Assembly (NCBI RefSeq): GCF_013394385.1
Contig: NZ_AP022834.1
Span: 124,001 to 188,000, forward strand
Direction of reading: 5' to 3'
Length of the DNA stretch: 64,000 bases
From: Kocuria sp. TGY1127_2
GTDB taxonomy: Bacteria; Actinomycetota; Actinomycetes; Actinomycetales; Micrococcaceae
Part shown: positions 1 through 64,000 of the stretch, piece by piece
How positions within the stretch are numbered: the first letter of the stretch is position 1
How the letters are laid out: each line of letters opens with the position of its first letter
The notes under the pieces: model-generated
The model's input: only the letters and a program-made list of their open reading frames with translations
Told to the model about the DNA's origin: nothing
The model's database searches: none
Position numbers and translations under genes: made by a program

Positions 1-630
1 CATTTCCCAGATAGAGCTGTAGAAGATGCCGAATGCGCCCGCGGCGGAGGCTGCCGTGAGAGCGCTGGAGAGCCGGGGAACCGTCTTCCACGGTTGGTTG
101 GACATGACCATTCCCGCAACGGTGCGCGGGGCACCGGTCCACGTGTGGGAGTAGAGCCGGGATATCTGATCCTGATCCTGGCCGCCCCATTCATTCCAGC
201 CCTGAACGTTGTTTCCTTCGGATGAGGAGTTCTGCACGAGGGATTCGACGCCGCGCCCGATGACGTCGACGAGCCGCCTTTTAGGGTACAAGACGCCCAT
301 GGTGGGACACGAAATGATCAGGATCCCCCGGGAGAAGTCCGTCTGTGCGACCACAGGCCGTCCGCTGTGGCGGAGCGGCATTTCAGTGAGCAGCACGCGG
401 ACGGCGTAGTCGACATCGCGGGCTTCCTCCGGAAGATCCAGCTCGCTGGTAACCTCGTTCTCGGGAGTCACCGGAATGAGGTGTTTGATGTGGTTGACCT
501 CGGTCTGGTGCCCGAGGATGTCTCCCAATCTGGTCTTGATGCTCGACAGTGAATGTTCGATTCTTTTGGTCGGCAATCCGGGATCGGAGACCAAAAGGAT
601 TTTCGGGGTCGAATCTGACGTTGTGTGCAC
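1..630 (-). CDS. Unknown protein, N-terminal part (runs off left edge)
   Basis: Only the first 210 codons are present; the frame stays open to base 1. I chose GTG at 630 because AGGA lies about nine bases upstream. An in-frame GTG at 660 is the alternative, and the frame is open back to a TGA near 838. The protein starts HTTSDSTPKILLVSDPGLP. It has mixed, soluble-looking composition for about 185 residues and becomes small-residue-rich and hydrophobic at the edge (SALTAASAAGAFGIFYSS), which looks like the first membrane segment. GC-rich third positions and protein-like composition argue that it is real. I do not recognise the family. Confidence 0.7.
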   Translation of the reverse strand, partial: MHTTSDSTPKILLVSDPGLPTKRIEHSLSSIKTRLGDILGHQTEVNHIKHLIPVTPENEVTSELDLPEEARDVDYAVRVLLTEMPLRHSGRPVVAQTDFSRGILIISCPTMGVLYPKRRLVDVIGRGVESLVQNSSSEGNNVQGWNEWGGQDQDQISRLYSHTWTGAPRTVAGMVMSNQPWKTVPRLSSALTAASAAGAFGIFYSSIWEM

Positions 631-840
631 AGTGGTGGTCCTATACGCCGAGGTGCCCACGCACGAGTGGGCCGGATGTTCGCAATAGATTTTCTTTGCC
701 GTGCGTGACCAGGCAACTCTCGCACGAGAGATGGTCTGCACGTGAAGCCGCACCACGCGGCAAAGAGCGCCCGTGAGAAAGCGATGGCCTCGCAGCGCAG
801 CGAGACAGCGGTGGTCGACGGCGAAGAGCGCTCAGATGAG

Positions 841-876
841 GGGCCGGTACCAGAACATCAGTTCCGGTACCGGCCC
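841..876. repeat. Strong inverted repeat (hairpin) between genes
   Basis: GGGCCGGTACC at 841-851 is matched exactly by its complement at 866-876. After one mismatch the stem continues with GAAC/GTTC around an ATCA loop, giving a stem of about 16 pairs. There is no T-tract on either side. It lies between the partial minus-strand gene and the plus-strand DinB gene. It could be a Rho-independent-like terminator lacking a U-tract, or a structured leader. The remaining bases from 631 to 1061 show no gene. Confidence 0.6.
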
Positions 877-1061
877 GGTGCCTGGGCAGGTGAAGCGTAC
901 AAGAAAGCTGCCCGGGGTCACCCCCGAACGGTTCTTGAGCCAACACACCGCTCGAGCAACAATAACCTTACTCAAACCGCGCTGACTTGGGCAAATAGCC
1001 GTTCGAGAGGTCGTGGGGCTCCGGAGATGGGACGGGGTTACGGCGTCTCGAGGCGGAGCGT

Positions 1062-1589
1062 ATGGTCGAGACTATGGATGCGATCACAATATTGAAAGAC
1101 TTGGCCGGCCGTCCTTCCGAAGTCGCAGCGCGACTCAAGGACAGAGTCAGCCCCGAAATGCTCAACGCTCACCCCGGCGACCACGACAACTCGATCGCCT
1201 GGTTAGTGTGGCACACCGCGCGGGAGATCGATGAACAGGTCAGTGAGCTTTCCCAACAGGAGACCGTCTGGGTTTCCCAGGGCTTTGGCGATCGATTCGG
1301 CTTGGACCTGGAACCACACGAACTCGGTTTCGGCCAGTCCGGTGACAGGGCCCGGTCCATCCAAGTGCAGGACGTGGATCTGCTTTTCGAACATCTCGAT
1401 GCCGTGGTCAAAGCTGAGCTCGACTACATCGATACCTTGAGTGACGAGGACCTGGGAGCGGTCATCGACGACAACTGGGATCCGCCAGTGACCAGGAGCG
1501 CTCGTTTGGTCAGCGTTTCCGAAGACGCCCTTCAGCACCTAGGGCAGGCCACCTATATCACGGGGATGGACACGTCCGTCTTCCAGTAG
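1062..1589 (+). CDS. DinB-fold protein, mycothiol-dependent type
   Basis: A protein of 175 residues with the layout of the DinB/DUF664 four-helix fold. WLVWHTAREID places a probable metal ligand at His51, and QHLGQATYITG near the C-terminus carries His159. In actinobacteria this fold includes mycothiol-dependent enzymes such as maleylpyruvate isomerase, plus many members of unknown substrate, so a metal-dependent thiol transferase is a reasonable family-level guess only. The start may be ATG 1062 or ATG 1074; neither has a well-spaced ribosome site. The stop lies four bases from the stop of the convergent histidine kinase gene, with no terminator between. Confidence 0.8.
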   Translation: MVETMDAITILKDLAGRPSEVAARLKDRVSPEMLNAHPGDHDNSIAWLVWHTAREIDEQVSELSQQETVWVSQGFGDRFGLDLEPHELGFGQSGDRARSIQVQDVDLLFEHLDAVVKAELDYIDTLSDEDLGAVIDDNWDPPVTRSARLVSVSEDALQHLGQATYITGMDTSVFQ

Positions 1590-1593
1590 TCGA

Positions 1594-3096
1594 TCACTCG
1601 GTGGCCGCGAGCAACGGTAACCTCACCTCGAACTCGGTGTGACCGGGCCGGGAAGTCAGTGAAATGCCGCCGTTGTGGGCTTCGACGATCGCTTTGACGA
1701 TGGCCAGGCCCAAGCCGGTCGTGCCGACTTCACCTGAGCGGGCCTGGTCGGCGCGTGCGAAGCGGGCGAAAATCTTTTCCTGAAATTCGGGTTCGATTCC
1801 CGGGCCGTTGTCGGTCACGGCCAATACCGCCTCCTGCCGATCCGCCGATGTACCGAGCCGCGTGGCGACCCATGTCCCGGGATCGGTATGCTTCCGGGCG
1901 TTGGAGAGAAGGTTGAGCAGAACCCGCTGAAGCTGCCGGGGGTCGCCTTGTACTACCACGGGATCCTCCGGAAGTTTCAGCTCCCATTCGTGGTCAGGGG
2001 CCGCAACCTGGAGATCGGAAACGTTTTCGATGACGAGTTCCGTGAGATCTACACTTTCCCGTTCCGGCTCCCGGCCCTCGTCGAGACGGGCCAGAAGCAA
2101 GAGGTCCTCGACCAATCCGGCCATCCGCTGGGATTGAGAGTCGATACGCCCCAAGGACTTCTCACCTTCCGGCGTGAAGTCCTCAGTCCATTTGAGGAGA
2201 TCGGAATAACCACGGATCGCTGCGAGCGGGGTCCTCAGTTCGTGGGACGCGTCCGCAATGAACGCCCGCATCTTGTCCTCGGACTTCTGGCGGGCCGTCA
2301 GCGCCGACCCCACGTTATCGAGCATCCGGTTCAAGGCATGTCCGACGGCGCCCACCTCCGTGTCCTGATGTGCATCCGGTGCGGCCACCCGGCTCGCGGC
2401 GGGCAACTGCCCGGATTCCAGATCAAGCCGCGAGACACTCGTAGCCACCGAAGATACCCGTTCGAGGGGCTTCATGGTTCGGCGGACAGCGATGGACCCG
2501 AGCAGACCCGCGAGGAGCAGAGCGGCGACGGATACCCCCAACATGATGGCTACCAACGTGCTCAGGGTCCGGTGGACCCCTTTGAGGGGCAGGCCGGTCA
2601 GAACGACCTGACCCGAATGGTCCAGTTCCGAGACCACCAAGTAGTCGCCCTGGGAAAGATCGACCTTTTGTGACGCGTTCCCCGGCCGGATATTCTTCAA
2701 GGTCTGCCGGTCCGACTCCGTGAGCTTCACGGCTGATCCACCCGTATCCAGAAAGCCCCCGGCGACGAATTGTCCATCGTCGATCCGCGCATTCAGGGTG
2801 CCCGCCGCCTGGCCGGGCGCGTTGAGCGGATTCGGCGCTGCTTGCTGCGCCCCGTCCGCCTGATCAGGGCCCGCCCCGGAGAAATTGGTCGCGCGGCTCG
2901 AGGCCTCGGACAATTGTGAGTCCAGTTGGCCGGTGAGGGTCGCGTTCATGGCACCGTAGCTGACGAGCCCGATGACCAAACAGGCCAAACCCAGGAGAAG
3001 CATGAGGATCACAATGAGCCGGGTGCGCAACCGCCAGGAACCGGGGTTGAAAGCAGGGGACCTCCGCGGACCGCTGGAAGCGTGGGATCCCGTCAT
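1594..3096 (-). CDS. Two-component sensor histidine kinase
   Basis: A protein of 500 residues. A first membrane segment (about 26-48) and a second (about 177-203) enclose an extracytoplasmic domain rich in Gln, Ala and Pro. A HAMP-like linker follows, then HisKA with ASHELRTPL (phospho-acceptor His285), the N-box NLLSNARKH, and the G-boxes DNGPGIE and TTGLGLAI of the ATPase domain. This is the TcrY/MprB/TrcS class of actinobacterial sensors; the signal cannot be told from sequence. Its start codon overlaps the stop of the response regulator gene (ATGA), so the two are translationally coupled. Confidence 0.95.
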   Translation of the reverse strand: MTGSHASSGPRRSPAFNPGSWRLRTRLIVILMLLLGLACLVIGLVSYGAMNATLTGQLDSQLSEASSRATNFSGAGPDQADGAQQAAPNPLNAPGQAAGTLNARIDDGQFVAGGFLDTGGSAVKLTESDRQTLKNIRPGNASQKVDLSQGDYLVVSELDHSGQVVLTGLPLKGVHRTLSTLVAIMLGVSVAALLLAGLLGSIAVRRTMKPLERVSSVATSVSRLDLESGQLPAASRVAAPDAHQDTEVGAVGHALNRMLDNVGSALTARQKSEDKMRAFIADASHELRTPLAAIRGYSDLLKWTEDFTPEGEKSLGRIDSQSQRMAGLVEDLLLLARLDEGREPERESVDLTELVIENVSDLQVAAPDHEWELKLPEDPVVVQGDPRQLQRVLLNLLSNARKHTDPGTWVATRLGTSADRQEAVLAVTDNGPGIEPEFQEKIFARFARADQARSGEVGTTGLGLAIVKAIVEAHNGGISLTSRPGHTEFEVRLPLLAATE

Positions 3097-3854
3097 TGGG
3101 CCGCAGGTTTGATGACGTAGCCTGCGCCGCGCACCGTGTGGATCATGGGTTCCCGATCAAGATCTATTTTCTTGCGCAGGTAGGAAATATACAGCTCGAC
3201 GATGTTGGCCTGGCCGCCGAAGTCGTATTTCCACACGTTGTCCAAGATCTGGGATTTCGAGACCACGCGCCGCGGATTCTCCATGAGGTAACGCAGCAGC
3301 TCGAATTGAGTCGCGGTCAACTGGATCTCTTCGCCTCCGCGCGTCACCTCCCGAGTGTCCTGATTCAGGACGAGGTCTCCGACGACCAGCTCTGCGTCGT
3401 CGATTGCGGCGACGCCAGAGCGCTGGACCAAACGGTGAAGACGGATCATGACCTCCTCCATCGAGAAGGGCTTGGTCACGTAATCATCGGCGCCCGCAGC
3501 CAGGCCCTCGATGCGATCGTTCACGGCGTCTTTCGCGGTAAGGAACAGGCACGGAACCTCCGGCTGGGCCCGCCTGATCCTGGAGAGCAGCTCGAGTCCG
3601 TCGTAGCCGGGCATCATGATGTCCAAAACCAAAACGTCCGGGAGGAAGCTCCGTGCCGCGTCGAGGGCCGCCGGGCCGTCACCCGCGTGCTGGACGTCCC
3701 AGCCGATCATCTTGAGGCCGACGCTGATGAGTTCGGCAAGCATCGCCTCGTCGTCGACAACGAGCGCGCGGATGGGGCTTCCGTCCGGGTGCTCCAGGGC
3801 CGGTAGATTCTTGGCGATGTGTGCAGCCGAAGAGGGTTCGGGGTTATGGCTCAT
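3093..3854 (-). CDS. OmpR-family response regulator
   Basis: A protein of 253 residues. The receiver domain (about 28-140) has the acidic pair DD near 34-35, phospho-acceptor Asp78 in LVLDIMMPG, and Lys128 in YVTKPF. A winged-helix DNA-binding domain follows (about 155-250, with LTATQFELLRYL and VRGAGYVI). It is the first gene of a two-gene operon with the kinase encoded at 1594-3096. The MprA/TrcR resemblance, and a possible remnant of a membrane protein gene on the opposite strand at 4053, recall the mprAB-pepD arrangement; that link is inference. Confidence 0.95.
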   Translation of the reverse strand: MSHNPEPSSAAHIAKNLPALEHPDGSPIRALVVDDEAMLAELISVGLKMIGWDVQHAGDGPAALDAARSFLPDVLVLDIMMPGYDGLELLSRIRRAQPEVPCLFLTAKDAVNDRIEGLAAGADDYVTKPFSMEEVMIRLHRLVQRSGVAAIDDAELVVGDLVLNQDTREVTRGGEEIQLTATQFELLRYLMENPRRVVSKSQILDNVWKYDFGGQANIVELYISYLRKKIDLDREPMIHTVRGAGYVIKPAAQ

Positions 3855-4052
3855 GGTTCACAGACTAGTGGCCTTCAGCGTGCATCCGTGGGTCGAATCC
3901 GTCAAAACCTCAATGTCACAGACACGCTTTCGTCCTGTCACAGCTGGCTCATAAGTTGACCGCCCAGAGTCGAGACGTACCGGGCTGTTGACCGGCTGGT
4001 CCAGCCATCGCGGTAACCCGGGCGGGGCCTCCCCGGCCGATAGAAAGGACGA

Positions 4053-4397
4053 ATGATGATTTCGAAGACACCCAGCGACCCAAGGGGCGACAAACAGCAG
4101 TTCGTGCCAGCGGACGTCGAGATGCACCGAAGGACCGGGTCCAGCGCCTCTGGCCGACGCACCGTGCCCACCGGTCGGATCACGTCCCGCACCACGTATC
4201 CATCGACGAGTAACGCCGACATGCCGACCTGGGGATCGCCGGCCTCCGAGTGGAACGAGTATCGGGGGAATGACACCTCGAAATGGTCCAAGAGAAGAAC
4301 GATGGCGACCGTGGCTCTTGCTCTCGCCGGGAAAAACCCGACCATCGGCGGCGCACAAGGCGAGGAACCACCGACCTCTGGGCAAGTGGGAGCATGA
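4053..4397 (+). pseudogene. Probable remnant of a single-pass membrane protein gene
   Basis: An ORF of 114 codons starting ATGATG, preceded by GAAAGGACGA, a convincing ribosome site. Residues 1-80 are hydrophilic and low complexity, end in WSKRRTMATVALALAG like the start of a membrane anchor, and then change to an unrelated Pro/Gly-rich tail that soon stops. This is what a frameshift or deletion inside a transmembrane segment would leave. Actinobacterial HtrA-like proteases have such a disordered N-terminus followed by an anchor and often sit beside MprAB-type regulators, but no protease sequence survives here. A short intact gene of unknown function, or a chance ORF, cannot be excluded. Confidence 0.4.
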
Positions 4398-4491
4398 GCG
4401 TGTAGTTTTTAAATCGCGGGAACAAGGCATTGGCGCAAACGATGCGTTGATCGATTTCATGCGATAAAGTAGTTCACCGTAGATAAAACTT

Positions 4492-4516
4492 GTACCGTCC
4501 GGTAACCGGACGGTAC
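4492..4516. promoter_or_regulatory. Perfect inverted repeat, operator-like
   Basis: GTACCGTCCGG at 4492-4502 and its exact complement at 4506-4516 are separated by TAA. Length and symmetry suit a dimeric repressor of the TetR type. A TetR gene lies at 5066-5662, but its start is about 1.15 kb away, so a direct link is only a guess. The site follows AT-rich DNA (GATAAAGT, GATAAAAC) that could be a promoter. Confidence 0.45.
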
Positions 4517-4585
4517 GCCGAACGCCCCGAGCCCTCTCCCTAGGGCCTGAGAAGTTTTCGAGCTTCTTAAGGTACGCTCGGGGTC

Positions 4586-4634
4586 GAAGAGGCCCGTGTT
4601 TGTGGTTGTGGTTCCCCCAAACACGGGCCTCTTC
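4586..4634 (+). terminator. 17-bp perfect stem, orphan terminator-like hairpin
   Basis: The arm at 4586-4602 is matched base for base by 4618-4634 around a 15-base loop that ends in five cytosines. The plus-strand downstream sequence (TCTATGTG) is only weakly T-rich. No gene reads into it from either side unless the remnant at 4053 or an unannotated RNA is transcribed, so it may instead close a small structured RNA. Confidence 0.45.
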
Positions 4635-4711
4635 TCTATGTGCGGCTGACTCGTCGGCGGTTTTCGTGTCCATAACGACGGTCGACAATCCGCGTAGCAA
4701 ACTGCTCCTAT

Positions 4712-4727
4712 GTGACTCCGGAGTCAC
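4712..4727. promoter_or_regulatory. 16-bp perfect palindrome
   Basis: GTGACTCCGGAGTCAC is fully self-complementary with no spacer. It resembles a binding site for a dimeric regulator, but no promoter or gene is clearly associated with it. Confidence 0.35.
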
Positions 4728-5065
4728 CGATGAAGCACAGTACATTGCTATAGCTGACCTCACCGGGGTGGCACATGTTGGGCGCACGAGACCGCGACAA
4801 CACGGAACTCAACTGCATCTCACCGACGTTCTTCCGGAATTCAGGATGCCGGACGAGTCTCTGTCGGGCGGCGCCCAGCCCCTCTGTTCACGTCCATCTG
4901 GGTGTTCGCCCTGATATCACGCCAAGCCTCGGGCTGGGTGCCGTAGCTCCGACGGATCGTGCTCCCTGGTGGTTCCGTTGCAGCGGTGCTGTTTCCGTGG
5001 CGTGCGGCGAATATCTGGCCACGACCATCGGGCAGCGCGGGTGGGTCGGCTGTTGAGAGAGCTCG

Positions 5066-5662
5066 TCAGTCGTCCATGTGGTGTATGCCGCCCCATGCGA
5101 AGCGAATCAAAACCTTGCTCAGCTCGTTCTGTTCCTCGGGGGTTTCGGCCCCCGCGATGACCTTGGAAGAAGTCAGCGCGGCGCTGATGATGGCCTCGGC
5201 GCAAAGCCGGCAGGCCGCCTCCTCCGTGAACTTGGATTCTTTGAGGAGAACTTGAGTCAAGGTGTCGACGAGCCCTTCGCGGAGCCTGCTCACGCGCTCG
5301 TCCACGGCCGAGGTATTCAGCATGTCCGACTCGAACAGAATCTTGTAGCGATCCGGTTCCCGGATCACGAAATCCGTGAGGACCTTGATGGAGCTCTCGG
5401 TGCGTTCTTCCGAGGACAGTTCGGCATGCAAGGGGCCATGGATCATGGACAGGAACTTCTCGACGCAGTCGTCCACGACCGCCAGGTACAAGTCGTCCTT
5501 GCTTTTGAAATACCGGTACAGGAACGGTTTTGAAAGGTTCGAGGTCTCCGCAATTTCATCCATGGTGGTGCTGTAGAAACCGTTGTGAGCAAAGGTAGCC
5601 AGCGCGGTCCCTAGAATGAGTTCGCGAGCTTGCTCATGTTCCATACGCCGCTTTCGGGGCAT
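5066..5662 (-). CDS. TetR/AcrR-family transcriptional regulator
   Basis: A protein of 198 residues. I start it at the ATG giving MPRKRRMEHEQ because AAGGAG lies six bases upstream; a longer in-frame version from 5695 lacks this support. The N-terminal helix-turn-helix is clear: ILGTALATFAHNGFYSTTMDEIA followed by SKPFLYRYFKSKDDLYLAV split over residues of about 12-60. The rest is the helical ligand-binding domain. The inducer and targets are unknown. It lies downstream of argE on the same strand with a gap of 104 bases and may be independent. Confidence 0.9.
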   Translation of the reverse strand: MPRKRRMEHEQARELILGTALATFAHNGFYSTTMDEIAETSNLSKPFLYRYFKSKDDLYLAVVDDCVEKFLSMIHGPLHAELSSEERTESSIKVLTDFVIREPDRYKILFESDMLNTSAVDERVSRLREGLVDTLTQVLLKESKFTEEAACRLCAEAIISAALTSSKVIAGAETPEEQNELSKVLIRFAWGGIHHMDD

Positions 5663-5766
5663 GTCATCTCCTTCAAATACGTGTGATGTTTGCACCTACC
5701 CCGGCCAATAATTCTTGGATAAAAACTACTCGCGCGGCATGCACTGAACGGTTGGCTCCGGTCGGT

Positions 5767-7038
5767 TTACGCCTTGGATTTGTTCAGAATTTCTATCATA
5801 AATCGTTCACATGCTTCGATTTGGGACAGTTCAACCCATTCATTCTCAGTATGAGCCTGAGAAATAGAACCCGGACCGCACACAATGGCCGGTATGCCGG
5901 CTTCGTAGTACTGTCCGCCCTCGGTCCCGTAGGAGACGTGTGTCGACTCGCCGCCGCCGTCGAGCACTGCCCCGAGCTCTTCCGCAAACTTCACGATGGG
6001 TGCGTCCGTGGATGTGTTGAGGGCCGGGACTCGTGCCAGAACCTCGAAGTCGACCCCTACCTTGCCGAGGGCCTTCTCATCCGCGCCATCGAGGGACCGA
6101 ACCCTGGCCACCTCGTCCTTGAGTGCCGGTTCGATTTCTTCGCTGAGGAATATGCGGATCCTCTCGGCGAGTTCCTCGGGCTCGGTTCCGGGGACAATCC
6201 GGAAGTCGTATTCAAGAACGCACTGGTCGGCCACGATGTTGTAGGCCGAACCACCTTGGGCGAAGTTGACGCCGCCGGTGGTGTACGTGATGTTGAAACC
6301 CTCGACCCTGGGCCCGTTGTCGCGGAGGTCGTCAACCAGTCCGTTGAAGAAGTGAATGAACTCGCCCGCGTAGCGGACGGCGTTGATTCCAAAAGGAGCG
6401 AGAGAAGAGTGCTTGGGCACTCCGCGGAAGGTCAAGCGGCCGCGTTGCGGAGCCTTGTGGGCGACGACGATGTTCATCAATGTCGGTTCGCCCACGATCG
6501 CGTACCGCGGCTTGACGCCCCGTTGACCGAATTCCTCAATCATTCGAGGGGCGCCCAAGCAGCCGAGTTCTTCGTCGTAGGTGAAGGCGAAATGGATCGG
6601 TTCGGCAAGTTTGGCCTCGATGACCTGGGGCAGGAGCCACAATGCGACCCCGATGAACGACTTCATGTCCGCACCACCGCGAGCATAGATCTTGCCGTCC
6701 TTGATCGTCGGTGTGAAGGGATCCGTGTCCCACGGCTGCCCCTCTACGGGCACGACGTCGGTGTGGCCCGATAGGAGGACTCCGCCGCTCGTCTCGCCGT
6801 TCTCGGTCGGGACCGTCGCGAAAAGGTTGGCTCGCTGCCCGTCATCGGAGTAAGTGCGATGTGTGGCGATCCCATGGCGCTGGAATTGGGACTCGATGAA
6901 CTCGATCAACTCCAGGTTCGAGGTTTCGCTCATCGTCGGGAACCGGAGGAGGCGGTCGATCAACTCGTACGAAGAAGGAAGGTCGGCCGAATTCTTGACC
7001 TGCGTGTGCAGTTCCGTGGATTGCTTGATATCGCCCAT
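5767..7038 (-). CDS. argE: Acetylornithine deacetylase (M20 peptidase family)
   Basis: A protein of 423 residues with the M20 zinc-peptidase pattern: GHTDVVPV (metal His and catalytic Asp), GGADMKSF (bridging Asp), DEELGC (catalytic and metal Glu), VGEPT (metal Glu) and AHTENEW (metal His). The lid/dimerisation domain lies in the middle. ArgE hydrolyses N-acetylornithine to ornithine in the cytoplasm for arginine synthesis. No other arg genes are nearby, and actinobacteria often use ArgJ instead, so a related acyl-amino-acid substrate is possible. Confidence 0.85.
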   Translation of the reverse strand: MGDIKQSTELHTQVKNSADLPSSYELIDRLLRFPTMSETSNLELIEFIESQFQRHGIATHRTYSDDGQRANLFATVPTENGETSGGVLLSGHTDVVPVEGQPWDTDPFTPTIKDGKIYARGGADMKSFIGVALWLLPQVIEAKLAEPIHFAFTYDEELGCLGAPRMIEEFGQRGVKPRYAIVGEPTLMNIVVAHKAPQRGRLTFRGVPKHSSLAPFGINAVRYAGEFIHFFNGLVDDLRDNGPRVEGFNITYTTGGVNFAQGGSAYNIVADQCVLEYDFRIVPGTEPEELAERIRIFLSEEIEPALKDEVARVRSLDGADEKALGKVGVDFEVLARVPALNTSTDAPIVKFAEELGAVLDGGGESTHVSYGTEGGQYYEAGIPAIVCGPGSISQAHTENEWVELSQIEACERFMIEILNKSKA

Positions 7039-7352
7039 AGGATCAGCCTAGCCGGTGGTCTTCGCTCACGAAGAAGCCAGTGCTTTCAGGGCCTGCAGGC
7101 TCATTCAACAGTGAGAAGTGCTGGGTTGCCGCGTGCAGAACGGCATCAAAATTGGGGGATCAGATGCCGTAGTGAATTCCGGTGATTAAATGATGCGACC
7201 GGTCTATGGGGGTCTGATCGCGTCTCACCGGATTGCCGCACTGTGCACATCAGCAACCCAGCCCACCAAAGTTAACTCGCTACTTTCGGGTACGAATAAT
7301 TATTTCCGCATATTACGCAAAAATGCTGATCTGAAAATATGCTGGATAGGCG
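7039..7352. other. Intergenic, nothing recognised
   Basis: The stretch of 314 bases between argE and the flavin-reductase-like gene is partly AT-rich (7270-7340). It shows no coding frame, strong hairpin or recognisable operator. Confidence 0.4.
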
Positions 7353-7874
7353 CTAAATCATGTATGAATGCTCACCGAGAGTATGGAATGCACGACGGTG
7401 ATAAACCAAGGGAGTTCCCGGGTCATTGTTTCGAGCGGCTTCTATGACTTCGGCCGTGAAGACCAGGGCAGGGCCGGCCTGTGCCTGAGTCAGGGTTCGG
7501 CACCGCAGCACTCTGCTGACGTCGGTCAGCAACGGCTCGCCGGTGGGGAGGGTCTCCCAATTCATCACATCGCCGAAACGGGGTGCGCCGTGCGTTGCGA
7601 AGGTCTTGGCGAGCTCGACATTCTCGGCGTCCAGTAAGTGCACCAGGTACGTTTCGGCGTCAGCGATATGCGCCGCTGAACCGCGTCGGGCGGCGAGGGA
7701 AAAGCCCAGAATGGCCGGGTCCGCCGAGATAGACGAGACGGAGGAGGCCGTCAGGCCCACGGGACCGTCCTCGTCGGTGCTCGTGATGATCGCGACGCCG
7801 GCCGGGTGGTGTCCGAAGATCTCCTTGAAGATCTCGCTGATAGATTCCCTGTTTTCTGGACTCGCGTCAGTCAT
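7353..7874 (-). CDS. Flavin reductase-like domain protein
   Basis: A protein of 173 residues matching the flavin-reductase-like FMN-binding split barrel: HHPAGVAIITS near the start, GPVGLTASSVSSIS (the family's G-T-SS segment), and ILGFSLAARRGSAAHI for FMN contact, ending with a conserved YHRRAFHTL. Such proteins reduce free FMN with NAD(P)H, often for a two-component monooxygenase. No partner oxygenase is adjacent, so the physiological role is open. It stands alone between argE and ugd. Confidence 0.85.
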   Translation of the reverse strand: MTDASPENRESISEIFKEIFGHHPAGVAIITSTDEDGPVGLTASSVSSISADPAILGFSLAARRGSAAHIADAETYLVHLLDAENVELAKTFATHGAPRFGDVMNWETLPTGEPLLTDVSRVLRCRTLTQAQAGPALVFTAEVIEAARNNDPGTPLVYHRRAFHTLGEHSYMI

Positions 7875-8049
7875 CGATCATCCTTTCAGCGGACTATACC
7901 GAATGTCCGCTAGGCCTACCTTTCTCCTCACGATAGAGCGAGCACTTCCACTGGCGCAGGGGAATACGGAATCTTACGTCCCGTCTCCCAATGTGACCGG
8001 AGTGTGAAAAGGTGCGTGACCGTGGCTGGATCGCCTGAGAGTCTGACCC

Positions 8050-9438
8050 TCACGGGCGCGAGACGGCCTTTGGTCGATCGGCTCGGAGAAGGGCGAGGTT
8101 TTCGGCCGGCTCGGAGACTCCTCGGCCGATCGATGCGTAGCGGAAGCCCCCCTCGGCGACGCGGGAGGGCTCGTAGAGATTCCGGCCGTCCACGATCACA
8201 CGACCGCGCATTCTGGAGGCAAGAAGTTCGGCATCGAAGACGCGGAATTCTTCCCATTCCGTGCATATGACGAGTGCATCGGCGCCCGCGAGGGCATCGA
8301 AACTGTTGTCCGTGAAGACCACTGGGCCTGCGTCGGTTCCGAGCGCGGCACGGAATGTTCCGACTGCTACCGGATCGTAGGCGCGAACAGCCGCGCCGGC
8401 ATCGAGGAGCGAGCGAACCAGGACCAAGGAAGGCGCCTCGCGCACGTCATCCGTTTTGGGTTTGAACGAAAGACCCCAGACGGCGACGGTCGCACCATCC
8501 ATCGAGGGCATAAGGCTCTCCAGCTTGCGGAATATCGACGTCTTCTGATGAGTGTTGACGCCATCGACGGCTTCGAGTATCCGGGGTTGGCACCCCACCG
8601 TGCGGGCGGTGTGCGCCAAAGCCGCAACGTCCTTGGGAAAGCATGAACCACCGTACCCTGCGCCCGCGTAAAGGAATTGATATCCGATGCGCGAGTCCGA
8701 ACCGATGCCGACGCGGATCTTTTCGACGTCGGCTCCGGTGGCCTCTGCAATGCCTGCGATCTCGTTCATGAAGCTGATTTTGGTTGCGAGCATGGCGTTG
8801 GCTGCGTACTTGGTCATTTCCGCCGAAGCGATGTCCATGGACAGAATCTTCTCGTGCTGCCGGTTGAAGGGCTCGTAGACATCGCGCATCGTCCTCTCAT
8901 CGTCAGCGCAGGATGTGCCGATGACGATCCGCTCGCTGTGCTTGAAATCCTGGATCGCGGCCCCTTCTTTCAGGAACTCGGGGTTGGAGCACACCGTAAC
9001 CCGGTGTTGGGCGCCGCGCCCGCCGATGGCCCCGTCAATGAGTGATTGGATCCTCTCGGCCGTGCCAACCGGAACCGTGGATTTGTTGACTACCAGCAAC
9101 GGGTGGTCCGTGAGATTGCCGATGTCTTGGGCGACGGCGTCGATGGAGCGCAGGTCCGCGGAGCCGTCGGAATTCTGCGGGGTTCCCACTGCGATGAAAA
9201 CGACCTTCGCCTCGAAGAGGCCCTCGGACGCGTCGTCCGTGAAATCGAGCCGACCCTGTTCTGCGTTGGTGCGGATCATGCCGTCCAGACCCGGTTCCCA
9301 GATGGGGCAGGTCCCGGATCGAAGCAGCTCGATGCGTTGAGGATCCACGTCTATGCACGTGACGTGGTGGCCTGCGTCGGCCAAGCACGCGCCGGTAACC
9401 AGTCCAACGTACCCTGACCCAAATATTGCGATTCTCAT
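8050..9438 (-). CDS. ugd: UDP-glucose 6-dehydrogenase
   Basis: A protein of 462 residues. The N-terminal Rossmann motif is GSGYVGLVTG. NKSTVPVGT and CSNPEFLKEG belong to the substrate site, and catalytic Cys266 lies in GYGGSCFPKD. The C-terminal UDP-binding domain carries WGLSFKPKTDD. It makes UDP-glucuronate from UDP-glucose with two NAD. It is an isolated gene, 30 kb from the polysaccharide locus, whose own dehydrogenase (52809-54062) is the ManNAc type. The product may still feed a uronic-acid-containing wall polymer. It starts ATG 9438. Confidence 0.93.
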   Translation of the reverse strand: MRIAIFGSGYVGLVTGACLADAGHHVTCIDVDPQRIELLRSGTCPIWEPGLDGMIRTNAEQGRLDFTDDASEGLFEAKVVFIAVGTPQNSDGSADLRSIDAVAQDIGNLTDHPLLVVNKSTVPVGTAERIQSLIDGAIGGRGAQHRVTVCSNPEFLKEGAAIQDFKHSERIVIGTSCADDERTMRDVYEPFNRQHEKILSMDIASAEMTKYAANAMLATKISFMNEIAGIAEATGADVEKIRVGIGSDSRIGYQFLYAGAGYGGSCFPKDVAALAHTARTVGCQPRILEAVDGVNTHQKTSIFRKLESLMPSMDGATVAVWGLSFKPKTDDVREAPSLVLVRSLLDAGAAVRAYDPVAVGTFRAALGTDAGPVVFTDNSFDALAGADALVICTEWEEFRVFDAELLASRMRGRVIVDGRNLYEPSRVAEGGFRYASIGRGVSEPAENLALLRADRPKAVSRP

Positions 9439-9606
9439 GTCTGCGTCCTCTGAGCGGGGAATCCCGTGCCATGGGCAATCGGGTCTGTCGACGCTTCACA
9501 GTAGGCTCGGCCACAAGAACCCCACGTGAACTTCGCGTGACCTCTCGCAAAAGGTCGCGGGACAAATTCGGCCGCAGGCGTGAGCGAGTTCCCTCTGCCG
9601 GATCCC

Positions 9607-10365
9607 CTATCCGATGATCAGGTGGGCTGCGAGGGTGAACATGATCAGTGCAATGATGCCGTCCAAAATTCGCCATGTACCGGGACGGGCAAAGAAGGGT
9701 CGGAGAAGGCGGGCACCGAATCCCAGGGCGAAGAACCAGATCGTGGAGCCCACAACGGCTCCGACGAAGAATAACCATCGCCCTGGGTCGCCCTGCTGAT
9801 TGGCGACCGATCCGATGAGCACCATGGTGTCCAGATACGTATGCGGATTGAGGAAAGTCATGGCCGCACACGTCAGGAGCAGGGCGAAGACCGTGGGTTC
9901 GGGGGATGCGGTCGTCGTCGTGCGTTGAGTGCGCGTCGCCCCCCGGGTCTTGAGGCTGACACCGCCACCGGGGGTGGAGGCGCTCGATTCACTCGATTCG
10001 TCGGCGCTTTCCTCCGGGAAGTGCGCCCCCGGCCCCACCGCATCCTGCGGGGTGACGACGAGGGCCTCACCGCTGGGCCGGATGGCCCTTGTGGCGGCCA
10101 TCGCACCGTAGCTGACCATGAATATCACGCCACCCCACAGGAGGACGGTCTGGATCCAGGGGAGCCTCTCGACCAGGTAGCCCATTCCGCCGATCCCTGC
10201 GGTATACAGCAGGGCATCAGAGACGATGCAGAAAACGATGATGGGCAACATCGGGCGCCCCATAATGCCTTGCTTGAGGATAAAAGCGTTCTGGGCACCG
10301 ATGGCAGTGATCAGAGCGAGGGTGGTTCCCACACCCAGGAGAATCAGGGAGAAATCGATGGTCAT
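9607..10365 (-). CDS. lysE: LysE/ArgO-family basic amino acid exporter
   Basis: A protein of 252 residues with about six membrane segments. The family start is clear (LALITAIGAQNAFILKQGI), as is FLNPHTYLD in the second half. It is about 40 residues longer than typical family members because of a hydrophilic Ser/Glu/Thr-rich loop near residues 105-155. It should export lysine and/or arginine when intracellular levels rise. It is divergent from the LysG-like regulator encoded at 10445, the classic lysE-lysG arrangement. Confidence 0.92.
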   Translation of the reverse strand: MTIDFSLILLGVGTTLALITAIGAQNAFILKQGIMGRPMLPIIVFCIVSDALLYTAGIGGMGYLVERLPWIQTVLLWGGVIFMVSYGAMAATRAIRPSGEALVVTPQDAVGPGAHFPEESADESSESSASTPGGGVSLKTRGATRTQRTTTTASPEPTVFALLLTCAAMTFLNPHTYLDTMVLIGSVANQQGDPGRWLFFVGAVVGSTIWFFALGFGARLLRPFFARPGTWRILDGIIALIMFTLAAHLIIG

Positions 10366-10411
10366 GAGACCAAGCTATGACCAGAAAGCAGAACAGTACA
10401 GCTAAAGTTTT

Positions 10412-10434
10412 TTAGGATACCTAAGCTGAGCTTA
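10412..10434. promoter_or_regulatory. Overlapping palindromes in the lysE-lysG divergent promoter
   Basis: TTAGG-ATA-CCTAA (10412-10424) and TAAGC-TGA-GCTTA (10422-10434) are two perfect interrupted palindromes sharing three bases. They sit between the divergent starts at 10365 and 10445 and are good candidates for the LysR-type regulator's recognition and activation sites. Confidence 0.6.
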
Positions 10435-10444
10435 TGATGATGGC

Positions 10445-11362
10445 GTGAAGAGATTTACCGCGGAGCAGCTCAGGACGTTCGCGACCGTCGTGGAGGAGAA
10501 AACTTTCGAAGAGGCCGCGCCGGTCCTCCGGGTTTCTGCCTCGGCGATTTCGCAACGGATCAAGGCCATGGAGGAGGCCTGCGGGCAGATCCTCCTGAGG
10601 CGATCCAACCCTGTGGAACCGACCGAGCCCGGGCGCGCGGTCCTGAGGCTCGCGAAACAAATCGAATTGCTGACCCTCGAATCGGAGCGTGAACTCACCG
10701 GAGGAGACCAAGTCCGGCGGCTGGCGATTGCCTCCAATTCGGATTCCCTGGCGACTTGGCTCCTGGATGCATTGGCGTCCATCCCGAGACACGAGCGACT
10801 TTACTGCGAGGTTCACCGTGAAGACGAAAGACACTCCTCGGCGCTGTTGCGTTCCGGTGGCGTGATGGGGGCACTGACCGTGGATCCGCAACCGGTTCAG
10901 GGATGTTCGGTCGAGTTGCTCGGTTCAACGCGATACTTCATAGCGGCATCACCGGATTTCGTGAACTACTTCTTTCCGGCCTTCTTCAAGAGTCCTTCCC
11001 GGCTCACCGAAGACCAACTGCGCGAGGCCCCGGTGATTCAGTTCGAACGTAAGGACATCATGCTCGACGACATGGTCCAGCTGCTCGCCGAGAGCCACGG
11101 GCTGAGGCCCCAGACCCAGGCGCCTCGCGTCTACATCCCCTCGTCGACGCAGTACTACAGGGCCGTCAGCCTGGGAATGGGTTGGGGCGCCGTGCCGGAT
11201 CTCCAGGCCGAGGAAGCGTTGAGGACCGGGGAGCTCATCAGGCTCGTGGAACGGCCCATTGACATCCCGATCTACTGGCAACGATGGACCATCGATTCCC
11301 CTGCGCTCCAGAGACTCACGGAAGCGATCCGGGCAACAGCACGCCAACGACTCAGGCAGTGA
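10445..11362 (+). CDS. lysG: LysR-type regulator of the ArgP/LysG group
   Basis: A protein of 305 residues starting at GTG. The N-terminal winged helix reads FTAEQLRTFATVVEEKTFEEAA and then ASAISQRIKAME, the usual LysR recognition region, here in the ArgP/LysG form. The effector domain fills the rest. LysG proteins bind lysine, arginine or histidine and activate the divergent exporter gene. The position opposite lysE supports the call. Palindromes at 10412-10434 are the probable operator. Confidence 0.92.
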   Translation: MKRFTAEQLRTFATVVEEKTFEEAAPVLRVSASAISQRIKAMEEACGQILLRRSNPVEPTEPGRAVLRLAKQIELLTLESERELTGGDQVRRLAIASNSDSLATWLLDALASIPRHERLYCEVHREDERHSSALLRSGGVMGALTVDPQPVQGCSVELLGSTRYFIAASPDFVNYFFPAFFKSPSRLTEDQLREAPVIQFERKDIMLDDMVQLLAESHGLRPQTQAPRVYIPSSTQYYRAVSLGMGWGAVPDLQAEEALRTGELIRLVERPIDIPIYWQRWTIDSPALQRLTEAIRATARQRLRQ

Positions 11363-11393
11363 CCAACCGGCTTCACTCAAGGATCTCGCTCAG

Positions 11394-11760
11394 TCAGCCC
11401 AGCCTGCGGATTGAGGAGGCGACGTCGGCCGCCGTCGGTGCGGTGACATAGCTGATCCGGATGTGGGACGCCTAGCGTTCGGTCGGTTGATAGTTCCCGC
11501 CCGGGGTCACCGCGACGCCGCGCGCCGGTGCCCCTTCCGCGGACGCACTGGGCGAGGTCATGGAGGGTAACTGGACCCGGGGAAGGTGTCCGCCGTGCGG
11601 AATCCACGTCAGAGTCTCGGGGCCAGGGTCTCGTACATCGCGCCGACGGCCGATGCGTGCCGTTGCCTCAGTTGCTCTCCGCCAGGTGGGCCAGACTCCG
11701 CTTCTCGCTCCCATCCGGGCCGTACTCTTCCGGGGCGAGCGTTTCACGCTGGCCGTACCG
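11394..11760 (-). pseudogene. Decayed PLP-dependent aminotransferase (C-terminal remnant)
   Basis: On the minus strand, pieces of a fold-type I aminotransferase C-terminus can be followed through disrupted frames. AMYETLAPRL comes first in one frame. LTWIPHGGHLPRVQLP then reads in another, like the family's W-x-P-x-GG-x-F-x-W-x-x-LP. RGVAVTPGGNY stays in that frame until a TAG at about 11472. The same frame continues past it with HIRISYVTAPTAADVASSI to a final TGA at 11394. At least one frameshift and one in-frame stop are visible. The intact gene could have been a MocR-type regulator or a free aminotransferase. It lies between lysG and an FAD oxidoreductase. Confidence 0.65.
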
Positions 11761-11852
11761 CTGACGGCGGTACTGGTTCTCTGGCCTGCATTATGGTCCC
11801 CCAACGCATCAAGGATGCCTGAGCCGACCGTGGCGTTGCCGCCCCACACCCT

Positions 11853-13466
11853 CTATTTTCCGAGGAATTCCGCGGCGGATTCACCGGCGATGCGTCCGGA
11901 GTTGAAGGCAAAGGCGAGCGTCAGGCCGTCAATCTGTGGGTACGTGCCTCCGTAGAATCCCGTGGTCTCGTTGCCCCCAGCAAATAAGCCGGGAATGGGA
12001 ACGCTGTGCGGGTCGAGCACGCGGGCTCGCTCGTCGATGCTGATGCCGCCCAAGGTCCCGCGGACCGTGTTGACGACTTTGACCGCGTAGAAGGGGCCGG
12101 CGCTGACCTGATGCTGGAGCACAGAAGCGGGAGTGAAGAATTCTTCGTCGTGTCCCTCGCGAACAGCCTGGTTGTAACGATCCACCGTGTCCGCGAACTC
12201 CTGGGCCTGGAAGCCGACGGCGCCCGCCAGCTCCTCGACCGAAGTTCCCATGTAAGCCGAGCCGCAGTCCACGGCCTCGCCGAGCGCTTCCACGAGCTGG
12301 GGTTGCGCGGGAGTGCCGACCGTTCCGGGAGGCAGCGGCGCACTGTGGTCCTCGCCGGGGGAGAGTGCGAGGCCCTCGGCGGAGAGCTTCTCGACCGTGG
12401 AAGAATCCAGGATCATCCAGAAGTGACCGCCCTGTTGGTAAACGGCGGGTCCGCGCTGCCCGAAACGGTACGTCACGGCTTCGTCGATGAAGCGTTTCCC
12501 TGCAGTGTTGACCCACAGGAGCGGCAAGTTGGCCAACATCGCCAGGGCCCTGGAAGAAAAGCGTCCCGGCACCGTGAAGCTCGGGATGTCCAGGGTGCGT
12601 TCCGCATCCGAGACCCCGCCGGCTGCCGCAGCGATCTGCCGGCCGGTTCCCACGGCCTTGCGTTCTCCGGTGAAGTGCAGGGTCGAAGCGTCGATCGGCC
12701 CCAATTCTCGTTGCACCAACTCCATGTTTCCGACGAAACCGCCGGTTCCGATCACCACGGCGTTGGCACTGATGTCCACGTGAATCGGGGCCGTGTTCTC
12801 ATCCGATTCGAGATCCTCGGAAGCATCCTTGCTGAGGGCGGTCGGAGTCGAGATGGGCTTGCCCGCGTCCGTCTTCTCCGCACGGATGCCCAGGATTTCG
12901 CCTTCGGCGCCGGTTTCGATCGCCGTGGCGGCGGTTTCGGTCAGCAGAAGACCGTCCATGTCTTGAAAGGCCTTCAGCATCTTCTTGAATCCACCGAATT
13001 TGGATGCGTAACGGTGGTAAGTCCGTGCGTTGCGGTGCGCGGTCAGAATTCCTGTTTGGGCCTGGACAGGGGCCGAGTGCGCGTCGTCATGTTCGGCCAA
13101 AGTGGTTTTGAGACCGTGACTCGCAAGCCATGAAACCGTCTCCCCGGAACGGCCGACGACCGCGCGCACCAACTTCTCGTTGCACCGGTGGCGATTGTAT
13201 TCGGTGATGGCGTGAAATGCGTCCTGGACGCTGAAGGTCTCTCCCGCTTCCCTCTGGGCCTCGGACTCATAGGCGGCGAATCCGGTGGCGCCGAACATTG
13301 CTGCGCCGCCAGGGCGGTTGCCCTTTTCGAGCAATACGACCTTGACGCCTCGCTCGGCGGCGGCCAGTGCTGCTGCTATGCCGGTGCCGCCCGCGCCGAG
13401 CACGACGAGCTCGGCGTCGTAATGCTCTGACTCTTCTCGGGGCTCAAACACGGGTGCGGTAGTCAC
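11853..13466 (-). CDS. FAD-dependent oxidoreductase (fumarate reductase/KstD-like)
   Basis: A protein of 537 residues of the FAD_binding_2 family. The N-terminal dinucleotide fold is LVVLGAGGTGIAAALAAAERG with LLEKGNRPGG after it. A second conserved block, VIGTGGF, precedes the capping domain, and the C-terminal FAD motif is LFAGGNETTGFYGG. Relatives reduce fumarate-like double bonds or dehydrogenate ketosteroids; the substrate is unknown and no partner subunit is adjacent. It starts at GTG 13466 with GGAGG four bases upstream. A palindrome at 13482-13495 lies just before the ribosome site. Confidence 0.85.
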   Translation of the reverse strand: MTTAPVFEPREESEHYDAELVVLGAGGTGIAAALAAAERGVKVVLLEKGNRPGGAAMFGATGFAAYESEAQREAGETFSVQDAFHAITEYNRHRCNEKLVRAVVGRSGETVSWLASHGLKTTLAEHDDAHSAPVQAQTGILTAHRNARTYHRYASKFGGFKKMLKAFQDMDGLLLTETAATAIETGAEGEILGIRAEKTDAGKPISTPTALSKDASEDLESDENTAPIHVDISANAVVIGTGGFVGNMELVQRELGPIDASTLHFTGERKAVGTGRQIAAAAGGVSDAERTLDIPSFTVPGRFSSRALAMLANLPLLWVNTAGKRFIDEAVTYRFGQRGPAVYQQGGHFWMILDSSTVEKLSAEGLALSPGEDHSAPLPPGTVGTPAQPQLVEALGEAVDCGSAYMGTSVEELAGAVGFQAQEFADTVDRYNQAVREGHDEEFFTPASVLQHQVSAGPFYAVKVVNTVRGTLGGISIDERARVLDPHSVPIPGLFAGGNETTGFYGGTYPQIDGLTLAFAFNSGRIAGESAAEFLGK

Positions 13467-13481
13467 ATGTCCTCCATTGGT

Positions 13482-13495
13482 TTAGGTGTACCTAA
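13482..13495. promoter_or_regulatory. Operator-like palindrome before the FAD oxidoreductase gene
   Basis: TTAGGT and ACCTAA are separated by GT, 16 bases upstream of the GTG start at 13466. The half-sites resemble the ends of DtxR/IdeR iron boxes, but those are 19 bp long, so a different regulator (for example GntR or TetR type) is as likely. Bases 13496-13690 otherwise hold no gene. Confidence 0.5.
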
Positions 13496-13679
13496 CAGCG
13501 TAAAGGGAAATCTCTTGGGGTTACAGGTGTGAGACCGATCCGAGTCCGGAGCGTCATTGAATGCAAATTTCCGTCATGTCTTGCGGCTGAGGGGGGCGCG
13601 GAGTCTCGCGAATCCGGTTTGGGCCGTCGGCCTCGGGATGCGTCCTCACTTGCCGGGAATAGATTGACCGGGCACGGGG

Positions 13680-13711
13680 TTGTGATGGAAAAGGTTTACT
13701 CGTAAAGTAAA
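13680..13711 (+). promoter_or_regulatory. Promoter with inverted repeat before yceI
   Basis: TTGTGA (13680-13685) and TAAAGT (13703-13708) are 17 bases apart and could be -35 and -10 boxes. The inverted repeat TTTACT/AGTAAA (13695-13700 and 13706-13711) overlaps the -10 box, a layout typical of repression by a MarR-like dimer. Confidence 0.5.
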
Positions 13712-13743
13712 TCTCGAACTCAGATCAACGAAAGGATCTCACC

Positions 13744-14283
13744 ATGACCACCTTCAACGAACTCTCCGTAGGCATCTGGACCCTTGACCCCGCTCACTCC
13801 GAGGTCGAGTTCACCGTGCGTCACGCCGGTATCTCCAAGGTGCGCGGCACTTTCCAGGAAGTCTCGGCCGAGCTGAACATCGGCGAGCAGTCATCCGTGA
13901 CCGCCTCGGCGAATATCGCTTCCTTGGACTCCGGCAATGCCGACCGCGACGGTCACGTCAAGGGCGCAGATTTCTTCGATGCAGAGAACTACCCGACCAT
14001 GACCTTCACCTCGACCTCGATTGAGTCCGATGGCGAGGATTTCACCCTCAACGGTGACCTCACCATCAAGGACGAGACCCGTCCCGTTTCATTCAAGGGC
14101 GAATTCGGCGGCGTTGCCGTGGACCCGTTCGGTGCCACCCGCGCAGGGTTCTCGGCTTCCACCGCGATTTCCCGCAAGGATTTCGGCATGACCTGGAACG
14201 CCGCGCTCGAAACCGGTGGCGTCCTGGTCTCCGACAAGGTCAACATCTCGCTCGACGTCTCCTTCATCGCGCCTCAAGCATAA
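13744..14283 (+). CDS. YceI-family lipid-binding protein
   Basis: A protein of 179 residues. It begins with the family signature WTLDPAHSEVEFTVRHAG and keeps later blocks such as GHVKGADFFDAENYPTM, LTIKDETRPV and FGMTWNAAL. YceI proteins form a lipocalin-like beta barrel that binds isoprenoid-type lipids. No signal peptide is present, so this one is probably cytoplasmic. AAAGGA stands seven bases before the ATG. It has its own promoter region and is followed by a strong hairpin at 14311-14360. Confidence 0.93.
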   Translation: MTTFNELSVGIWTLDPAHSEVEFTVRHAGISKVRGTFQEVSAELNIGEQSSVTASANIASLDSGNADRDGHVKGADFFDAENYPTMTFTSTSIESDGEDFTLNGDLTIKDETRPVSFKGEFGGVAVDPFGATRAGFSASTAISRKDFGMTWNAALETGGVLVSDKVNISLDVSFIAPQA

Positions 14284-14310
14284 GGGCGCAGCGCCAGACT
14301 CCATAGGTTC

Positions 14311-14360
14311 CGGCCCAGGGCCCCTCTGCCTCCTCATTGAGGCGGAGGGGCCCTGTGCCG
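14311..14360 (+). terminator. Long GC-rich hairpin after yceI
   Basis: Arms 14311-14332 and 14339-14360 pair over 22 positions with two mismatches around a six-base loop. No U-tract follows. It probably ends the yceI transcript. Confidence 0.7.
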
Positions 14361-14432
14361 TGAATATCGGTGGCCACCGTGCGCTACGGTCAAAGGAGGA
14401 AATACCTTCCGACCCGCGAACGGAGGCTCGCC

Positions 14433-15182
14433 ATGACCACTCTCAAGGACTGGACTCAAGCGCACCGAATGTGGGTGGATGACTTCGTTCTGACTCTCCG
14501 GCTCTCCGGTGCCACGGGAGAGGACATCGCCGACCGCCTCGCTTCCGTGCACACCCAGTGCGACGAGATGGATCGCTCTCCGGAGGAGGAATTCGGCGAT
14601 CCCGCGGAGTACGCGAAATCCCTGGGGTTCGAGCCCAAGGCTTCGGAGAAGAGAGATGTCCTCCGGACGGCTTTGCCCGTCGTCGTGCAGGTCCTATTGC
14701 TCCTGGTGGGTTCCTATGCGATCCGTGACTGGATCACGGGTACCGAACTCGTCATCAACTTGGGGACTCTGATCTGTTGGGTGGTTCTGGTCGCCATTGT
14801 CGGTGTCGTCACCGCGACGACGGCTTGGGGAAGCACCGCGATTTACAACGTTTGGGTTTTCACCGTTGTTTTCGGTCTCGCGATCGTCCTGGGGGCGGCC
14901 GGTGCGTTGATCTCCCGAGCGGACCTGCCCGTGGTGTTCTCTGGGACGCCCGTGTTCCTGGCCGCGGTCGGGATCTTGGGGGTGCTCGCAATAGCCGTCC
15001 TCTCCACCCTCAGGCTCGTGAGAACCTCGCGTCGGACGTCCGATCCTCGTGTGAGACGCGACGAACCCGAGCAGCGCCGGGCAGGCGGGGCTCCCAGAAG
15101 TCTGGCCGTTATCGTGCCGATCTTCTGGATCATCCCGCTTTTCATGGCCTTCGATGCCGGCTTTACGGCGATGACTTCGTAG
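14433..15182 (+). CDS. Membrane protein with cytoplasmic helical N-domain
   Basis: A protein of 249 residues. I start at ATG 14433 (MTTLKDWTQ) because GGAGG stands seven bases upstream; the frame extends to 14370 without that support. Residues 1-70 are soluble and helical (LRLSGATGEDIADRL, EFGDPAEYAKSLGF), like the HAAS-type prefix on some actinobacterial membrane proteins. About five hydrophobic segments follow, and there is an Arg-rich loop around 200-225. The function is unknown. It is a single gene; the next genes read from the other strand. Confidence 0.75.
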   Translation: MTTLKDWTQAHRMWVDDFVLTLRLSGATGEDIADRLASVHTQCDEMDRSPEEEFGDPAEYAKSLGFEPKASEKRDVLRTALPVVVQVLLLLVGSYAIRDWITGTELVINLGTLICWVVLVAIVGVVTATTAWGSTAIYNVWVFTVVFGLAIVLGAAGALISRADLPVVFSGTPVFLAAVGILGVLAIAVLSTLRLVRTSRRTSDPRVRRDEPEQRRAGGAPRSLAVIVPIFWIIPLFMAFDAGFTAMTS

Positions 15183-15238
15183 GTCACTGCCATCGGCTCC
15201 GTGTCAGACCTCCGTATCCCGCATCGGTCGGGTTGCAG

Positions 15239-15490
15239 TTACGAGATCAGCTTCTGGACCACGAAGTAGACCACCGGGACCAGTACGAGCAGCAAGAGGG
15301 CCCAGCGGCGCACGCGCGTTTCGGTCTTCGCGGCCCTGATGTCGGGGCGATCCTCGCGGGGCCGTGTCGGACGGGCCTCAGACCTTTCCGCCGAGGGGCC
15401 CATAGTCTGGTCCTCGGCCGCGGCTTCGGAGTCGGGATGCTGGCCGGACTCGCCGTTGAGGGGGTCCTGAGGGTCCCGAGCTTCGGCCAC
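15239..15490 (-). CDS. Small single-pass membrane protein downstream of crgA
   Basis: A protein of 83 residues starting at GTG directly after the crgA stop, with AGGTGG six bases upstream. The first 58 residues are acidic and disordered; then comes RVRRWALLLLVLVPVVYFVVQ, one membrane segment with positive charges before it, implying a cytoplasmic N-terminus. I do not recognise a family. Co-transcription with crgA suggests a division- or envelope-related role, which is inference only. Confidence 0.6.
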   Translation of the reverse strand: MAEARDPQDPLNGESGQHPDSEAAAEDQTMGPSAERSEARPTRPREDRPDIRAAKTETRVRRWALLLLVLVPVVYFVVQKLIS

Positions 15491-15982
15491 CTAGCGCCAC
15501 CTGGTTGTCATGATCAAGCCGACCATCATCAGTCCGATGCCGATAGCGATGTTCCAGAAACTGAGATCGGGGATCGGCAGCGCCTGGTCGGAGATGTAGA
15601 AAGTCATGATCCACAGGAGACCGATGATCATGAAGCCGAGCATGATCGCGATGTACCACGTGGGGGTCGGGGAGGATTGACGAATGTTGGACGTCATCTC
15701 GTCCGCGATTTTGCGCAGGCGCTCGTCTTCGGCGCTCTCGTGGGCCCGCTTCGCCTTGGTATCCGACGGGGAGGTCCTGCTCGTGTCTTCGTCGGCGATG
15801 AGGGAGGTTGTTCGGTCCGTCTGGCCTACGGCGTCGCCGCCTTCCGAAGCGGTCACCTTCGAGTCAGCGCCCGCAACGCTAGATCCAGCGCGGCGTGAGC
15901 CGAAAAGCCCCCGACGGGGATTCTTTTCGGTCGACGTTCCGGTGGCGAGGTTGCCCCCGCCTGTCTTCTTGTCCTCGGCCAT
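15491..15982 (-). CDS. crgA: Cell division protein CrgA
   Basis: A protein of 163 residues. I take the ATG giving MAEDKKTGGG because AGGAGG lies seven bases upstream; a longer frame to 16135 is unsupported. The N-terminal 100 residues are disordered. The C-terminus carries the CrgA pattern: a short helix (LRKIADEMTSNI), a PTPTWYIAIMLGFMIIGLL segment, then PIPDLSFWNIAIGIGLMMVG and a TRW ending, giving two membrane helices. CrgA helps recruit FtsI and other divisome proteins in actinobacteria. The usual form is about 90 residues, so the long disordered extension is notable. Confidence 0.9.
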   Translation of the reverse strand: MAEDKKTGGGNLATGTSTEKNPRRGLFGSRRAGSSVAGADSKVTASEGGDAVGQTDRTTSLIADEDTSRTSPSDTKAKRAHESAEDERLRKIADEMTSNIRQSSPTPTWYIAIMLGFMIIGLLWIMTFYISDQALPIPDLSFWNIAIGIGLMMVGLIMTTRWR

Positions 15983-16183
15983 TCTTGGTCCTCCTGGAAT
16001 TCCGCGTCCGACTTCTGCGGTGACCACATAAGGTATGATTCTGGGCGAGAACGGCCTGTATTCGGTGGCCGATCGCCTGAATGTCGAGTCTAACCAATCT
16101 GCCAAGCTCTTGCCGATATGTGCCTGTGGATTCACGGCTCGTACGAATGATATTGGCAGTATCTTTTTCGTCAGGAGGTGCCG

Positions 16184-16936
16184 TTGGCCGCGCGGAGAGC
16201 ATCTTCACGGGCTGACCGACGGCCCCGCAGCATGGTCGGCGGTGTGATTCAGGTCCTGGGTGAGTTGCTCATCACTGTGGGTCTCATTCTGATCTTGTTC
16301 GTCGTATGGCAACTGTGGTGGACCAATCTAGAATCCGACAAAGCGCAGGCCGACGCCGTCGACCAGATGAAGCAGAATTTCCGGGACTCCGGAAGCCTCG
16401 ATGATTCCGGCAAGGGCCCAGAGGACCCCATTATCGGGGAAGCCCCGGCGCATGGTCAGGGTATCGGGATCATGTATATTCCTCGGTTCGGCGAGGCCTA
16501 TGAGCGCCCGGTCATTCAGGGTACGGGCCGCGACGTACTGGACACGCTCGGTGTCGGTCACTACGAATCCACTGCAATGCCGGGAGACATCGGGAATTTT
16601 GCGGTAGCGGGTCACCGACAGACCAACGGCAAGGTCTTCGACCAGATCGACAAGCTAGTTACCGGGGACCGCATCTACGTTCGCACTGCTCAGGGCTATT
16701 ACACTTACGTCTTTCGAAATAACGAGATCGTCCTGCCCTCGCAGACGGATGTCATTGCACCTGTCCCCGGATATCCTGGAGAAGAGCCACAGGACCGCAT
16801 CATGACATTGACGAGCTGCAACCCTCGATTCGGGTCTACCGAGCGCATCATCGCCTACGCAGTTTTCGAAGGATGGCAACCGAATTCGGCGGGGCCGCCC
16901 CCGCCCATCGCCGACCTCGTGGGGAAGGACCAGTAA
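16184..16936 (+). CDS. Class E sortase
   Basis: A protein of 250 residues from TTG 16184, which sits five bases after AGGAGG; GTG 16178 overlaps that site and is less likely. A membrane anchor spans about 19-45. The catalytic domain has His144 (FAVAGHRQT), Cys212 (LTSCNP) and Arg221 (TERIIAYA), the sortase triad. Class E enzymes attach LAXTG-type proteins to peptidoglycan outside the membrane. This gene occupies the standard place between crgA and pabA beside the PASTA-kinase operon. No sortase substrate is seen in the window. Confidence 0.92.
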   Translation: MAARRASSRADRRPRSMVGGVIQVLGELLITVGLILILFVVWQLWWTNLESDKAQADAVDQMKQNFRDSGSLDDSGKGPEDPIIGEAPAHGQGIGIMYIPRFGEAYERPVIQGTGRDVLDTLGVGHYESTAMPGDIGNFAVAGHRQTNGKVFDQIDKLVTGDRIYVRTAQGYYTYVFRNNEIVLPSQTDVIAPVPGYPGEEPQDRIMTLTSCNPRFGSTERIIAYAVFEGWQPNSAGPPPPIADLVGKDQ

Positions 16937-16939
16937 CAG

Positions 16940-17101
16940 ATGTACGGATGGGTCTTCGCTCATGTCCCGGGCCCCTTGTGGCTTCGGATCATCATTGCGA
17001 TAGTTCTGATTGTCGCGGTTGCTTATCTCCTCATGGAATTCTTGTTTCCGTGGCTTGAAGAGTACAGCCCATTGAGCCCCGACGTGACCGTGGACGAGTA
17101 G
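16940..17101 (+). CDS. Small membrane protein between sortase and pabA
   Basis: A protein of 53 residues starting MYGWVFAHVPGPLWLR, then one membrane helix (IIIAIVLIVAVAYLLMEFLF) and an acidic tail ending VTVDE. It begins three bases after the sortase stop and ends nine bases before pabA, so it belongs to the same operon. Short proteins of this type are commonly found at this place in actinobacteria. The function is unknown. Confidence 0.8.
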   Translation: MYGWVFAHVPGPLWLRIIIAIVLIVAVAYLLMEFLFPWLEEYSPLSPDVTVDE

Positions 17102-17110
17102 GAGAATTTC

Positions 17111-17749
17111 ATGACTATCAAGATTCTCGTGGTGGACAACTACGACAGCTTTGTTTTCACCTTGGTCGGGTACGTTGAGCAGTTCGGCGCGGAGACCACC
17201 GTGATCCGCAACGATGATCTCAGCACCGAGGAAGCCAGGCGTCTCGCCGAGCAGCACGACGGCGTGCTGATTTCGCCAGGGCCGGGAGCGCCCGCTGAGG
17301 CAGGGGTCTGCATCGATCTCATTCACTGGGCCACCGAACACCAGAAGGCGCTCTTCGGCGTGTGCCTGGGCCACCAAGCCATCGCCGAGGCCTTCGGCGG
17401 CACCGTGACTCACTCTCCCGAGCTCATGCACGGAAAGACCTCTCGGCTGACCCACAATTCGCTCTCCGTTTTTTCCGGCGTGCGAACGCCATTCACCGCG
17501 ACCCGATACCACTCCCTGGCGATCGCGGACGGGACCCTGCCGGAAGAGCTGGAGGCCACCGCGTGGACCGAATCGGGGATCATTATGGGTGTGCGCCACC
17601 GTTCTGCGCCGCTGCACGGGGTTCAGTTTCATCCGGAGTCCGTGTTGACCGAGGACGGTTACCTCATGGTCGGCAATTGGCTCGAGTCCTTAGGTCTCGC
17701 CGGGGCGGTGAGGAAAGCCCGTGACCTCTCCCCTCTGATTGAGGCTTAG
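17111..17749 (+). CDS. pabA: Glutamine amidotransferase, anthranilate/aminodeoxychorismate synthase component II
   Basis: A protein of 212 residues, a class I amidotransferase: VDNYDSFVF at the start, ISPGPGAPAEAG as the oxyanion strand, nucleophile Cys85 in GVCLGHQA, and His with Glu in VQFHPESVL. It supplies ammonia from glutamine for p-aminobenzoate (folate) and/or anthranilate synthesis. The gene sits at the pknB-linked position where actinobacteria keep trpG/pabA; the partner component I is not in this window. A strong terminator follows. Confidence 0.9.
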   Translation: MTIKILVVDNYDSFVFTLVGYVEQFGAETTVIRNDDLSTEEARRLAEQHDGVLISPGPGAPAEAGVCIDLIHWATEHQKALFGVCLGHQAIAEAFGGTVTHSPELMHGKTSRLTHNSLSVFSGVRTPFTATRYHSLAIADGTLPEELEATAWTESGIIMGVRHRSAPLHGVQFHPESVLTEDGYLMVGNWLESLGLAGAVRKARDLSPLIEA

Positions 17750-17765
17750 AGACACTCAGGAAATA

Positions 17766-17814
17766 AGTGAGCGGGCGGCCTCGTGCCCAATGGGCATGAG
17801 GCCGCCCGCTCACT
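17766..17814. terminator. Bidirectional terminator between pabA and pknB
   Basis: An almost perfect hairpin of about 23 pairs (left arm from 17766, right arm to 17814) lies between convergent genes. On the plus strand it is followed by TTTGTCT and on the minus strand by TATTT, so it can serve both. Confidence 0.85.
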
Positions 17815-17823
17815 TTGTCTCGC

Positions 17824-20037
17824 TTACCGTCCCGGGCTGGGGCTGGAAGAAGGCGAAGGGGAGGATGAGGGCGACGGGCTACTGCTGGGTGAGGAGTTGC
17901 CGCCGGAATTCCCGTTGGAGTTATTTCCCCCGTTCGCGGCCGAGTCACCGGAATTTCCACTCGGACTGCTCGATGGGCTGGGCGAAGGAGAGGGCGTCGC
18001 ACGTGGTCCGGAGGAGACAGCGATGGTCACTGTGGAGCCTTGGGCAATGGACGTCCCGGCCTGTGCGGACTGGCGCAGAACTGTTCCCGCGGGCTGGCTC
18101 GACTCTTCATTGGTGATTTCAGTCGAGAGCAGGGTGTCCTTGCCGGTCAAGGTCGCAATCGCCTCGTCACGCGTGAGCCCGACGACCTGGGGAACCTGGA
18201 CCTTGCCGGTCGAGAGGACCAGGTTGACGGTGGTGTCTGCGCTGACCCGCTCGCCCAACTTGGGGTTGGTGTCCACGACCAGGCCTGCCTGAACGGTCGG
18301 ACTGTTGGCCGTTTCCACTCGCCCGGCCTTGAGACCTAGTTCCTCGAGACGGGAGCGCACATAGGCTTCCGACTGGCCCGAGAGGTCCTCCGGAAGCTGT
18401 ACATTCGCGGGACCCTTGGATATTCGAAGGGTTACCGTCGAGTCCTTTTCGACCTCGGTTCCGTCGGCGGGGTCCGTGTTGATCGCATTGCCATGCTGGA
18501 TATTGTCCGAGAACTCTTCCTCGACCTTGACCTTGAGGCCTTCATTGCGCAGATGTTCCTCCGCGTCCGACTCCGACTGGTTCGCAACGGCCGGCACATT
18601 CACGTAGACGGGCTTGTTGAGCTCGTTCTGGTAGTAGAGCCACGCGCCAAGGGCGGTTGCAGCGAGCAGGAAGATGATGAGTCCGAGGATCACGTTCTTC
18701 CAAGCGTTACGACGCCGTTTCTTGGAAGCGAGGGCCTTGTTGCGCTCGTAATCGTAGAGCTCGTCCTCGGAGTACTCGTCTTGCGCTGATGGGAAGAAAC
18801 CGGAGACGTTCGCGTCTTCCATCTGAGGCTGGTCGCCCTCATTCGTGGTATACGCGTTGTACTCTCCTGAGTCCGAAGCCTCCGGGGAGTTCAGTGATGA
18901 TTCGTACGCTTCGTTGTCGCCATGGTGGGCCTTGCCGTCAGCCGCCCGGGACGCCGCCGCACCCGCGCCCACAGCGGTGGCACCCGCTGCGATTCCGGTG
19001 ACACCGCCGATGGCCTGCGTCGGATCTTCGTCTGGGGCCCCTGCATGGCCGACGCTGATGCCGTGGGAGGCATTCTGGAGCGCAAAAGCGAAGTCTTCTG
19101 CGGATTGAAACCGGTCGACGCGGTTCTTTTCGAGCGCCCGGAGGACCAAAGCATCCAGGGCGGGTGAAATCTCTGACCTGAAGGTACTGGGCGTCTCCGG
19201 AGCCTCGCGGAGGTGCTGCTCCACAACCTCGATGCTCGTCGAACCGTCGAAGGGCGGCCTCCCGGCGAGCATCTGGTAGAGCAGGCACCCTACGGCGTAA
19301 AGGTCGGAGCGTGCGTCGACCGTTTCGCCCCGGGCTTGTTCCGGGGAGATGTAACGGGCGGTACCCATGATCGTCTGGGCTTCGGTCAACGGACGAGCCG
19401 TTTCGGTCATAGCCCGGGCAATACCGAAGTCCATGACCTTGATCCGGGCTGGCCGACCCAAAGCCTCGTCTTCTTCGGTGCGGTTGAGCACCATGACGTT
19501 TCCGGGCTTGATGTCTCGGTGAATGATGCCGCGCTCATGGCTGTACTCCAGTGCGTCGAGGATGCCCTCGGTATAGCTCAGAGCATCTTCGATCGCGAAC
19601 TGCCCCCGGTCGGCCATGACGTCTTTGAGAGTTTCTCCGTGCAGTCGCTCCATCACGATGTAGGGAACGGAGTCGGCGTCTGCCTCTTCGTCGGGTTCGA
19701 TGTCGTCGTCACCGGGGTGCTCCAACTCCACTTTGGGCATGGGAGCCGTGGCATCCGGATCCGCTATCGCATTTTCTTCGGTCATCGGACGGAACGTTCC
19801 GGTATCAAAAACCGCGATGACGGTCGGATGGTTCAACGATGCGATGGCCTCGGCCTCGCGGCGAAAACGGGTTCGAAAAACACTGTTCTCGGCGTGCTCA
19901 GGGCGCAGAACTTTGATGGCGACCTGACGGCCCAGGCGGTTGTCTTCGGCCGCATAGACGGTGGCCATGCCGCCTGAACCCAGGATCCCACCCAGTTCGT
20001 ATCGGTTATCGAGAATACGTGGAACGCGCAGATTCAT
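17824..20037 (-). CDS. pknB: PASTA-domain Ser/Thr protein kinase PknB
   Basis: A protein of 737 residues. The kinase domain (about 12-320) has the glycine loop GSGGMATVY, Lys42, HRD at 173-175 and DFG at 203-205. A long Ala/Gly and acidic linker leads to a membrane helix at about 448-469. Three extracellular PASTA repeats follow (about 477-543, 545-611, 612-677), then a Ser/Pro/Gly-rich tail. It senses muropeptides or lipid II and phosphorylates division and wall proteins. Odd: an acidic insert of about 43 residues (82-124) between strands beta4 and beta5 of the kinase N-lobe. It is the last gene of the fhaA-pknB operon, ten bases after pknA. Confidence 0.97.
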   Translation of the reverse strand: MNLRVPRILDNRYELGGILGSGGMATVYAAEDNRLGRQVAIKVLRPEHAENSVFRTRFRREAEAIASLNHPTVIAVFDTGTFRPMTEENAIADPDATAPMPKVELEHPGDDDIEPDEEADADSVPYIVMERLHGETLKDVMADRGQFAIEDALSYTEGILDALEYSHERGIIHRDIKPGNVMVLNRTEEDEALGRPARIKVMDFGIARAMTETARPLTEAQTIMGTARYISPEQARGETVDARSDLYAVGCLLYQMLAGRPPFDGSTSIEVVEQHLREAPETPSTFRSEISPALDALVLRALEKNRVDRFQSAEDFAFALQNASHGISVGHAGAPDEDPTQAIGGVTGIAAGATAVGAGAAASRAADGKAHHGDNEAYESSLNSPEASDSGEYNAYTTNEGDQPQMEDANVSGFFPSAQDEYSEDELYDYERNKALASKKRRRNAWKNVILGLIIFLLAATALGAWLYYQNELNKPVYVNVPAVANQSESDAEEHLRNEGLKVKVEEEFSDNIQHGNAINTDPADGTEVEKDSTVTLRISKGPANVQLPEDLSGQSEAYVRSRLEELGLKAGRVETANSPTVQAGLVVDTNPKLGERVSADTTVNLVLSTGKVQVPQVVGLTRDEAIATLTGKDTLLSTEITNEESSQPAGTVLRQSAQAGTSIAQGSTVTIAVSSGPRATPSPSPSPSSSPSGNSGDSAANGGNNSNGNSGGNSSPSSSPSPSSSPSPSSSPSPGR

Positions 20038-20047
20038 AGGGTCTCAG

Positions 20048-21880
20048 TCATCCGTTGGAGCCTTGGGTGCCGCCCTCGGACGATTCACCCGGTTGTTGAT
20101 TCTCGTTGGTCGCGGGTCTTGTGGAGGCCGCCGAAGGCGAGGGTGAGCTCGGCTGGGACGGAGCGGATGACGTAGGCGCCGGGTTCTCGGGAGCGGGGCT
20201 CGAACTGCTCCCGGATCCAGTGGACACGTAAACGTCAACATATGAGCCAACCGTCACCTTGCTTCCCTCACTGGGAGAGGTCCGGACGACTTTGCCGGAG
20301 GCCTGATCGCTCGAGGTCTGATCGTGACGGGTCACGTTCACGCCCATTTGAGTGATCTCGTCTATGACGGACTGGGCATCCTGGCCGACCATCTTGCTCG
20401 GCAGGTTAACCGACTCGGGCCCGGTGGAATACACCACGGTCACATTGGAACCAGCGGCAACCTGCCCCTCGGGGGAGACCTCGAGGACATTGTTCTCGGG
20501 CTCGCTGGAATTCTTTCCTTCCGAACGGACAGTCAGGCCCATGCTCGCCAGCTGGGAAACGACGTCGTCCAACTTCTTGCCTTTGTATGCCGAAGAGTCG
20601 ATATCAACCATCTTGGCCGAGCTCGAGCTTGCCGAAGGTTGCGAGGAACTCGAGGAGGGAGACGCCGAAGATACGGATCCACTCGCTCCAGGGGATGCGG
20701 AGGCGTCCGTCCCCGAACCCGACTGCACGATCCACCAGATGCCGAGGCCAACAGCCAGCAACAACACCAGCAGAGGGACAAGCCATTTCCAAACGGCAGC
20801 ACCCTTGGACGATTTCTCCGCGCCGTTGTCCGAGTAATCGCCCTGGTACTTCAACGAACGAGGTTCGCCCACGGCAGGCAACTGCGATGTGGTGGGGTGG
20901 GCCTGATATCCGGCGGCCGAGGCCCCCGAACCGAACTGGCGGGTAGCGTCAGTCCCGCCCAAGGGCTCGGTAGGCGTCGTGACGGGCTGTGTCTGGCTCG
21001 TGTCGGTGCTGATCGGCAGGTACGTCGAGAGCCCGGGAACGGCCTTGACAGCGGCCTTGAGGTCATTGCGTCGGATAGCGTCGACGGCGCTCGCGAGCGT
21101 CGTCGCATTCGCCGGGCGTTGGGCCGGGTCCTTGGACAGCAGACACATGATCATGGCCTGCGCGGGCACCGGTACGGACTTCGGCAACGGTGGCGGCGGG
21201 TCATTGACCTGGGCCAATGCAATTGCGATCTGAGATTCCCCGGTGAATGGACGCTTCCCCGCAAGGCACTCGTAGCCGATGATGCCGAGTGAATAGAGGT
21301 CGGATGAGGCCGTTGCGGTCTGTCCGGTGGCCTGCTCGGGCGCAAGGTACTGGGCAGTTCCCATTACCTGGCCGGTTGCCGTCAGCGGCACCTGATCCGC
21401 CAGACGGGCAATGCCGAAGTCGGTCACCTTCACGCGGTTGTCGGGCGTGATCATGATGTTTCCCGGCTTGACGTCGCGGTGCACCAGTCCCTGGGCGTGC
21501 GCGGCGGCCAATGCCCGTGCCGTCTGGGCGATGATGTTGAGGGTTCGATCGGCCGGAAGTGTCTTCTCGCGCTCGATGATGTTCGACAGAGGCTCGCCAG
21601 GCACGAGCTCCATGACCAGGTACGCCGAGCCTTCTTCCTCGCCGTAGTCGAAGACGTTAGCGACGCCGGGATGGTTCAGAAGTGCCGTATGGCGAGCCTC
21701 AGCGCGGAAACGCTCGAGGAAACCGGGGTCCCCCGTGTATTCCTCTTTCAAGATCTTGACGGCGACGATGCGACCGAGGACTTTGTCCTTGGCTTTCCAG
21801 ACCTCGCCCATACCGCCGATAGCGATGCGCTCGGTCAGGCCGTAGCGACCGCCAAGGGTCATCGATGATGAGGGCCTCAC
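20048..21880 (-). CDS. pknA: PASTA-containing Ser/Thr protein kinase PknA
   Basis: A protein of 610 residues from GTG overlapping the pbpA stop (GTGA). The kinase domain (about 12-272) has AIGGMGEVW, Lys42, HRD at 134-136 and DFG at 154-156. A membrane helix lies at 364-386. A Ser-rich spacer leads to two PASTA repeats (about 430-495 and 496-560) and a Ser/Pro tail. Mycobacterial PknA has no PASTA repeats, whereas this protein does, as seen in other Micrococcales. It works with PknB on division and peptidoglycan enzymes. Confidence 0.95.
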
Positions 21881-23319
21881 TGATTCAACACCGCCTCGAA
21901 AAGTTGCTTGGCACCAGGGCTCGTGAGCTGGGCTCCTGTGACCGCATCTACATCTTCATAGACAATAGCAACAGCTAGTTCCGGGTCGTCCGCCGGTGCG
22001 AAACCGGTGAACCACGCTTCGTTGTTTCCGTCCACGCCGGTCTCGGCGGTTCCGGTCTTCCCCGCAACCTTGGTCCCGTCGACCTTCGCGCCGGACGCGA
22101 TTCCGTCGTCGACGTCGTTGACCATCCAGTCGCGCACCTGATGGGCCACATCGGGCGAGGTTGATTCCCGCAATTGCTCCGCCGAAAAATCGTAGAGCGT
22201 GCTCAGACTGTTGGACCGAACTGTCTTGACTATGTTCGGTTTCATCTGGACGCCGTTATTGGCGATTGCGGAAGACATCATGGCCACCTGCAACGGGGTG
22301 GTTTTGACGTCGTATTGACCGATCGAAGACAACGCGAGCTCGCTCTTGGACATGCCACTGGGGAAGTTTGAAGGGGTGACGCTCATCGGGATGTCCAGAT
22401 CCTGGCCGTACCCGAAGTTCTTTGCCGTCTTGGCAATCTTATCCTCACCGAGGTCCATTGCGATCTGTGCGAAGGGAGTGTTGCACGATTGTGCTAGCGC
22501 CCATTGCAAGTCCGTCTTGGACTGGGAGGAACAGTTGCCATTGACATAATTCGGCAAGGTCGAAGAGGAGCCTGGAAGAGGCAGGTTCTGCGGGTTGTCC
22601 AGAACCGAATCCTTGTTGTATTTGCCCGATTCCAAGGCGGCCACCGCATCCATGATCTTGAACGTGGAACCCGGTGAGTAGAGGTCGCCGGATATGGCTC
22701 GGTTGTAGAGTGGGCGGTCCTGGTCCTGGTTCAGCTCGGAGTACGCCTGGATGACCGATTTCGAGTCGTGTGACGCGAGTTGATTGGGATCGTAGCTTGG
22801 CGTGGAGACCATGGCTTTGATCTCACCCGTCTTCGGGTTCATCGCAACGACCGAGCCCTTGTGGCCGGCCATCAACTCCGTGGCCTTCTTCTGCAACGTC
22901 GGATCGATGGTCAGCTCGACCGAAGCACCGTGAGTGTCTTGGTTGGAGAAGATTTGCGCGATGCGATCGTAGAACTGCGAGTCCGATTTTCCGGAGAGCT
23001 CATCGCTCATAGCGGATTCGAGGCCGGTGGACCCGTAAACCATCGAGAAGTACCCGGTGAGGGCGGCGTACTCGTCGGTCTGTGAATACTGGCGCTGATA
23101 ACCGAAGCTGTCGTTGGACGGAACGGACTGTGCGATCGCGGATCCGTCGACGAGGATGGACCCGCGTGCTGAACCGTACTGATCGTAGAGCTGGCGGCTG
23201 TTCCAGGGGTTTTCCGCCAGCGCACCGGCATGCACGTATTGAACGTACGTCAGGGAGCCGATGAGCAAAATGAAGACGCCCGCCGCGGCGAGCCATGTTC
23301 TTCGGATGGCCTGGTTCAC
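21877..23319 (-). CDS. pbpA: Penicillin-binding protein PbpA
   Basis: A protein of 480 residues with one N-terminal membrane helix (about 8-28). The transpeptidase domain has the nucleophile motif SPGSTFKI (Ser218, Lys221), the SCN triad at 278-280 and KTG at 421-423. It is a class B transpeptidase that crosslinks peptidoglycan outside the membrane together with the SEDS glycosyltransferase encoded just upstream. It starts at GTG overlapping the ftsW/rodA stop and is preceded by GGAGGT. Its stop overlaps the pknA start. Confidence 0.96.
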
Positions 23320-24815
23320 GAGTGACCTCCTGCTGAATGTGGGGAAGAAGCAGTTTCCTCATGAGAGTTCGAGCCGAGTCGGGAAATCGCCGCAGTAGCC
23401 CCCAACTGACCTGTATCCGCAGTGGTTTCGGCATCGGCAGTCTCCTCATTGACCACGCGAGGCGAACGAGCCGAGTGAGAGATTGCGAGTAACAACCCGA
23501 CGATGAACCAGTTTGCGAGGAGGGACGAGCCTCCCGCGGACATGAATGGCGTCGTCAGACCGGTCAGCGGAATCAGGCGTGTCACTCCGCCGACTACCAC
23601 GAAAAGTTGCAGGACCATGGCGGCGGACAGACCTGCCGCCAGGAGCTTGCCGAACGCGTCGGGCGTCCCCAACGCCGCGCGGAATCCCCGGGAGACCAAT
23701 ATCAAGAACAGCATCAGAATCGCTCCGAGGCCCAAGAGCCCGAGCTCCTCTCCGATGGCCGTGATGATCATGTCCGAATTCGAGAATGAGACGAGGTCGG
23801 GTCTGCCGTTACCGAGACCACGTCCGAAGAGGCCACCCGATGCGAGGCCGAAGAGCCCCTGGACGATCTGCCCCGAACCGCCGCTTTGCTGGTTGTAGAC
23901 CTCAGGATCAAAAGCGTGAACCCAAGAATCTATGCGCAGGGTCACGTGGCTGATGGTCTTGTACGCGAAGAAGCCGCCGACGACGACCAGCACCAGTCCG
24001 AGAGCGACCCACGTGAACCGGTTCGTAGCCAGATAAAGCATCGCCAGGAACAGACCGAAGAACAGGATCGCGGAGCCGAGGTCATGCTGAACGACGAGGA
24101 CGCCGATGCTCACGAGCCATGCTACGAACATCGGGGCGAAGTCCTTGAAGCGCGGAAGCCGAATCCTCCCGATCTTCTTGCCCGCGAGCAGGATCAAATC
24201 GCGATTGGTAGACAGATAACCAGCGAAGAATATAGCCAACGTGATCTTTGCGATTTCGCCGGGCTGAAAAGTCCTGCCGCCGATCGCGATCCAAATGCGA
24301 GCACCATTGATCTCGGTCCCGAGGCCAGGAACCAGCGGAAGAAGCAGCAATAGGACCGAGGCGGCCAGGCTGATGTACGTGACGTGCAAAAGCACCCTGT
24401 GATTCGTGAGGAACCACAGGGCCGCGGCACAAGCAATCATTGCAACGGCGGTCCACGCCGTCTGGGAACTGACCGAGGACGTCGGCGTGGTGAGATCGAT
24501 GCGATAGATCATCGTCAGGCCAATGCCGTTGAGAACCACCACGATCGGGAGGATGAATGGATCCGCGTACCGTGCTTTGAGGTGGAGAATCACGTGAATG
24601 ATGAGGGAACCGAGAACAAGGACAGCCGCGGCGGCGACGACACGATGGTCGAAGGAGGCCGTGTTGTCCAGATCCACGAGGCAGAGCGAGCCGACAGCGA
24701 TGATCCACGAGATGGCCAGCAATAAAAGCTCGAAGAAGCGACGAGGCTTGGGGATGTGCTGCTCTTCGTCCGGAGTATAGGAATGCTCCTGAGCAGGTTG
24801 AGCCTGGGTTGTCAC
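23316..24815 (-). CDS. rodA: SEDS peptidoglycan polymerase FtsW/RodA
   Basis: A protein of 499 residues with about ten to twelve membrane helices. Family hallmarks include GARIWIAIGGRTFQPGEIAKI, VVQHDLGSAILFFGLFL and ITAIGEELGLLGLGA, the last giving the catalytic-acid loop. It polymerises glycan strands from lipid II and pairs with PbpA. It starts at GTG overlapping the pstP stop (GTGA) after AGGAGG. The hydrophilic C-terminal tail of about 55 residues (Glu/Thr/Ser/His-rich) is a likely kinase target region, which is inference. Confidence 0.95.
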   Translation of the reverse strand: MTTQAQPAQEHSYTPDEEQHIPKPRRFFELLLLAISWIIAVGSLCLVDLDNTASFDHRVVAAAAVLVLGSLIIHVILHLKARYADPFILPIVVVLNGIGLTMIYRIDLTTPTSSVSSQTAWTAVAMIACAAALWFLTNHRVLLHVTYISLAASVLLLLLPLVPGLGTEINGARIWIAIGGRTFQPGEIAKITLAIFFAGYLSTNRDLILLAGKKIGRIRLPRFKDFAPMFVAWLVSIGVLVVQHDLGSAILFFGLFLAMLYLATNRFTWVALGLVLVVVGGFFAYKTISHVTLRIDSWVHAFDPEVYNQQSGGSGQIVQGLFGLASGGLFGRGLGNGRPDLVSFSNSDMIITAIGEELGLLGLGAILMLFLILVSRGFRAALGTPDAFGKLLAAGLSAAMVLQLFVVVGGVTRLIPLTGLTTPFMSAGGSSLLANWFIVGLLLAISHSARSPRVVNEETADAETTADTGQLGATAAISRLGSNSHEETASSPHSAGGHS

Positions 24816-26710
24816 TGGTCGTCACCTCCTTGCCCGTCTGAGCTGGGTTTTTGACTATCATTGCTGGAATTCGATGATTTATCACTTGATGGCGGAGCAC
24901 TCGATACTGTTCCGTGGGGCGCTGGGGAGGTGGATTCCCCTCCGCCTTGGGAACCCAAGTCCAGATCCGACACCACGCGCTCGGCATCTGCCACGGATGA
25001 TGCGTGAATGCCCTCGTGGACGCGCGATTTGGAATAGGCCGGAAGATCGGAGACCTTCACGTCGGTCTCTCTCTCCAGGTTGTTGAGGTGTATCGGTCCG
25101 AGTGATTGGTCGACGCCGCGGTAAATTGCGACCTTGCCGTTATTCTCACCGACGTAGTACTGGCTGTTGACCCACGCCAACCCGGCCCAAACAGCACCCG
25201 CGATGAGCACCAGAATGAATGCCCAGATGAAAGCGGCCAGGCCCCACCGTCGCTTCCGGCGTCGGGGGCTGTCCATCTCCTCGAGCAGTTCGTCCGGAAT
25301 CTCCTCGCCCTCGTCGGTGTCCATCGACGGTGTCCGTGCCAGAGTCGCCCTGCGCTGAACGGTCGCATCGGTCACCGTGGGTATCTGGCCGGTGTGGGTG
25401 GCGGAGGCGGCCGCTCCTACCAGCAGGTGGGGTCGTTCCTCCAGCTCTCGACGCAAGATTGAGGCGGAGCTTTCTTCTTGCTGACTGGCCTCTTCGAGGT
25501 CGATTCCGGACCGTTGCATCATCGCATTGAGCACGGAGTCCGAGAAGGAATCACCGCGCCACCGGCCGTGCCGAAGGGTGTGGCGGACCTTTTCGCCACG
25601 TTCTCGGGGCAGTCGCCGCCGCCATGGAGCCTTCAACTCGTTGGAGTCCTCGTCCACTGGGGCACGGTCCCGAGTCGAGGAGGCGGCATCAACGCCTGCG
25701 ACATTCTCTGGTGCAACGTCCGATGCCCCAGTTTCCGGAGATTCTTCTTCCCATGGGGCCAGGGATGAGTCGTCCTCTATATCCAGGAATTTGGGCCACT
25801 CTTGATCCGGATCGTTGGAGCGGTGCGAGGAGCTTTCGAACGATGAATCAGCCGGCATGAGTCCGGAACTCGACGTGGTTCCGACTGCCGCTTGGGGTTC
25901 CTCGGAAACGCGCTCGGGATGTTCGTCGGCCCGGCTGTCCCGGCCTACGGCGTCAAGGCGACTGGTGACGGCGTTGGCCAAGTTCGCCTCCTCATTGACC
26001 TCGACCACGGCGACGGTCACGTTGTCCGGTGCGCCTCCGTCGAGAGTCAGTTCAACGAGGGACTCGCAGATTTCCTGTAGATCGTTGGTCGATCCGAGGA
26101 TCGATTCGATCATGCGATCCGAGACCACGCCGGAGAGTCCGTCCGAACACAAGAGCCACCGATCGCCAACTTGCGCGTCTACGCGTTTGAGCTCAAGTTC
26201 GGGTGATGCGTCGGTATCCCCGAGAACACGCATGATGACGTTCTTGTGCGGGTGGTGCTCTGCTTCCTCGGGGCGCAACCGGCCTTCTTCGACCAGACGC
26301 TGGACGAATGTGTGGTCGGTGGTCATCTGCTCGAATTTTTTGCCGCGCAATCGGTAGGCGCGTGAGTCACCGATGTGGGCGAGCTCGAGTTCGTCGCCGT
26401 CCACCAGAAGGGCCGTGCACGTGGTTCCCATGCCGGCCAGCAGAGGATTCATTTCGACCAATTGGTTGAGGATGATGTTGGCCGTCTGAATTTCATCCGC
26501 AAGAATCGTGCCCGCTGAGCCGTCATATTCTGAGTGATCCAGGGGGGTCAGGTCGAGAACGGTCGAGGCGGATGCGACGTTGCCGCCCACATGGCCTCCC
26601 ATGCCGTCGGCGACGACGGCCAGGTATCGGCCCGCATATGCGGAATCGTCGTTTTTGCTACGTACGCGTCCCGTGTCTGAGCGTGCCGCGTACCGAAAAG
26701 CAATATTCAT
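24812..26710 (-). CDS. pstP: PP2C-family phosphatase PstP
   Basis: A protein of 632 residues. The catalytic domain (about 1-240) has the PP2C metal motifs SDTGRVRSKNDD, VVADGMGGHVGG, HIGDSRAYRL, LCSDGLSG and GAPDNVTV. A very long acidic, low-complexity cytoplasmic linker follows, then one membrane helix (about 495-517, GLAAFIWAFILVLIAGAVW) and an extracellular part of about 115 residues rich in Ser and Gly. It dephosphorylates PknA/PknB substrates. Mycobacterial PstP has about 510 residues, so the linker here is longer. The start is five bases after fhaB. Confidence 0.94.
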   Translation of the reverse strand: MNIAFRYAARSDTGRVRSKNDDSAYAGRYLAVVADGMGGHVGGNVASASTVLDLTPLDHSEYDGSAGTILADEIQTANIILNQLVEMNPLLAGMGTTCTALLVDGDELELAHIGDSRAYRLRGKKFEQMTTDHTFVQRLVEEGRLRPEEAEHHPHKNVIMRVLGDTDASPELELKRVDAQVGDRWLLCSDGLSGVVSDRMIESILGSTNDLQEICESLVELTLDGGAPDNVTVAVVEVNEEANLANAVTSRLDAVGRDSRADEHPERVSEEPQAAVGTTSSSGLMPADSSFESSSHRSNDPDQEWPKFLDIEDDSSLAPWEEESPETGASDVAPENVAGVDAASSTRDRAPVDEDSNELKAPWRRRLPRERGEKVRHTLRHGRWRGDSFSDSVLNAMMQRSGIDLEEASQQEESSASILRRELEERPHLLVGAAASATHTGQIPTVTDATVQRRATLARTPSMDTDEGEEIPDELLEEMDSPRRRKRRWGLAAFIWAFILVLIAGAVWAGLAWVNSQYYVGENNGKVAIYRGVDQSLGPIHLNNLERETDVKVSDLPAYSKSRVHEGIHASSVADAERVVSDLDLGSQGGGESTSPAPHGTVSSAPPSSDKSSNSSNDSQKPSSDGQGGDDQ

Positions 26711-26715
26711 CGGTT

Positions 26716-27219
26716 TTACGCCCTCAACTCAATGACAGTGCGTCCCACGGTAAAGGGCACGCCCGGTTCGACGAGCGTCGCTCGCGTCAGGCGTTGATCG
26801 TTCACGAAGGTCCCGTTGGTCGACCCAAGGTCCTCGAGGAACCAGCGGGATCCCTGCGGGAAGAGGCGGGCATGGTGCCCGGAGCAGTAGTCGTCGTCCA
26901 AGGGGAGGGTGCAGTCCTGCGCCCTCCCGAGGAGCACCGGAGAGTCGCCCAACCGGGCGATGCTTCCGGACCCGGGACCGCCGATGATCGCAAGCTGGCT
27001 GGGCCGCTGAGGCGTCTGTTGCTTTTGGGAACCGGTCGAGGTTGCAGTTTGGGCGCCGCCTTTTTTCTTGTTCTTCTTGCGGCCGGGCAAAGACGTGAAA
27101 CGGAGTGTCTGCCCTATTCCGAGGTCTCGCCGCTGCCCGGCGAGGATCACGAAGACGAATACCCACAGCAAGGCCAGGAAGCCGAAACGGAGCAACGTGA
27201 CGGTCAGCTCTGAGGCCAT
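26716..27219 (-). CDS. fhaB: FHA-domain protein FhaB (FipA)
   Basis: A protein of 167 residues. An N-terminal membrane helix (about 9-28) and a Lys-rich stretch (KKNKKKGG) lead to a C-terminal FHA domain with the phosphothreonine-binding pattern VLLGRAQDC, SGHHARL and DLGSTNGTFV. FHA domains dock on phosphorylated kinases or wall proteins; the mycobacterial orthologue links FtsZ and FtsQ. Its ATG overlaps the fhaA stop by one base (TAATG). Confidence 0.94.
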   Translation of the reverse strand: MASELTVTLLRFGFLALLWVFVFVILAGQRRDLGIGQTLRFTSLPGRKKNKKKGGAQTATSTGSQKQQTPQRPSQLAIIGGPGSGSIARLGDSPVLLGRAQDCTLPLDDDYCSGHHARLFPQGSRWFLEDLGSTNGTFVNDQRLTRATLVEPGVPFTVGRTVIELRA

Positions 27220-28295
27220 TATCGACTACTCCTCGGGGCGAGCAAGCGGAAAGTTATCTTGGTCCGACCCATTGTAATGACAGTCCCATCCACGAGCTCG
27301 CGTCGACCGTTGAGCCGGGTTCCATCCACCGATGACCCATTGGTCGAGCCTAGGTCCACGGCTAGGAAGACACCGTCTTGATTGAGAATCTCCAGGTGGC
27401 GCCGGGAGACACCAGTATCTTCGATGGTTATATCAGCTTCCGAAGAACGGCCGAGTACGATCGAGCTCGCCTGAATGGAGAACCGTTGACCGTTGATATC
27501 CAGGACAGGCTTGTAGTTCGGCGCAGCGCGGTGGGGCTGTTCGTACCTGTGCGGAGATGGTATGGCTTGCGTTGCGTTCGGGTCCGCACCGGCCTGGCGG
27601 CCGCCCGCAGAGCCCCGCCTGCCGGGAGTTCGGGGCGCGATGCGGGATGAGCCGCTGGGCAGGGTTCTGCTTGACGCAGCGGCCGTTGCGGCAGGGGCAG
27701 CCGTAGCGGCCGCGTCGGCCGGGTCTGCCTCGTACTCCGGCGCGTACCCGGGGGCATAAGTCGGTTCCGGCTCGGCCGGCACGTTGGTCGCCTGATGCCC
27801 GACGGGTGATCCTGTTTGCTGGGCATTGGTCTGGCTCGCGTTGTAGCGCTCCCCGGCGGCAGCAGCGGAAGTCTTCGGGGCCGTTCGGGTGGAGCGTCCT
27901 CGCGATGCCGAACGCCCGGCGCGTTCTTGGCTGGATAGAACGAGGAATTCGCCTTTTTGAAGTTCTTCGGTATGAGCGCGCGTGAAAGTGACGCGAACTG
28001 CGCCGCGCAATGTGTAACCCTGTGACCGTGCATGGCGGATGGCGACGTCGCAGAGTTCCTCAGCCAGGTCATGACCCCAGTCTTGGGCTCGGGTGAAGTC
28101 GGCATCCGAAAATTCGATGGTGAAGACGTTCGGGGCGATGGTTCGCCCCTCAGCGATTGCGTAGGATTTCTTGTCCATTTCCGAACGCAGGCGGCTCGCG
28201 ACGTCGACCGGTTCGATGCGGTTCTTCGAGCCGGCGGTGAAAACCCCTCGCACAGCCTTTTCGAGACTCCGCTCAACATTTTCTATGAGTCCCAT
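27219..28295 (-). CDS. fhaA: FHA-domain protein FhaA
   Basis: A protein of 358 residues. The N-terminal DUF3662 domain (about 1-130) starts MGLIENVERSLEKAV. An Ala/Pro-rich linker follows, and the C-terminal FHA domain has VLGRSSEADI, SRRHLEI and DLGSTNGSSV. FhaA binds phospho-MviN/MurJ and PASTA kinases and tunes peptidoglycan synthesis. It is the first gene of the operon; the ATG is preceded by GGAGG at a spacing of five. No gene lies in the 331 bases upstream to the tRNA, which should contain the operon promoter. Confidence 0.95.
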   Translation of the reverse strand: MGLIENVERSLEKAVRGVFTAGSKNRIEPVDVASRLRSEMDKKSYAIAEGRTIAPNVFTIEFSDADFTRAQDWGHDLAEELCDVAIRHARSQGYTLRGAVRVTFTRAHTEELQKGEFLVLSSQERAGRSASRGRSTRTAPKTSAAAAGERYNASQTNAQQTGSPVGHQATNVPAEPEPTYAPGYAPEYEADPADAAATAAPAATAAASSRTLPSGSSRIAPRTPGRRGSAGGRQAGADPNATQAIPSPHRYEQPHRAAPNYKPVLDINGQRFSIQASSIVLGRSSEADITIEDTGVSRRHLEILNQDGVFLAVDLGSTNGSSVDGTRLNGRRELVDGTVITMGRTKITFRLLAPRSSR

Positions 28296-28383
28296 GGTTG
28301 CCTCCTGGTTCTGCGGTTACGGTCCTCCGGCAACCCTCGCTTTAGGGTACGGGGTACCGCCACCGCGTACGGCCTCGGACACA

Positions 28384-28404
28384 AGGATAGTAGAGACCTA
28401 TCCT
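28384..28404 (-). promoter_or_regulatory. Inverted repeat in the fhaA-pknB operon promoter region
   Basis: AGGATAG (28384-28390) and CTATCCT (28398-28404) are perfect seven-base arms about 90 bases upstream of fhaA. On the minus strand the repeat includes TACTAT, a possible -10 box. It may be a regulator site or a hairpin at the 5' end of the transcript. Confidence 0.4.
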
Positions 28405-28545
28405 GAATAGACCGTGAATGGTCGGTCTCGGACCAATTCACTGGGACAATTCCCGGATTTGATGGCGACACAGTGCGGGTTTTCTGAACTGTGGACAATT
28501 TCCGAGGGTCTGGCGGCTCGTGGCGAAGGACACCTCGTCCTCGAT

Positions 28546-28575
28546 TAGACAGCCACTCGTGGATCTGGGTACGAT
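28546..28575 (+). promoter_or_regulatory. Promoter of tRNA-Leu
   Basis: TAGACA (28546-28551) and TACGAT (28570-28575) are 18 bases apart, close to the housekeeping -35 and -10 consensus. They lie about 50 bases before the tRNA. Confidence 0.55.
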
Positions 28576-28626
28576 GGTCAGCGTTGCTTTTCGCGCGTTA
28601 TCCTTCGGATCGCGGGCGAGTCACTT

Positions 28627-28713
28627 GCGCGAGTGGCGGAATAGGCAGACGCGCACGGTTCAGGTCCGTGTGCCCGAGAGGGCGTGGGGGTTCAACTCCC
28701 CCCTCGCGCACCA
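28627..28713 (+). tRNA. tRNA-Leu (anticodon CAG), CCA encoded
   Basis: An acceptor stem GCGCGAG pairs with CTCGCGC. The anticodon stem CACGG/CCGTG holds loop TTCAGGT with anticodon CAG, which reads CUG. A long variable arm (TGCCCGAGAGGGCG) marks a class II tRNA. The T arm has GGGGGTTCAACTCCCCC. The CCA end is at 28711-28713. A leucine tRNA beside fhaA is also found in mycobacteria. Confidence 0.97.
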
Positions 28714-28715
28714 GT

Positions 28716-28763
28716 AAAACCGGCTTGTTGCCAGGCGAAACGCTTGGCGGCGGGCCGGTTTTT
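28716..28763 (+). terminator. Rho-independent terminator after tRNA-Leu
   Basis: AAAACCGGC (28716-28724) pairs with GCCGGTTTTT (28754-28763), with an inner stem GCCAGGCG/CGCTTGGC and a terminal T-run. This is a textbook intrinsic terminator. Confidence 0.9.
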
Positions 28764-28875
28764 GTATCCGAAGGAAGCTTCTCGGGGTTGTGGCGCTTGC
28801 CGTCCGGATGCGGGGCTCTGACCCGCGCATCCGGACCGCAGGCATCCCTTTCCGACGAGCGCTCCCTGCCCCAGG

Positions 28876-30498
28876 TCAGTAGGCTTTCTGCCGTTGCGGT
28901 ACGACCAAGTGAATCACCGCGAACTGTCCCGATTCGACGGTGCGCAATGCGGCGTCGAGAGCGCCGGGCAGCTCCTCGTTGTTCTCGACCCGCACGCCGA
29001 ATCCGCCATAGGCACGGGCCAGCCCGGCGAAATCGGGATTGTGCAGCTGGGTTCCGCTGACCCGACCCGGGTACTGGCGTTCCTGATGCGTCCGAATGGT
29101 CCCGTATTCACGATTGTCGGCCACGATGACCAGCGGTGTTGCACCGTATTGAGCGGCCGTGGCCAACTCTTGCCCGTTCATCAGGAATTCGCCGTCCCCG
29201 GCGATTGAGACGACCAGACGTTCGGGATGGCGCAAGGAAGCGGCAACCGCCGAAGGAACCGAATAGCCCATTGATCCGTTACGGGCCGAAATCATCCGGG
29301 CGTAACCGTGAGTCGGGAAATAGCGATGGGCCCAATTGGTGTGTTCGCCGGCCCCGAAGGTGACCATACAATCCTCCGGCAGCCGGGGCACCAGGTAACT
29401 CATCAGCGAATCCATGCTGACCTGACCACTGGTTCGTGCCTCGGGCAGAGTCGAGAACTCGGTCTGCTGACCGCGCAATTTCTCCCGCCAGTCGCGCCAG
29501 GAGTCCTTGACCGGAAGATCCATCCGCAACAGGTCTCGGACGAAGACGTCCGGCTTGGCGACGATTTGGTGCGTGACCGGGCCCGAACGACCGCGCAGGC
29601 CCGGGTCGATTGTCACCAGGAAGTTTCGCTTGTCCCAATCCTGCCGCGACGTGAATCCGTCCGTGATGACGTCGCCGGGCACGGTTCCGACGAACACGAT
29701 GAGGTCCGCTTCGTCCAGGGTCTGTCGCGAGTGGTCCGGTCTGCCGTACCCCAAAGGGCCTATATAGCTCGGGGACGAGAACGGCACGGTGCCCTCACAG
29801 CGCCATTCCGCACCGGCTGGCAGCTCATGCGCCTCCAACCACGAGGTGAAGTCCGCTGCGGCCTTTTGCGTCCAGTCGTTGCCGCCGAACACGAAGAGAG
29901 GCTTCTCCGAGTCCAGGAGCGCATTGTGGAGTTCCTTCCAGTCGCTGACCGTCATGCCGCCGGTCGCGATGGGGATCTGAGGGTGCAGCTCGGGGGTGAT
30001 TTCGCGCTGAATAATGTCCTCGGGCAAACCCACCACCACGGGTCCGGGGCGACCTGACCGAGCGGCGAAGATCGCCTCGGCCACGAGCTCGCTCGCGCGG
30101 TCCGGATGGTCCAGAATCATGACCCTTTTGGCTCCGGTCGCGAACCAAGCCTTGGGGTCGAATTCCTGGAAGGCTTCTTTTTCCCTGTGCTCGAAAGGGA
30201 TCAATCCGACGAACAAGACCATTGCGGTCGAATCCTGCCACGCGGTGTGGAGGCCGACGTGTGCGTTGGCTGCCCCGGGACCTCGAGTCACCATCGCGAC
30301 GCCGGGTACGTCGGTAAGTTTCCCCTCGGCTTCGGCCATATAGGCCGCTCCGCCTTCGTGGCGGCAGACGACGGTACCGATGGATGAGTCGTGGAGTCCG
30401 TCGAGAACATCGAGAAAGCTCTCTCCGGGCACGGTGTAGATCCGGTCGATGCTGTGATGTTCGAGCGATCGAACGATCGCGTGTCCGGCTGAGGTCAT
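28876..30498 (-). CDS. Thiamine-pyrophosphate-dependent enzyme, acetolactate synthase-like
   Basis: A protein of 540 residues with the three-domain layout of ThDP enzymes. The N-terminal pyrimidine-binding domain has VPGESFLDVLDGL and the cofactor-activating Glu in CRHEGGAAYMAE. The central domain is nucleotide-binding-like. The C-terminal domain has AGDGEFLMN, the GDG-N motif that holds diphosphate and magnesium. Relatives include acetolactate synthases, benzoylformate decarboxylase and oxalyl-CoA decarboxylase. With no small regulatory subunit or ilv gene nearby, the substrate cannot be given. It is a single gene. Confidence 0.85.
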   Translation of the reverse strand: MTSAGHAIVRSLEHHSIDRIYTVPGESFLDVLDGLHDSSIGTVVCRHEGGAAYMAEAEGKLTDVPGVAMVTRGPGAANAHVGLHTAWQDSTAMVLFVGLIPFEHREKEAFQEFDPKAWFATGAKRVMILDHPDRASELVAEAIFAARSGRPGPVVVGLPEDIIQREITPELHPQIPIATGGMTVSDWKELHNALLDSEKPLFVFGGNDWTQKAAADFTSWLEAHELPAGAEWRCEGTVPFSSPSYIGPLGYGRPDHSRQTLDEADLIVFVGTVPGDVITDGFTSRQDWDKRNFLVTIDPGLRGRSGPVTHQIVAKPDVFVRDLLRMDLPVKDSWRDWREKLRGQQTEFSTLPEARTSGQVSMDSLMSYLVPRLPEDCMVTFGAGEHTNWAHRYFPTHGYARMISARNGSMGYSVPSAVAASLRHPERLVVSIAGDGEFLMNGQELATAAQYGATPLVIVADNREYGTIRTHQERQYPGRVSGTQLHNPDFAGLARAYGGFGVRVENNEELPGALDAALRTVESGQFAVIHLVVPQRQKAY

Positions 30499-31227
30499 GA
30501 GGTGAATTCTTTCGGGGAAGTAGGTGCAAGAGACGGTCGAAGGAGTCCGGGCTCGAGGTCCTGGAGGCGGTCAGGAGAGAAGCGCCGCAACAGCGAATGC
30601 GTGAATAGTGTCAACGCGACCCGTGTGCTGCGTCACCGAGTGCCACATTATCGCCACCGCACCGAAGCGACACTCTCTTTGCTTAATAATTACCTGCGCA
30701 ACCGGCGCGAGGGGCACCTACGGGCGGAGACGTGGGCGGTCAGGCCTGTGGCACTCCCCGAGGTTTGTTGCATTTTTGGGCTCTGCGCAAGGCTTTTGTG
30801 AAAAAGAGGCGAGTTATGTTCCGGTTTCACAGAAAAACAACAGGGTCAAGATGTCCATTGCCGGATTTCCAGTAGAACCGGTAATTCTTGCGGATTACGT
30901 GACAAATATTGGTCTGCCGCCGCACTTCGCCGTCGCATCAGCTCGGCGCAATTGCCAGGAAAATCCCAGCCAACTAAGTTGAATAGGGTGCCCATGGATT
31001 CCGCTGGGCGTAGCGAAGAGTCAGCGACGCGCGAAAAATCGGCGCGCTACACCCGCTGACGAGGCCGCCCTAACGCTGAGAGCCCCCGCGCCGGTGTGGC
31101 TCTGCGTCTTCAAGGAGCCAACAAGTAGCGGCCGGGCGTTTGCGAATGCGTTATTGGTGCCTTGGTTCAGTATGTGCTGGTGCGACCCACCGGCACGAGA
31201 AGTTTGCCGTCGAGACGAGGAGAGTGC
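30499..31227. other. Intergenic region upstream of the BCCT transporter
   Basis: The stretch of 729 bases between divergent genes has an AT-rich centre (30790-30930) and no convincing frame. It should hold promoters for both neighbours; I could not single out a riboswitch or clear operator. Confidence 0.4.
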
Positions 31228-33420
31228 GTGTCAGAATCGCAGGAATTCAGTTCACCAAGGAACCAGACGTCCGCGGGGGTCGAGCGCGAGCGCTTCGGCG
31301 GCTCGCAACGGTCACTTGCCGACGTGGTGGAACGCCAGGAGAATCGCCCTCCCAGCTCCAGTGCGGAGTTGAGCCGCGGCCCCGCCGAGCTGCGCAAGGA
31401 CGTCGGTCCCAAAGTCAACTGGAAAGTCCTGCTGATTTCGTCGGCAGTCGTCGTCGCATTTTCTGTATGGGCCATCCTTGTGCCGCATGCCGCGGAATCG
31501 ACCATGAGCAACGTCGTGGCATGGATCGCGGAGAGCCTCGGGTGGTTCTACGTCGTCACGGTCACCTGCGTGATTCTCTTCGTTCTGTGGGTTGCTTTCT
31601 CGAAGCTGGGCGGAGTGCGGCTCGGGCCGGATCATTCCCGTCCCCAATACAAGTTATTCACCTGGGTCTCGATGCTCTTCGCCGCTGGCGTGGGCATCGA
31701 TATGCTGTTCTACTCCGTGACCGGACCCGTTACTCAGTACATGCAGCCAATCAATGCCGACCCGGAGAGCGCCGAGGCCGCGCACGAGGCCGTGGTCTGG
31801 ACGATGTTCCATTACGGCGTCGCAGGGTGGGCGATGTATTCCTTGCTCGGCATGGCAATGGGCTATTTTGCGTACCGGTGGGGCATGCCCTTGTCGATTC
31901 GTGCGGTGCTGTACCCTCTGCTCGGAAAACGCGTCCGCGGGGCGACCGGCGACGTGATCGACATCTTCGCCTTGGTGGGCACCGTATTCGGCGTCGCGAC
32001 GTCGATGGGCATCGGCGTCGTGCTTCTCAACGTCGGCTTCTCCTGGCTCTTCGGGCTCCCTGAGGGCCTGGCTCTTCAGATTGCTCTGGTCCTCGTAGCC
32101 GTGGTCATGACCATCGCCGCCTGCACCTCGGGTGTGGACAAGGGTATTCGTCTGATTTCGGAGCTGAACCTGTGGTCGGCGGCCGCAATGATGATCTACA
32201 TCCTCGTGACGGGCAAAACGGCTTTCCTGCTTAATGCGATGGTCGAGAACATTGGGCGGTTCGTCTGGTCATTGCCGGATCGCACGATGCAAACCATGGC
32301 CTACGAAGACGGCGGGTCAGCGTGGATGTCCACGTGGACCTTGTTCTTCTGGGCCTTTTGGCTCGCGTGGGGACCGTTCGTGGGTCTGTTCTTGGCGCGC
32401 ATCTCCCGCGGGCGTACCCTTCGGGAATTCGTTATCGCTGCTATCACTGCTCCCGTGCTGTGCGATTTCTTCATCGTTACGATCTTCGGCAACAGTGCCC
32501 TGTCGCGAGTTATGAGTGGGGATCATGAATTCGCCCAGCTCGCGATGGACTCGCCGGAGGCCGGGTGGTACGCCCTGCTTGAGAGTTTCCCGGGTGCGGC
32601 TTTCCTCATCGGGCTGGCTACTCTTTCTGGTCTTCTGTTCTACCTGACGAGCGCCAATTCAGGCGCGATGGTGATGTCGAATTTCTCCTCGACCATTCCC
32701 GACCCTTCTCAGGACGGGGCGAAATGGCTGCGTATTTTCTGGGCCGTTCTCACAGCCCTGTTGACGATAGCGATGCTGGTGGCGGGCGGCGTCACGACGA
32801 TGGAGTACGCGACGCTGATCTTCGCGCTGCCCGTGACCGTGGTGGCTTATCTTGTCATGGCATCCTTCTCCAAGGTTCTGCGCATGGAGCGTGCCGAGCA
32901 GGAAGGGCGGCGTCTCAGTCGAGCGACTTTCGCACCCGACGGCGGGGTCAAACCGGAGAAGACGTGGAGACAGCGCCTGGCGCGGATGCGTTCCTACCCT
33001 TCCAAGAGAATGATCAAGGAATTCGCGGACGAGACCGTCGCCCCAGCCCTGGATGCCGTGGCCGCGGAATTTGTGGAGCAGGGTTATGTCGCAACCCTCG
33101 ATACGTTGCCCAACGAGGAAACGGGCGTCGACGAGCGTACGCTCTTGGTCGACATTCCGGACCACCGCACGTTCCGGTACCAGACGGGGGCCGTGGAGGC
33201 CCCCGTGCCCATGTTCGGCGGCAGGATGTCCCGAGAAACGGACGTGTACTACCGACTCGAAGTCTTCACGCAAACGGGTTCCGAAGGGTATGACCTCATG
33301 GGGTTGACCCAGCAGCAAGTGATCGACGACGTCCTGGATCGCTTCGAGGCGCACCTCGGGTTCTTGAGCTATTCGGCGGCCCACGACGCAGTCTCGGTGG
33401 TGACGCCGGTGGAGCGATAA
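31228..33420 (+). CDS. BCCT-family transporter (betaine/choline/carnitine type)
   Basis: A protein of 730 residues. I choose GTG 31228, which has GAGGAG five to seven bases upstream, over the frame start at 31162. An N-terminal hydrophilic region of about 60 residues precedes twelve membrane helices. The family signature is clear: WTLFFWAFWLAWGPF and then FLARISRGRT. A cytoplasmic C-terminal domain of about 180 residues, like that of choline transporter BetT, follows the last helix and probably senses osmotic state. It imports quaternary ammonium osmolytes with sodium or protons. Confidence 0.92.
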   Translation: MSESQEFSSPRNQTSAGVERERFGGSQRSLADVVERQENRPPSSSAELSRGPAELRKDVGPKVNWKVLLISSAVVVAFSVWAILVPHAAESTMSNVVAWIAESLGWFYVVTVTCVILFVLWVAFSKLGGVRLGPDHSRPQYKLFTWVSMLFAAGVGIDMLFYSVTGPVTQYMQPINADPESAEAAHEAVVWTMFHYGVAGWAMYSLLGMAMGYFAYRWGMPLSIRAVLYPLLGKRVRGATGDVIDIFALVGTVFGVATSMGIGVVLLNVGFSWLFGLPEGLALQIALVLVAVVMTIAACTSGVDKGIRLISELNLWSAAAMMIYILVTGKTAFLLNAMVENIGRFVWSLPDRTMQTMAYEDGGSAWMSTWTLFFWAFWLAWGPFVGLFLARISRGRTLREFVIAAITAPVLCDFFIVTIFGNSALSRVMSGDHEFAQLAMDSPEAGWYALLESFPGAAFLIGLATLSGLLFYLTSANSGAMVMSNFSSTIPDPSQDGAKWLRIFWAVLTALLTIAMLVAGGVTTMEYATLIFALPVTVVAYLVMASFSKVLRMERAEQEGRRLSRATFAPDGGVKPEKTWRQRLARMRSYPSKRMIKEFADETVAPALDAVAAEFVEQGYVATLDTLPNEETGVDERTLLVDIPDHRTFRYQTGAVEAPVPMFGGRMSRETDVYYRLEVFTQTGSEGYDLMGLTQQQVIDDVLDRFEAHLGFLSYSAAHDAVSVVTPVER

Positions 33421-33694
33421 CGATGTGATCTCCCGATCGGCGTGGGTTTGACCACAGAGAACGTGCGAGTCGCTGATAACCTGAACTTGGCTAGGGAAAA
33501 CGTAGTTTTCGTCCGGTGTTCCGAACCCGGGGAGTTTTGCGGGCGGTCAGAAAGACGGCTCGAGGAACTCCTCGCATGCGGAGGAAGGGCCTTCGATCCC
33601 CAGCCCGCGATCCACGGTGGAGGCCCGGATTCGCGGTGCTATCTTTTTCTTGAACAGCTCGAAGCCTGAGCACTGAACCACGCCCGAGGTGAAT

Positions 33695-34738
33695 ATGACT
33701 CTTCAAACTGTGACGTATTGCGCCAGACTTCCGCATGAGCTCGAGGAGAAGGTGCGCAAGGCCGCAGGCGACCCGGAGCTGGCCTTGCGCCTTGCCCCCG
33801 ATATAGCGCGGGAACTGGGGTCGCCGGGAAACGGAAATACGCTGTCTCACTGGCAAGGTCTTGCGGCATTGGGGTCGATCGACCTGACGGTTGCGCGCGC
33901 CGTTGAGCCTCATCTGGATGCCCTCGCGATCCTGGATCAGGAGGCTGATCCACGGGTCGAGATTCCCCAGGGTTCGACGTGGGGCGTATACGCTGCGGAG
34001 TCTGCCAACGACCGGCTGGAAGCGACGCAAACGGGGCACGGCCAATGGAGAATCACCGGACGCAAGCCGTGGTGTTCCCTGGCTCACTACGTTTCTCACG
34101 CGCTCGTCACCGCATGGACCTCAAAGACCGAACGGAGACTCTTTGCGGTCTCCCTGGGAGGCGACGGCGTAGTCGTCACGGATGGACATTGGGTCGCCAG
34201 AGGGCTGAGCGCAATCCAGACTTCGTCGATCGAGCTCGAGAACGTCCCGGCTGAACCTGTCGGGGCAGACCAGTGGTATTTTTCCCGGCCCGGTTTCGCA
34301 CTCGGAGGTATTGGTGTCGCCGCCGTGTGGTGGGGTGCTGCGTGTGCACTGGCACATCAACTGGAGACATCGTGCCGTTCTCGTACGCCCGACCAAATTG
34401 CGCTGTACCACCTCGGACAATGCTCGACGGAACTCGAAGCCGCGGGGAACGTGCTGGCCCACGCCGCGGTCCACGGCGACGACGCCCTTGGTACCGAGGC
34501 GAAGGACCTATGGCCCCTCGCCCTCCGCGTACGTGGCACGGTGCACAAGGCATGCGAGACGGTGCTCTCGGCAGTGGGACACACCCTGGGGCCAGGCCCG
34601 TTGACCCAGGACGAGGAATACGCCCGAAGGGTCTCTGACCTGCAGGTCTATGTGCAACAGTATAAGCCCGAACGGGACGTGGCCGGTATCGGTCAGGCGA
34701 TCCTCGACGGTGCCCCGGCCATCTGGGCGCGAGCGTGA
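33695..34738 (+). CDS. Acyl-CoA dehydrogenase-like protein
   Basis: A protein of 347 residues from ATG 33695, two codons after GTG 33689, which overlaps GAGGTG. Motifs of the acyl-CoA dehydrogenase fold can be followed: an N-terminal helical part, a middle beta domain (WRITGRKPWCSLAHYVSHA, SSIELENVPAEPVG), and C-terminal helices ending in RRVSDLQVYVQQYKPERDVAGIG. It is shorter than most members (about 380). Substrate unknown. Its stop overlaps the start of the next gene (GTGA), and with the two genes after it forms one operon. Confidence 0.8.
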   Translation: MTLQTVTYCARLPHELEEKVRKAAGDPELALRLAPDIARELGSPGNGNTLSHWQGLAALGSIDLTVARAVEPHLDALAILDQEADPRVEIPQGSTWGVYAAESANDRLEATQTGHGQWRITGRKPWCSLAHYVSHALVTAWTSKTERRLFAVSLGGDGVVVTDGHWVARGLSAIQTSSIELENVPAEPVGADQWYFSRPGFALGGIGVAAVWWGAACALAHQLETSCRSRTPDQIALYHLGQCSTELEAAGNVLAHAAVHGDDALGTEAKDLWPLALRVRGTVHKACETVLSAVGHTLGPGPLTQDEEYARRVSDLQVYVQQYKPERDVAGIGQAILDGAPAIWARA

Positions 34739-36099
34739 GCCCGCAACGGGCGCCCCGGTTCCGCCACGACGATTCCGGCACACCCGAATCCGTATGGAGT
34801 TCCGAGCCACTGCTGGCAACCGCAGAGAAACTGAGCCTCGAGCCTTTTGACCGGCTTGTCGCCGTCGCGGCTCACCCCGACGACGAAACGCTTACCGCTG
34901 CTGGCCTCATTGCGACCGCCAGCGCTCGGGGGATGGAGATTGACATCGTCGTCGCGACGGCCGGCGAAGCATCACACCCGAATTCCCCGACGCATGATCC
35001 AGCAGATCTGCGGAGTATCCGGGAAGGGGAAATCCGCGAAGCCGTGTTGACGCTGGCTCCGCACGCGAGAGTCCACTTGCTCGATCTGGGGGACAGTCAC
35101 CTCGCGAAGAGCCAGACGGAGCTCGTCAACGTGCTTGTGGACCTCCTCGGCCCTTCCGCGAGCCGTACGCTCGTCGTTTCGACGTGGCGTGGGGACGGGC
35201 ATACGGACCACGAGGCCGCGGCGCGGGCGGCCTCGATCGCGGTCTGGCGAACCGACGCGACTCACCTGGAAGCGCCTCTGTGGCTGTGGCACTGGGGGAC
35301 ACCATCCGAAGTGGCTGCCTGCGCCGCGCAACAGCCCCTCGTCCGTTTCGACCTCGACGATGAGGTACGTGAGGTCAAGCGGGCCGCGCTGAGCAAGCAT
35401 CGTTCCCAAACCGAACCGCTCGGCCCCGAAGAAGGCAATGAGGCATTGTTGTCCGCCGAAGTCCTGGCCCATTTTGATCGCGGTTTCGAACTCTTCCTGG
35501 CCCCGGAGCGCGGCGAAGTGAGTCCCTTCGACGAACTCCACCGGTTCTCCGAGGACCCGTGGGAGACCAAGAGCAGCTGGTACGAACAGCGCAAGAGGGC
35601 CTTGACCCTGGCGGCGTTGCCGCGGCCCCAATACGGAACGGTTCTCGAATTGGGGTGCTCCGTCGGAACTTTGGCGCGCGATCTTCTCACTCGATGCAAC
35701 AGTGTTCTCGCGGTCGACGAGAGTGCCGACGCACTGGCCCGCGCCCGAGACGCGACCGTATCCGATCGCATCGAATGGGTTCGCGCGTCCGTTCCCGAAG
35801 AATGGGGTGAGGCCGTGCTCGGTCGGCACTTCGATCTGGTGGTGCTCTCCGAAATCGGCTATTTTCTCAGCCCGGGGCGGTTGTCGAGGCTCGGGGAGCT
35901 CATCGCTGCCTCCGGAACGAGTACAGTCCTTGCATGCCATTGGACCCACCCCATCATGGGCTGGCCGATGCGAGCCGCTGGCGTCCACCGAATCCTCGAC
36001 GAAAAGCTTGACCTTCTGCGGGCGGTGACCATAGCCGACCCCGATTTCGAGCTCGCACTCTGGACCGCGGACAAGTCGAGCAGGACGGCCATGTCGTGA
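34735..36099 (+). CDS. PIG-L deacetylase fused to a SAM-dependent methyltransferase
   Basis: A protein of 454 residues starting at GTG inside the preceding stop. Residues about 38-255 form a PIG-L/LmbE deacetylase domain with the zinc motif AHPDDE at 46-51 and DGHTDHEA later, where His and Asp/Glu complete the site. Residues about 285-440 form a class I methyltransferase with the SAM loop LELGCSVG at 304-311, resembling NodS. PIG-L enzymes remove acetyl groups from N-acetylglucosamine derivatives; a methyltransferase would then modify the product. It is coupled to the genes on both sides. Confidence 0.9.
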   Translation: MSPQRAPRFRHDDSGTPESVWSSEPLLATAEKLSLEPFDRLVAVAAHPDDETLTAAGLIATASARGMEIDIVVATAGEASHPNSPTHDPADLRSIREGEIREAVLTLAPHARVHLLDLGDSHLAKSQTELVNVLVDLLGPSASRTLVVSTWRGDGHTDHEAAARAASIAVWRTDATHLEAPLWLWHWGTPSEVAACAAQQPLVRFDLDDEVREVKRAALSKHRSQTEPLGPEEGNEALLSAEVLAHFDRGFELFLAPERGEVSPFDELHRFSEDPWETKSSWYEQRKRALTLAALPRPQYGTVLELGCSVGTLARDLLTRCNSVLAVDESADALARARDATVSDRIEWVRASVPEEWGEAVLGRHFDLVVLSEIGYFLSPGRLSRLGELIAASGTSTVLACHWTHPIMGWPMRAAGVHRILDEKLDLLRAVTIADPDFELALWTADKSSRTAMS

Positions 36100-36812
36100 A
36101 CGGGCGCTCAGTTCAGGCCGTAGGCGTCGTCGTCCCTGCGCACAACGAAGAGGGCTATCTGGAACATTGTTTGGCCTCGATCAGGATTGCCGCTCAGCAG
36201 GTGAACGTGCCGACGAATATCGTCGTCGTGTTGGACCGTTGCACGGATGGCAGCGCTCGCGTGGCCTCGGAAGCGGCCCGACGTGCTGGTGAAGAGGTCT
36301 TGACGCTGGTTGAAGGGGATTTCGCGAGCGTCGGGTCCGTCCGTGCCGCCGGGACTCTTCGACTCGCGGAATTCTTTTCGCGAATACCCTCCGAGAACGT
36401 TTGGACCGTGCACACCGACGCCGATTCGCGCGTTCCTCAAGATTGGCTCGCCAAGCATATTTCCCTGGCCAATGAGGGGACGGACCTCGTGATCGGCAGC
36501 GTCATGCCCGACGAGCCCCCTCATACTCCGACGTGCCGACTCTGGCTCGAACAGCACCCCTTGGGCGAAGGACATTCGGCCATTCACGGGGCCAATATGG
36601 GTATTCGCCTGAGTTGTCTTGAGGGGATCGGCGGCTTCCGCAACCTACAGGTCGGGGAAGATATTGACGTCGTCGCACGACTCAAGGACACGGGGGCGCG
36701 CTGGGTGGCCACCGATTCCATGCGAGTCGTGACTTCGGCACGGAGGACGGGCCGTGTACCCCAAGGGTTCTCCGCATACTTGAGGGACCTGGACGACCAG
36801 CTAGGCCGATGA
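36096..36812 (+). CDS. Family 2 glycosyltransferase
   Basis: A protein of 238 residues starting at GTG overlapping the previous stop. The GT-A fold is seen as VGVVVPAHNEEGYLEHCLASI, VVLDRCTDGS and the metal-binding DAD in HTDADSRVPQDWL. It ends with a likely acceptor-binding segment. It transfers a sugar from a nucleotide donor; donor and acceptor are unknown. As the third gene of the acyl-CoA-dehydrogenase/PIG-L-methyltransferase operon it probably acts on the same glycoconjugate. Confidence 0.9.
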   Translation: MNGRSVQAVGVVVPAHNEEGYLEHCLASIRIAAQQVNVPTNIVVVLDRCTDGSARVASEAARRAGEEVLTLVEGDFASVGSVRAAGTLRLAEFFSRIPSENVWTVHTDADSRVPQDWLAKHISLANEGTDLVIGSVMPDEPPHTPTCRLWLEQHPLGEGHSAIHGANMGIRLSCLEGIGGFRNLQVGEDIDVVARLKDTGARWVATDSMRVVTSARRTGRVPQGFSAYLRDLDDQLGR

Positions 36813-36913
36813 TTTCTCCCGCAAGGCACAGCAAAAGTACTTGAACTCCGAGCTGACTCGGGGTTGAGTGGGCAGTGAAGCGTACAGCCGTAAAAAACAA
36901 GAAGGTAAGGATT

Positions 36914-37015
36914 ATGGCTGATCACGACACCAATGGACGGTTTGCCCGCAGGAAGGTGGGTGTTGCGGACACCGGGGGTTTTGGCGCGGCATTTCGCGTC
37001 AGACATCGTTACTGA
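36914..37015 (+). CDS. Possible small protein, start of an overlapping ORF chain
   Basis: An ORF of 33 codons beginning MADHDTNGRFARRK, with GAAGGTAAGG just before the ATG. The stop overlaps the next ORF's ATG by one base (TGATG). The ribosome site and the coupling to 37015-37434 support translation, but the sequence has no known relatives that I can recall, and it could be a leader peptide. Confidence 0.4.
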   Translation: MADHDTNGRFARRKVGVADTGGFGAAFRVRHRY

Positions 37016-37434
37016 TGCACTGGGCAAAGGAGCTCACCATTTTGTACGATACCCAGCCGGTGTCGGTTACTATGCTCACGATCCCTCCGCAGTACGTGCA
37101 GGACGAGTCCCAGTGGGCTTTGCAGATCTGCGAGAAGTACCGGTGGGGGCTTCAAACAAGCAGCTGCCCGGTCCGCGACCCGGATCGTACGCCCATAGCA
37201 GAGGATATCGCGTCGCTGACGAGGACGTTCATTTCCTTGGGGTGGAGGATCACCCCCAAGGATCGCAGTGACCCCAGTGCAGGCATCGTCTGGCATCGCA
37301 CACCTCAGGACCCCGAAGCCGTGCGAGAGGCAATTTGCCTCGCGGCGGCAAAACACCGTGTGACTACCGGGCGGACAATTCTCGCTCCAAAGGCCACGGG
37401 AACATCCGATCGAAAGGAAGAGCATCATGACTGA
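37015..37434 (+). CDS. Hypothetical protein, 139 residues
   Basis: Soluble, no signal peptide. Protein-like stretches include WALQICEKYRWGL, PIAEDIASLTRTFISLGWRI and PEAVREAICLAAAKH, with Cys and Trp at places that suggest a folded domain. The ATG overlaps the stop before it; an internal ATG at 37072 (MLTIPPQYVQ) is another possible start. The end overlaps the next ORF by eight bases. Family not recognised. Confidence 0.6.
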   Translation: MHWAKELTILYDTQPVSVTMLTIPPQYVQDESQWALQICEKYRWGLQTSSCPVRDPDRTPIAEDIASLTRTFISLGWRITPKDRSDPSAGIVWHRTPQDPEAVREAICLAAAKHRVTTGRTILAPKATGTSDRKEEHHD

Positions 37435-37549
37435 ACCGAACCATCGACCTGAAGAAGAGATCTCCGAAGAAGAGCCCGGAGAAGGCGAAACGACCCAAGA
37501 GGCCGAGGAACAGCGCATCGACAAGGGCAAGAAAAACTCCAAGGACTGA
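37427..37549 (+). CDS. Very small acidic protein, 40 residues
   Basis: It begins MTEPNHRPEEEISEEEPG and ends in a Lys-rich GKKNSKD. A good ribosome site, AAGGAAGAG, stands six bases before the ATG. Highly charged and probably disordered. It overlaps the previous ORF by eight bases, so the two are likely co-translated. A bidirectional terminator follows at 37610. Confidence 0.6.
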   Translation: MTEPNHRPEEEISEEEPGEGETTQEAEEQRIDKGKKNSKD

Positions 37550-37609
37550 TCGCATACTCTGACGCCTCGTGAGGAGTCAGCTCGTGCCCGCACAGAAGAT
37601 GCAGGCACA

Positions 37610-37644
37610 AAGGGCCCCCGAACCGTTGTGGTTCGGGGGCCCTT
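37610..37644. terminator. Bidirectional terminator between the small ORFs and ferritin
   Basis: Perfect 15-base arms (37610-37624 and 37630-37644) around GTTGT lie between convergent genes. Weak T/A runs are on both sides. Confidence 0.85.
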
Positions 37645-37668
37645 CGCTGTAAAAGTGACGATCGATTC

Positions 37669-38184
37669 TTAGTCGTCTTCGGTGCCCTCTTCGGGGCGCT
37701 TGCCGAGTTCTGCGTCGAGGCGGAGGATTCCGGAGCCGTCGCCGTCGGTCAGCTTGATGCGGCCGATGATCTCGGAGGCGGTGGCCTCTTCTTCGATCTG
37801 CTCATCAACGAACCAGTTGAGCAAAGGACGAGAATCGTAGTCGCCCTCGGCGTCGGCTTCGCGGTAGAGGTCGCGAATCGACTGGGAAACCTTCTCTTCG
37901 TGGGCCAGCGCGGCCTCGAAGATCTCCAACACGGACAGCCCGGTCTTCACCGAGGGCGCGCTGATCTGGCCGATCTCGGCGTGGTTGCCGCGATCCGAGA
38001 GGTGCTCGATGAACTTGTTGGCGTGAACGACTTCCTCGTCCGCCTGGTGGCGAAGCCACGCGGCAATACCGGGGAGGTCCTGCTCATCGGCCTCGATGGC
38101 CAGCTGACGGTAGGTGATCGAGGCTTCGAACTCGAGAGTGATTTGGTCCTGGAATTTCTTTTCAAGGTCTGTAGACATCTTCAT
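37669..38184 (-). CDS. ftn: Ferritin
   Basis: A protein of 171 residues. I start at ATG 38184 (MKMSTDLEKKF); ATG 38178 is equally possible, and the frame back to 38289 is unlikely to be translated. The ferroxidase-centre pattern of a non-haem ferritin is visible: LEFEASITYRQLAIEAD, ADEEVVHANKF with its Glu and His, and LNWFVDEQIEEEA. It forms 24-subunit shells storing ferric iron in the cytoplasm. An acidic C-terminal tail is present. Confidence 0.94.
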   Translation of the reverse strand: MKMSTDLEKKFQDQITLEFEASITYRQLAIEADEQDLPGIAAWLRHQADEEVVHANKFIEHLSDRGNHAEIGQISAPSVKTGLSVLEIFEAALAHEEKVSQSIRDLYREADAEGDYDSRPLLNWFVDEQIEEEATASEIIGRIKLTDGDGSGILRLDAELGKRPEEGTEDD

Positions 38185-38220
38185 AGCTTCGAGAATAAGC
38201 CGGATTTCCTGCGTTGTCAG

Positions 38221-38291
38221 CCGTGTGGAGCCTTTCCTCAAACCAACTTCAGGTATGCAATGGCTAAATTTAGGGGAGGGTTTCCACACGG
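38221..38291. repeat. Spaced nine-base inverted repeat upstream of ferritin
   Basis: CCGTGTGGA (38221-38229) and TCCACACGG (38283-38291) flank 53 bases that contain the likely ferritin promoter. It could be a looping operator or an mRNA stem; no known iron box is seen. Confidence 0.3.
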
Positions 38292-38312
38292 AATCCTAGG
38301 GTGCCGCAGCAC

Positions 38313-38348
38313 AAAAAAGCCGTTGACGAACACATGTTCGCCAACGGC
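38313..38348 (-). terminator. Rho-independent terminator of the cold-shock gene
   Basis: On the minus strand the stem GCCGTTG...CAACGGC (38319-38348) continues inward with CGAACA/TGTTCG and is followed by TTTTTT (38318-38313). Confidence 0.9.
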
Positions 38349-38384
38349 CCTTTCAGCTATCCCCTCATTGCGGGGACAACGCGT

Positions 38385-38588
38385 TTAGAGAACGCGGATG
38401 CTCGTAGCCTGGAGACCCTTGGGGCCCTGCTCGGCCTGGTACTCAACAGCCTGGCCCTCTTCGAGGCCGCGGAAGCCGGAGCCCTCGATGGCGCTGTAGT
38501 GAGCGAAGAGATCGCTGGACTGGTCATCGGGAGCGATGAAGCCGTAGCCCTTTTCGACGTTGAACCATTTTACGGTGCCTGTAGCCAT
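38385..38588 (-). CDS. cspA: Cold-shock protein (CspA family)
   Basis: A protein of 67 residues, the usual length. [22 protein letters not shown] carries RNP-1 (KGYGFI), and DLFAHYSAI carries RNP-2. It is a single OB fold that binds single-stranded nucleic acid and melts RNA structure. AAGGAAAG stands before the ATG. The frame extends upstream, but without a ribosome site. Confidence 0.96.
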
Positions 38589-38971
38589 TATTATTCTTTC
38601 CTTCGTGTCGGCCACCTGAGGTGACCATGTACTCCGCATCGATTCTGCCGACGCGGTTCTTGAGCTACTGAATGCAGGCGTACTGCTTTAAAGAACTCAA
38701 AAAATTGGTGGGGGATCAAGCGGGATAGTAGATGTCGCCGCCTTGTTTGATGATTGGCCCGCCATGGATCAGGGGGCCTGTGTGTTTCGAATTGAAGAAG
38801 CCGACGTCGCTGACGGACCTCGTTGTGCGTCGCTGTTCGGCGTGTACGTTAACTACCCTACCAGGCAATTGGGGTCTTGTGTGAAGAGTTTGCCGTGCGG
38901 CGCGGTGATCTACGTCCTTGCGATTCAGAAGATCCGCTGAAGGAGGCGTGAGCCTCGCCGCACAGCCAGCC
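38589..38971. other. Upstream region of cspA and 3' flank of the dehydrogenase gene
   Basis: It should hold the promoter and a leader of cspA. The rest, including a 65-codon plus-strand frame at 38743, shows no protein-like features. Confidence 0.4.
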
Positions 38972-39751
38972 TCACTTGGCCTCTATACGGGGCCTAACCC
39001 AAACCTCGGTGATCTGGGTGTCGTCAGGGGCGTCGATGACGTGGCGAATCGAGCGCGCCACGGTCGCGGGGTCGATGAATGTCGGCGGCTCGGCCTTCGG
39101 ATATTCGTCGTCCCAACGGACCATGGGCGTGTCGGTCGGCCCGGGCGCGACGGTCGCCACGCGGATGCCGTTCTCGGAGACTTGTTTCCGGAAACCGTCC
39201 GCTGTCGCTTGCAGCGCGTGCTTGGTGGCCGAATAAATCACGTTGTACTGGTTGGACGCGCGGGACGCCCCCGAGCCGAGGAACACCACGGTTCCTTTGG
39301 AGTCGCGCAACTGAGGGAGAACTGAGCGTGTGACTTCCGCAGGTGCGGTCACGTTGGTGCGAAGGGCCGCTTCCCAGTCGGAAGGGCGGGCGTCCTCGAG
39401 CGTGAACCTGGGAGCGACGGCGGCAGCGTTGATCAATGCATCCACCCGCGGAAGCCCGCCGAGGGTTTCCGCGATGTTTTCAACGTCGTCGAGGTCGAGA
39501 ACCAGCGGCACGATGGTGCTCTCGGGGCCGCTGTCGGCTTTGACCTGCTCAAGTCGATCTTTGTTGCGCCCAATAGCGACGACGATGTGATCGTGCGAAA
39601 GATCCCGTGCGACCTGTGAGCCGATGCCACCTGAGGCCCCGGTGACCACGGCGATCGGGCGATCGGGTTCTGTGGAGGCGAGGCGTCGGATTTCGGCAAG
39701 GGACTCCGAAATGGAGCTCGGTGAAACGGTCGAATCGTTCATGTCAGCCAC
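38972..39751 (-). CDS. Short-chain dehydrogenase/reductase
   Basis: A protein of about 259 residues. I prefer GTG 39751, which has GAAGG seven bases upstream; ATG 39742 is the alternative and has no ribosome site. The NAD(P) motif is VVTGASGGIGSQVA. NAAAVAPR is present, and the catalytic Ser (LGSGAS) and Tyr-Lys (YSATK) are in place. The C-terminus carries PGPTDTPM. It reduces or oxidises an alcohol/carbonyl substrate that cannot be told. It is a single gene facing away from the polysaccharide locus. Confidence 0.9.
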   Translation of the reverse strand: MADMNDSTVSPSSISESLAEIRRLASTEPDRPIAVVTGASGGIGSQVARDLSHDHIVVAIGRNKDRLEQVKADSGPESTIVPLVLDLDDVENIAETLGGLPRVDALINAAAVAPRFTLEDARPSDWEAALRTNVTAPAEVTRSVLPQLRDSKGTVVFLGSGASRASNQYNVIYSATKHALQATADGFRKQVSENGIRVATVAPGPTDTPMVRWDDEYPKAEPPTFIDPATVARSIRHVIDAPDDTQITEVWVRPRIEAK

Positions 39752-40381
39752 TTTACGGCCTTCACCGCACGTTATGGGAGTGCGGAGTGCGCAACTTCCG
39801 TACTGGCGAGTAGTAAAAGTGCCACAAATCACAAATTGTTACCCAAATCCCTCTGAATTCTTGGCGCCGATCCGTTATTATCGGTACATACAACAGATAC
39901 AACATCTTGTACAAACTGGATCTGCTTCAAGGTTTTCCGGCCGGCTATGGGGGTCGGAAATTGCTTCCGCATGGAGGCTAGACGCCGACGTCGATCGGCG
40001 CTCCTCGTTTGGGGGATTTGCGGAAGCCGACGTCCCGCTCGTGCTCGCACTCGAGCGGGACGCTTCGCTTTAAGGTCGTTCGGAGCTGAAGTTTCGGCGG
40101 AAAGGATCATCCGCGATGGTTCCCCAAGTCGTTCCGGTTTGTAACAATGGGCCTCAGGAATGAAATGTGGAAGCCTCCGCTGACGAGTTCGCCCGGCGGC
40201 GAGGAAGAGGATGGTCGAATTTTTGCGGATTTCTGTTTCACTCCCAGTCGGGAAGACGGCCAGAGGGAGCACGCAATGAGGTCTGAGCGTCCTGTCCGAT
40301 GAGGGGCTAGGCAGAATCCGGAAAATGCTCTGTGGCCGGGTTATCGTCTGACCAGATAGCCATCGGTACTATGGGCTTCGG
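39752..40381. other. Long upstream region of the polysaccharide operon, with a hairpin
   Basis: No coding frame is convincing over 630 bases. AT-rich DNA at 39830-39920 probably contains promoters. A perfect 11-base hairpin with a ten-base loop lies at 40031-40062 (arms CGTCCCGCTCG and its complement). It may lie within the 5' leader of the plus-strand glycosyltransferase operon and could act as an attenuator. Confidence 0.45.
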
Positions 40382-40462
40382 ATGACTGTAAACACCCTGA
40401 GGAGAATTTTGTCGACACCACCGGATCGAAAGAGTGTCGTCGCCTCGAGGGACTCCGCGTGA
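40382..40462 (+). CDS. Possible leader peptide coupled to the first glycosyltransferase
   Basis: A 26-codon frame from ATG 40382 (MTVNTLRRILSTPPDRK...) ends in TGA that overlaps the GTG start of the next gene. A stronger ribosome site (GAGGAG) would also permit a start at the TTG within it. The overlap suggests that reading the small ORF helps translation of the glycosyltransferase. It may also be chance. Confidence 0.35.
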   Translation: MTVNTLRRILSTPPDRKSVVASRDSA

Positions 40463-41691
40463 AAATTCTGCTCGTCACTCATTATTACCGTCCAGAGATT
40501 GGGGCTCCTCAGCGGCGCTGGGACAGCTTTGTGAAGCATTGGCTTCGGGACGGGCATGAAGTAACTGTGATTACCGCCCTTCCTCACTATCCGATTCCTC
40601 GCCATACAGCCAGCCTTCGACGCGGAACCAAGGCTTTCTCCCCACAAAAAGGTGTGTACGGCGAAACGGTAATCCGTCTACCTTATTTTTCTCATGGCTA
40701 CGGAATCGTCTCCAGAACGGTAGACCATTTCGTGGTTGCAGGCCTGAGCGTTGTGGCAGGGATTCCACTGGCCCGTCACCGCTACGATGCGGTGATCGTA
40801 ACCGTGCCCGCGCTCGCTTCTCTGATCCCAGGACATCTGGCTTCCTGGGTATTCAGGGCTCCTCTGATCATCGAGATGCGCGACGCATGGCCGGACCTGG
40901 TTACTTACACGGGTGGGATCAAGAATTCGAATGGCTTGGTGGCCAAGGCGCGAGCTGCCACTCACAATCTCGTCACGCGATCCCAGATCAGATCCAAGCA
41001 CGTGGTTACTACGAGTTTTCGGTTCGCCGACGTACTGAGATCCAGGGGTGCCGAACACGTGACCGTGATTCGCAATGGGGCGGATCTGGAAGCGATACCG
41101 GTCACGGGCCGCCCGCACTTCCGCCGGGGACGTCTCAAGGTCTTGTATTTGGGTACCCTCGGGCGCAGTCAGGGTCTGGGCGCCGTGATCGATGCGGCCG
41201 GCATGGCTGCCGCTGGGGGTGTGGACATCGAATTGAGGCTCGTGGGCGACGGGGTTGCCAGAGAACAACTGATCGAAAGGGCCAGAGAGTCTCAAGCATC
41301 CATCAGCATCCTGGACATGGTTCGGCCTGAAGAAGTGTGGCGGCACTACGAATGGGCGGATACCGTCGTCGTGTCGCTCACGGGGTGGGCGCCGTTCGAG
41401 TGGACCGTCCCGTCCAAGCTCTATGAAGTCTTGGCCACCAACCGACATGTGTCAGCGATGCTCGCGGGAGAAGCCGCTCAAATCGTCCGGGAGTCCGGCG
41501 CGGGATTCGTTTGCGAGCCCGGAGACTCGAAGGCGCTGGGCTGGCACTGGGTCGACATGGCTCAAGATCCTTCCCGAATGGACCACGGTGACGCGGGGCG
41601 AGAGTGGGTTCGCAACCAATCCGACTCCGTGCAGCTCAGTGACGAGTATTTGGACGTGGTCCGCGCGACGACATGCCGATCCTCCGGATAG
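40459..41691 (+). CDS. Family 4 glycosyltransferase (WbuB-like)
   Basis: A protein of 410 residues. The GT-B N-domain starts MKILLVTHYYRPEIGAPQRR, a WbuB-type opening, with EMRDAWPDLV in the middle. The C-domain has VLYLGTLGRSQGL and LVGDGVAREQL, then PSKLYEVLATN near the nucleotide site. It transfers a sugar, probably an amino sugar, onto a lipid-linked precursor at the inner face of the membrane. It starts at GTG overlapping a small upstream ORF and is the first large gene of the plus-strand polysaccharide operon. Confidence 0.88.
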   Translation: MKILLVTHYYRPEIGAPQRRWDSFVKHWLRDGHEVTVITALPHYPIPRHTASLRRGTKAFSPQKGVYGETVIRLPYFSHGYGIVSRTVDHFVVAGLSVVAGIPLARHRYDAVIVTVPALASLIPGHLASWVFRAPLIIEMRDAWPDLVTYTGGIKNSNGLVAKARAATHNLVTRSQIRSKHVVTTSFRFADVLRSRGAEHVTVIRNGADLEAIPVTGRPHFRRGRLKVLYLGTLGRSQGLGAVIDAAGMAAAGGVDIELRLVGDGVAREQLIERARESQASISILDMVRPEEVWRHYEWADTVVVSLTGWAPFEWTVPSKLYEVLATNRHVSAMLAGEAAQIVRESGAGFVCEPGDSKALGWHWVDMAQDPSRMDHGDAGREWVRNQSDSVQLSDEYLDVVRATTCRSSG

Positions 41692-41697
41692 GGCACC

Positions 41698-43455
41698 GTG
41701 ACAAATTTTCGTTATGTGCTGAGGAACCTCGCCTTGTTGACACGCACCGCGCTGCAACATGCCTGGGACGACCCGGTTCACCTGATGGTTCAAGGGTCTC
41801 GGAGACTGCCGCGCAGACTGGCGCAGATTTTTCGCATCCTCATGCGAGCGTTGCCGATTGCCGGTTTACGGGCGTTGTCCGCCTATTCCGATGGCGACGT
41901 GGAGAAAGCCCGCAGCCTGGCCGCGGCGGTTTTATCGGGATCGACGCGGGGTTTCGAGTACCGTCTCGCAGCGGAGGTAGCTCTCGAGGTCGGCGCGGTT
42001 GCAGTGGACCTGGCGACACTGCCTTCAGCAACTCGTGCTCGCGCCGCCTGGAAGCGAGGGAACATGTCGGAATCAATATGTATCCTCGAGGCTGATTCGC
42101 AGGGACACGAGCGAATGTCCGGCAGACTGCGCAGCGAAGCGGAAACCATGGATCCCGAATTTCTCCTGCAGACACCTAGTGCAGTGGCGAATCCGAGAGT
42201 CAGCTGGCCGACGGGTACGCCACCTCGGGCGTTTCACGTATTGACCAGTTCTCTTCCGCATACACAGTCCGGCTACACCCTGCGAACTCATCGCCTTCTG
42301 TACGCATTGTCCCAACGAGGACTGGCCGTCCAGGCCGTTACCCGATTGGGTTATCCCGCGATGATTGGAATTCCGCACGGCCGGGATGATCAAGAGATCG
42401 ATGGCGTCCGGTACCGGAGGATACTTCGGTCTCGTTTGGATCATGGACTGGCAGCCCGTCTGCAACAACAGGTTGACATCATGGCCCCGATGGTCAGAAG
42501 CTTTCGCCCAACCCTGCTTCACTGCACTACCAACTACACTAATGCGCTCATGACGGACGCATTGGCCAGAGGTTTCGACCTCCCATGGATTTATGAGGTG
42601 CGGGGGCTATTGGAGGAAACTTGGGCAGCTGGCCGAGAAAGCATCGACGCTCGGGTCGAAGCACGGCTTTCGGAACGGTTCCTCGCACTGCGCCTGCAGG
42701 AAACTCGAATGATGCACCGAGCCGATCACGTGGTGACCCTTTCCGAGGTCATGAAGACGGAGATTGTGAAGCGCGGTGTGCCTGCGGAGAAGGTGACCGT
42801 GGTGCCGAACGGTGTTGCACCCGAATTCTTCGACGAGAGGAGAATCTCGTCCGAGGTCCGAGAGGCAAATGGTCTGCCCGAAGGTGGATTCTGGGTAGGC
42901 TCGGTCTCTTCCTTGGTCGATTACGAAGGATTCGACGTTTTGCTGAGGGCCGTCGCGATTGCCCGCCAGCAGGGAACCGATCTTCGAGTCCTGTTGGCTG
43001 GGGATGGCGCATCTCGCCCCTCGCTGGAGAAACTCGCGCAAGACTTGGGGATCTCCGCTTCGGTCACTTTCACGGGAAGAGTAGGTTCCGGCACCGCCCG
43101 TGCGTATCATCGCTGTTTGGATCTTTTTTGCGTCCCCCGGACGAATGCTGAGGTGTGCCGGATGGTCACACCGCTCAAGCCGATCGAGGCATTCGCGGCG
43201 GGGACTCAAGTTCTCATGTCCGACGTGCCGCCTTTGCGGGAACTCGCAGAGGGTGCCTACGGGGTGCAGGCGAACCGGGCTCTGTTTGTCCCAGGGGCGG
43301 TGGGAGAACTGGCCGCGAAGCTCAAGGCGGCTTCAGCCGGTACTGTCTGGAGCGAGGAACTGCGTGATGCAGGCCGGAATTTTGCCTGTGAGAGAACCTG
43401 GGCCAGGAATGCGGCAACAATCGAAATGGTGTACACAGCAATGAGCAGGGCATGA
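41698..43455 (+). CDS. Family 4 glycosyltransferase with N-terminal helical extension
   Basis: A protein of 585 residues from GTG 41698. Residues 1-175 are a helical, Arg/Ala-rich region outside the normal enzyme. The GT-B domain then starts with FHVLTSSLPHTQSGYTLRTH and continues with IYEVRGLLEETW, VVPNGVAPEFF, VGSVSSLVDYEGFDVLL and a C-terminal EVCRMVTPLKPIEAFAAG. A second enzyme encoded at 50734-52809 has the same layout, so the two are paralogues. The stop overlaps the ABC permease start. Confidence 0.88.
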   Translation: MTNFRYVLRNLALLTRTALQHAWDDPVHLMVQGSRRLPRRLAQIFRILMRALPIAGLRALSAYSDGDVEKARSLAAAVLSGSTRGFEYRLAAEVALEVGAVAVDLATLPSATRARAAWKRGNMSESICILEADSQGHERMSGRLRSEAETMDPEFLLQTPSAVANPRVSWPTGTPPRAFHVLTSSLPHTQSGYTLRTHRLLYALSQRGLAVQAVTRLGYPAMIGIPHGRDDQEIDGVRYRRILRSRLDHGLAARLQQQVDIMAPMVRSFRPTLLHCTTNYTNALMTDALARGFDLPWIYEVRGLLEETWAAGRESIDARVEARLSERFLALRLQETRMMHRADHVVTLSEVMKTEIVKRGVPAEKVTVVPNGVAPEFFDERRISSEVREANGLPEGGFWVGSVSSLVDYEGFDVLLRAVAIARQQGTDLRVLLAGDGASRPSLEKLAQDLGISASVTFTGRVGSGTARAYHRCLDLFCVPRTNAEVCRMVTPLKPIEAFAAGTQVLMSDVPPLRELAEGAYGVQANRALFVPGAVGELAAKLKAASAGTVWSEELRDAGRNFACERTWARNAATIEMVYTAMSRA

Positions 43456-44384
43456 TGGCCAGGGAATTCCAGAAAAAGCTTCACAGTGGCGAAATCTCCG
43501 CGCCATGGGATCACACCCCGCCGGCTGAGGAATCACCATACAAGGAGCTGATTGCCTCCAAGAAGGTGACTCAGGTCGGCCGGAGACCACCCCTGCCGAG
43601 ATACGTGGCCGACATCTGGCAGCGTAGGGATTTCTTGCTGTACGACGCACGCGCGAGAGTTCGTACCCAGAACAGCCACCATCGATTGGGGTCCTTCTGG
43701 CTCATCGGCAAGCCGATACTTGATGTCGCCTTTTATTTCATCGTTTTCGGTCTCTTGCTCAAGGTTGACCGCGGAATCGACAATTACGTGGCCTACGTTA
43801 CGGTGGGCGTGCTGATGTTCCGGTACTCCTCCGTGGCGCTGACTCAGTCGGTCGGTATTTTGCGAGCCAACCGGGCCATGATCCACGCTTTCAGTTTTCC
43901 GCGAGCCAGCCTGGTCCTATCCTTTGTCCTCCGGGAAGCCCTAGCGGCTGGGCCATTGGTGCTGGCGATGGTGATGATGGTCCTCGTAGTCCCACCACAC
44001 GTTTTTCCGGCCTGGTCTTGGCTTCTGATCTTTCCCCTGCTGGCTATCCAGACCTTGTTCAACCTCGGCTTGGCGTTCATCGTGTCCAGGTTGGCTTTTG
44101 GGGTGCCGGATGTTTCGCAAGCCATGTCCTTTTTGTCGAGGATCTTGATGTATGGCTCAGGGGTAATATTCCCGGTCGAAAGGTTCATCAGCCACCCCGT
44201 TGTGTACGACGTCATGACAAGTAACCCAGTTTTCATCCTGCTGAGGATGTATAGAACTATTTTGTTGGACCACTCTGTGCCGTCGGGACTGGATTGGCTC
44301 ACCGTACTGTTGTGGGGCGCCGGATTGACCGTCTTCGGCCTTGTGTTCTTTTGGGGATCGGAGGAGAAGTATGGCCGTCCCTGA
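43452..44384 (+). CDS. ABC-2 type polysaccharide export permease (Wzm/TagG-like)
   Basis: A protein of 310 residues starting ATGATG over the previous stop. A cytoplasmic N-terminus of about 85 residues includes RRDFLLYDARARVRTQNSHHRLGSFW split across the amphipathic entry helix. Six membrane helices follow, with FSFPRASLVLS and the FLSRILMYGSGVIFPV segment typical of teichoic/O-antigen exporters. It forms the channel with the ATPase encoded just downstream. The two genes overlap by 14 bases. Confidence 0.92.
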   Translation: MMAREFQKKLHSGEISAPWDHTPPAEESPYKELIASKKVTQVGRRPPLPRYVADIWQRRDFLLYDARARVRTQNSHHRLGSFWLIGKPILDVAFYFIVFGLLLKVDRGIDNYVAYVTVGVLMFRYSSVALTQSVGILRANRAMIHAFSFPRASLVLSFVLREALAAGPLVLAMVMMVLVVPPHVFPAWSWLLIFPLLAIQTLFNLGLAFIVSRLAFGVPDVSQAMSFLSRILMYGSGVIFPVERFISHPVVYDVMTSNPVFILLRMYRTILLDHSVPSGLDWLTVLLWGAGLTVFGLVFFWGSEEKYGRP

Positions 44385-45174
44385 AATGCAGCAGGCATCG
44401 GATACCAGCGTCCTCGTCAGCAAGGTATCTCTCGAGTATTCGGCCAAGCGCAAGCATCGATTCGGCAAGGATTCCCGGCCCGTCGTCCGCGCACTGACCG
44501 GGGTCAGCTTCAGCGCCAGATCTGGCGAATTCATCGGGCTCGTGGGGCGCAATGGATCAGGTAAGAGCTCCCTCCTGAGGACTATCGCCGGGGTCGAGCC
44601 ACCCACCAGCGGATCGGTGTACGCCAGTTCCCAGCCTACGCTGATCGGCGTGCATGCAGCGTTGATCGGCGACCTGACAGGTTCGGAGAATGTTCTCCTG
44701 GGTTGCATGGCCATGGGGATGACCAAACAAGAAGCCACAGAAGCGCGCCCCTCGATCGAAAATCTGGCGGGTTTGGGACCGGCGATTTCTCGCCCGATGA
44801 ATACCTATTCGTCTGGCATGCAGGCTCGGTTGCGGTTCGCCATTTCTCGGGCAGGGAACCCGGAAATCCTGCTGATCGACGAGGCACTTTCCACCGGAGA
44901 CGCGTCTTTCGAAGAGCGGTCCAGGCGCTCCATGGACGCGATGCTTGAACGAGCGGGAACGATTTTTCTGGTGAGCCACGCCGCCCAAACCATCGAGGAG
45001 TTGTGTTCGCGAGCCATCTGGCTCGAGGAGGGGACTCTGGTCATGGACGGGCCAGCCGAAGAGGTGGCTCGGAGATACAGATGGTTCGCCCATATCCTCG
45101 CCCAGGGGGACAGGAACAAAGCCATCGAGGTTTTGGCCAACGCATATCAAGAACAACGCCGGCAGTTTCGGTGA
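44371..45174 (+). CDS. Polysaccharide export ABC ATPase (Wzt/TagH-like)
   Basis: A protein of 267 residues. I start at ATG 44371 with GGAGGAG upstream. Walker A is GRNGSGKSS, the signature is YSSGMQARLRF, Walker B is ILLIDEALSTGD, and the switch His is in FLVSHAAQT. It ends soon after the ATPase fold, so it lacks the carbohydrate-binding C-domain of long Wzt proteins. It powers export of the finished polymer through the permease encoded before it. Confidence 0.93.
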   Translation: MAVPEMQQASDTSVLVSKVSLEYSAKRKHRFGKDSRPVVRALTGVSFSARSGEFIGLVGRNGSGKSSLLRTIAGVEPPTSGSVYASSQPTLIGVHAALIGDLTGSENVLLGCMAMGMTKQEATEARPSIENLAGLGPAISRPMNTYSSGMQARLRFAISRAGNPEILLIDEALSTGDASFEERSRRSMDAMLERAGTIFLVSHAAQTIEELCSRAIWLEEGTLVMDGPAEEVARRYRWFAHILAQGDRNKAIEVLANAYQEQRRQFR

Positions 45175-45223
45175 ATCCGAACAATTTCTCACCATTCAGT
45201 CGTAAGCACTCAGAGGGGCACGT

Positions 45224-46375
45224 ATGAAACGCATCATGACCATTTATGGGACACGCCCGGAGGCCATTAAGGTCGCCCCGGTGATCAAGGCTCTGGAGCA
45301 GTCCGAGCAGTTCGAGAGCCTGGCGGTGGTGACAGGACAACACAAAGAGATGCTTCAGCAGGTCAACGAGCTGTTCGGCATCAACCCCGTCGCCGATTTG
45401 GAAGTCATGACTCAGAATCAGTCGCTCAATGAGATCGTCGCGAAGGTCGTTTCGGGAATCGATCAGCAACTGGCAGACCATGCCCCTGACGCCGTGATTA
45501 TTCAGGGTGATACTTCCACGGTGATGGGTGCGGCCATTGCGGCTTTCAACCGACAGATCCCTGTTGTACACGTCGAGGCGGGCTTGCGGTCCGGAGACAT
45601 TGAATCACCGTTCCCTGAAGAGGCCAACCGCAAGCTCACGACTCAGGTAGCTCGCCTTCATCTGGCGCCGACCGCGCAGTCGAAAGCGAACCTTTTGAAC
45701 GAGGGGGTGTCAGAAGCAAACATCGCGGTCACCGGCAACTCTGTGATCGACGCGTTGATGAAAGCCGTCGAGAACTCTGAGCCGTTTACCGATCCCGACC
45801 TGGAAGAATTTGCCGGATCCAAGCGTCCTCTGGTTCTGGTGACGACGCACCGTCGGGAGAATTTGGGCGAGAACATGGTCAGTATCGGTCGTGCGCTCAA
45901 TTATTTGGCTACGGAAAACCTCGATTACCAGTTCGTACTTCCGATACACAAGAATCCGAAAGTTCGGGAAGCGGTTCTGCCGCAGATCGAGGGCTTGGAA
46001 AACGTTCTGATCATTGAGCCTTTGAACTATGGTGAATTCACTCGCTTGATTGCTTCAGCGCACTTCATCCTCACCGACTCGGGTGGGGTACAGGAAGAAG
46101 CTCCGAGCCTGGGCAAACCTGTACTCGTTCTGCGTGAGAACACGGAACGGCCGGAAGCCGTTGACGCCGGTACAGTGAGACTCATCGGTGCCAGCTATGA
46201 ACGAATCGTTGAGGAGGCTTCCCGCCTGATCCGAGATCAGGCGCATTACGATTCGATGGCCAACGCAGTTAATCCCTACGGGGATGGCAAAGCTGCTGAG
46301 CGTACCGTTGCGGCGCTGGAATCGTTCTTCGGCTTGGGCGCCAGACTTCCGGATTTCCAGCCCAATGTGTCGTGA
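45224..46375 (+). CDS. wecB: UDP-N-acetylglucosamine 2-epimerase
   Basis: A protein of 383 residues, non-hydrolysing type. It starts YGTRPEAIKVAPVIKAL; HVEAGLRSGD and LTDSGGVQEEAPSLG with ENTERPEA carry the active-site Asp, Glu and His residues. It converts UDP-GlcNAc to UDP-ManNAc. With WecC encoded at 52809 on the other strand it would supply UDP-ManNAcA. AGAGGGG precedes the ATG. Confidence 0.96.
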   Translation: MKRIMTIYGTRPEAIKVAPVIKALEQSEQFESLAVVTGQHKEMLQQVNELFGINPVADLEVMTQNQSLNEIVAKVVSGIDQQLADHAPDAVIIQGDTSTVMGAAIAAFNRQIPVVHVEAGLRSGDIESPFPEEANRKLTTQVARLHLAPTAQSKANLLNEGVSEANIAVTGNSVIDALMKAVENSEPFTDPDLEEFAGSKRPLVLVTTHRRENLGENMVSIGRALNYLATENLDYQFVLPIHKNPKVREAVLPQIEGLENVLIIEPLNYGEFTRLIASAHFILTDSGGVQEEAPSLGKPVLVLRENTERPEAVDAGTVRLIGASYERIVEEASRLIRDQAHYDSMANAVNPYGDGKAAERTVAALESFFGLGARLPDFQPNVS

Positions 46376-46386
46376 AGGGACAAATA

Positions 46387-46788
46387 GTGACTGATAATCG
46401 AACTATTCTCGTGCTCTCAGCGGTGGGATCTGTCCTTATGATTGCGGGCATCATCCTGATGTCCGGCTTCAGCTTGGCTTGGACGGGGTCGGTCACGCTG
46501 CTCGTGGGCCTCATCGTCCTGGGACTCGGGTGGTACCACTTCGTGGAGAACCAGCGCCGCGGGCTCTGGCGGTTGCAGACCGAAATCAGGAACCTTAAGG
46601 AGCGTCAAGGCGGATTGGCGGGAGAGCTATTGGAAATAGCCCAAGGGGTTCGACACCAGGATCCCGAATCTACGGAGGTGGTGTTGGAGGGCTTACGGAG
46701 TGAGAGCAGCCGGCACGAGGCCAAGATTCGGGAGCTGGAGAGGGTACTCCTGAAAATTTCCGCGGTTACGGAAGAATCGGAAAGCTGA
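46387..46788 (+). CDS. Membrane protein with coiled-coil tail, unknown
   Basis: A protein of 133 residues. I choose GTG 46387, six bases after AAGGGA; GTG 46372 inside the wecB stop is the alternative. Two membrane helices close together (about 6-24 and 29-48) precede a charged helical tail of 80 residues (LQTEIRNLKERQGG, SRHEAKIRELERVLLKI) with heptad character. No family recognised. Its place between wecB and the anchored protein gene at 46812 suggests a part in polymer assembly or regulation. Confidence 0.7.
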   Translation: MTDNRTILVLSAVGSVLMIAGIILMSGFSLAWTGSVTLLVGLIVLGLGWYHFVENQRRGLWRLQTEIRNLKERQGGLAGELLEIAQGVRHQDPESTEVVLEGLRSESSRHEAKIRELERVLLKISAVTEESES

Positions 46789-46811
46789 CACATCATAGGC
46801 CGCCTTTAGGA

Positions 46812-47807
46812 TTGGTTCCTTACCCGAAGCTTGCGATTCTCGGTGTCATGCTACTGATCGTAGCAGGCATCACAATCCCTTCGATTGTCATGGGACATGA
46901 CGGGTTTTCTCAAGGCAACCCGAGGAACCCCGGCGATGTTTCCGTGATGGAGGACAACGGGACGATAAAAGTTCCGGGTAAGTTCACTTCCAAGGACCTC
47001 CGGTTCAAAGCACAGCCTCATAAGCAGCATTGGGTTTCCATCGAGATGAAGGCCGAAATGCCGCTCAGCAAGGCGAAAGCGGCATTTCTGAAAGGTACGG
47101 CAACCTGTCATGACGACACCGGACACCAAGTTTTTCGGAAGCAGGCCACTGAGAATATTCTCCAGAACGACAGTGCAGTCTTTGATCTGGATGGGGTTCT
47201 GAACACGGGAGACTATGCCGGAACGATTTCATGCGAGCTTGCGGTAGAAGCGCCGTCCGGCGAGGCGGCTGCCCGAGGTGTAGAGGTTTCGGCGTCCACC
47301 TACCTCGCCGTCAGCGACCCTCTCGCCCAGGGCAAGGATGTGCGGAGCACCAAGGCATTGCCGCAAACCCTGGGGTCGGGGTCATCAAGGACCCTTTACC
47401 AAGAAACGGACTCGATTCCGCAAGGGTCCCGCCATATGCAGGTTTCGTTAGTTCTGCAGACGACGAGTTGCACTATTGTCAACGGTTCGCGAGACCCCAA
47501 TGCCTCGGGGCCTTTATGCAACAGAAGCCTGTTGGACAAAGGCGGGAGCCAGCTGCGTACCGTCATCAATGGGCAAGTGCTCGATGCTCAGGGGCGCATT
47601 TGCTCGCAATTAAAATCGATATCCGCCGACCATAAAGTCACTTACGATCAGCACCATTTTGTCCTGTCCCTAGGAAGCTCGGATACCGGAATTCCTTCGT
47701 GCGGAAAATCGGTACGCTTTTCGGTCAAGATAGTCAACGAAGGCCCGGCTGGAGCGGTCATCCACTCCGAAGGCACTTCAATGAGCCTCGCTTTTCGGGA
47801 TGATTAG
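46812..47807 (+). CDS. Membrane-anchored extracytoplasmic protein, unknown
   Basis: A protein of about 331 residues. The start is uncertain: TTG 46812 has AGGA directly against it, and the frame is open upstream. An N-terminal hydrophobic segment (LAILGVMLLIVAGITIPSI) is followed by an exported beta-rich, Ser/Thr-rich domain with six cysteines that could form disulphides (for example TATCHDDTG, TTSCTIVNG, IPSCGKSV). No family recognised. It is the last gene of the plus-strand operon and ends ten bases from the convergent lyase-hydrolase stop. Confidence 0.7.
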   Translation: MVPYPKLAILGVMLLIVAGITIPSIVMGHDGFSQGNPRNPGDVSVMEDNGTIKVPGKFTSKDLRFKAQPHKQHWVSIEMKAEMPLSKAKAAFLKGTATCHDDTGHQVFRKQATENILQNDSAVFDLDGVLNTGDYAGTISCELAVEAPSGEAAARGVEVSASTYLAVSDPLAQGKDVRSTKALPQTLGSGSSRTLYQETDSIPQGSRHMQVSLVLQTTSCTIVNGSRDPNASGPLCNRSLLDKGGSQLRTVINGQVLDAQGRICSQLKSISADHKVTYDQHHFVLSLGSSDTGIPSCGKSVRFSVKIVNEGPAGAVIHSEGTSMSLAFRDD

Positions 47808-47817
47808 AAGAAATTTC

Positions 47818-50703
47818 CTATATGGCGATTCCCTGGTCAGAATAAACCCTGGACATCAACTCTGAATATTGTTCATTGTTGGGGGACCGATGGCCCGGCC
47901 CCAGATCGTACAAGATAGTCGCATGCGATTTCGCGACGGGCTGGCTGTCCAAAAAATGACTCAGCGGTTGTTCATGGTGTTGTGTGTGAAAAGTGTCTCC
48001 TGGGTTGGACACGAGATACACGTTGCCCAGAGAACCTCCGTGTGACAGGCGCTCAATAACGCTGACCCGGCGGATGAGGGCCGGATCGGTCGGGGCCTCC
48101 CGGGTCCCGAAGGATGCTTCGAAAGCCGCTGCGGCCGAGTGCGCATGGTACATACGGACATCGGTTTGGGCGTTGAAAGCGATAACGCTGGCTTCCGGTA
48201 GGAAGGAACCGACTTGCAGGGCCGCGAAGCCCCCTCCGGAGCCGCCTTGCAGCACGACTTTGTCCACTCCGAGCGCACGAGCTGCAATATGTATTTGGTG
48301 GGCGATAGCTTCATGCAGGTCTAGCTCGGCGACGCCCATGTACCAGCCCAACCGCAGAGTGGAGGAAAGGTCCAAAGTTGGGTCGGCGAGATTCATGGTC
48401 GGGCCGGTCGACAACCCACGTTGGAATTCCATGCGTTGAAAAATTGGGATTTGAGTTTTGTTGCGATCGATCGCGCCGTGGAATTGAACAGTGAGCACGG
48501 ACCCGGGATCAGGAGCCAACGCCATGGGCAAGACGAGCGGCCCCAGATCGACGGTGTGCAGCTGAGGTTTCTTTCCGAGCTTTCTCGGGCGCAGTGACTC
48601 CGGGTGGCTCACGACAGGTAGATCGTAGAACGTCGGTCGCCAACGGGGGTTACGGGTCCAGTTAATAAGCGGGCCCCGGCTACCGCGGGGACCGTACTGG
48701 CCGGGTTTTGACCGAGGGTTGAGATCAGCAGCCGTAGTTGCCAGGCCGAAGTCCAAGTCAGCGGGAAGATTCAAGGCTTTGGCCTCGACGCCGAAACTCT
48801 GAAGAATTTCTTGGCGATCCTTGGCCGTCGCTTTCCACGCCGACTCTCGAGCCTGGGATGCGAGCTCAAGAGCGGTTTTCCGCATGGCTTGGGTCGTTGA
48901 CGCCTTGTCACCTGCTGGCTCGTCCGCGGCGTCCGTCTCCGAGGCGGGTTCGTCGGCCTTGTCCAGGGCTCTGCGAATTGTCTCCACATCTGTGCCCTCA
49001 TCGAATGTGTGGCGCGTATTTTCCCCAATGACGATATTCTCGGTGACCGCACCGTTACTGATTTTCAGTCCGAAATATCCGCGCGGGAGGCCTGGGAGGT
49101 TCTCGACCGAGGCCGTATTTCGGTGACTTGCTACAACGACAGTTATGAACCTGAATACTTCACCGGTCTTGGAGAATTCGACGACCGGCGCTGTGGCCAG
49201 AGTCTTCCACGCGGTCGCGATGTGTCCTGTGAAGTCGTTATCCTCGTCCGGGGACTCATGGATGGTGCACTCCGGGGAGATTCCGGACGGTGCTAGAACG
49301 GCGGTCTTCTCGCCCTTAACGAGTTGGACGGACGCTCCATTGTCATGAGCCTGTACGTCTGGGCCAAGTTGCCATCGTTGAACTGCAGTGACGGAATGGT
49401 TGCTGCGTACCGTATCGACGATGACGAGGTATTCACCGACGGTGGAAAAGACGACGCGACGGCGAATATTGACGTTCCTGTACCCATCATCCTCGACTGT
49501 CGCATCCCATATTGGGCCGGTGAGATGAGCAGAGATCAGAGAGACCGGTTCCCTACTCTTTCGTTTTCCGTCTTTGAGATATACCAGGCTGTGATGGTTG
49601 TGATCCGTGACGTACAAGCGCATCGGGTGCGTATGGGTGTACGAGTACTTTCCTGGATCTGTGATCCAATTGACTCCCTGGGCCGAGAAAGTCATCGACC
49701 CGCCGTCTTCATGTCCGTGGACTTTGAATCGGCCGAAGACCATAGAGAAGAAGGTTTCCTCGGCCATATCTCTCTCGAACTCTCCCCAGCCGCTCCGGCC
49801 GAACAGGTATCCGTCGTGATAGAGCTTGACGTTCTCCTCGGGGGGAGATCCTTGAGCGCCCTGGGATGTGACGTAAAGGCACGCGGGATGGTCGATCTGC
49901 GTTGCCGCGGCATCGTCGGTATCTCCGATGGGGGACAACAGACCGTCCGGGCGAGTTGCATGGGCTAGTTCTTCCGGCACTTTATCGAGAGAGTCCATGG
50001 CTTCCGGAATCTTAATTCCCGCTTGCTTCATGCGCCAGATCAGTCGATTCCACCAAATGTAATTATTCCGGTGGTAGGCGATTGCCCCTTCGGCGTTGAC
50101 TCCTTCATCGTCCCACTGCTGTTCGTAGAGCTCGACCAATCGATCAAGGGCTAGCCTGAGATGATCCCGATCTTCCAGGACTAGAGCACACACCATGAGA
50201 GCTTCATGCTGGTGCAGCGCATGATTGGCCCGGCCGATGTGCGATTCGTCCGCTAGCCAGGCGAGATGCTCCTCGAGCGATTGGATAAGCCACGGCAGCT
50301 CGTCCGGATAGAGATCTTGAAGCATGGGGACCGCTTGGGCGAGATGTACGGCGCGGATGGCCTCGATCATGTCCACCCAAGAATCAGGAGCCGGCTCGTC
50401 GTCGGTCAAATGAGGTGGACGGTTGTTGATGAACCAGTCGTGAGCCAGTGTGAGCCACTTGCTGGCAGCCGCACTGTCGCCCTGGGCCCCTGCCGCACGT
50501 AGCGGCTCGAGCCACCGCAGCATATGCAACTGGCAACGCCAGTTCTTGTCCTGGAACGGATTTGCTGTCCAGTCCATAGGCTCGTTGAGCCGCCACATGG
50601 GGTGTGGTCTCAGCAGCACTTCGCCGTTCATGACCTCAGCAAGCGTCTTGGTGTTCGGCTTCTTGCGGACTATCTGCTTCCGCGCGGCTTCCACATTGAC
50701 CAT
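47818..50703 (-). CDS. Heparinase II/III-like protein fused to an alpha/beta-hydrolase
   Basis: A protein of 961 residues with no signal peptide. Residues about 30-250 are an alpha/alpha toroid (RANHALHQHEALM, AIAYHRNNYIWW with candidate Tyr210-His211). About 290-565 are the beta-sandwich of heparinase II/III proteins, with KVHGHEDGGSM holding His329 and His331. An acidic, Ala-rich linker (580-605) leads to a hydrolase domain (about 675-961) with VLQGGSGGGFAAL, nucleophile Ser822, and later Asp and His in NPGDTFH and GPGHRS. The first half would cleave uronic-acid polymers; the second could be an esterase. Confidence 0.85.
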   Translation of the reverse strand: MVNVEAARKQIVRKKPNTKTLAEVMNGEVLLRPHPMWRLNEPMDWTANPFQDKNWRCQLHMLRWLEPLRAAGAQGDSAAASKWLTLAHDWFINNRPPHLTDDEPAPDSWVDMIEAIRAVHLAQAVPMLQDLYPDELPWLIQSLEEHLAWLADESHIGRANHALHQHEALMVCALVLEDRDHLRLALDRLVELYEQQWDDEGVNAEGAIAYHRNNYIWWNRLIWRMKQAGIKIPEAMDSLDKVPEELAHATRPDGLLSPIGDTDDAAATQIDHPACLYVTSQGAQGSPPEENVKLYHDGYLFGRSGWGEFERDMAEETFFSMVFGRFKVHGHEDGGSMTFSAQGVNWITDPGKYSYTHTHPMRLYVTDHNHHSLVYLKDGKRKSREPVSLISAHLTGPIWDATVEDDGYRNVNIRRRVVFSTVGEYLVIVDTVRSNHSVTAVQRWQLGPDVQAHDNGASVQLVKGEKTAVLAPSGISPECTIHESPDEDNDFTGHIATAWKTLATAPVVEFSKTGEVFRFITVVVASHRNTASVENLPGLPRGYFGLKISNGAVTENIVIGENTRHTFDEGTDVETIRRALDKADEPASETDAADEPAGDKASTTQAMRKTALELASQARESAWKATAKDRQEILQSFGVEAKALNLPADLDFGLATTAADLNPRSKPGQYGPRGSRGPLINWTRNPRWRPTFYDLPVVSHPESLRPRKLGKKPQLHTVDLGPLVLPMALAPDPGSVLTVQFHGAIDRNKTQIPIFQRMEFQRGLSTGPTMNLADPTLDLSSTLRLGWYMGVAELDLHEAIAHQIHIAARALGVDKVVLQGGSGGGFAALQVGSFLPEASVIAFNAQTDVRMYHAHSAAAAFEASFGTREAPTDPALIRRVSVIERLSHGGSLGNVYLVSNPGDTFHTQHHEQPLSHFLDSQPVAKSHATILYDLGPGHRSPNNEQYSELMSRVYSDQGIAI

Positions 50704-50733
50704 CGAAAGGCCTTCCTTACTTTTGGTCAGAGG

Positions 50734-52809
50734 CTAGTCCACGAGGGACTGATATATCTCTGAAGCTTTGCTGGCCAATTTTCGCCAATCACGGTTTTCA
50801 ACGACCCATTCTCGTGCCTGAGAGCCAAGCACCTGTATCTCTTTCGGATTCTCCAAGAGTCTTTCCAGCTGAATTCGCAGGTCACCGGCGTCCCCTTTTC
50901 GATGGAGGAGCCCGTTGTGACCGGGCGTGACGATCTCAGCCAAAGCCGCGACGTCCGAGGCCACCACTGCCTTGCCCATGGCCATGGCCTCAAACGGTTT
51001 GAGAGGAGAAACCATCTCACACACCGGCAACGGCAAACGTGGGAATGGCGCGATGTCGATCAGTGAGTAGTGGCCTTCGACCTCGGTGTGGGGTACTCGT
51101 CCGGTGAACGTGACGATGTTTTGCAACCCCTCGTCTCGGGTGTACGCCTCGAGCTTGTGCCTTTCAGGTCCGTCGCCGACGATCAGTACATGGAAGTCAT
51201 TCCGCACGGACGCCAGTTCCCGGGCTGCCTCAAGGATCAAGTCGATCCCCTCGTAATCAAGGATTGATCCGATGTAGCCAATGACTGTTTTGTGTTGAAC
51301 CTCCAATCTATCCGCAAGCGCTTCATCTCGCGGGACCGGACGGAATCGATCTGTGTTCACGCCATTGGGGAGAACCGATATTTTTTCTGGGTCCACACCT
51401 CGATCGATCATTTCATCGCGTAAGGCATTCGTGATGGTCAGTACTTTTGTGGCTTGCTGGGCGGCGTCAGTCTCCATCCGCACCATATGCCTGAACAAGT
51501 CGCTACTACCCCAAGCAGGCTCCCGAGAGACTCTAGTGATTTCCCAAAGTCCGCGGATTTCATAGATCGAAGGAAGGCCGAGCTTTTGAGCTGTTTGAAC
51601 ACCCGTCACACCGTTGACGTAGTTGGATGCGGCGTGAATGAGGCCAACCTTTTCCTGGCGGGCGAGGGCTTCCAGCGACTCCGCATATTTCTGTGTATAC
51701 GGATACACTGGGTTCTTCCGCATGATCTCACGCTCTGGAAGCAGAAGCCGGTGATAGTTGACTCCATCCACGGTCTCCAGCTCTGGGACATCAGGAATGT
51801 CCTTGTACCCCGGCATGTCATACGGATAAGCCAAGCGGGTGACGCCGTCTACATTCCATCCGCGCTCGTTGAGCTCGTGGATGAGCCCCTGAGATCTTGT
51901 GGCGTATCCCGCTGAGTGAAACGGCAAGGAGTTGTAGAGGAGATACAAAACCTTGTTGCGCTGTACTTCGTAAGCGGGGTTTGGCCCGGGTACGGGGAAG
52001 GGGAACCCCTTGAGAGACAGCTGATAATTGGAAGTGTGCTCTTGGGAGACCTTTTCCAACTGTTGTTTTCCCCAACGATCATGTGGATAGACCTTGAGGT
52101 ACGCGCGTATATAGACCTCTGTCTGTTCCGGCTTGCGCGCTTGCTGGCTGCGACGAATCGCGCGTCTTGCGGAATCGGCCGGAATCGCCGTTACTGCGCA
52201 GCGTTGAATGATGCTCTCGGTGAGCCCCGATCTTCCTCTCGCCATGGACACGATTAACATGGTGCGATCCGCGTCCTGTTGGCTGAGTCCCTCGAGCGCA
52301 GTTTCGAGAGTTTCCTCCTTGGAACCAACTCCCGTCATGACCGCGTTGACCCGTATGGCTGCTCGCACGACAGGGTCCGGGGAATGTTCCAAAATGCGGA
52401 GTCCTCGTTCCAATTTATGAGGAATCATGTAATCGAGGCCAGCGCGATGGAACTCAGGCGCTGTGAGTATGTCTTCTTCCAAGCGCTTCAGCGCCCACCG
52501 CTGTCGCGAGGAATGAGCTTTGATTTCTCCCTGGACAGCCATGAACAACTCGAGAGCGTCCACATTGGCGCCGTCGGCTTCCAGCGCCAGAGCCAGAATT
52601 TCTTCAGCGGCTCGGGCTTCTGCGGATTCGACGAGGAATCTTCCATACTCGGTGAGAACCTCGGTATTCGCACCCGTCAAGACCAGCAATTCCCGGTACG
52701 CAATCCGAGCCTGATTCGGCCTCATCTTTTTTATGTCGGAAAGGCGAGTCCGAACGGATGGCGTTTCGTCGGGGCGGCGATGCGCGGCACTGCGATCGTT
52801 TAGGCTCAT
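50734..52809 (-). CDS. Family 4 glycosyltransferase with long N-terminal helical region
   Basis: A protein of 691 residues. Residues 1-270 are helical, with repeat-like pieces (AEEILALALEADGANVDAL, YIRAYLKVYPHDRWGKQQL) resembling TPR units. The GT-B enzyme follows: YLLYNSLPFHSAGYATRSQ, IYEIRGLWEITR, VLPNGVNTDRF, IGYIGSILDYEGIDLI, VGDGPERHKL and VCEMVSPLKPFEAMAMG. Its catalytic half is clearly related to the enzyme encoded at 41698-43455. It starts by overlapping the wecC stop (TAATG). Confidence 0.9.
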   Translation of the reverse strand: MSLNDRSAAHRRPDETPSVRTRLSDIKKMRPNQARIAYRELLVLTGANTEVLTEYGRFLVESAEARAAEEILALALEADGANVDALELFMAVQGEIKAHSSRQRWALKRLEEDILTAPEFHRAGLDYMIPHKLERGLRILEHSPDPVVRAAIRVNAVMTGVGSKEETLETALEGLSQQDADRTMLIVSMARGRSGLTESIIQRCAVTAIPADSARRAIRRSQQARKPEQTEVYIRAYLKVYPHDRWGKQQLEKVSQEHTSNYQLSLKGFPFPVPGPNPAYEVQRNKVLYLLYNSLPFHSAGYATRSQGLIHELNERGWNVDGVTRLAYPYDMPGYKDIPDVPELETVDGVNYHRLLLPEREIMRKNPVYPYTQKYAESLEALARQEKVGLIHAASNYVNGVTGVQTAQKLGLPSIYEIRGLWEITRVSREPAWGSSDLFRHMVRMETDAAQQATKVLTITNALRDEMIDRGVDPEKISVLPNGVNTDRFRPVPRDEALADRLEVQHKTVIGYIGSILDYEGIDLILEAARELASVRNDFHVLIVGDGPERHKLEAYTRDEGLQNIVTFTGRVPHTEVEGHYSLIDIAPFPRLPLPVCEMVSPLKPFEAMAMGKAVVASDVAALAEIVTPGHNGLLHRKGDAGDLRIQLERLLENPKEIQVLGSQAREWVVENRDWRKLASKASEIYQSLVD

Positions 52810-54062
52810 TACCGCCAGATGCCTTTGGTGTCGATAACCGTCTTGCCTTTAAGCGTCGTAGCCGGAAGGGCCTTGAACTCTCGGTGGTCGACCAGCAACA
52901 ACACCACGTCGACTTCATCCAATGCTTCGTGCAAATCCGCCGACCGCACATTCTTCATGGACCCGAGTGAGGTGGGCAAAGACTCCACATTGGGCTCGAC
53001 CGCGAGGACGTCGGTCTCGGGCAGGGAAACGGCCAAGCGTTTGGTGATGTTCAGAGCCGGCGACTCGCGAAGGTCGTCGATATCCGCTTTGAAGGCCAGG
53101 CCCAGCACGGCCACCTTCGGCTTCTCCAGGTGCTGAACCGCGTGGGTCACCTTGCTGATCACCCAGTCCGGCTTGCCGTCGTTGACCTCACGAGCCGTGC
53201 GAATCAGATTCGAGTTCTCCTTGTCCGCAGCGACGATGAACCACGGATCGACGGCAATGCAGTGGCCGCCCACACCTGGGCCGGGCTGGAGAATGTTGAC
53301 ACGCGGATGGTGATTGGATAGCTCGATGAGCTCCCAAACATTGATGCCCAGGTTGTCCGCAATCAGCGACAACTCGTTGGCGAAGGCGATATTGACATCC
53401 CGAAACGAGTTTTCGGTGAGTTTCGCCATTTCCGCAGTCGTGTCGTCGGTCGGCAGGAGTTCGCCTGTGCAGAAGGTTGCGTAGATTTCAGTTGCCCGAC
53501 GCGTGGCCTCAGGGGTTTGTCCACCGATGATTCGATCGTTGGTGATCAACTCTTCCATAGCTTGGCCAGGGAGGATGCGCTCCGGGCAGTGGGCAAAGTG
53601 AATTACGGGCTTATCATCCGGGTTCGGAGAGCCGTCGGCCACCAGATCGGGCCGAAGCGTCAAGATCTTTTCGGCCATCTTTTTGGTAGACAACGGCGGT
53701 GATGTGGATTCGAGAATGATCAACTCATCACCAACGAGCAAGGGGGCAATGGACTCGGCCGCGGCGAATACGTAGGAAAGATCGCCCTCGTGATTTTCCT
53801 TGAAAGGTGTGGGTACCGCCAGGATGTAGGTATCCGCGTGCGGCATGAGGGTGGTCGCCGTGAGGTTCCCGGAATCGACCGCTTTTTTCAGCAACTCTTC
53901 GAGACCCGGCTCGACGATAGTTACTTCTCCGCGGTTGATGCGACCCACGTTGTCTTCATTGATATCGACGCCCGTCACGGTAAGGCCGTGGTTGGCCATC
54001 GTGACTGAGGTGGGAAGGCCGATGTATCCGAGACCGACGAATGCGACAGATGGCTGAGTCAT
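52809..54062 (-). CDS. wecC: UDP-N-acetyl-D-mannosamine dehydrogenase
   Basis: A protein of 417 residues starting at ATG 54062 (MTQPSVAFVG); the frame extends to 54143 without support. The Rossmann motif is VGLGYIGLPTS. ESTSPP and HCPERILPG belong to the substrate site, and catalytic Cys is in PGVGGHCIAVDP. The C-domain has VLGLAFKADIDDLRESPA. It oxidises UDP-ManNAc to UDP-ManNAcA with two NAD. It begins the minus-strand polysaccharide operon, preceded by a good promoter at 54192-54221. Confidence 0.95.
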   Translation of the reverse strand: MTQPSVAFVGLGYIGLPTSVTMANHGLTVTGVDINEDNVGRINRGEVTIVEPGLEELLKKAVDSGNLTATTLMPHADTYILAVPTPFKENHEGDLSYVFAAAESIAPLLVGDELIILESTSPPLSTKKMAEKILTLRPDLVADGSPNPDDKPVIHFAHCPERILPGQAMEELITNDRIIGGQTPEATRRATEIYATFCTGELLPTDDTTAEMAKLTENSFRDVNIAFANELSLIADNLGINVWELIELSNHHPRVNILQPGPGVGGHCIAVDPWFIVAADKENSNLIRTAREVNDGKPDWVISKVTHAVQHLEKPKVAVLGLAFKADIDDLRESPALNITKRLAVSLPETDVLAVEPNVESLPTSLGSMKNVRSADLHEALDEVDVVLLLVDHREFKALPATTLKGKTVIDTKGIWR

Positions 54063-54191
54063 AAAGGCTGAATTCCTCTGAGGGGATCGGCGATCATGTG
54101 CGCCGACCAATATTGGATGCGATGTGATGAAGATGGTGGCCACTGATCCCGGCGCGCGCCTTATCGTCGGATATTCGTATTGCCTCGCGAA

Positions 54192-54221
54192 ATTATCCCA
54201 GCCTGACTAGGCAAAATCCAA
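54192..54221 (-). promoter_or_regulatory. Promoter of the wecC operon
   Basis: On the minus strand TTGGAT (54221-54216) and GATAAT (54197-54192) are 18 bases apart, near the housekeeping consensus. They lie about 130 bases before wecC in AT-rich DNA. Confidence 0.55.
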
Positions 54222-54256
54222 TTTTTGGGAAAGATTTGTACTTGTGACTCGATGCG

Positions 54257-56239
54257 TTAGGCGAAGAGGTGCTCCAGCGGCAGGCCGAAGAATTTGACTT
54301 CACCGGTTGCCAGCAACTCGACGTCCTCGACGTCCCACGCATGCCCTGACGCGACCTCTTGACGCATCTGGCAGAAATTGAAGCGGTCCGAGGAATAGAC
54401 GCTGGCGCCGGCACGGACTGCCCGCTTGAGGAAGTCCGAGTCCTCGCCACGGGACAGCTCACTGAATCCGAGGTCTCGGAACAGCTCTGTTCTGCCGGTC
54501 ATGGTCGGCCCCATGACGAAGTCGGTCCATCTATGTTCCCGGTCCGGGAATCGCAACATGGTGGCATCTCTGCCCAGCAGGTGCATGTAATGGGCTTGCT
54601 TTCCCACAATGTCGGCACCTGAGAAGCGCAGCGTACGCAACAGGTCCGCGAGATATTGCGGACCGTAGAGGTCGTCGTCGTCGATCTTGGTCATTATTTT
54701 GCCCGATGCGGCGGCGGCTGCTTCGTTCAAACATCTGCCTAAGGACCAGGACTGCGGGGCGTCGAGCGTTTCCAGATGTTCGATCCCGGCGGCCGCGGCC
54801 CTTGTTCGCAGCACAGAATCCTTGACTTCGAATCCGTGGGTCACGAGGACTACTTCGAGGTCGACGTCCTCGAGTCCTCCTAGAGCTTCGAGGACGTGAT
54901 CCAGTTGGTGAGGTCGGTTGGTGCTGACAACCGCACTCACCGAGGGAAGCGACAGCCGACTCCGGAAACTCTCCTGCTGGGCGTCCTGGAAGAGGCCTGC
55001 TGCCTCCAGAACTTGCACCATGCGGTGTGCATAAGTGTGTTTGCGCCAAATCTCTCGTTGTCCCAAGTGCGCGGTGCGGTCGTTGAGCTCGGGGGACCTG
55101 ACGAGTGCTCGAATGGTGTGTTGTGCATTCTGTGCTGAGTCCACCACAGGGACCTGCTCAGGGGTGAAGAACCTCGGTATTGCCTCGGACGCCGTGGTAA
55201 TCACAGGGGTTCCGGACGCCGTGATCTCGAAAAGGCGACGCGCACACATGGATGGCGATTCCGTCACCGAATTGACGTTCAGAAACACTTTGAACGCTTT
55301 GTACGCGGTCAGCATCCGATCGTAGTCCAGGCCACCGACAACTCGTTCCGAAAAAGGCGCCGGGAATTGATAGCGCTCGTCGTCTCCCACGAAGCGCGAG
55401 AAGATCTCCAGTCCGTATTTCATTCTCCCGGAGACGGCCAGTGCGGCGTTAAGCAACAACTGCATCTGCTCGCGTCGCTCCCGAAACTTGTGAGAGAAAT
55501 ACATGCCGGCGAAGGCGACGTCGCGTTGATGGAAGCCGTGCTGGGGTCGAATGGGGTTGTGCACGGCCGGCTGGGCGGCGAAGGAAAGGGGAAAGACACT
55601 CTCATGACCGAGCTTCCGTTGGTATTCGGGAATCAGCCGGGAATCGGAGGTCAGAACGACGTCGAAAAGCCGTGCTGTATCCAGGAAGTCTTCGAAATGC
55701 GGTGGATCTTCCTTGTTCCAGAAAACCGAGGGTACGCCGACCTCGCGGCAGTGCGCCACGAGCTCTCGCAATGCGGCCGATGGCGCATTTGAGCCCGTGA
55801 GCTGGTACTGCCAAGCCCCGTCGTTGCCGGACCACGCCGACTCGACAAGAAGGAGGTCCGGTGGAGTCTCCTCGAGCTGTCGGTGCCAGGACTCCGGCGT
55901 CACAGGAAGGGTTGGGAATTCATGACTCCAGGCGGTCTGGGAGAATTTGTCCAGAATTGTCGCCACGGTGAGGTCCGGGAACATGGGTTTCTTGCGCGAA
56001 GGCTGTGCTGGAAGGAAGTCCAGAGTGTAACCGGCTAGGGTTGCGCTTTCAGACCGTCCTGCCAAACCACTTCGGGCGGGAACGTTCTGAGACCGTGAAA
56101 CGGCGGTCGGCATCAAAGCGTCGTTCAGCCCGAGGCGGCTTCGGTGGATATAGGTCCGGGCCTGCGCGATTCCGCCCTTCCTCAGGTGCCAGGCCAATCG
56201 GCGAAAATGCTGAATGCTTAGGAGCCGCTCCGCGGACAT
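54257..56239 (-). CDS. CgeB-like glycosyltransferase fused to a family 2 glycosyltransferase
   Basis: A protein of 660 residues. Residues about 70-425 match the CgeB/DUF3880-type GT-B fold (LLLVESAWSGNDGAWQY, VFWNKEDPPHFEDFL, FLNVNSVTESPSMCARRLFE). Residues about 437-650 are a GT-A domain with VSAVVSTNRPHQLDHVL and the metal site KIDDDDLYGPQYL. Two sugar-transfer activities on one chain suggest addition of two residues in a row. TAGGAG stands five bases before the ATG. It is divergent from the DUF6270 gene and shares its promoter region. Confidence 0.88.
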   Translation of the reverse strand: MSAERLLSIQHFRRLAWHLRKGGIAQARTYIHRSRLGLNDALMPTAVSRSQNVPARSGLAGRSESATLAGYTLDFLPAQPSRKKPMFPDLTVATILDKFSQTAWSHEFPTLPVTPESWHRQLEETPPDLLLVESAWSGNDGAWQYQLTGSNAPSAALRELVAHCREVGVPSVFWNKEDPPHFEDFLDTARLFDVVLTSDSRLIPEYQRKLGHESVFPLSFAAQPAVHNPIRPQHGFHQRDVAFAGMYFSHKFRERREQMQLLLNAALAVSGRMKYGLEIFSRFVGDDERYQFPAPFSERVVGGLDYDRMLTAYKAFKVFLNVNSVTESPSMCARRLFEITASGTPVITTASEAIPRFFTPEQVPVVDSAQNAQHTIRALVRSPELNDRTAHLGQREIWRKHTYAHRMVQVLEAAGLFQDAQQESFRSRLSLPSVSAVVSTNRPHQLDHVLEALGGLEDVDLEVVLVTHGFEVKDSVLRTRAAAAGIEHLETLDAPQSWSLGRCLNEAAAAASGKIMTKIDDDDLYGPQYLADLLRTLRFSGADIVGKQAHYMHLLGRDATMLRFPDREHRWTDFVMGPTMTGRTELFRDLGFSELSRGEDSDFLKRAVRAGASVYSSDRFNFCQMRQEVASGHAWDVEDVELLATGEVKFFGLPLEHLFA

Positions 56240-56335
56240 AAAGACTCCTAGCGCGATAGGAAATGGGCCATTGGCACGGACGCCATTAGTCTAACCACTA
56301 AGTCGAAATTAAATGGTCGGTTGGGAGAGACATCT

Positions 56336-57094
56336 ATGACGGAGTCGCAGAAGGACCGGGTCCCTCGGCTCTTCGTATTCGGGTCTTGCGTGTCTCGAGA
56401 TGCGGTTGAGCGACTTGGGCCAGGCTCATACGAGCTTCGGCGTTACATAGCGCGGCAATCGGTGATTTCCGTCGGTCATGACGCCTCAGAATTCCTGCCC
56501 ACCAAGTTGGGGCTTCAGCATGCCTTCCAGGAGCGAATGGTCGTCGGCGACTGGCGCGGTGACCTGTGGGAGCAGATTGATTCAGCCGGTGAATTCGACT
56601 TGCTGCTGTGGGACCTCGTCGACGAACGGCACGGCGTCTATTGGTTCATGAATGGCGGGGTCGCCACCAGGTCAGTGGACGCACTCTCGGCCGAGCCTGT
56701 CGCTGAGGTGCTGCCCGGGGAACAATGGGTGCCCTTTGGAGATGAGATGCATTTTGAAGCATGGAAGGAAGCAGTCAGCGAATTCAGCGAGGGTCTACGA
56801 AAACGTGGCCTTTGGGAAAAAGTCGTGGTCATCAAAGTGCCGTGGGCGGTCGAGGGACGCAATGGCGAATCTGTTCCGCCCAGCCTGGGATTGTCCGCGA
56901 GTCAGGCCAACCAGCTCTTCGAGCCTTACTACAGCTATTTGGAAGCCCTGGGGTTCGATGTGCTGTCCGTGGCAGGAGATGTTTTCGGCGATTCCGAACA
57001 CCGCTGGGGTCTCGCTCCGTTCCATTACATCCCCGAGGTCTACGACGAAATCGATGCGGGGATACTGCAACGTTTCGGGGCCCTAGAGAGCTGA
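56336..57094 (+). CDS. DUF6270 domain protein
   Basis: A protein of 252 residues starting at ATG 56336 after GGGAGAGA. The defining start is RLFVFGSCVSRDAVE, with the Ser-Cys pair, and DLLLWDLVDERHGVYW and HYIPEVYDEI later. Soluble, no signal peptide. Members occur near glycosyltransferase and capsule genes, and the GSC-S pattern resembles the first block of SGNH hydrolases, but no reaction is known. Placed at the edge of the polysaccharide locus. Confidence 0.8.
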   Translation: MTESQKDRVPRLFVFGSCVSRDAVERLGPGSYELRRYIARQSVISVGHDASEFLPTKLGLQHAFQERMVVGDWRGDLWEQIDSAGEFDLLLWDLVDERHGVYWFMNGGVATRSVDALSAEPVAEVLPGEQWVPFGDEMHFEAWKEAVSEFSEGLRKRGLWEKVVVIKVPWAVEGRNGESVPPSLGLSASQANQLFEPYYSYLEALGFDVLSVAGDVFGDSEHRWGLAPFHYIPEVYDEIDAGILQRFGALES

Positions 57095-57115
57095 ATCTGT
57101 TCGCCGATCTGGCAC

Positions 57116-57149
57116 TTCGGGCCTCTCAGCCGGACCTGAGAGGCCCGAA
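57116..57149 (+). terminator. Hairpin after the DUF6270 gene
   Basis: A perfect 14-base stem (57116-57129 with 57136-57149) around CCGGAC, about 20 bases after the stop. No U-tract follows, but position and strength suggest that it ends the transcript. Confidence 0.7.
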
Positions 57150-57204
57150 CACAGGAACTTGTCCAAGTCGTGACCTGATTAACAGGAGGCTCTCAGCTGG
57201 TGTG

Positions 57205-57353
57205 AGGTTGCAGCTCAGTCGGGGTGGTTAGGTTAATAAGTACCTCATAAGGTGCGAGTGATTGATGAGAGGCGGACCGCGAATCCGTCTCGGACCATCG
57301 GCCGGGGGTGGAGCGTTTTCCCTATAGCTCCACTTCCCGGCCGGTGGTTTTTT
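57205..57353 (+). ncRNA. Candidate small structured RNA
   Basis: After the hairpin ending the previous gene, a weak promoter-like pair (TTGCAG, then TTAATA) precedes two hairpins. The first is GAGGCGGA/TCCGTCTC near 57269-57292; the second is a strong intrinsic terminator at 57299-57353. No frame here reads as protein. A separate small RNA, or the regulated leader of the S4-domain gene downstream, would both fit. Confidence 0.3.
57299..57353 (+). terminator. Intrinsic terminator with T6 tract
   Basis: CGGCCGGG...TGGAGC pairs with GCTCCA...CCCGGCCG (57299 to 57343), followed by GTGG and TTTTTT (57348-57353). It lies about 150 bases before the S4-domain gene. Confidence 0.8.
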
Positions 57354-57509
57354 AAACCGAGGCCTCCGCCTGGTGGGGGCGCGGCGCAGGGAAAGGGCTC
57401 TGAATCGGGTAAATGCCTCCCAACGTGGCCCGCATCATTCCTGCCGAGCCGACCAGCGTTGTCGCCTGAACGCCCCGGGGCAGCACCGTCCGGACTAGAC
57501 TGGATGACC

Positions 57510-57908
57510 ATGAGCTCAGAGAACCAGACTCCGCAAGAAGGGCCGCAGAGTGTGCGGTTGGATGCATGGCTCTGGGCCGTCCGGCTCTACAAGACCCGCT
57601 CTTCGGCCACAACCGCCTGCCGTGCAGGACACGTCCGCCTCAACGACCAACCCGTGAAAGCCTCACAAGCCCTCAGGGTGGGCGACGTCGTCAAGGTTCG
57701 GACGCCAGGCTGGGAGCGAGTTTTTGAAGTGATCAAGTTGCTGACCAAACGAGTCGGGGCGCCCGTGGCCCGCACCTGCTACGTCGACCATTCCCCGCCG
57801 CGTCCTACGGCGCTTTCCGCCCCGGTCCCACGCCGCGAGCCCGGAGCTGGGCGTCCAACCAAGAAAGAACGACGCGAGTTGGAGAAACTCCGCGGACGTC
57901 ACGGCTGA
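57510..57908 (+). CDS. S4-domain RNA-binding protein (Hsp15-like)
   Basis: A protein of 132 residues from ATG 57510 (or 57504); the long frame upstream crosses a terminator and is not used. The S4 domain (about 12-75) reads VRLDAWLWAVRLYKTRSSA, HVRLNDQPVKASQALRVGD and VVKVRTPG. A basic tail (RPTKKERRELEKLRGRHG) follows. Hsp15 rescues stalled 50S subunits that carry peptidyl-tRNA. It is convergent with the UvrA-like gene, 19 bases apart. Confidence 0.9.
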   Translation: MSSENQTPQEGPQSVRLDAWLWAVRLYKTRSSATTACRAGHVRLNDQPVKASQALRVGDVVKVRTPGWERVFEVIKLLTKRVGAPVARTCYVDHSPPRPTALSAPVPRREPGAGRPTKKERRELEKLRGRHG

Positions 57909-57927
57909 GGCCCTTCCCCAGGGGTGT

Positions 57928-60336
57928 TTACTGTTCGGCGGAAGAGGGCAAACCCCCGCGGACGTAGTCGGCCAAGTACCGGCCCGTCGTTGTTGAACGG
58001 GACTTGACGAGCTCGGCCGGCGAACCTTCGAAGACCACGCGCCCGCCGTCGTGACCGGCACCGGGACCCAGATCAACAATCCAGTCGGCATGTGCCATGA
58101 CCGCCTGATGGTGTTCGATCACGATCACCGACTTGCCCGATTCCACGAGCTGATCCAGCAGCCCCAGAAGCTGTTCCACGTCGGCCAGGTGAAGCCCCGT
58201 GGTCGGCTCGTCGAGGATATAGACCCCGCCTTTTTCTCCCATATGGGTAGCCAACTTGAGCCGCTGCCGCTCGCCACCCGAGAGGGTGGTCAGGGGCTGT
58301 CCCAGGCTCAGATAACCGAGTCCGACGTCGTCTAAACGCTTCAGGATCTTGTGCGCGGCGGGAAGCTTGTTCTCGCCCGGCCCGAAGAACTTCTCCGCCT
58401 GGGCGACCGACATGGCCAGAACTTCGCTGATGTCCTTGCCGCCGTATTTGTATTCCAGGACCTCGGGTTGGAAACGTTTGCCTTCGCAGTCCTCGCACAC
58501 GGTGGAGAGCCCCGCCATCATCCCCAGGTCGGTGAATATGACCCCGGAGCCATTGCAAGTTGGGCATGCTCCTTCCGAATTGGAACTGAACAGCCCAGGC
58601 TTCACGTCGTTGGTTTTGCCGAATGCCTTGCGAATCGGCTCGAGGAGGCCGGTGTACGTGGCGGGATTGCTCCGGCGCGACCCCTTGATGGGAGTCTGAT
58701 CGATGGAAACGATGCCTTCCTCTGCGCCCCGCGTTCCCTTGAGCAAAGAACCGTGGAGCAGCGAGGACTTCCCGGATCCGGCGACGCCGGTAACCACGGT
58801 CAGGACCCCCAAAGGGACGTCGACGTCCACGTTCCGCAGGTTGTTGCGGTTGGCACCGCGAATCTCGAGTTTTCCGGAAGCCTGACGAACCGAGTCTTTG
58901 AGATGCACGCGGTCGTCAAGATGCTGGCCCGTCACAGTACCGGAAGCACGCAAGCCGGCGACGTCGCCCTCGTAGCAAACTTCGCCGCCGGCTTTGCCTG
59001 CACCGGGGCCTAGATCCACCACGTGGTCGGCGATCTCGATCATCTCCGGTTTGTGCTCGACCACCAGAACCGTATTGCCTTTGTCCCGCAGCTGAAGAAG
59101 GAGTCGGTTCATCCGCTCGATGTCGTGGGGATGCAGCCCGATAGACGGCTCATCGAATACGTAGGTCACGTCGGTCAACGAGGAGCCCAGGTGGCGGATC
59201 ATCTTGACCCGTTGGGCCTCGCCGCCAGAAAGCGTCCCGGAAGACCGATCCAGGGACAGATAGCCCAGACCGATCTCTACGAATGAATCGAGGAGGTGAC
59301 GCAGCGCCGTGAGCAAAGGACCCACGCTGGGGATCTCGAGGTTTCTGACCCACTCGGCCAGATCGCTGATCTGCATTTGGCACAACTCGGCAATGTTTTT
59401 GCCGTCAACCTTGGAAGACAGTGCACCCTGAGTCAGGCGAGTGCCGTGACAATCGGGGCAGGTCACGTAGGTCACCGCGCGATCCACGAACGCTCGGACG
59501 TGAGGCTGCATCGACTCCTTGTCCTTGGAAAGCATCGATTTCTGGATGCGAGGTATTAGGCCCTCGTAGGTCATGTTGATGCCGTCGACCTTGATGCGTA
59601 CGGGTTCCTTGTACAGAAAATCGTGCATCTCACGCTTTGTAAATTTTTTGATGGGTTTGTCCGGGTCAACGAAGCCCGAACCGCTGAACAGCCGGACGTT
59701 CCAGCCGCCGCCCGAATATCCGGGGACTTTGATCGCGTCATCGGATAAGGACTTGGCCTCGTCGAAGACCTCCGCCAGGTCCAGATCCGTCACCGAGCCC
59801 ATGCCTTCACAGCGGGGGCACATTCCTCCGGTCACGGAGAATGTCGTCTTGACCGCCTTGCGGTGGCCTCGCTCGACCTTCATCGCTCCGGACGCGGTCA
59901 CGGAGGGCGTGTTGAAAGAGTAAGCCTTGGGGCCGCCGATCTTGGGTTCGGCTACGCGGCTGAACAGGGTCCGCAGCAGTGCGTTGGCATCCGTGACGGT
60001 CCCGACGGTCGAACGCGCATTGTTCCCGATACGTTCCTGGTCCACGATGATCGCCGTGGTGAGGCCGTCCAGAAAGTCCACTTCCGGTCGCGCCTGGGTG
60101 GGCAAGAACCCTTGGACGAACGCGCTATAAGTCTCGTTGATGAGTCTTTGCGAGTCGGCCGCGATGGTTCCGAAGACCAAGGAACTCTTGCCTGAGCCGG
60201 AGACGCCAGTGAATACGGTCAAGCGCCTCTTGGGCAACTCGACGTTGATGTCCTTGAGATTGTTCTCCCGAGCTCCGTGCACGCGGATCAGCTCATGGAA
60301 GTCGGCGGGGTGCACTGTCTGGAGTGTGTTGGCCAT
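57928..60336 (-). CDS. Class II UvrA-like ABC ATPase without UvrB-binding domain
   Basis: A protein of 802 residues from ATG 60336 (MANTLQTVHPADF); longer starts lack support. Two UvrA ATPase halves are seen: Walker A GVSGSGKSS (44-52) and GVAGSGKSS, signatures LSGGEAQRVK and LSGGERQRLK, and zinc-finger pairs (CPRCEGMG, CPDCHGTR, CPTCNGSG, CEDCEGKR). After RSTVGTVTDANALLRTLFSRV the chain goes straight to the YSFNTP block, so the UvrB-binding insert of normal UvrA is missing. Class II UvrA proteins are linked to DNA-damage tolerance or drug self-resistance. A MATE exporter gene is divergent from it. Confidence 0.92.
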   Translation of the reverse strand: MANTLQTVHPADFHELIRVHGARENNLKDINVELPKRRLTVFTGVSGSGKSSLVFGTIAADSQRLINETYSAFVQGFLPTQARPEVDFLDGLTTAIIVDQERIGNNARSTVGTVTDANALLRTLFSRVAEPKIGGPKAYSFNTPSVTASGAMKVERGHRKAVKTTFSVTGGMCPRCEGMGSVTDLDLAEVFDEAKSLSDDAIKVPGYSGGGWNVRLFSGSGFVDPDKPIKKFTKREMHDFLYKEPVRIKVDGINMTYEGLIPRIQKSMLSKDKESMQPHVRAFVDRAVTYVTCPDCHGTRLTQGALSSKVDGKNIAELCQMQISDLAEWVRNLEIPSVGPLLTALRHLLDSFVEIGLGYLSLDRSSGTLSGGEAQRVKMIRHLGSSLTDVTYVFDEPSIGLHPHDIERMNRLLLQLRDKGNTVLVVEHKPEMIEIADHVVDLGPGAGKAGGEVCYEGDVAGLRASGTVTGQHLDDRVHLKDSVRQASGKLEIRGANRNNLRNVDVDVPLGVLTVVTGVAGSGKSSLLHGSLLKGTRGAEEGIVSIDQTPIKGSRRSNPATYTGLLEPIRKAFGKTNDVKPGLFSSNSEGACPTCNGSGVIFTDLGMMAGLSTVCEDCEGKRFQPEVLEYKYGGKDISEVLAMSVAQAEKFFGPGENKLPAAHKILKRLDDVGLGYLSLGQPLTTLSGGERQRLKLATHMGEKGGVYILDEPTTGLHLADVEQLLGLLDQLVESGKSVIVIEHHQAVMAHADWIVDLGPGAGHDGGRVVFEGSPAELVKSRSTTTGRYLADYVRGGLPSSAEQ

Positions 60337-60488
60337 GACTCGATCTAACCAGAAGTCCTGGCCCGCCGGAACGGTCATCAAGCAGATTGTGGACAACAAC
60401 GGAGTCAACGGGTTTGGGGCACAGCGTTGGGGTAGTAATGGGGCCCGCCCGTGGCTCGACGAACCTTTCACCTCCTAGACTTGGCCGG

Positions 60489-61868
60489 GTGAATAACGCA
60501 CCTGAACACACCTCATCGGAGGCGTCAGCGAAGAGTCTCAACCGGCAGATCCTCGCCCTGGCCCTACCGGCCTTCGGCGCGTTGATCTCGGAACCGCTTT
60601 TCATCCTCGCCGACACCGCTATTGTCGGCCACCTCGGCACGCCCCAGCTGGCGGGCCTTTCGGTCGCTTCCACGGTAGTTCAGACGGTCATCGGCCTCAT
60701 GATTTTCCTCTCGTACTCGACCACCCCGGCCGTTGCCAAATTCTTCGGCGCTAGGAACCTCAAGGCGGCGTACGAGAAAGGGCGCGATGGCCTATGGGTC
60801 GCATTCGGTTTGGGTCTTGTCTTGGCCATCGCCGGTTGGATTCTTGCCCCCGCCGTTCTGGGCATGATGGGTGCCCAGAAGGAAACCCTCGAACACGCCG
60901 TCGCCTACATGCGCTGGTCCATGCCGGGTTTGCCGGGTATGCTCATCGTCCTCGCGGCCCTCGGGATTCTGCGAGGACTCCAGGACACCAAGACGCCGCT
61001 GTACGTTGCGGCAACCGGTGCAGCGGTCAACGTAATCCTCAATATGATCCTGGTCTTCCCGTTGCATCTCGGAGTCGCAGGCTCCGCCATGGGCACTTCA
61101 CTCGTTCAATGGGGCATGGCCGCCGTCTACCTCGTCATGATCGTCGGAGGCTCCCGAGACCATGATGTCTGCTGGACGACGTCGCCGAGCCGGGTAGGTG
61201 CGATACTTTCCGTCGGTTCATGGCTGATGCTGCGCACCGCGTCGATGCGAGCCGCGATGCTCCTCACCGTTTTGGTCGTCACTCACCAGGGGCCGGTCAA
61301 CTTGGCGGCCTATCAGCTGACGATGTCCCTCTTCGGGTTCATGGCGTTTGGGCTCGACGCGCTCGCTATCGCGGCCCAAGCCTTACTCGGAAAGGAGATG
61401 GGCAGTCGGAACCTGAGTCTGCCCTCCGAGAAGGAGCACGTCAGAAGGCTCATGAACCGCCTGATCCGATGGTCCGTGGGCTTCGGCGTGATCACCGGCC
61501 TGATCTGTCCCATCATCGGATACGGATTCGGCTGGGCCTTCACCCCCGACCCGCACGTTCAGCAGCTCTTCGGTGCCGCAATGATCGTGGTTGCGATCGG
61601 ACAGCCATTGGCGTCCTATGTTTTCATTCTCGACGGCGTGCTCATCGGCGCCGAGGACGTGAAATATTTGGCCCTCGCCTCATTCATTTCGTTGGTGATT
61701 TACGCACCGATGCTCTGGGGAGTATTTGCTTTCAGCGCGGACCGCGGAGGCGACGTCGATCCCAGGGGCTTCGTCTGGGTCTGGATCGCGTATGCGATGG
61801 GCTTCATGGGACTTCGTGGAATCACGCTCGGGTGGCGCTCGCGCTCGAACGTATGGATCAGGGCCTGA
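60489..61868 (+). CDS. MATE-family efflux transporter (DinF type)
   Basis: A protein of 459 residues from GTG 60489, twelve membrane helices. Typical blocks: RQILALALPAFGALISEPL, ADTAIVGHLGTPQLAGL, and in the second half AAYQLTMSLFGFMAFGLDAL. It exports cationic drugs or other solutes with sodium or protons. The ribosome site is weak. It is divergent from the UvrA-like gene with 152 bases between, so both may answer to the same stress. Downstream is the iron-uptake operon. Confidence 0.92.
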   Translation: MNNAPEHTSSEASAKSLNRQILALALPAFGALISEPLFILADTAIVGHLGTPQLAGLSVASTVVQTVIGLMIFLSYSTTPAVAKFFGARNLKAAYEKGRDGLWVAFGLGLVLAIAGWILAPAVLGMMGAQKETLEHAVAYMRWSMPGLPGMLIVLAALGILRGLQDTKTPLYVAATGAAVNVILNMILVFPLHLGVAGSAMGTSLVQWGMAAVYLVMIVGGSRDHDVCWTTSPSRVGAILSVGSWLMLRTASMRAAMLLTVLVVTHQGPVNLAAYQLTMSLFGFMAFGLDALAIAAQALLGKEMGSRNLSLPSEKEHVRRLMNRLIRWSVGFGVITGLICPIIGYGFGWAFTPDPHVQQLFGAAMIVVAIGQPLASYVFILDGVLIGAEDVKYLALASFISLVIYAPMLWGVFAFSADRGGDVDPRGFVWVWIAYAMGFMGLRGITLGWRSRSNVWIRA

Positions 61869-62022
61869 CGCGGAATAGGTCAGGGAAGCCATAGAGGAAA
61901 ACAAGGCTTACTTGATCATCGGTAAAGCATTAACGTGGTTTGTGGTGAGGTTATACTTCTCTTGAGCCCAGCCGCCGAGCCCATGACAGGGCCTCCAGCG
62001 GCTGATCGTCTTGGGAGGCTGT

Positions 62023-62895
62023 GTGTTCGTTGCCAATTTGTTGATCGCTCTCCGGGAGGGGTTCGAGGCTTCCCTCATCATTGGGATCCTTGTTGCGTAT
62101 CTGATCAAGACCAGACGCCGCGATGTCCTGCCCAAGATGTGGCTGGGCGTCGGCGTGGCGGTTCTGTTGCCTCTCGGCATCGGCGCACTGCTCACATGGG
62201 GGCCTAAGACACTTTCGTTCCAGGTTCAAGAGATCATCGGCGGGACACTTTCCCTGGTTGCTGTTGCCCTCGTGACCTGGATGATCTTCTGGATGGGCCG
62301 TCACTCCCGCCAGCTCAAGCACGATCTTGAATCTTCGGTGGAGCGCTCCTTGGTGGGTGGCTCAGGCGGGTGGGGCATGGTGTGGCTTGCCGTGCTGGCG
62401 GTCGGCCGAGAAGGCGTGGAAACCGCGCTTTTCATCTGGGCAACGGTTCGATCTTCCATCCAAACCAACGTCCTGGCGACCACCACGGGCGTGCTGACAG
62501 GCCTGGTACTTTCGGTTGCCCTCGGGTGGATCGTCTACCGAGGTGCTCGTCGGATCAATATGCGCCTCTTCTTCTCCGCGACCGGTTATTTCCTGATAGT
62601 GGTGACGGCCGGGATCTGCGCTTACGGAATCGGCGACCTGCAAGAAGCAGGCGTGCTGCCCGGGATCATGAGCCACGCTTGGGACCTTAGCAATCGCTTG
62701 CCTGCGATCACATCGCCCCTCTTCTGGACCTACACGCTCGGACAGGCTGTTTTCCAGGTCAATCTCCAGCCGACGGTGTTGCAAGTCCTCGCATGGGTCG
62801 TCTACTTGGTTCCCACAGTCTTTCTCTTCACGCGCCAAGTCTCCTCTGGCAAGCGCGCCGCAACGCGGGCCGCACCGCATGTTCAGGCGCACTGA
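62023..62895 (+). CDS. efeU: Ferrous/ferric iron permease EfeU (FTR1 family)
   Basis: A protein of 290 residues starting at GTG 62023, four bases after GGGAGG. Seven membrane helices carry the two REXXE iron motifs: REGFE (in ALREGFEASLIIG) and REGVE (in VGREGVETALF). It imports iron with EfeO and EfeB. An extracytoplasmic or cytoplasmic His/Ala tail ends the chain. EfeO follows 65 bases later on the same strand. Confidence 0.94.
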   Translation: MFVANLLIALREGFEASLIIGILVAYLIKTRRRDVLPKMWLGVGVAVLLPLGIGALLTWGPKTLSFQVQEIIGGTLSLVAVALVTWMIFWMGRHSRQLKHDLESSVERSLVGGSGGWGMVWLAVLAVGREGVETALFIWATVRSSIQTNVLATTTGVLTGLVLSVALGWIVYRGARRINMRLFFSATGYFLIVVTAGICAYGIGDLQEAGVLPGIMSHAWDLSNRLPAITSPLFWTYTLGQAVFQVNLQPTVLQVLAWVVYLVPTVFLFTRQVSSGKRAATRAAPHVQAH

Positions 62896-62960
62896 CCCCT
62901 CAATCCCTTCCCCGAGCCGGACGCCGTAGTCCGCGCCATCACCGAACCCGAGAGGAAAAC

Positions 62961-64000
62961 ATGAAAAACACAAGGTACCTTCTTGCTGTTCCGGCCGCTA
63001 TAGCTATGGTCATCTCTCTGTCGGCATGCACTGACAATCCCGCAAATTCGTCGGCTTCATCCAACGAGTCCACAAACGGGGGAACCGTTCAGACCGTCAA
63101 AGCCAACATCGCCAACGACACGTGCACGACCGATCCGGCCAAGATCCCGGCCGGCAAAGTCGCCTTCGAGATCGCCAACAACGGGACCACGCCGAATGAA
63201 TTCGAGGTTCTGACCGAGAACAAACTGCAGATCGTTTCCGAGAAGGAAAACATCGGGCCGGGCACCACGGCACACATGACAACGGCGCTCAAGGAAGGAA
63301 CGTATTACACCGGGTGCAAGCCGAATATGGTCGGCAACTTCGTGGGACTCGCCCAACTCGACGTTATCCCAGGCGAGAACGTGGAAGTAGCAAAAGATGT
63401 CCAGGCCGCCGAGGACCACGCGATCTCGAACTACACCTCGTACGTCAAAGACCAGACGGGTCAGCTGGTGAGTGCGACCCAAGAGTTCACGAAGGCCTAC
63501 ATCGCAGGCGATGACCAAAAGGCGAAGACGCTGTACCCGTTGGCTCGTCAGCATTACGAGCGCATCGAGCCGACCGCCGAATCCTTCGGCATCAAGGAAG
63601 GAGGGGACCTCGACGTTGCGTTGGACGCCCGAGTCCAGGACCTCTCGGCGGATGCGCACAAGAAACCCACGGACCCGGAGGTACTCAAGGGCTGGACCGG
63701 CTGGCACCGGATTGAGGCGGACCTGTTCACAGATGATTCCGCCGGGTACAAGTTCGACACGGACGAAGACCGGAAACGAGCCGCGGACGAGCTGAACGAA
63801 AACACCCAGAAGCTCTACGACCTGGTCTACGGCAAGATCGACGGCGCCAAGGGCAAGTTCAAACTCGAATTGTCCGACGTCGCAACCGGCGCTTCCTCGC
63901 TCCTGGAAGAAGTTGCCACGTCCAAGATCGTGGGTGAAGAAGAGACTTTCTCGCACACGGATACCTATGACTTCAAGGCCAACGTCGAAGGAGCTGAGGT
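62961..64000 (+). CDS. efeO: Iron-uptake lipoprotein EfeO, C-terminus beyond the window
   Basis: The first 346 codons are present; the frame is open at the right edge. It starts with a lipoprotein signal ending LSAC (Cys near 23). Residues about 40-130 form a cupredoxin-like domain (VQTVKANIANDTCTT, YYTGCKPN). The M75 peptidase-like imelysin domain then begins, with the HxxE metal motif in GWHRIEADLF. It binds iron at the outer face of the membrane and hands it to EfeU. GAGAGG precedes the ATG. Confidence 0.94.
   Translation, partial: MKNTRYLLAVPAAIAMVISLSACTDNPANSSASSNESTNGGTVQTVKANIANDTCTTDPAKIPAGKVAFEIANNGTTPNEFEVLTENKLQIVSEKENIGPGTTAHMTTALKEGTYYTGCKPNMVGNFVGLAQLDVIPGENVEVAKDVQAAEDHAISNYTSYVKDQTGQLVSATQEFTKAYIAGDDQKAKTLYPLARQHYERIEPTAESFGIKEGGDLDVALDARVQDLSADAHKKPTDPEVLKGWTGWHRIEADLFTDDSAGYKFDTDEDRKRAADELNENTQKLYDLVYGKIDGAKGKFKLELSDVATGASSLLEEVATSKIVGEEETFSHTDTYDFKANVEGAE

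Follow-up and report, generated by a model that had tools for sequence, protein, structure and literature searches.

Gene content of the locus

The window, a 64,000-nucleotide stretch of Kocuria sp. TGY1127_2 (contig NZ_AP022834.1), carries a set of polymer synthesis and export genes, one of which joins a heparinase III (PL12)-like domain to an alpha/beta-hydrolase-fold module (Table 1). The 961-aa frame of this fusion gene, read from 50703 to 47818 on the minus strand, contains no internal stops, and an earlier interpretation of the DNA alone (hereafter, the sequence-only reading) was correct in describing a single chain co-oriented with wecC and a GT4 gene. The GT4 gene overlaps wecC by one base and the fusion gene starts 30 bp past the GT4 end. 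From this spacing and the shared orientation, wecC, GT4 and the fusion gene look like one operon, convergent with a plus-strand GT4-GT4-ABC-ABC-wecB operon.

Table 1. Features of the window and of related loci (positions are in the window unless a locus is named).
Feature	Position	Strand	Basis
GT4 glycosyltransferase, 410 aa	40459..41691	+	
GT4 glycosyltransferase, 585 aa	41698..43455	+	
Polysaccharide ABC exporter, permease subunit	43452..44384	+	ABC2_membrane below cut-off, synteny
Polysaccharide ABC exporter, ATPase subunit	44341..45174	+	sequence, synteny
wecB-like UDP-GlcNAc 2-epimerase	45224..46375	+	
Membrane-anchored/secreted 331-aa protein, convergent with fusion gene	46812..47807	+	sequence, synteny
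Fusion gene, PL12-like domain + CsaC/Asp2-type alpha/beta-hydrolase-fold module, 961 aa	47818..50703	-	ORF, Pfam, profiles
O-acetyltransferase-like module, residues 725-961, S822/Q846/D903/H906/H938	47821..48531	-	profiles, conserved residues, model
Acidic/helical linker, residues ~567-622	48838..49005	-	sequence
PL12 (heparinase III)-like domain, residues ~16-549	49057..50658	-	profile vs 4FNV/4MMH, residue conservation, low-confidence model
GT4 glycosyltransferase, 691 aa, apparent operon with fusion	50734..52809	-	sequence, synteny
wecC-like UDP-N-acetylmannosamine dehydrogenase, apparent operon with fusion	52809..54143	-	
Two-domain glycosyltransferase, 660 aa	54257..56239	-	
DUF6270 protein	56321..57094	+	domain fused to same acetyltransferase module in relatives
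Type II fusions	L025:10377-13604, L098:2144-6424, L103:12388-15261, L104:6495-9704, L105:4607-9163		

Across genomes, a conserved frame (GT4-ABC permease-ABC ATPase-wecB facing GT-wecC-GT) surrounds variable tailoring genes. The 331-aa protein, not assigned to a family, is kept at the locus in several genomes, with 23–30% identity outside Kocuria sp. 36.

The presence of WecB and WecC implies UDP-ManNAcA. A parallel is offered by Micrococcus luteus, which belongs, like the window organism, to the Micrococcaceae. The available text of PMC3005890 describes a Glc-ManNAcA teichuronic acid in this species and does not mention acetylation or epimerisation; the likeness drawn here concerns the polymer. 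By analogy with this compound, and from wecB and wecC, the Kocuria locus most likely makes a ManNAcA-containing wall polymer.

A recurrent domain architecture

Among the genomes examined, 24, from at least five actinomycete families (codes f1, f11, f6, f17 and f38), encode both domains in a single ORF. This count comes from searching relatives, the order and the class, and then scanning every ORF of the fetched loci with HMMs. Kocuria sp. 36 encodes an end-to-end relative with 93% identity and the same neighbours, and five relatives from another family, f11 (G584, G609, G489, G046 and G375), align from end to end, across the junction, at 40–44% identity. Such alignments show that the junction did not arise in assembly, and recurrence of the architecture in 24 genomes rules out a misassembly or frameshift as the source of the fusion. 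The sequence-only reading had named recurrence beside wecB/wecC as potential support for its proposal, and both the link to these genes and the recurrence of the fusion are borne out. That reading had also said that such an enzyme would be unusual; the literature searched yielded no account of the fusion, but the architecture is recurrent rather than rare. It is a real domain architecture built from known kinds of domain, and apparently undescribed. A plasmid search gave partial matches only, phage records searched with the N-terminal half gave no match, and a single scan of genome contigs returned Kocuria sp. 36 only.

Three main types of fusion can be distinguished, and one protein from f38 (L132, 885 aa) stands apart from them. 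Type I is window-like and includes the f11 relatives. Type II proteins (957–1518 aa) have lost the lyase-fold catalytic residues and kept the acetyltransferase module: N160, E205, Y210, H329 and Y355 are gone in all five members (L025, L098, L103, L104 and L105). The type II lyase fold appears to be a pseudoenzyme, possibly used for polymer binding. Type III proteins (about 890–1050 aa), found mainly in other Micrococcaceae, have a divergent C-module with an SKGG elbow like that of CsaC. A quick tree was made from 87 C-modules, some of them from short loci in which fusion partners may be missed; on it the lyase-fused state requires four changes, at least three of them forced by well-supported branches.

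Each half is also found with other partners. The acetyltransferase module, which has a match in 102 of 295 genomes from the bacterial family, is fused in relatives to GT2, GT61, PF11316 and DUF6270 proteins and to a methyltransferase (read from sequence), or stands alone. The lyase fold and a GT4 share one cytosolic chain at L104:1055-5089 (by Pfam) and at L025:5016-9041 and L105:746-4594 (by similarity), and a methyltransferase-heparinase fusion on pSymB of S. meliloti AK76 (L117:7110-9422) adjoins one gene for an ABC-2 permease and another that resembles a capsule-export component.

DUF6270, which is also encoded next to the locus in the window, is a recurrent partner of the acetyltransferase module (L035:7126-8835, L101:2327-4336, L112:460-2466 and L116:11633-13675); in L112 the nucleophile Ser of the module is replaced by Cys. 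An FGSC motif hints that DUF6270 proteins might be SGNH-like enzymes, which is a guess. Two acetyltransferase-type modules stand in tandem in single ORFs at L082:1471-3288 and L106:321-2039.

The N-terminal half is a PL12-like lyase fold

Pfam detects Hepar_II_III_N at residues 35–213 (2.6e-9) and Hepar_II_III_C at residues 325–467 (2.7e-13) of the fusion protein, these two families (PF07940 and PF16889) being above cut-off. Profile A3, built from 25 lyase-fold relatives, gives a full-length match to heparinase III in the PDB (4FNV, 5.4e-44, profile positions 6–476; 4MMH, 1.9e-43). The structure model of this half is poor (pLDDT 52, pTM 0.43, four input sequences), so the fold assignment rests on the sequence profiles; the best Foldseek matches of the model are HepIII structures, and human dermatan sulfate epimerase 1 is also listed.

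The profile match maps N240, Y294 and H424, the catalytic residues of HepIII, to N160, Y210 and H329 of the fusion. N160, E205, Y210, H329 and Y355 are invariant among the relatives (29/29 cytosolic and 19/19 other members), and H331, D333, H371 and R415 are likewise conserved. The sequence-only reading had placed His329 and His331 correctly in the motif KVHGHEDGG, and its heparinase II/III-type lyase domain is upheld by Pfam and the intact catalytic residues. The PL12 enzymes heparinase III and HepC (4FNV, 4MMH, 5JMD) resemble the N-terminal half in the full-length profile match and in the catalytic Asn, Tyr and His. HepIII differs in being extracytoplasmic and degradative, whereas the locus-type proteins stay in the cytosol and are joined to biosynthetic partners.

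The invariance of all catalytic residues in types I and III argues that the lyase-fold half of these proteins, the window's type I fusion included, keeps its chemistry. It also makes improbable a lyase-fold half that is only a polymer-binding scaffold, positioning the chain for the acetyltransferase, although type II, which kept the acetyltransferase module after losing the lyase-fold residues, would fit such a role.

Active-site residues do not tell lyases from epimerases (PMC8006597). The invariant double-Tyr pair Y210 and Y355 occurs in lyases as well (PMC8006597), and when cytosolic and secreted lyases were compared residue by residue no clean epimerase/lyase switch was found, H161 and H211 being the only consistent differences. 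Human dermatan sulfate epimerase 1 (6HZN; PMC8006597), a polymer epimerase with a lyase fold and active site, resembles this half in its toroid/sandwich fold and would share its His/double-Tyr chemistry, which it uses to make rather than degrade polymer; it differs in its absence from the A3 sequence-profile matches, its eukaryotic origin and its action on GlcA.

The C-terminal module resembles CsaC and Asp2

Beyond the lyase fold, an acidic stretch at ~568–605 corresponds to the linker that the sequence-only reading had described, and no Pfam family was found in the last 400 residues of the fusion protein. Profile A2, made from twelve diverse C-modules, has as its best PDB matches SacC/CsaC (6YUO, 4.6e-7) and then Asp2 (6LNW, 3.1e-6), with Gap2 and the XcbB/CpsF-type protein 9HVZ as weak matches behind them. 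The NCBIfam Asp2 and XcbB/CpsF models each match 5 of the 12 A2 members below their curated cut-offs (best Asp2 match 5.3e-6), and the profile similarity between Asp2 and the C-module is weak but repeated, in both directions. An AlphaFold model of the C-module (pTM 0.75) has an alpha/beta-hydrolase fold with 6YUO among its top matches (Foldseek E 3.6e-7, TM 0.68 by target, rmsd 4.0). By E-value, esterases and CsaC match this model roughly equally, and switching between esterase and transferase comes easily to alpha/beta-hydrolase enzymes.

CsaC uses a Ser114-His228-Asp198 triad with an unusual extension via Gln138, His201 and Tyr79 (PMC7501274). A second C-module profile aligns the whole catalytic region to 6YUO, at the Ser, Gln, D..H and GH positions; S114, Q138, D198, H201 and H228 of CsaC correspond to S822, Q846, D903, H906 and H938 of the fusion, and Trp787 aligns by profile with Tyr79. 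These residues are strongly conserved (S822 in 83/85 modules, Q846 in 81/84, D903 and H906 each in 78/81, H938 in 69/69), all five are present in 62 of 67 complete modules, and the Ser-to-Gln spacing is 24 in 72 of 80, as in CsaC (PMC7501274).

In sequence and model, then, the module is akin to CsaC/SacC of N. meningitidis serogroup A (6YUO/6YUQ/6YUV; PMC7501274), a capsule O-acetylating enzyme with the same alpha/beta-hydrolase fold and the same Ser, Gln, D-x-x-H and GH elements at matching spacing. CsaC differs as a stand-alone tetramer of ~250-aa chains acting on the serogroup A ManNAc-phosphate polymer, whereas the fusion module is joined to a PL12-like domain and has Trp787 for Tyr79. Asp2/Gap2 of the accessory Sec systems (6LNW, 6OYC; PMC5578698) are intracellular glycan O-acetyltransferases, and differ in acting on GlcNAc of Ser-rich adhesins and in a separate export role.

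Taking these comparisons together, the C-module is probably an O-acetyltransferase of the CsaC/Asp2 kind. The sequence-only reading had located Ser822 in GGSGGG correctly and had read this half as an alpha/beta-hydrolase; the conserved Ser, Asp and His and the modelled fold now speak for such a module. De-esterification, the activity that it first attached to this half, is not supported, since the nearest solved relatives by profile are CsaC/SacC and Asp2 and the Gln-extended triad of CsaC is present; these features disfavour a plain esterase. Its fallback, a non-hydrolytic Asp2-like protein, was the better reading as regards Asp2, but Asp2 is a catalytic acetyltransferase and not inert (PMC5578698).

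A cytosolic branch of lyase-fold proteins

The fusion protein has no signal peptide, the most hydrophobic 15-residue segment in its first 75 residues averaging 0.26, in agreement with the cytoplasmic location first suggested. None of the 28 locus-type lyase-fold proteins tested has a signal-like N-terminal segment. Of 14 relatives from elsewhere, 13 do, and several of these also have long C-terminal extensions. No GH88/105 unsaturated-uronyl hydrolase was found in the genome. Lacking both a signal peptide and this partner, the window gene was rejected as an extracellular catabolic enzyme.

The same observations bear on the proposal of the sequence-only reading that the protein cleaves and deacetylates a polysaccharide, as a bifunctional catabolic or remodelling lyase plus carbohydrate esterase. 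Such an enzyme would have intact lyase residues and a Ser-Asp-His triad on an alpha/beta-hydrolase fold, as this one does, but the missing signal peptide and GH88/105 partner, the biosynthetic locus, the CsaC/Asp2-type sequence and the Gln-extended triad make it very unlikely.

A proposed role in tailoring before export

Since the same fusion recurs beside genes for polymer building and export, it probably decorates rather than breaks down polymer. A chain exported by an ABC transporter is completed in the cytosol. Acetyl-CoA is present there, and an acetyltransferase in that compartment is therefore reasonable, while a degradative lyase is not. A role in tailoring before export is likely, and we consider it probable that the fusion is a cytoplasmic two-module enzyme for this task, uniting an acetyltransferase with a lyase fold that acts at uronate C5.

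In this scheme, the C-module would take acetyl from acetyl-CoA onto Ser822, forming an acetyl-enzyme with His938/Asp903 together with Gln846/His906 as the extended triad, and would then transfer this group to a hydroxyl of a sugar in the growing wall polymer that contains ManNAcA, much as CsaC acetylates its own polymer. The PL12-fold half would bind the same chain, and Tyr210/His329 chemistry would take place at C5 of a uronate, probably the ManNAcA supplied by WecB/WecC. Re-protonation would amount to C5 epimerisation, giving L-GulNAcA, which we judge somewhat likelier than beta-elimination. The finished chain would exit via the ABC exporter.

The following considerations, with the cytosolic setting, lead us to rank an epimerase plus acetyltransferase slightly above a lyase plus acetyltransferase. 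Polymer epimerases with a lyase fold exist. For V. cholerae VPS, C5 inversion of D-ManNAcA is the presumed source of L-GulNAcA, and the enzyme is unassigned (PMC3901696, PMC4432689). Finally, one V. vulnificus strain requires VV0358, a heparinase-like gene beside its capsule cluster, to make capsule, although its authors suggested degradation of misplaced capsule (PMC6037467). We tentatively entertain, at less than even chances, a lyase-fold half that works on the polymer as a cytosolic C5 epimerase and converts D-ManNAcA to L-GulNAcA, while the acetyltransferase attached to it fixes or patterns the product.

Rather unlikely, in our judgement, is a cytosolic chain editor, in which a true lyase trims or terminates the polyuronate before export, for length control or to clear stalled chains, and the C-terminal half acetylates and thereby protects finished stretches. 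In its favour, every PL12 catalytic residue is intact, the closest solved relatives of the N-terminal half are lyases, and alginate is protected from AlgL-type lyases by its O-acetyl groups (PMC4432689). Moreover, a 32%-identical heparinase-like protein on an IMG/VR viral contig (L139:1772-3709) adjoins tail-fibre-like (polysaccharide deacetylase) and CW_7 lysin-like genes, a setting that would suit cleavage of a host polymer. On the other side, cutting in the cytosol wastes polymer, and the fusions to GT4s, methyltransferases and acetyltransferases, like the lack of a GH88/105 partner in the genome, look biosynthetic. The L139 protein itself is a candidate phage depolymerase or lysogenic conversion gene.

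Implications

The lyase-fold proteins that lack signal peptides are usually annotated as degradative heparinases; they make up a biosynthetic branch, physically joined to glycosyltransferases, methyltransferases and O-acetyltransferases. The CsaC/Asp2 acetyltransferase type would extend to actinobacterial wall polymers, where a single variable locus combines its module with many different partners. An epimerase in the lyase-fold half would give a testable candidate for the missing enzymes that convert D-ManNAcA to L-GulNAcA, and would found a candidate class for the unassigned ManNAcA C5 epimerases, such as the one required for V. cholerae VPS (PMC3901696). Paired with its acetyltransferase, such an epimerase would follow in bacteria the same logic as dermatan sulfate epimerase with its sulfotransferase.
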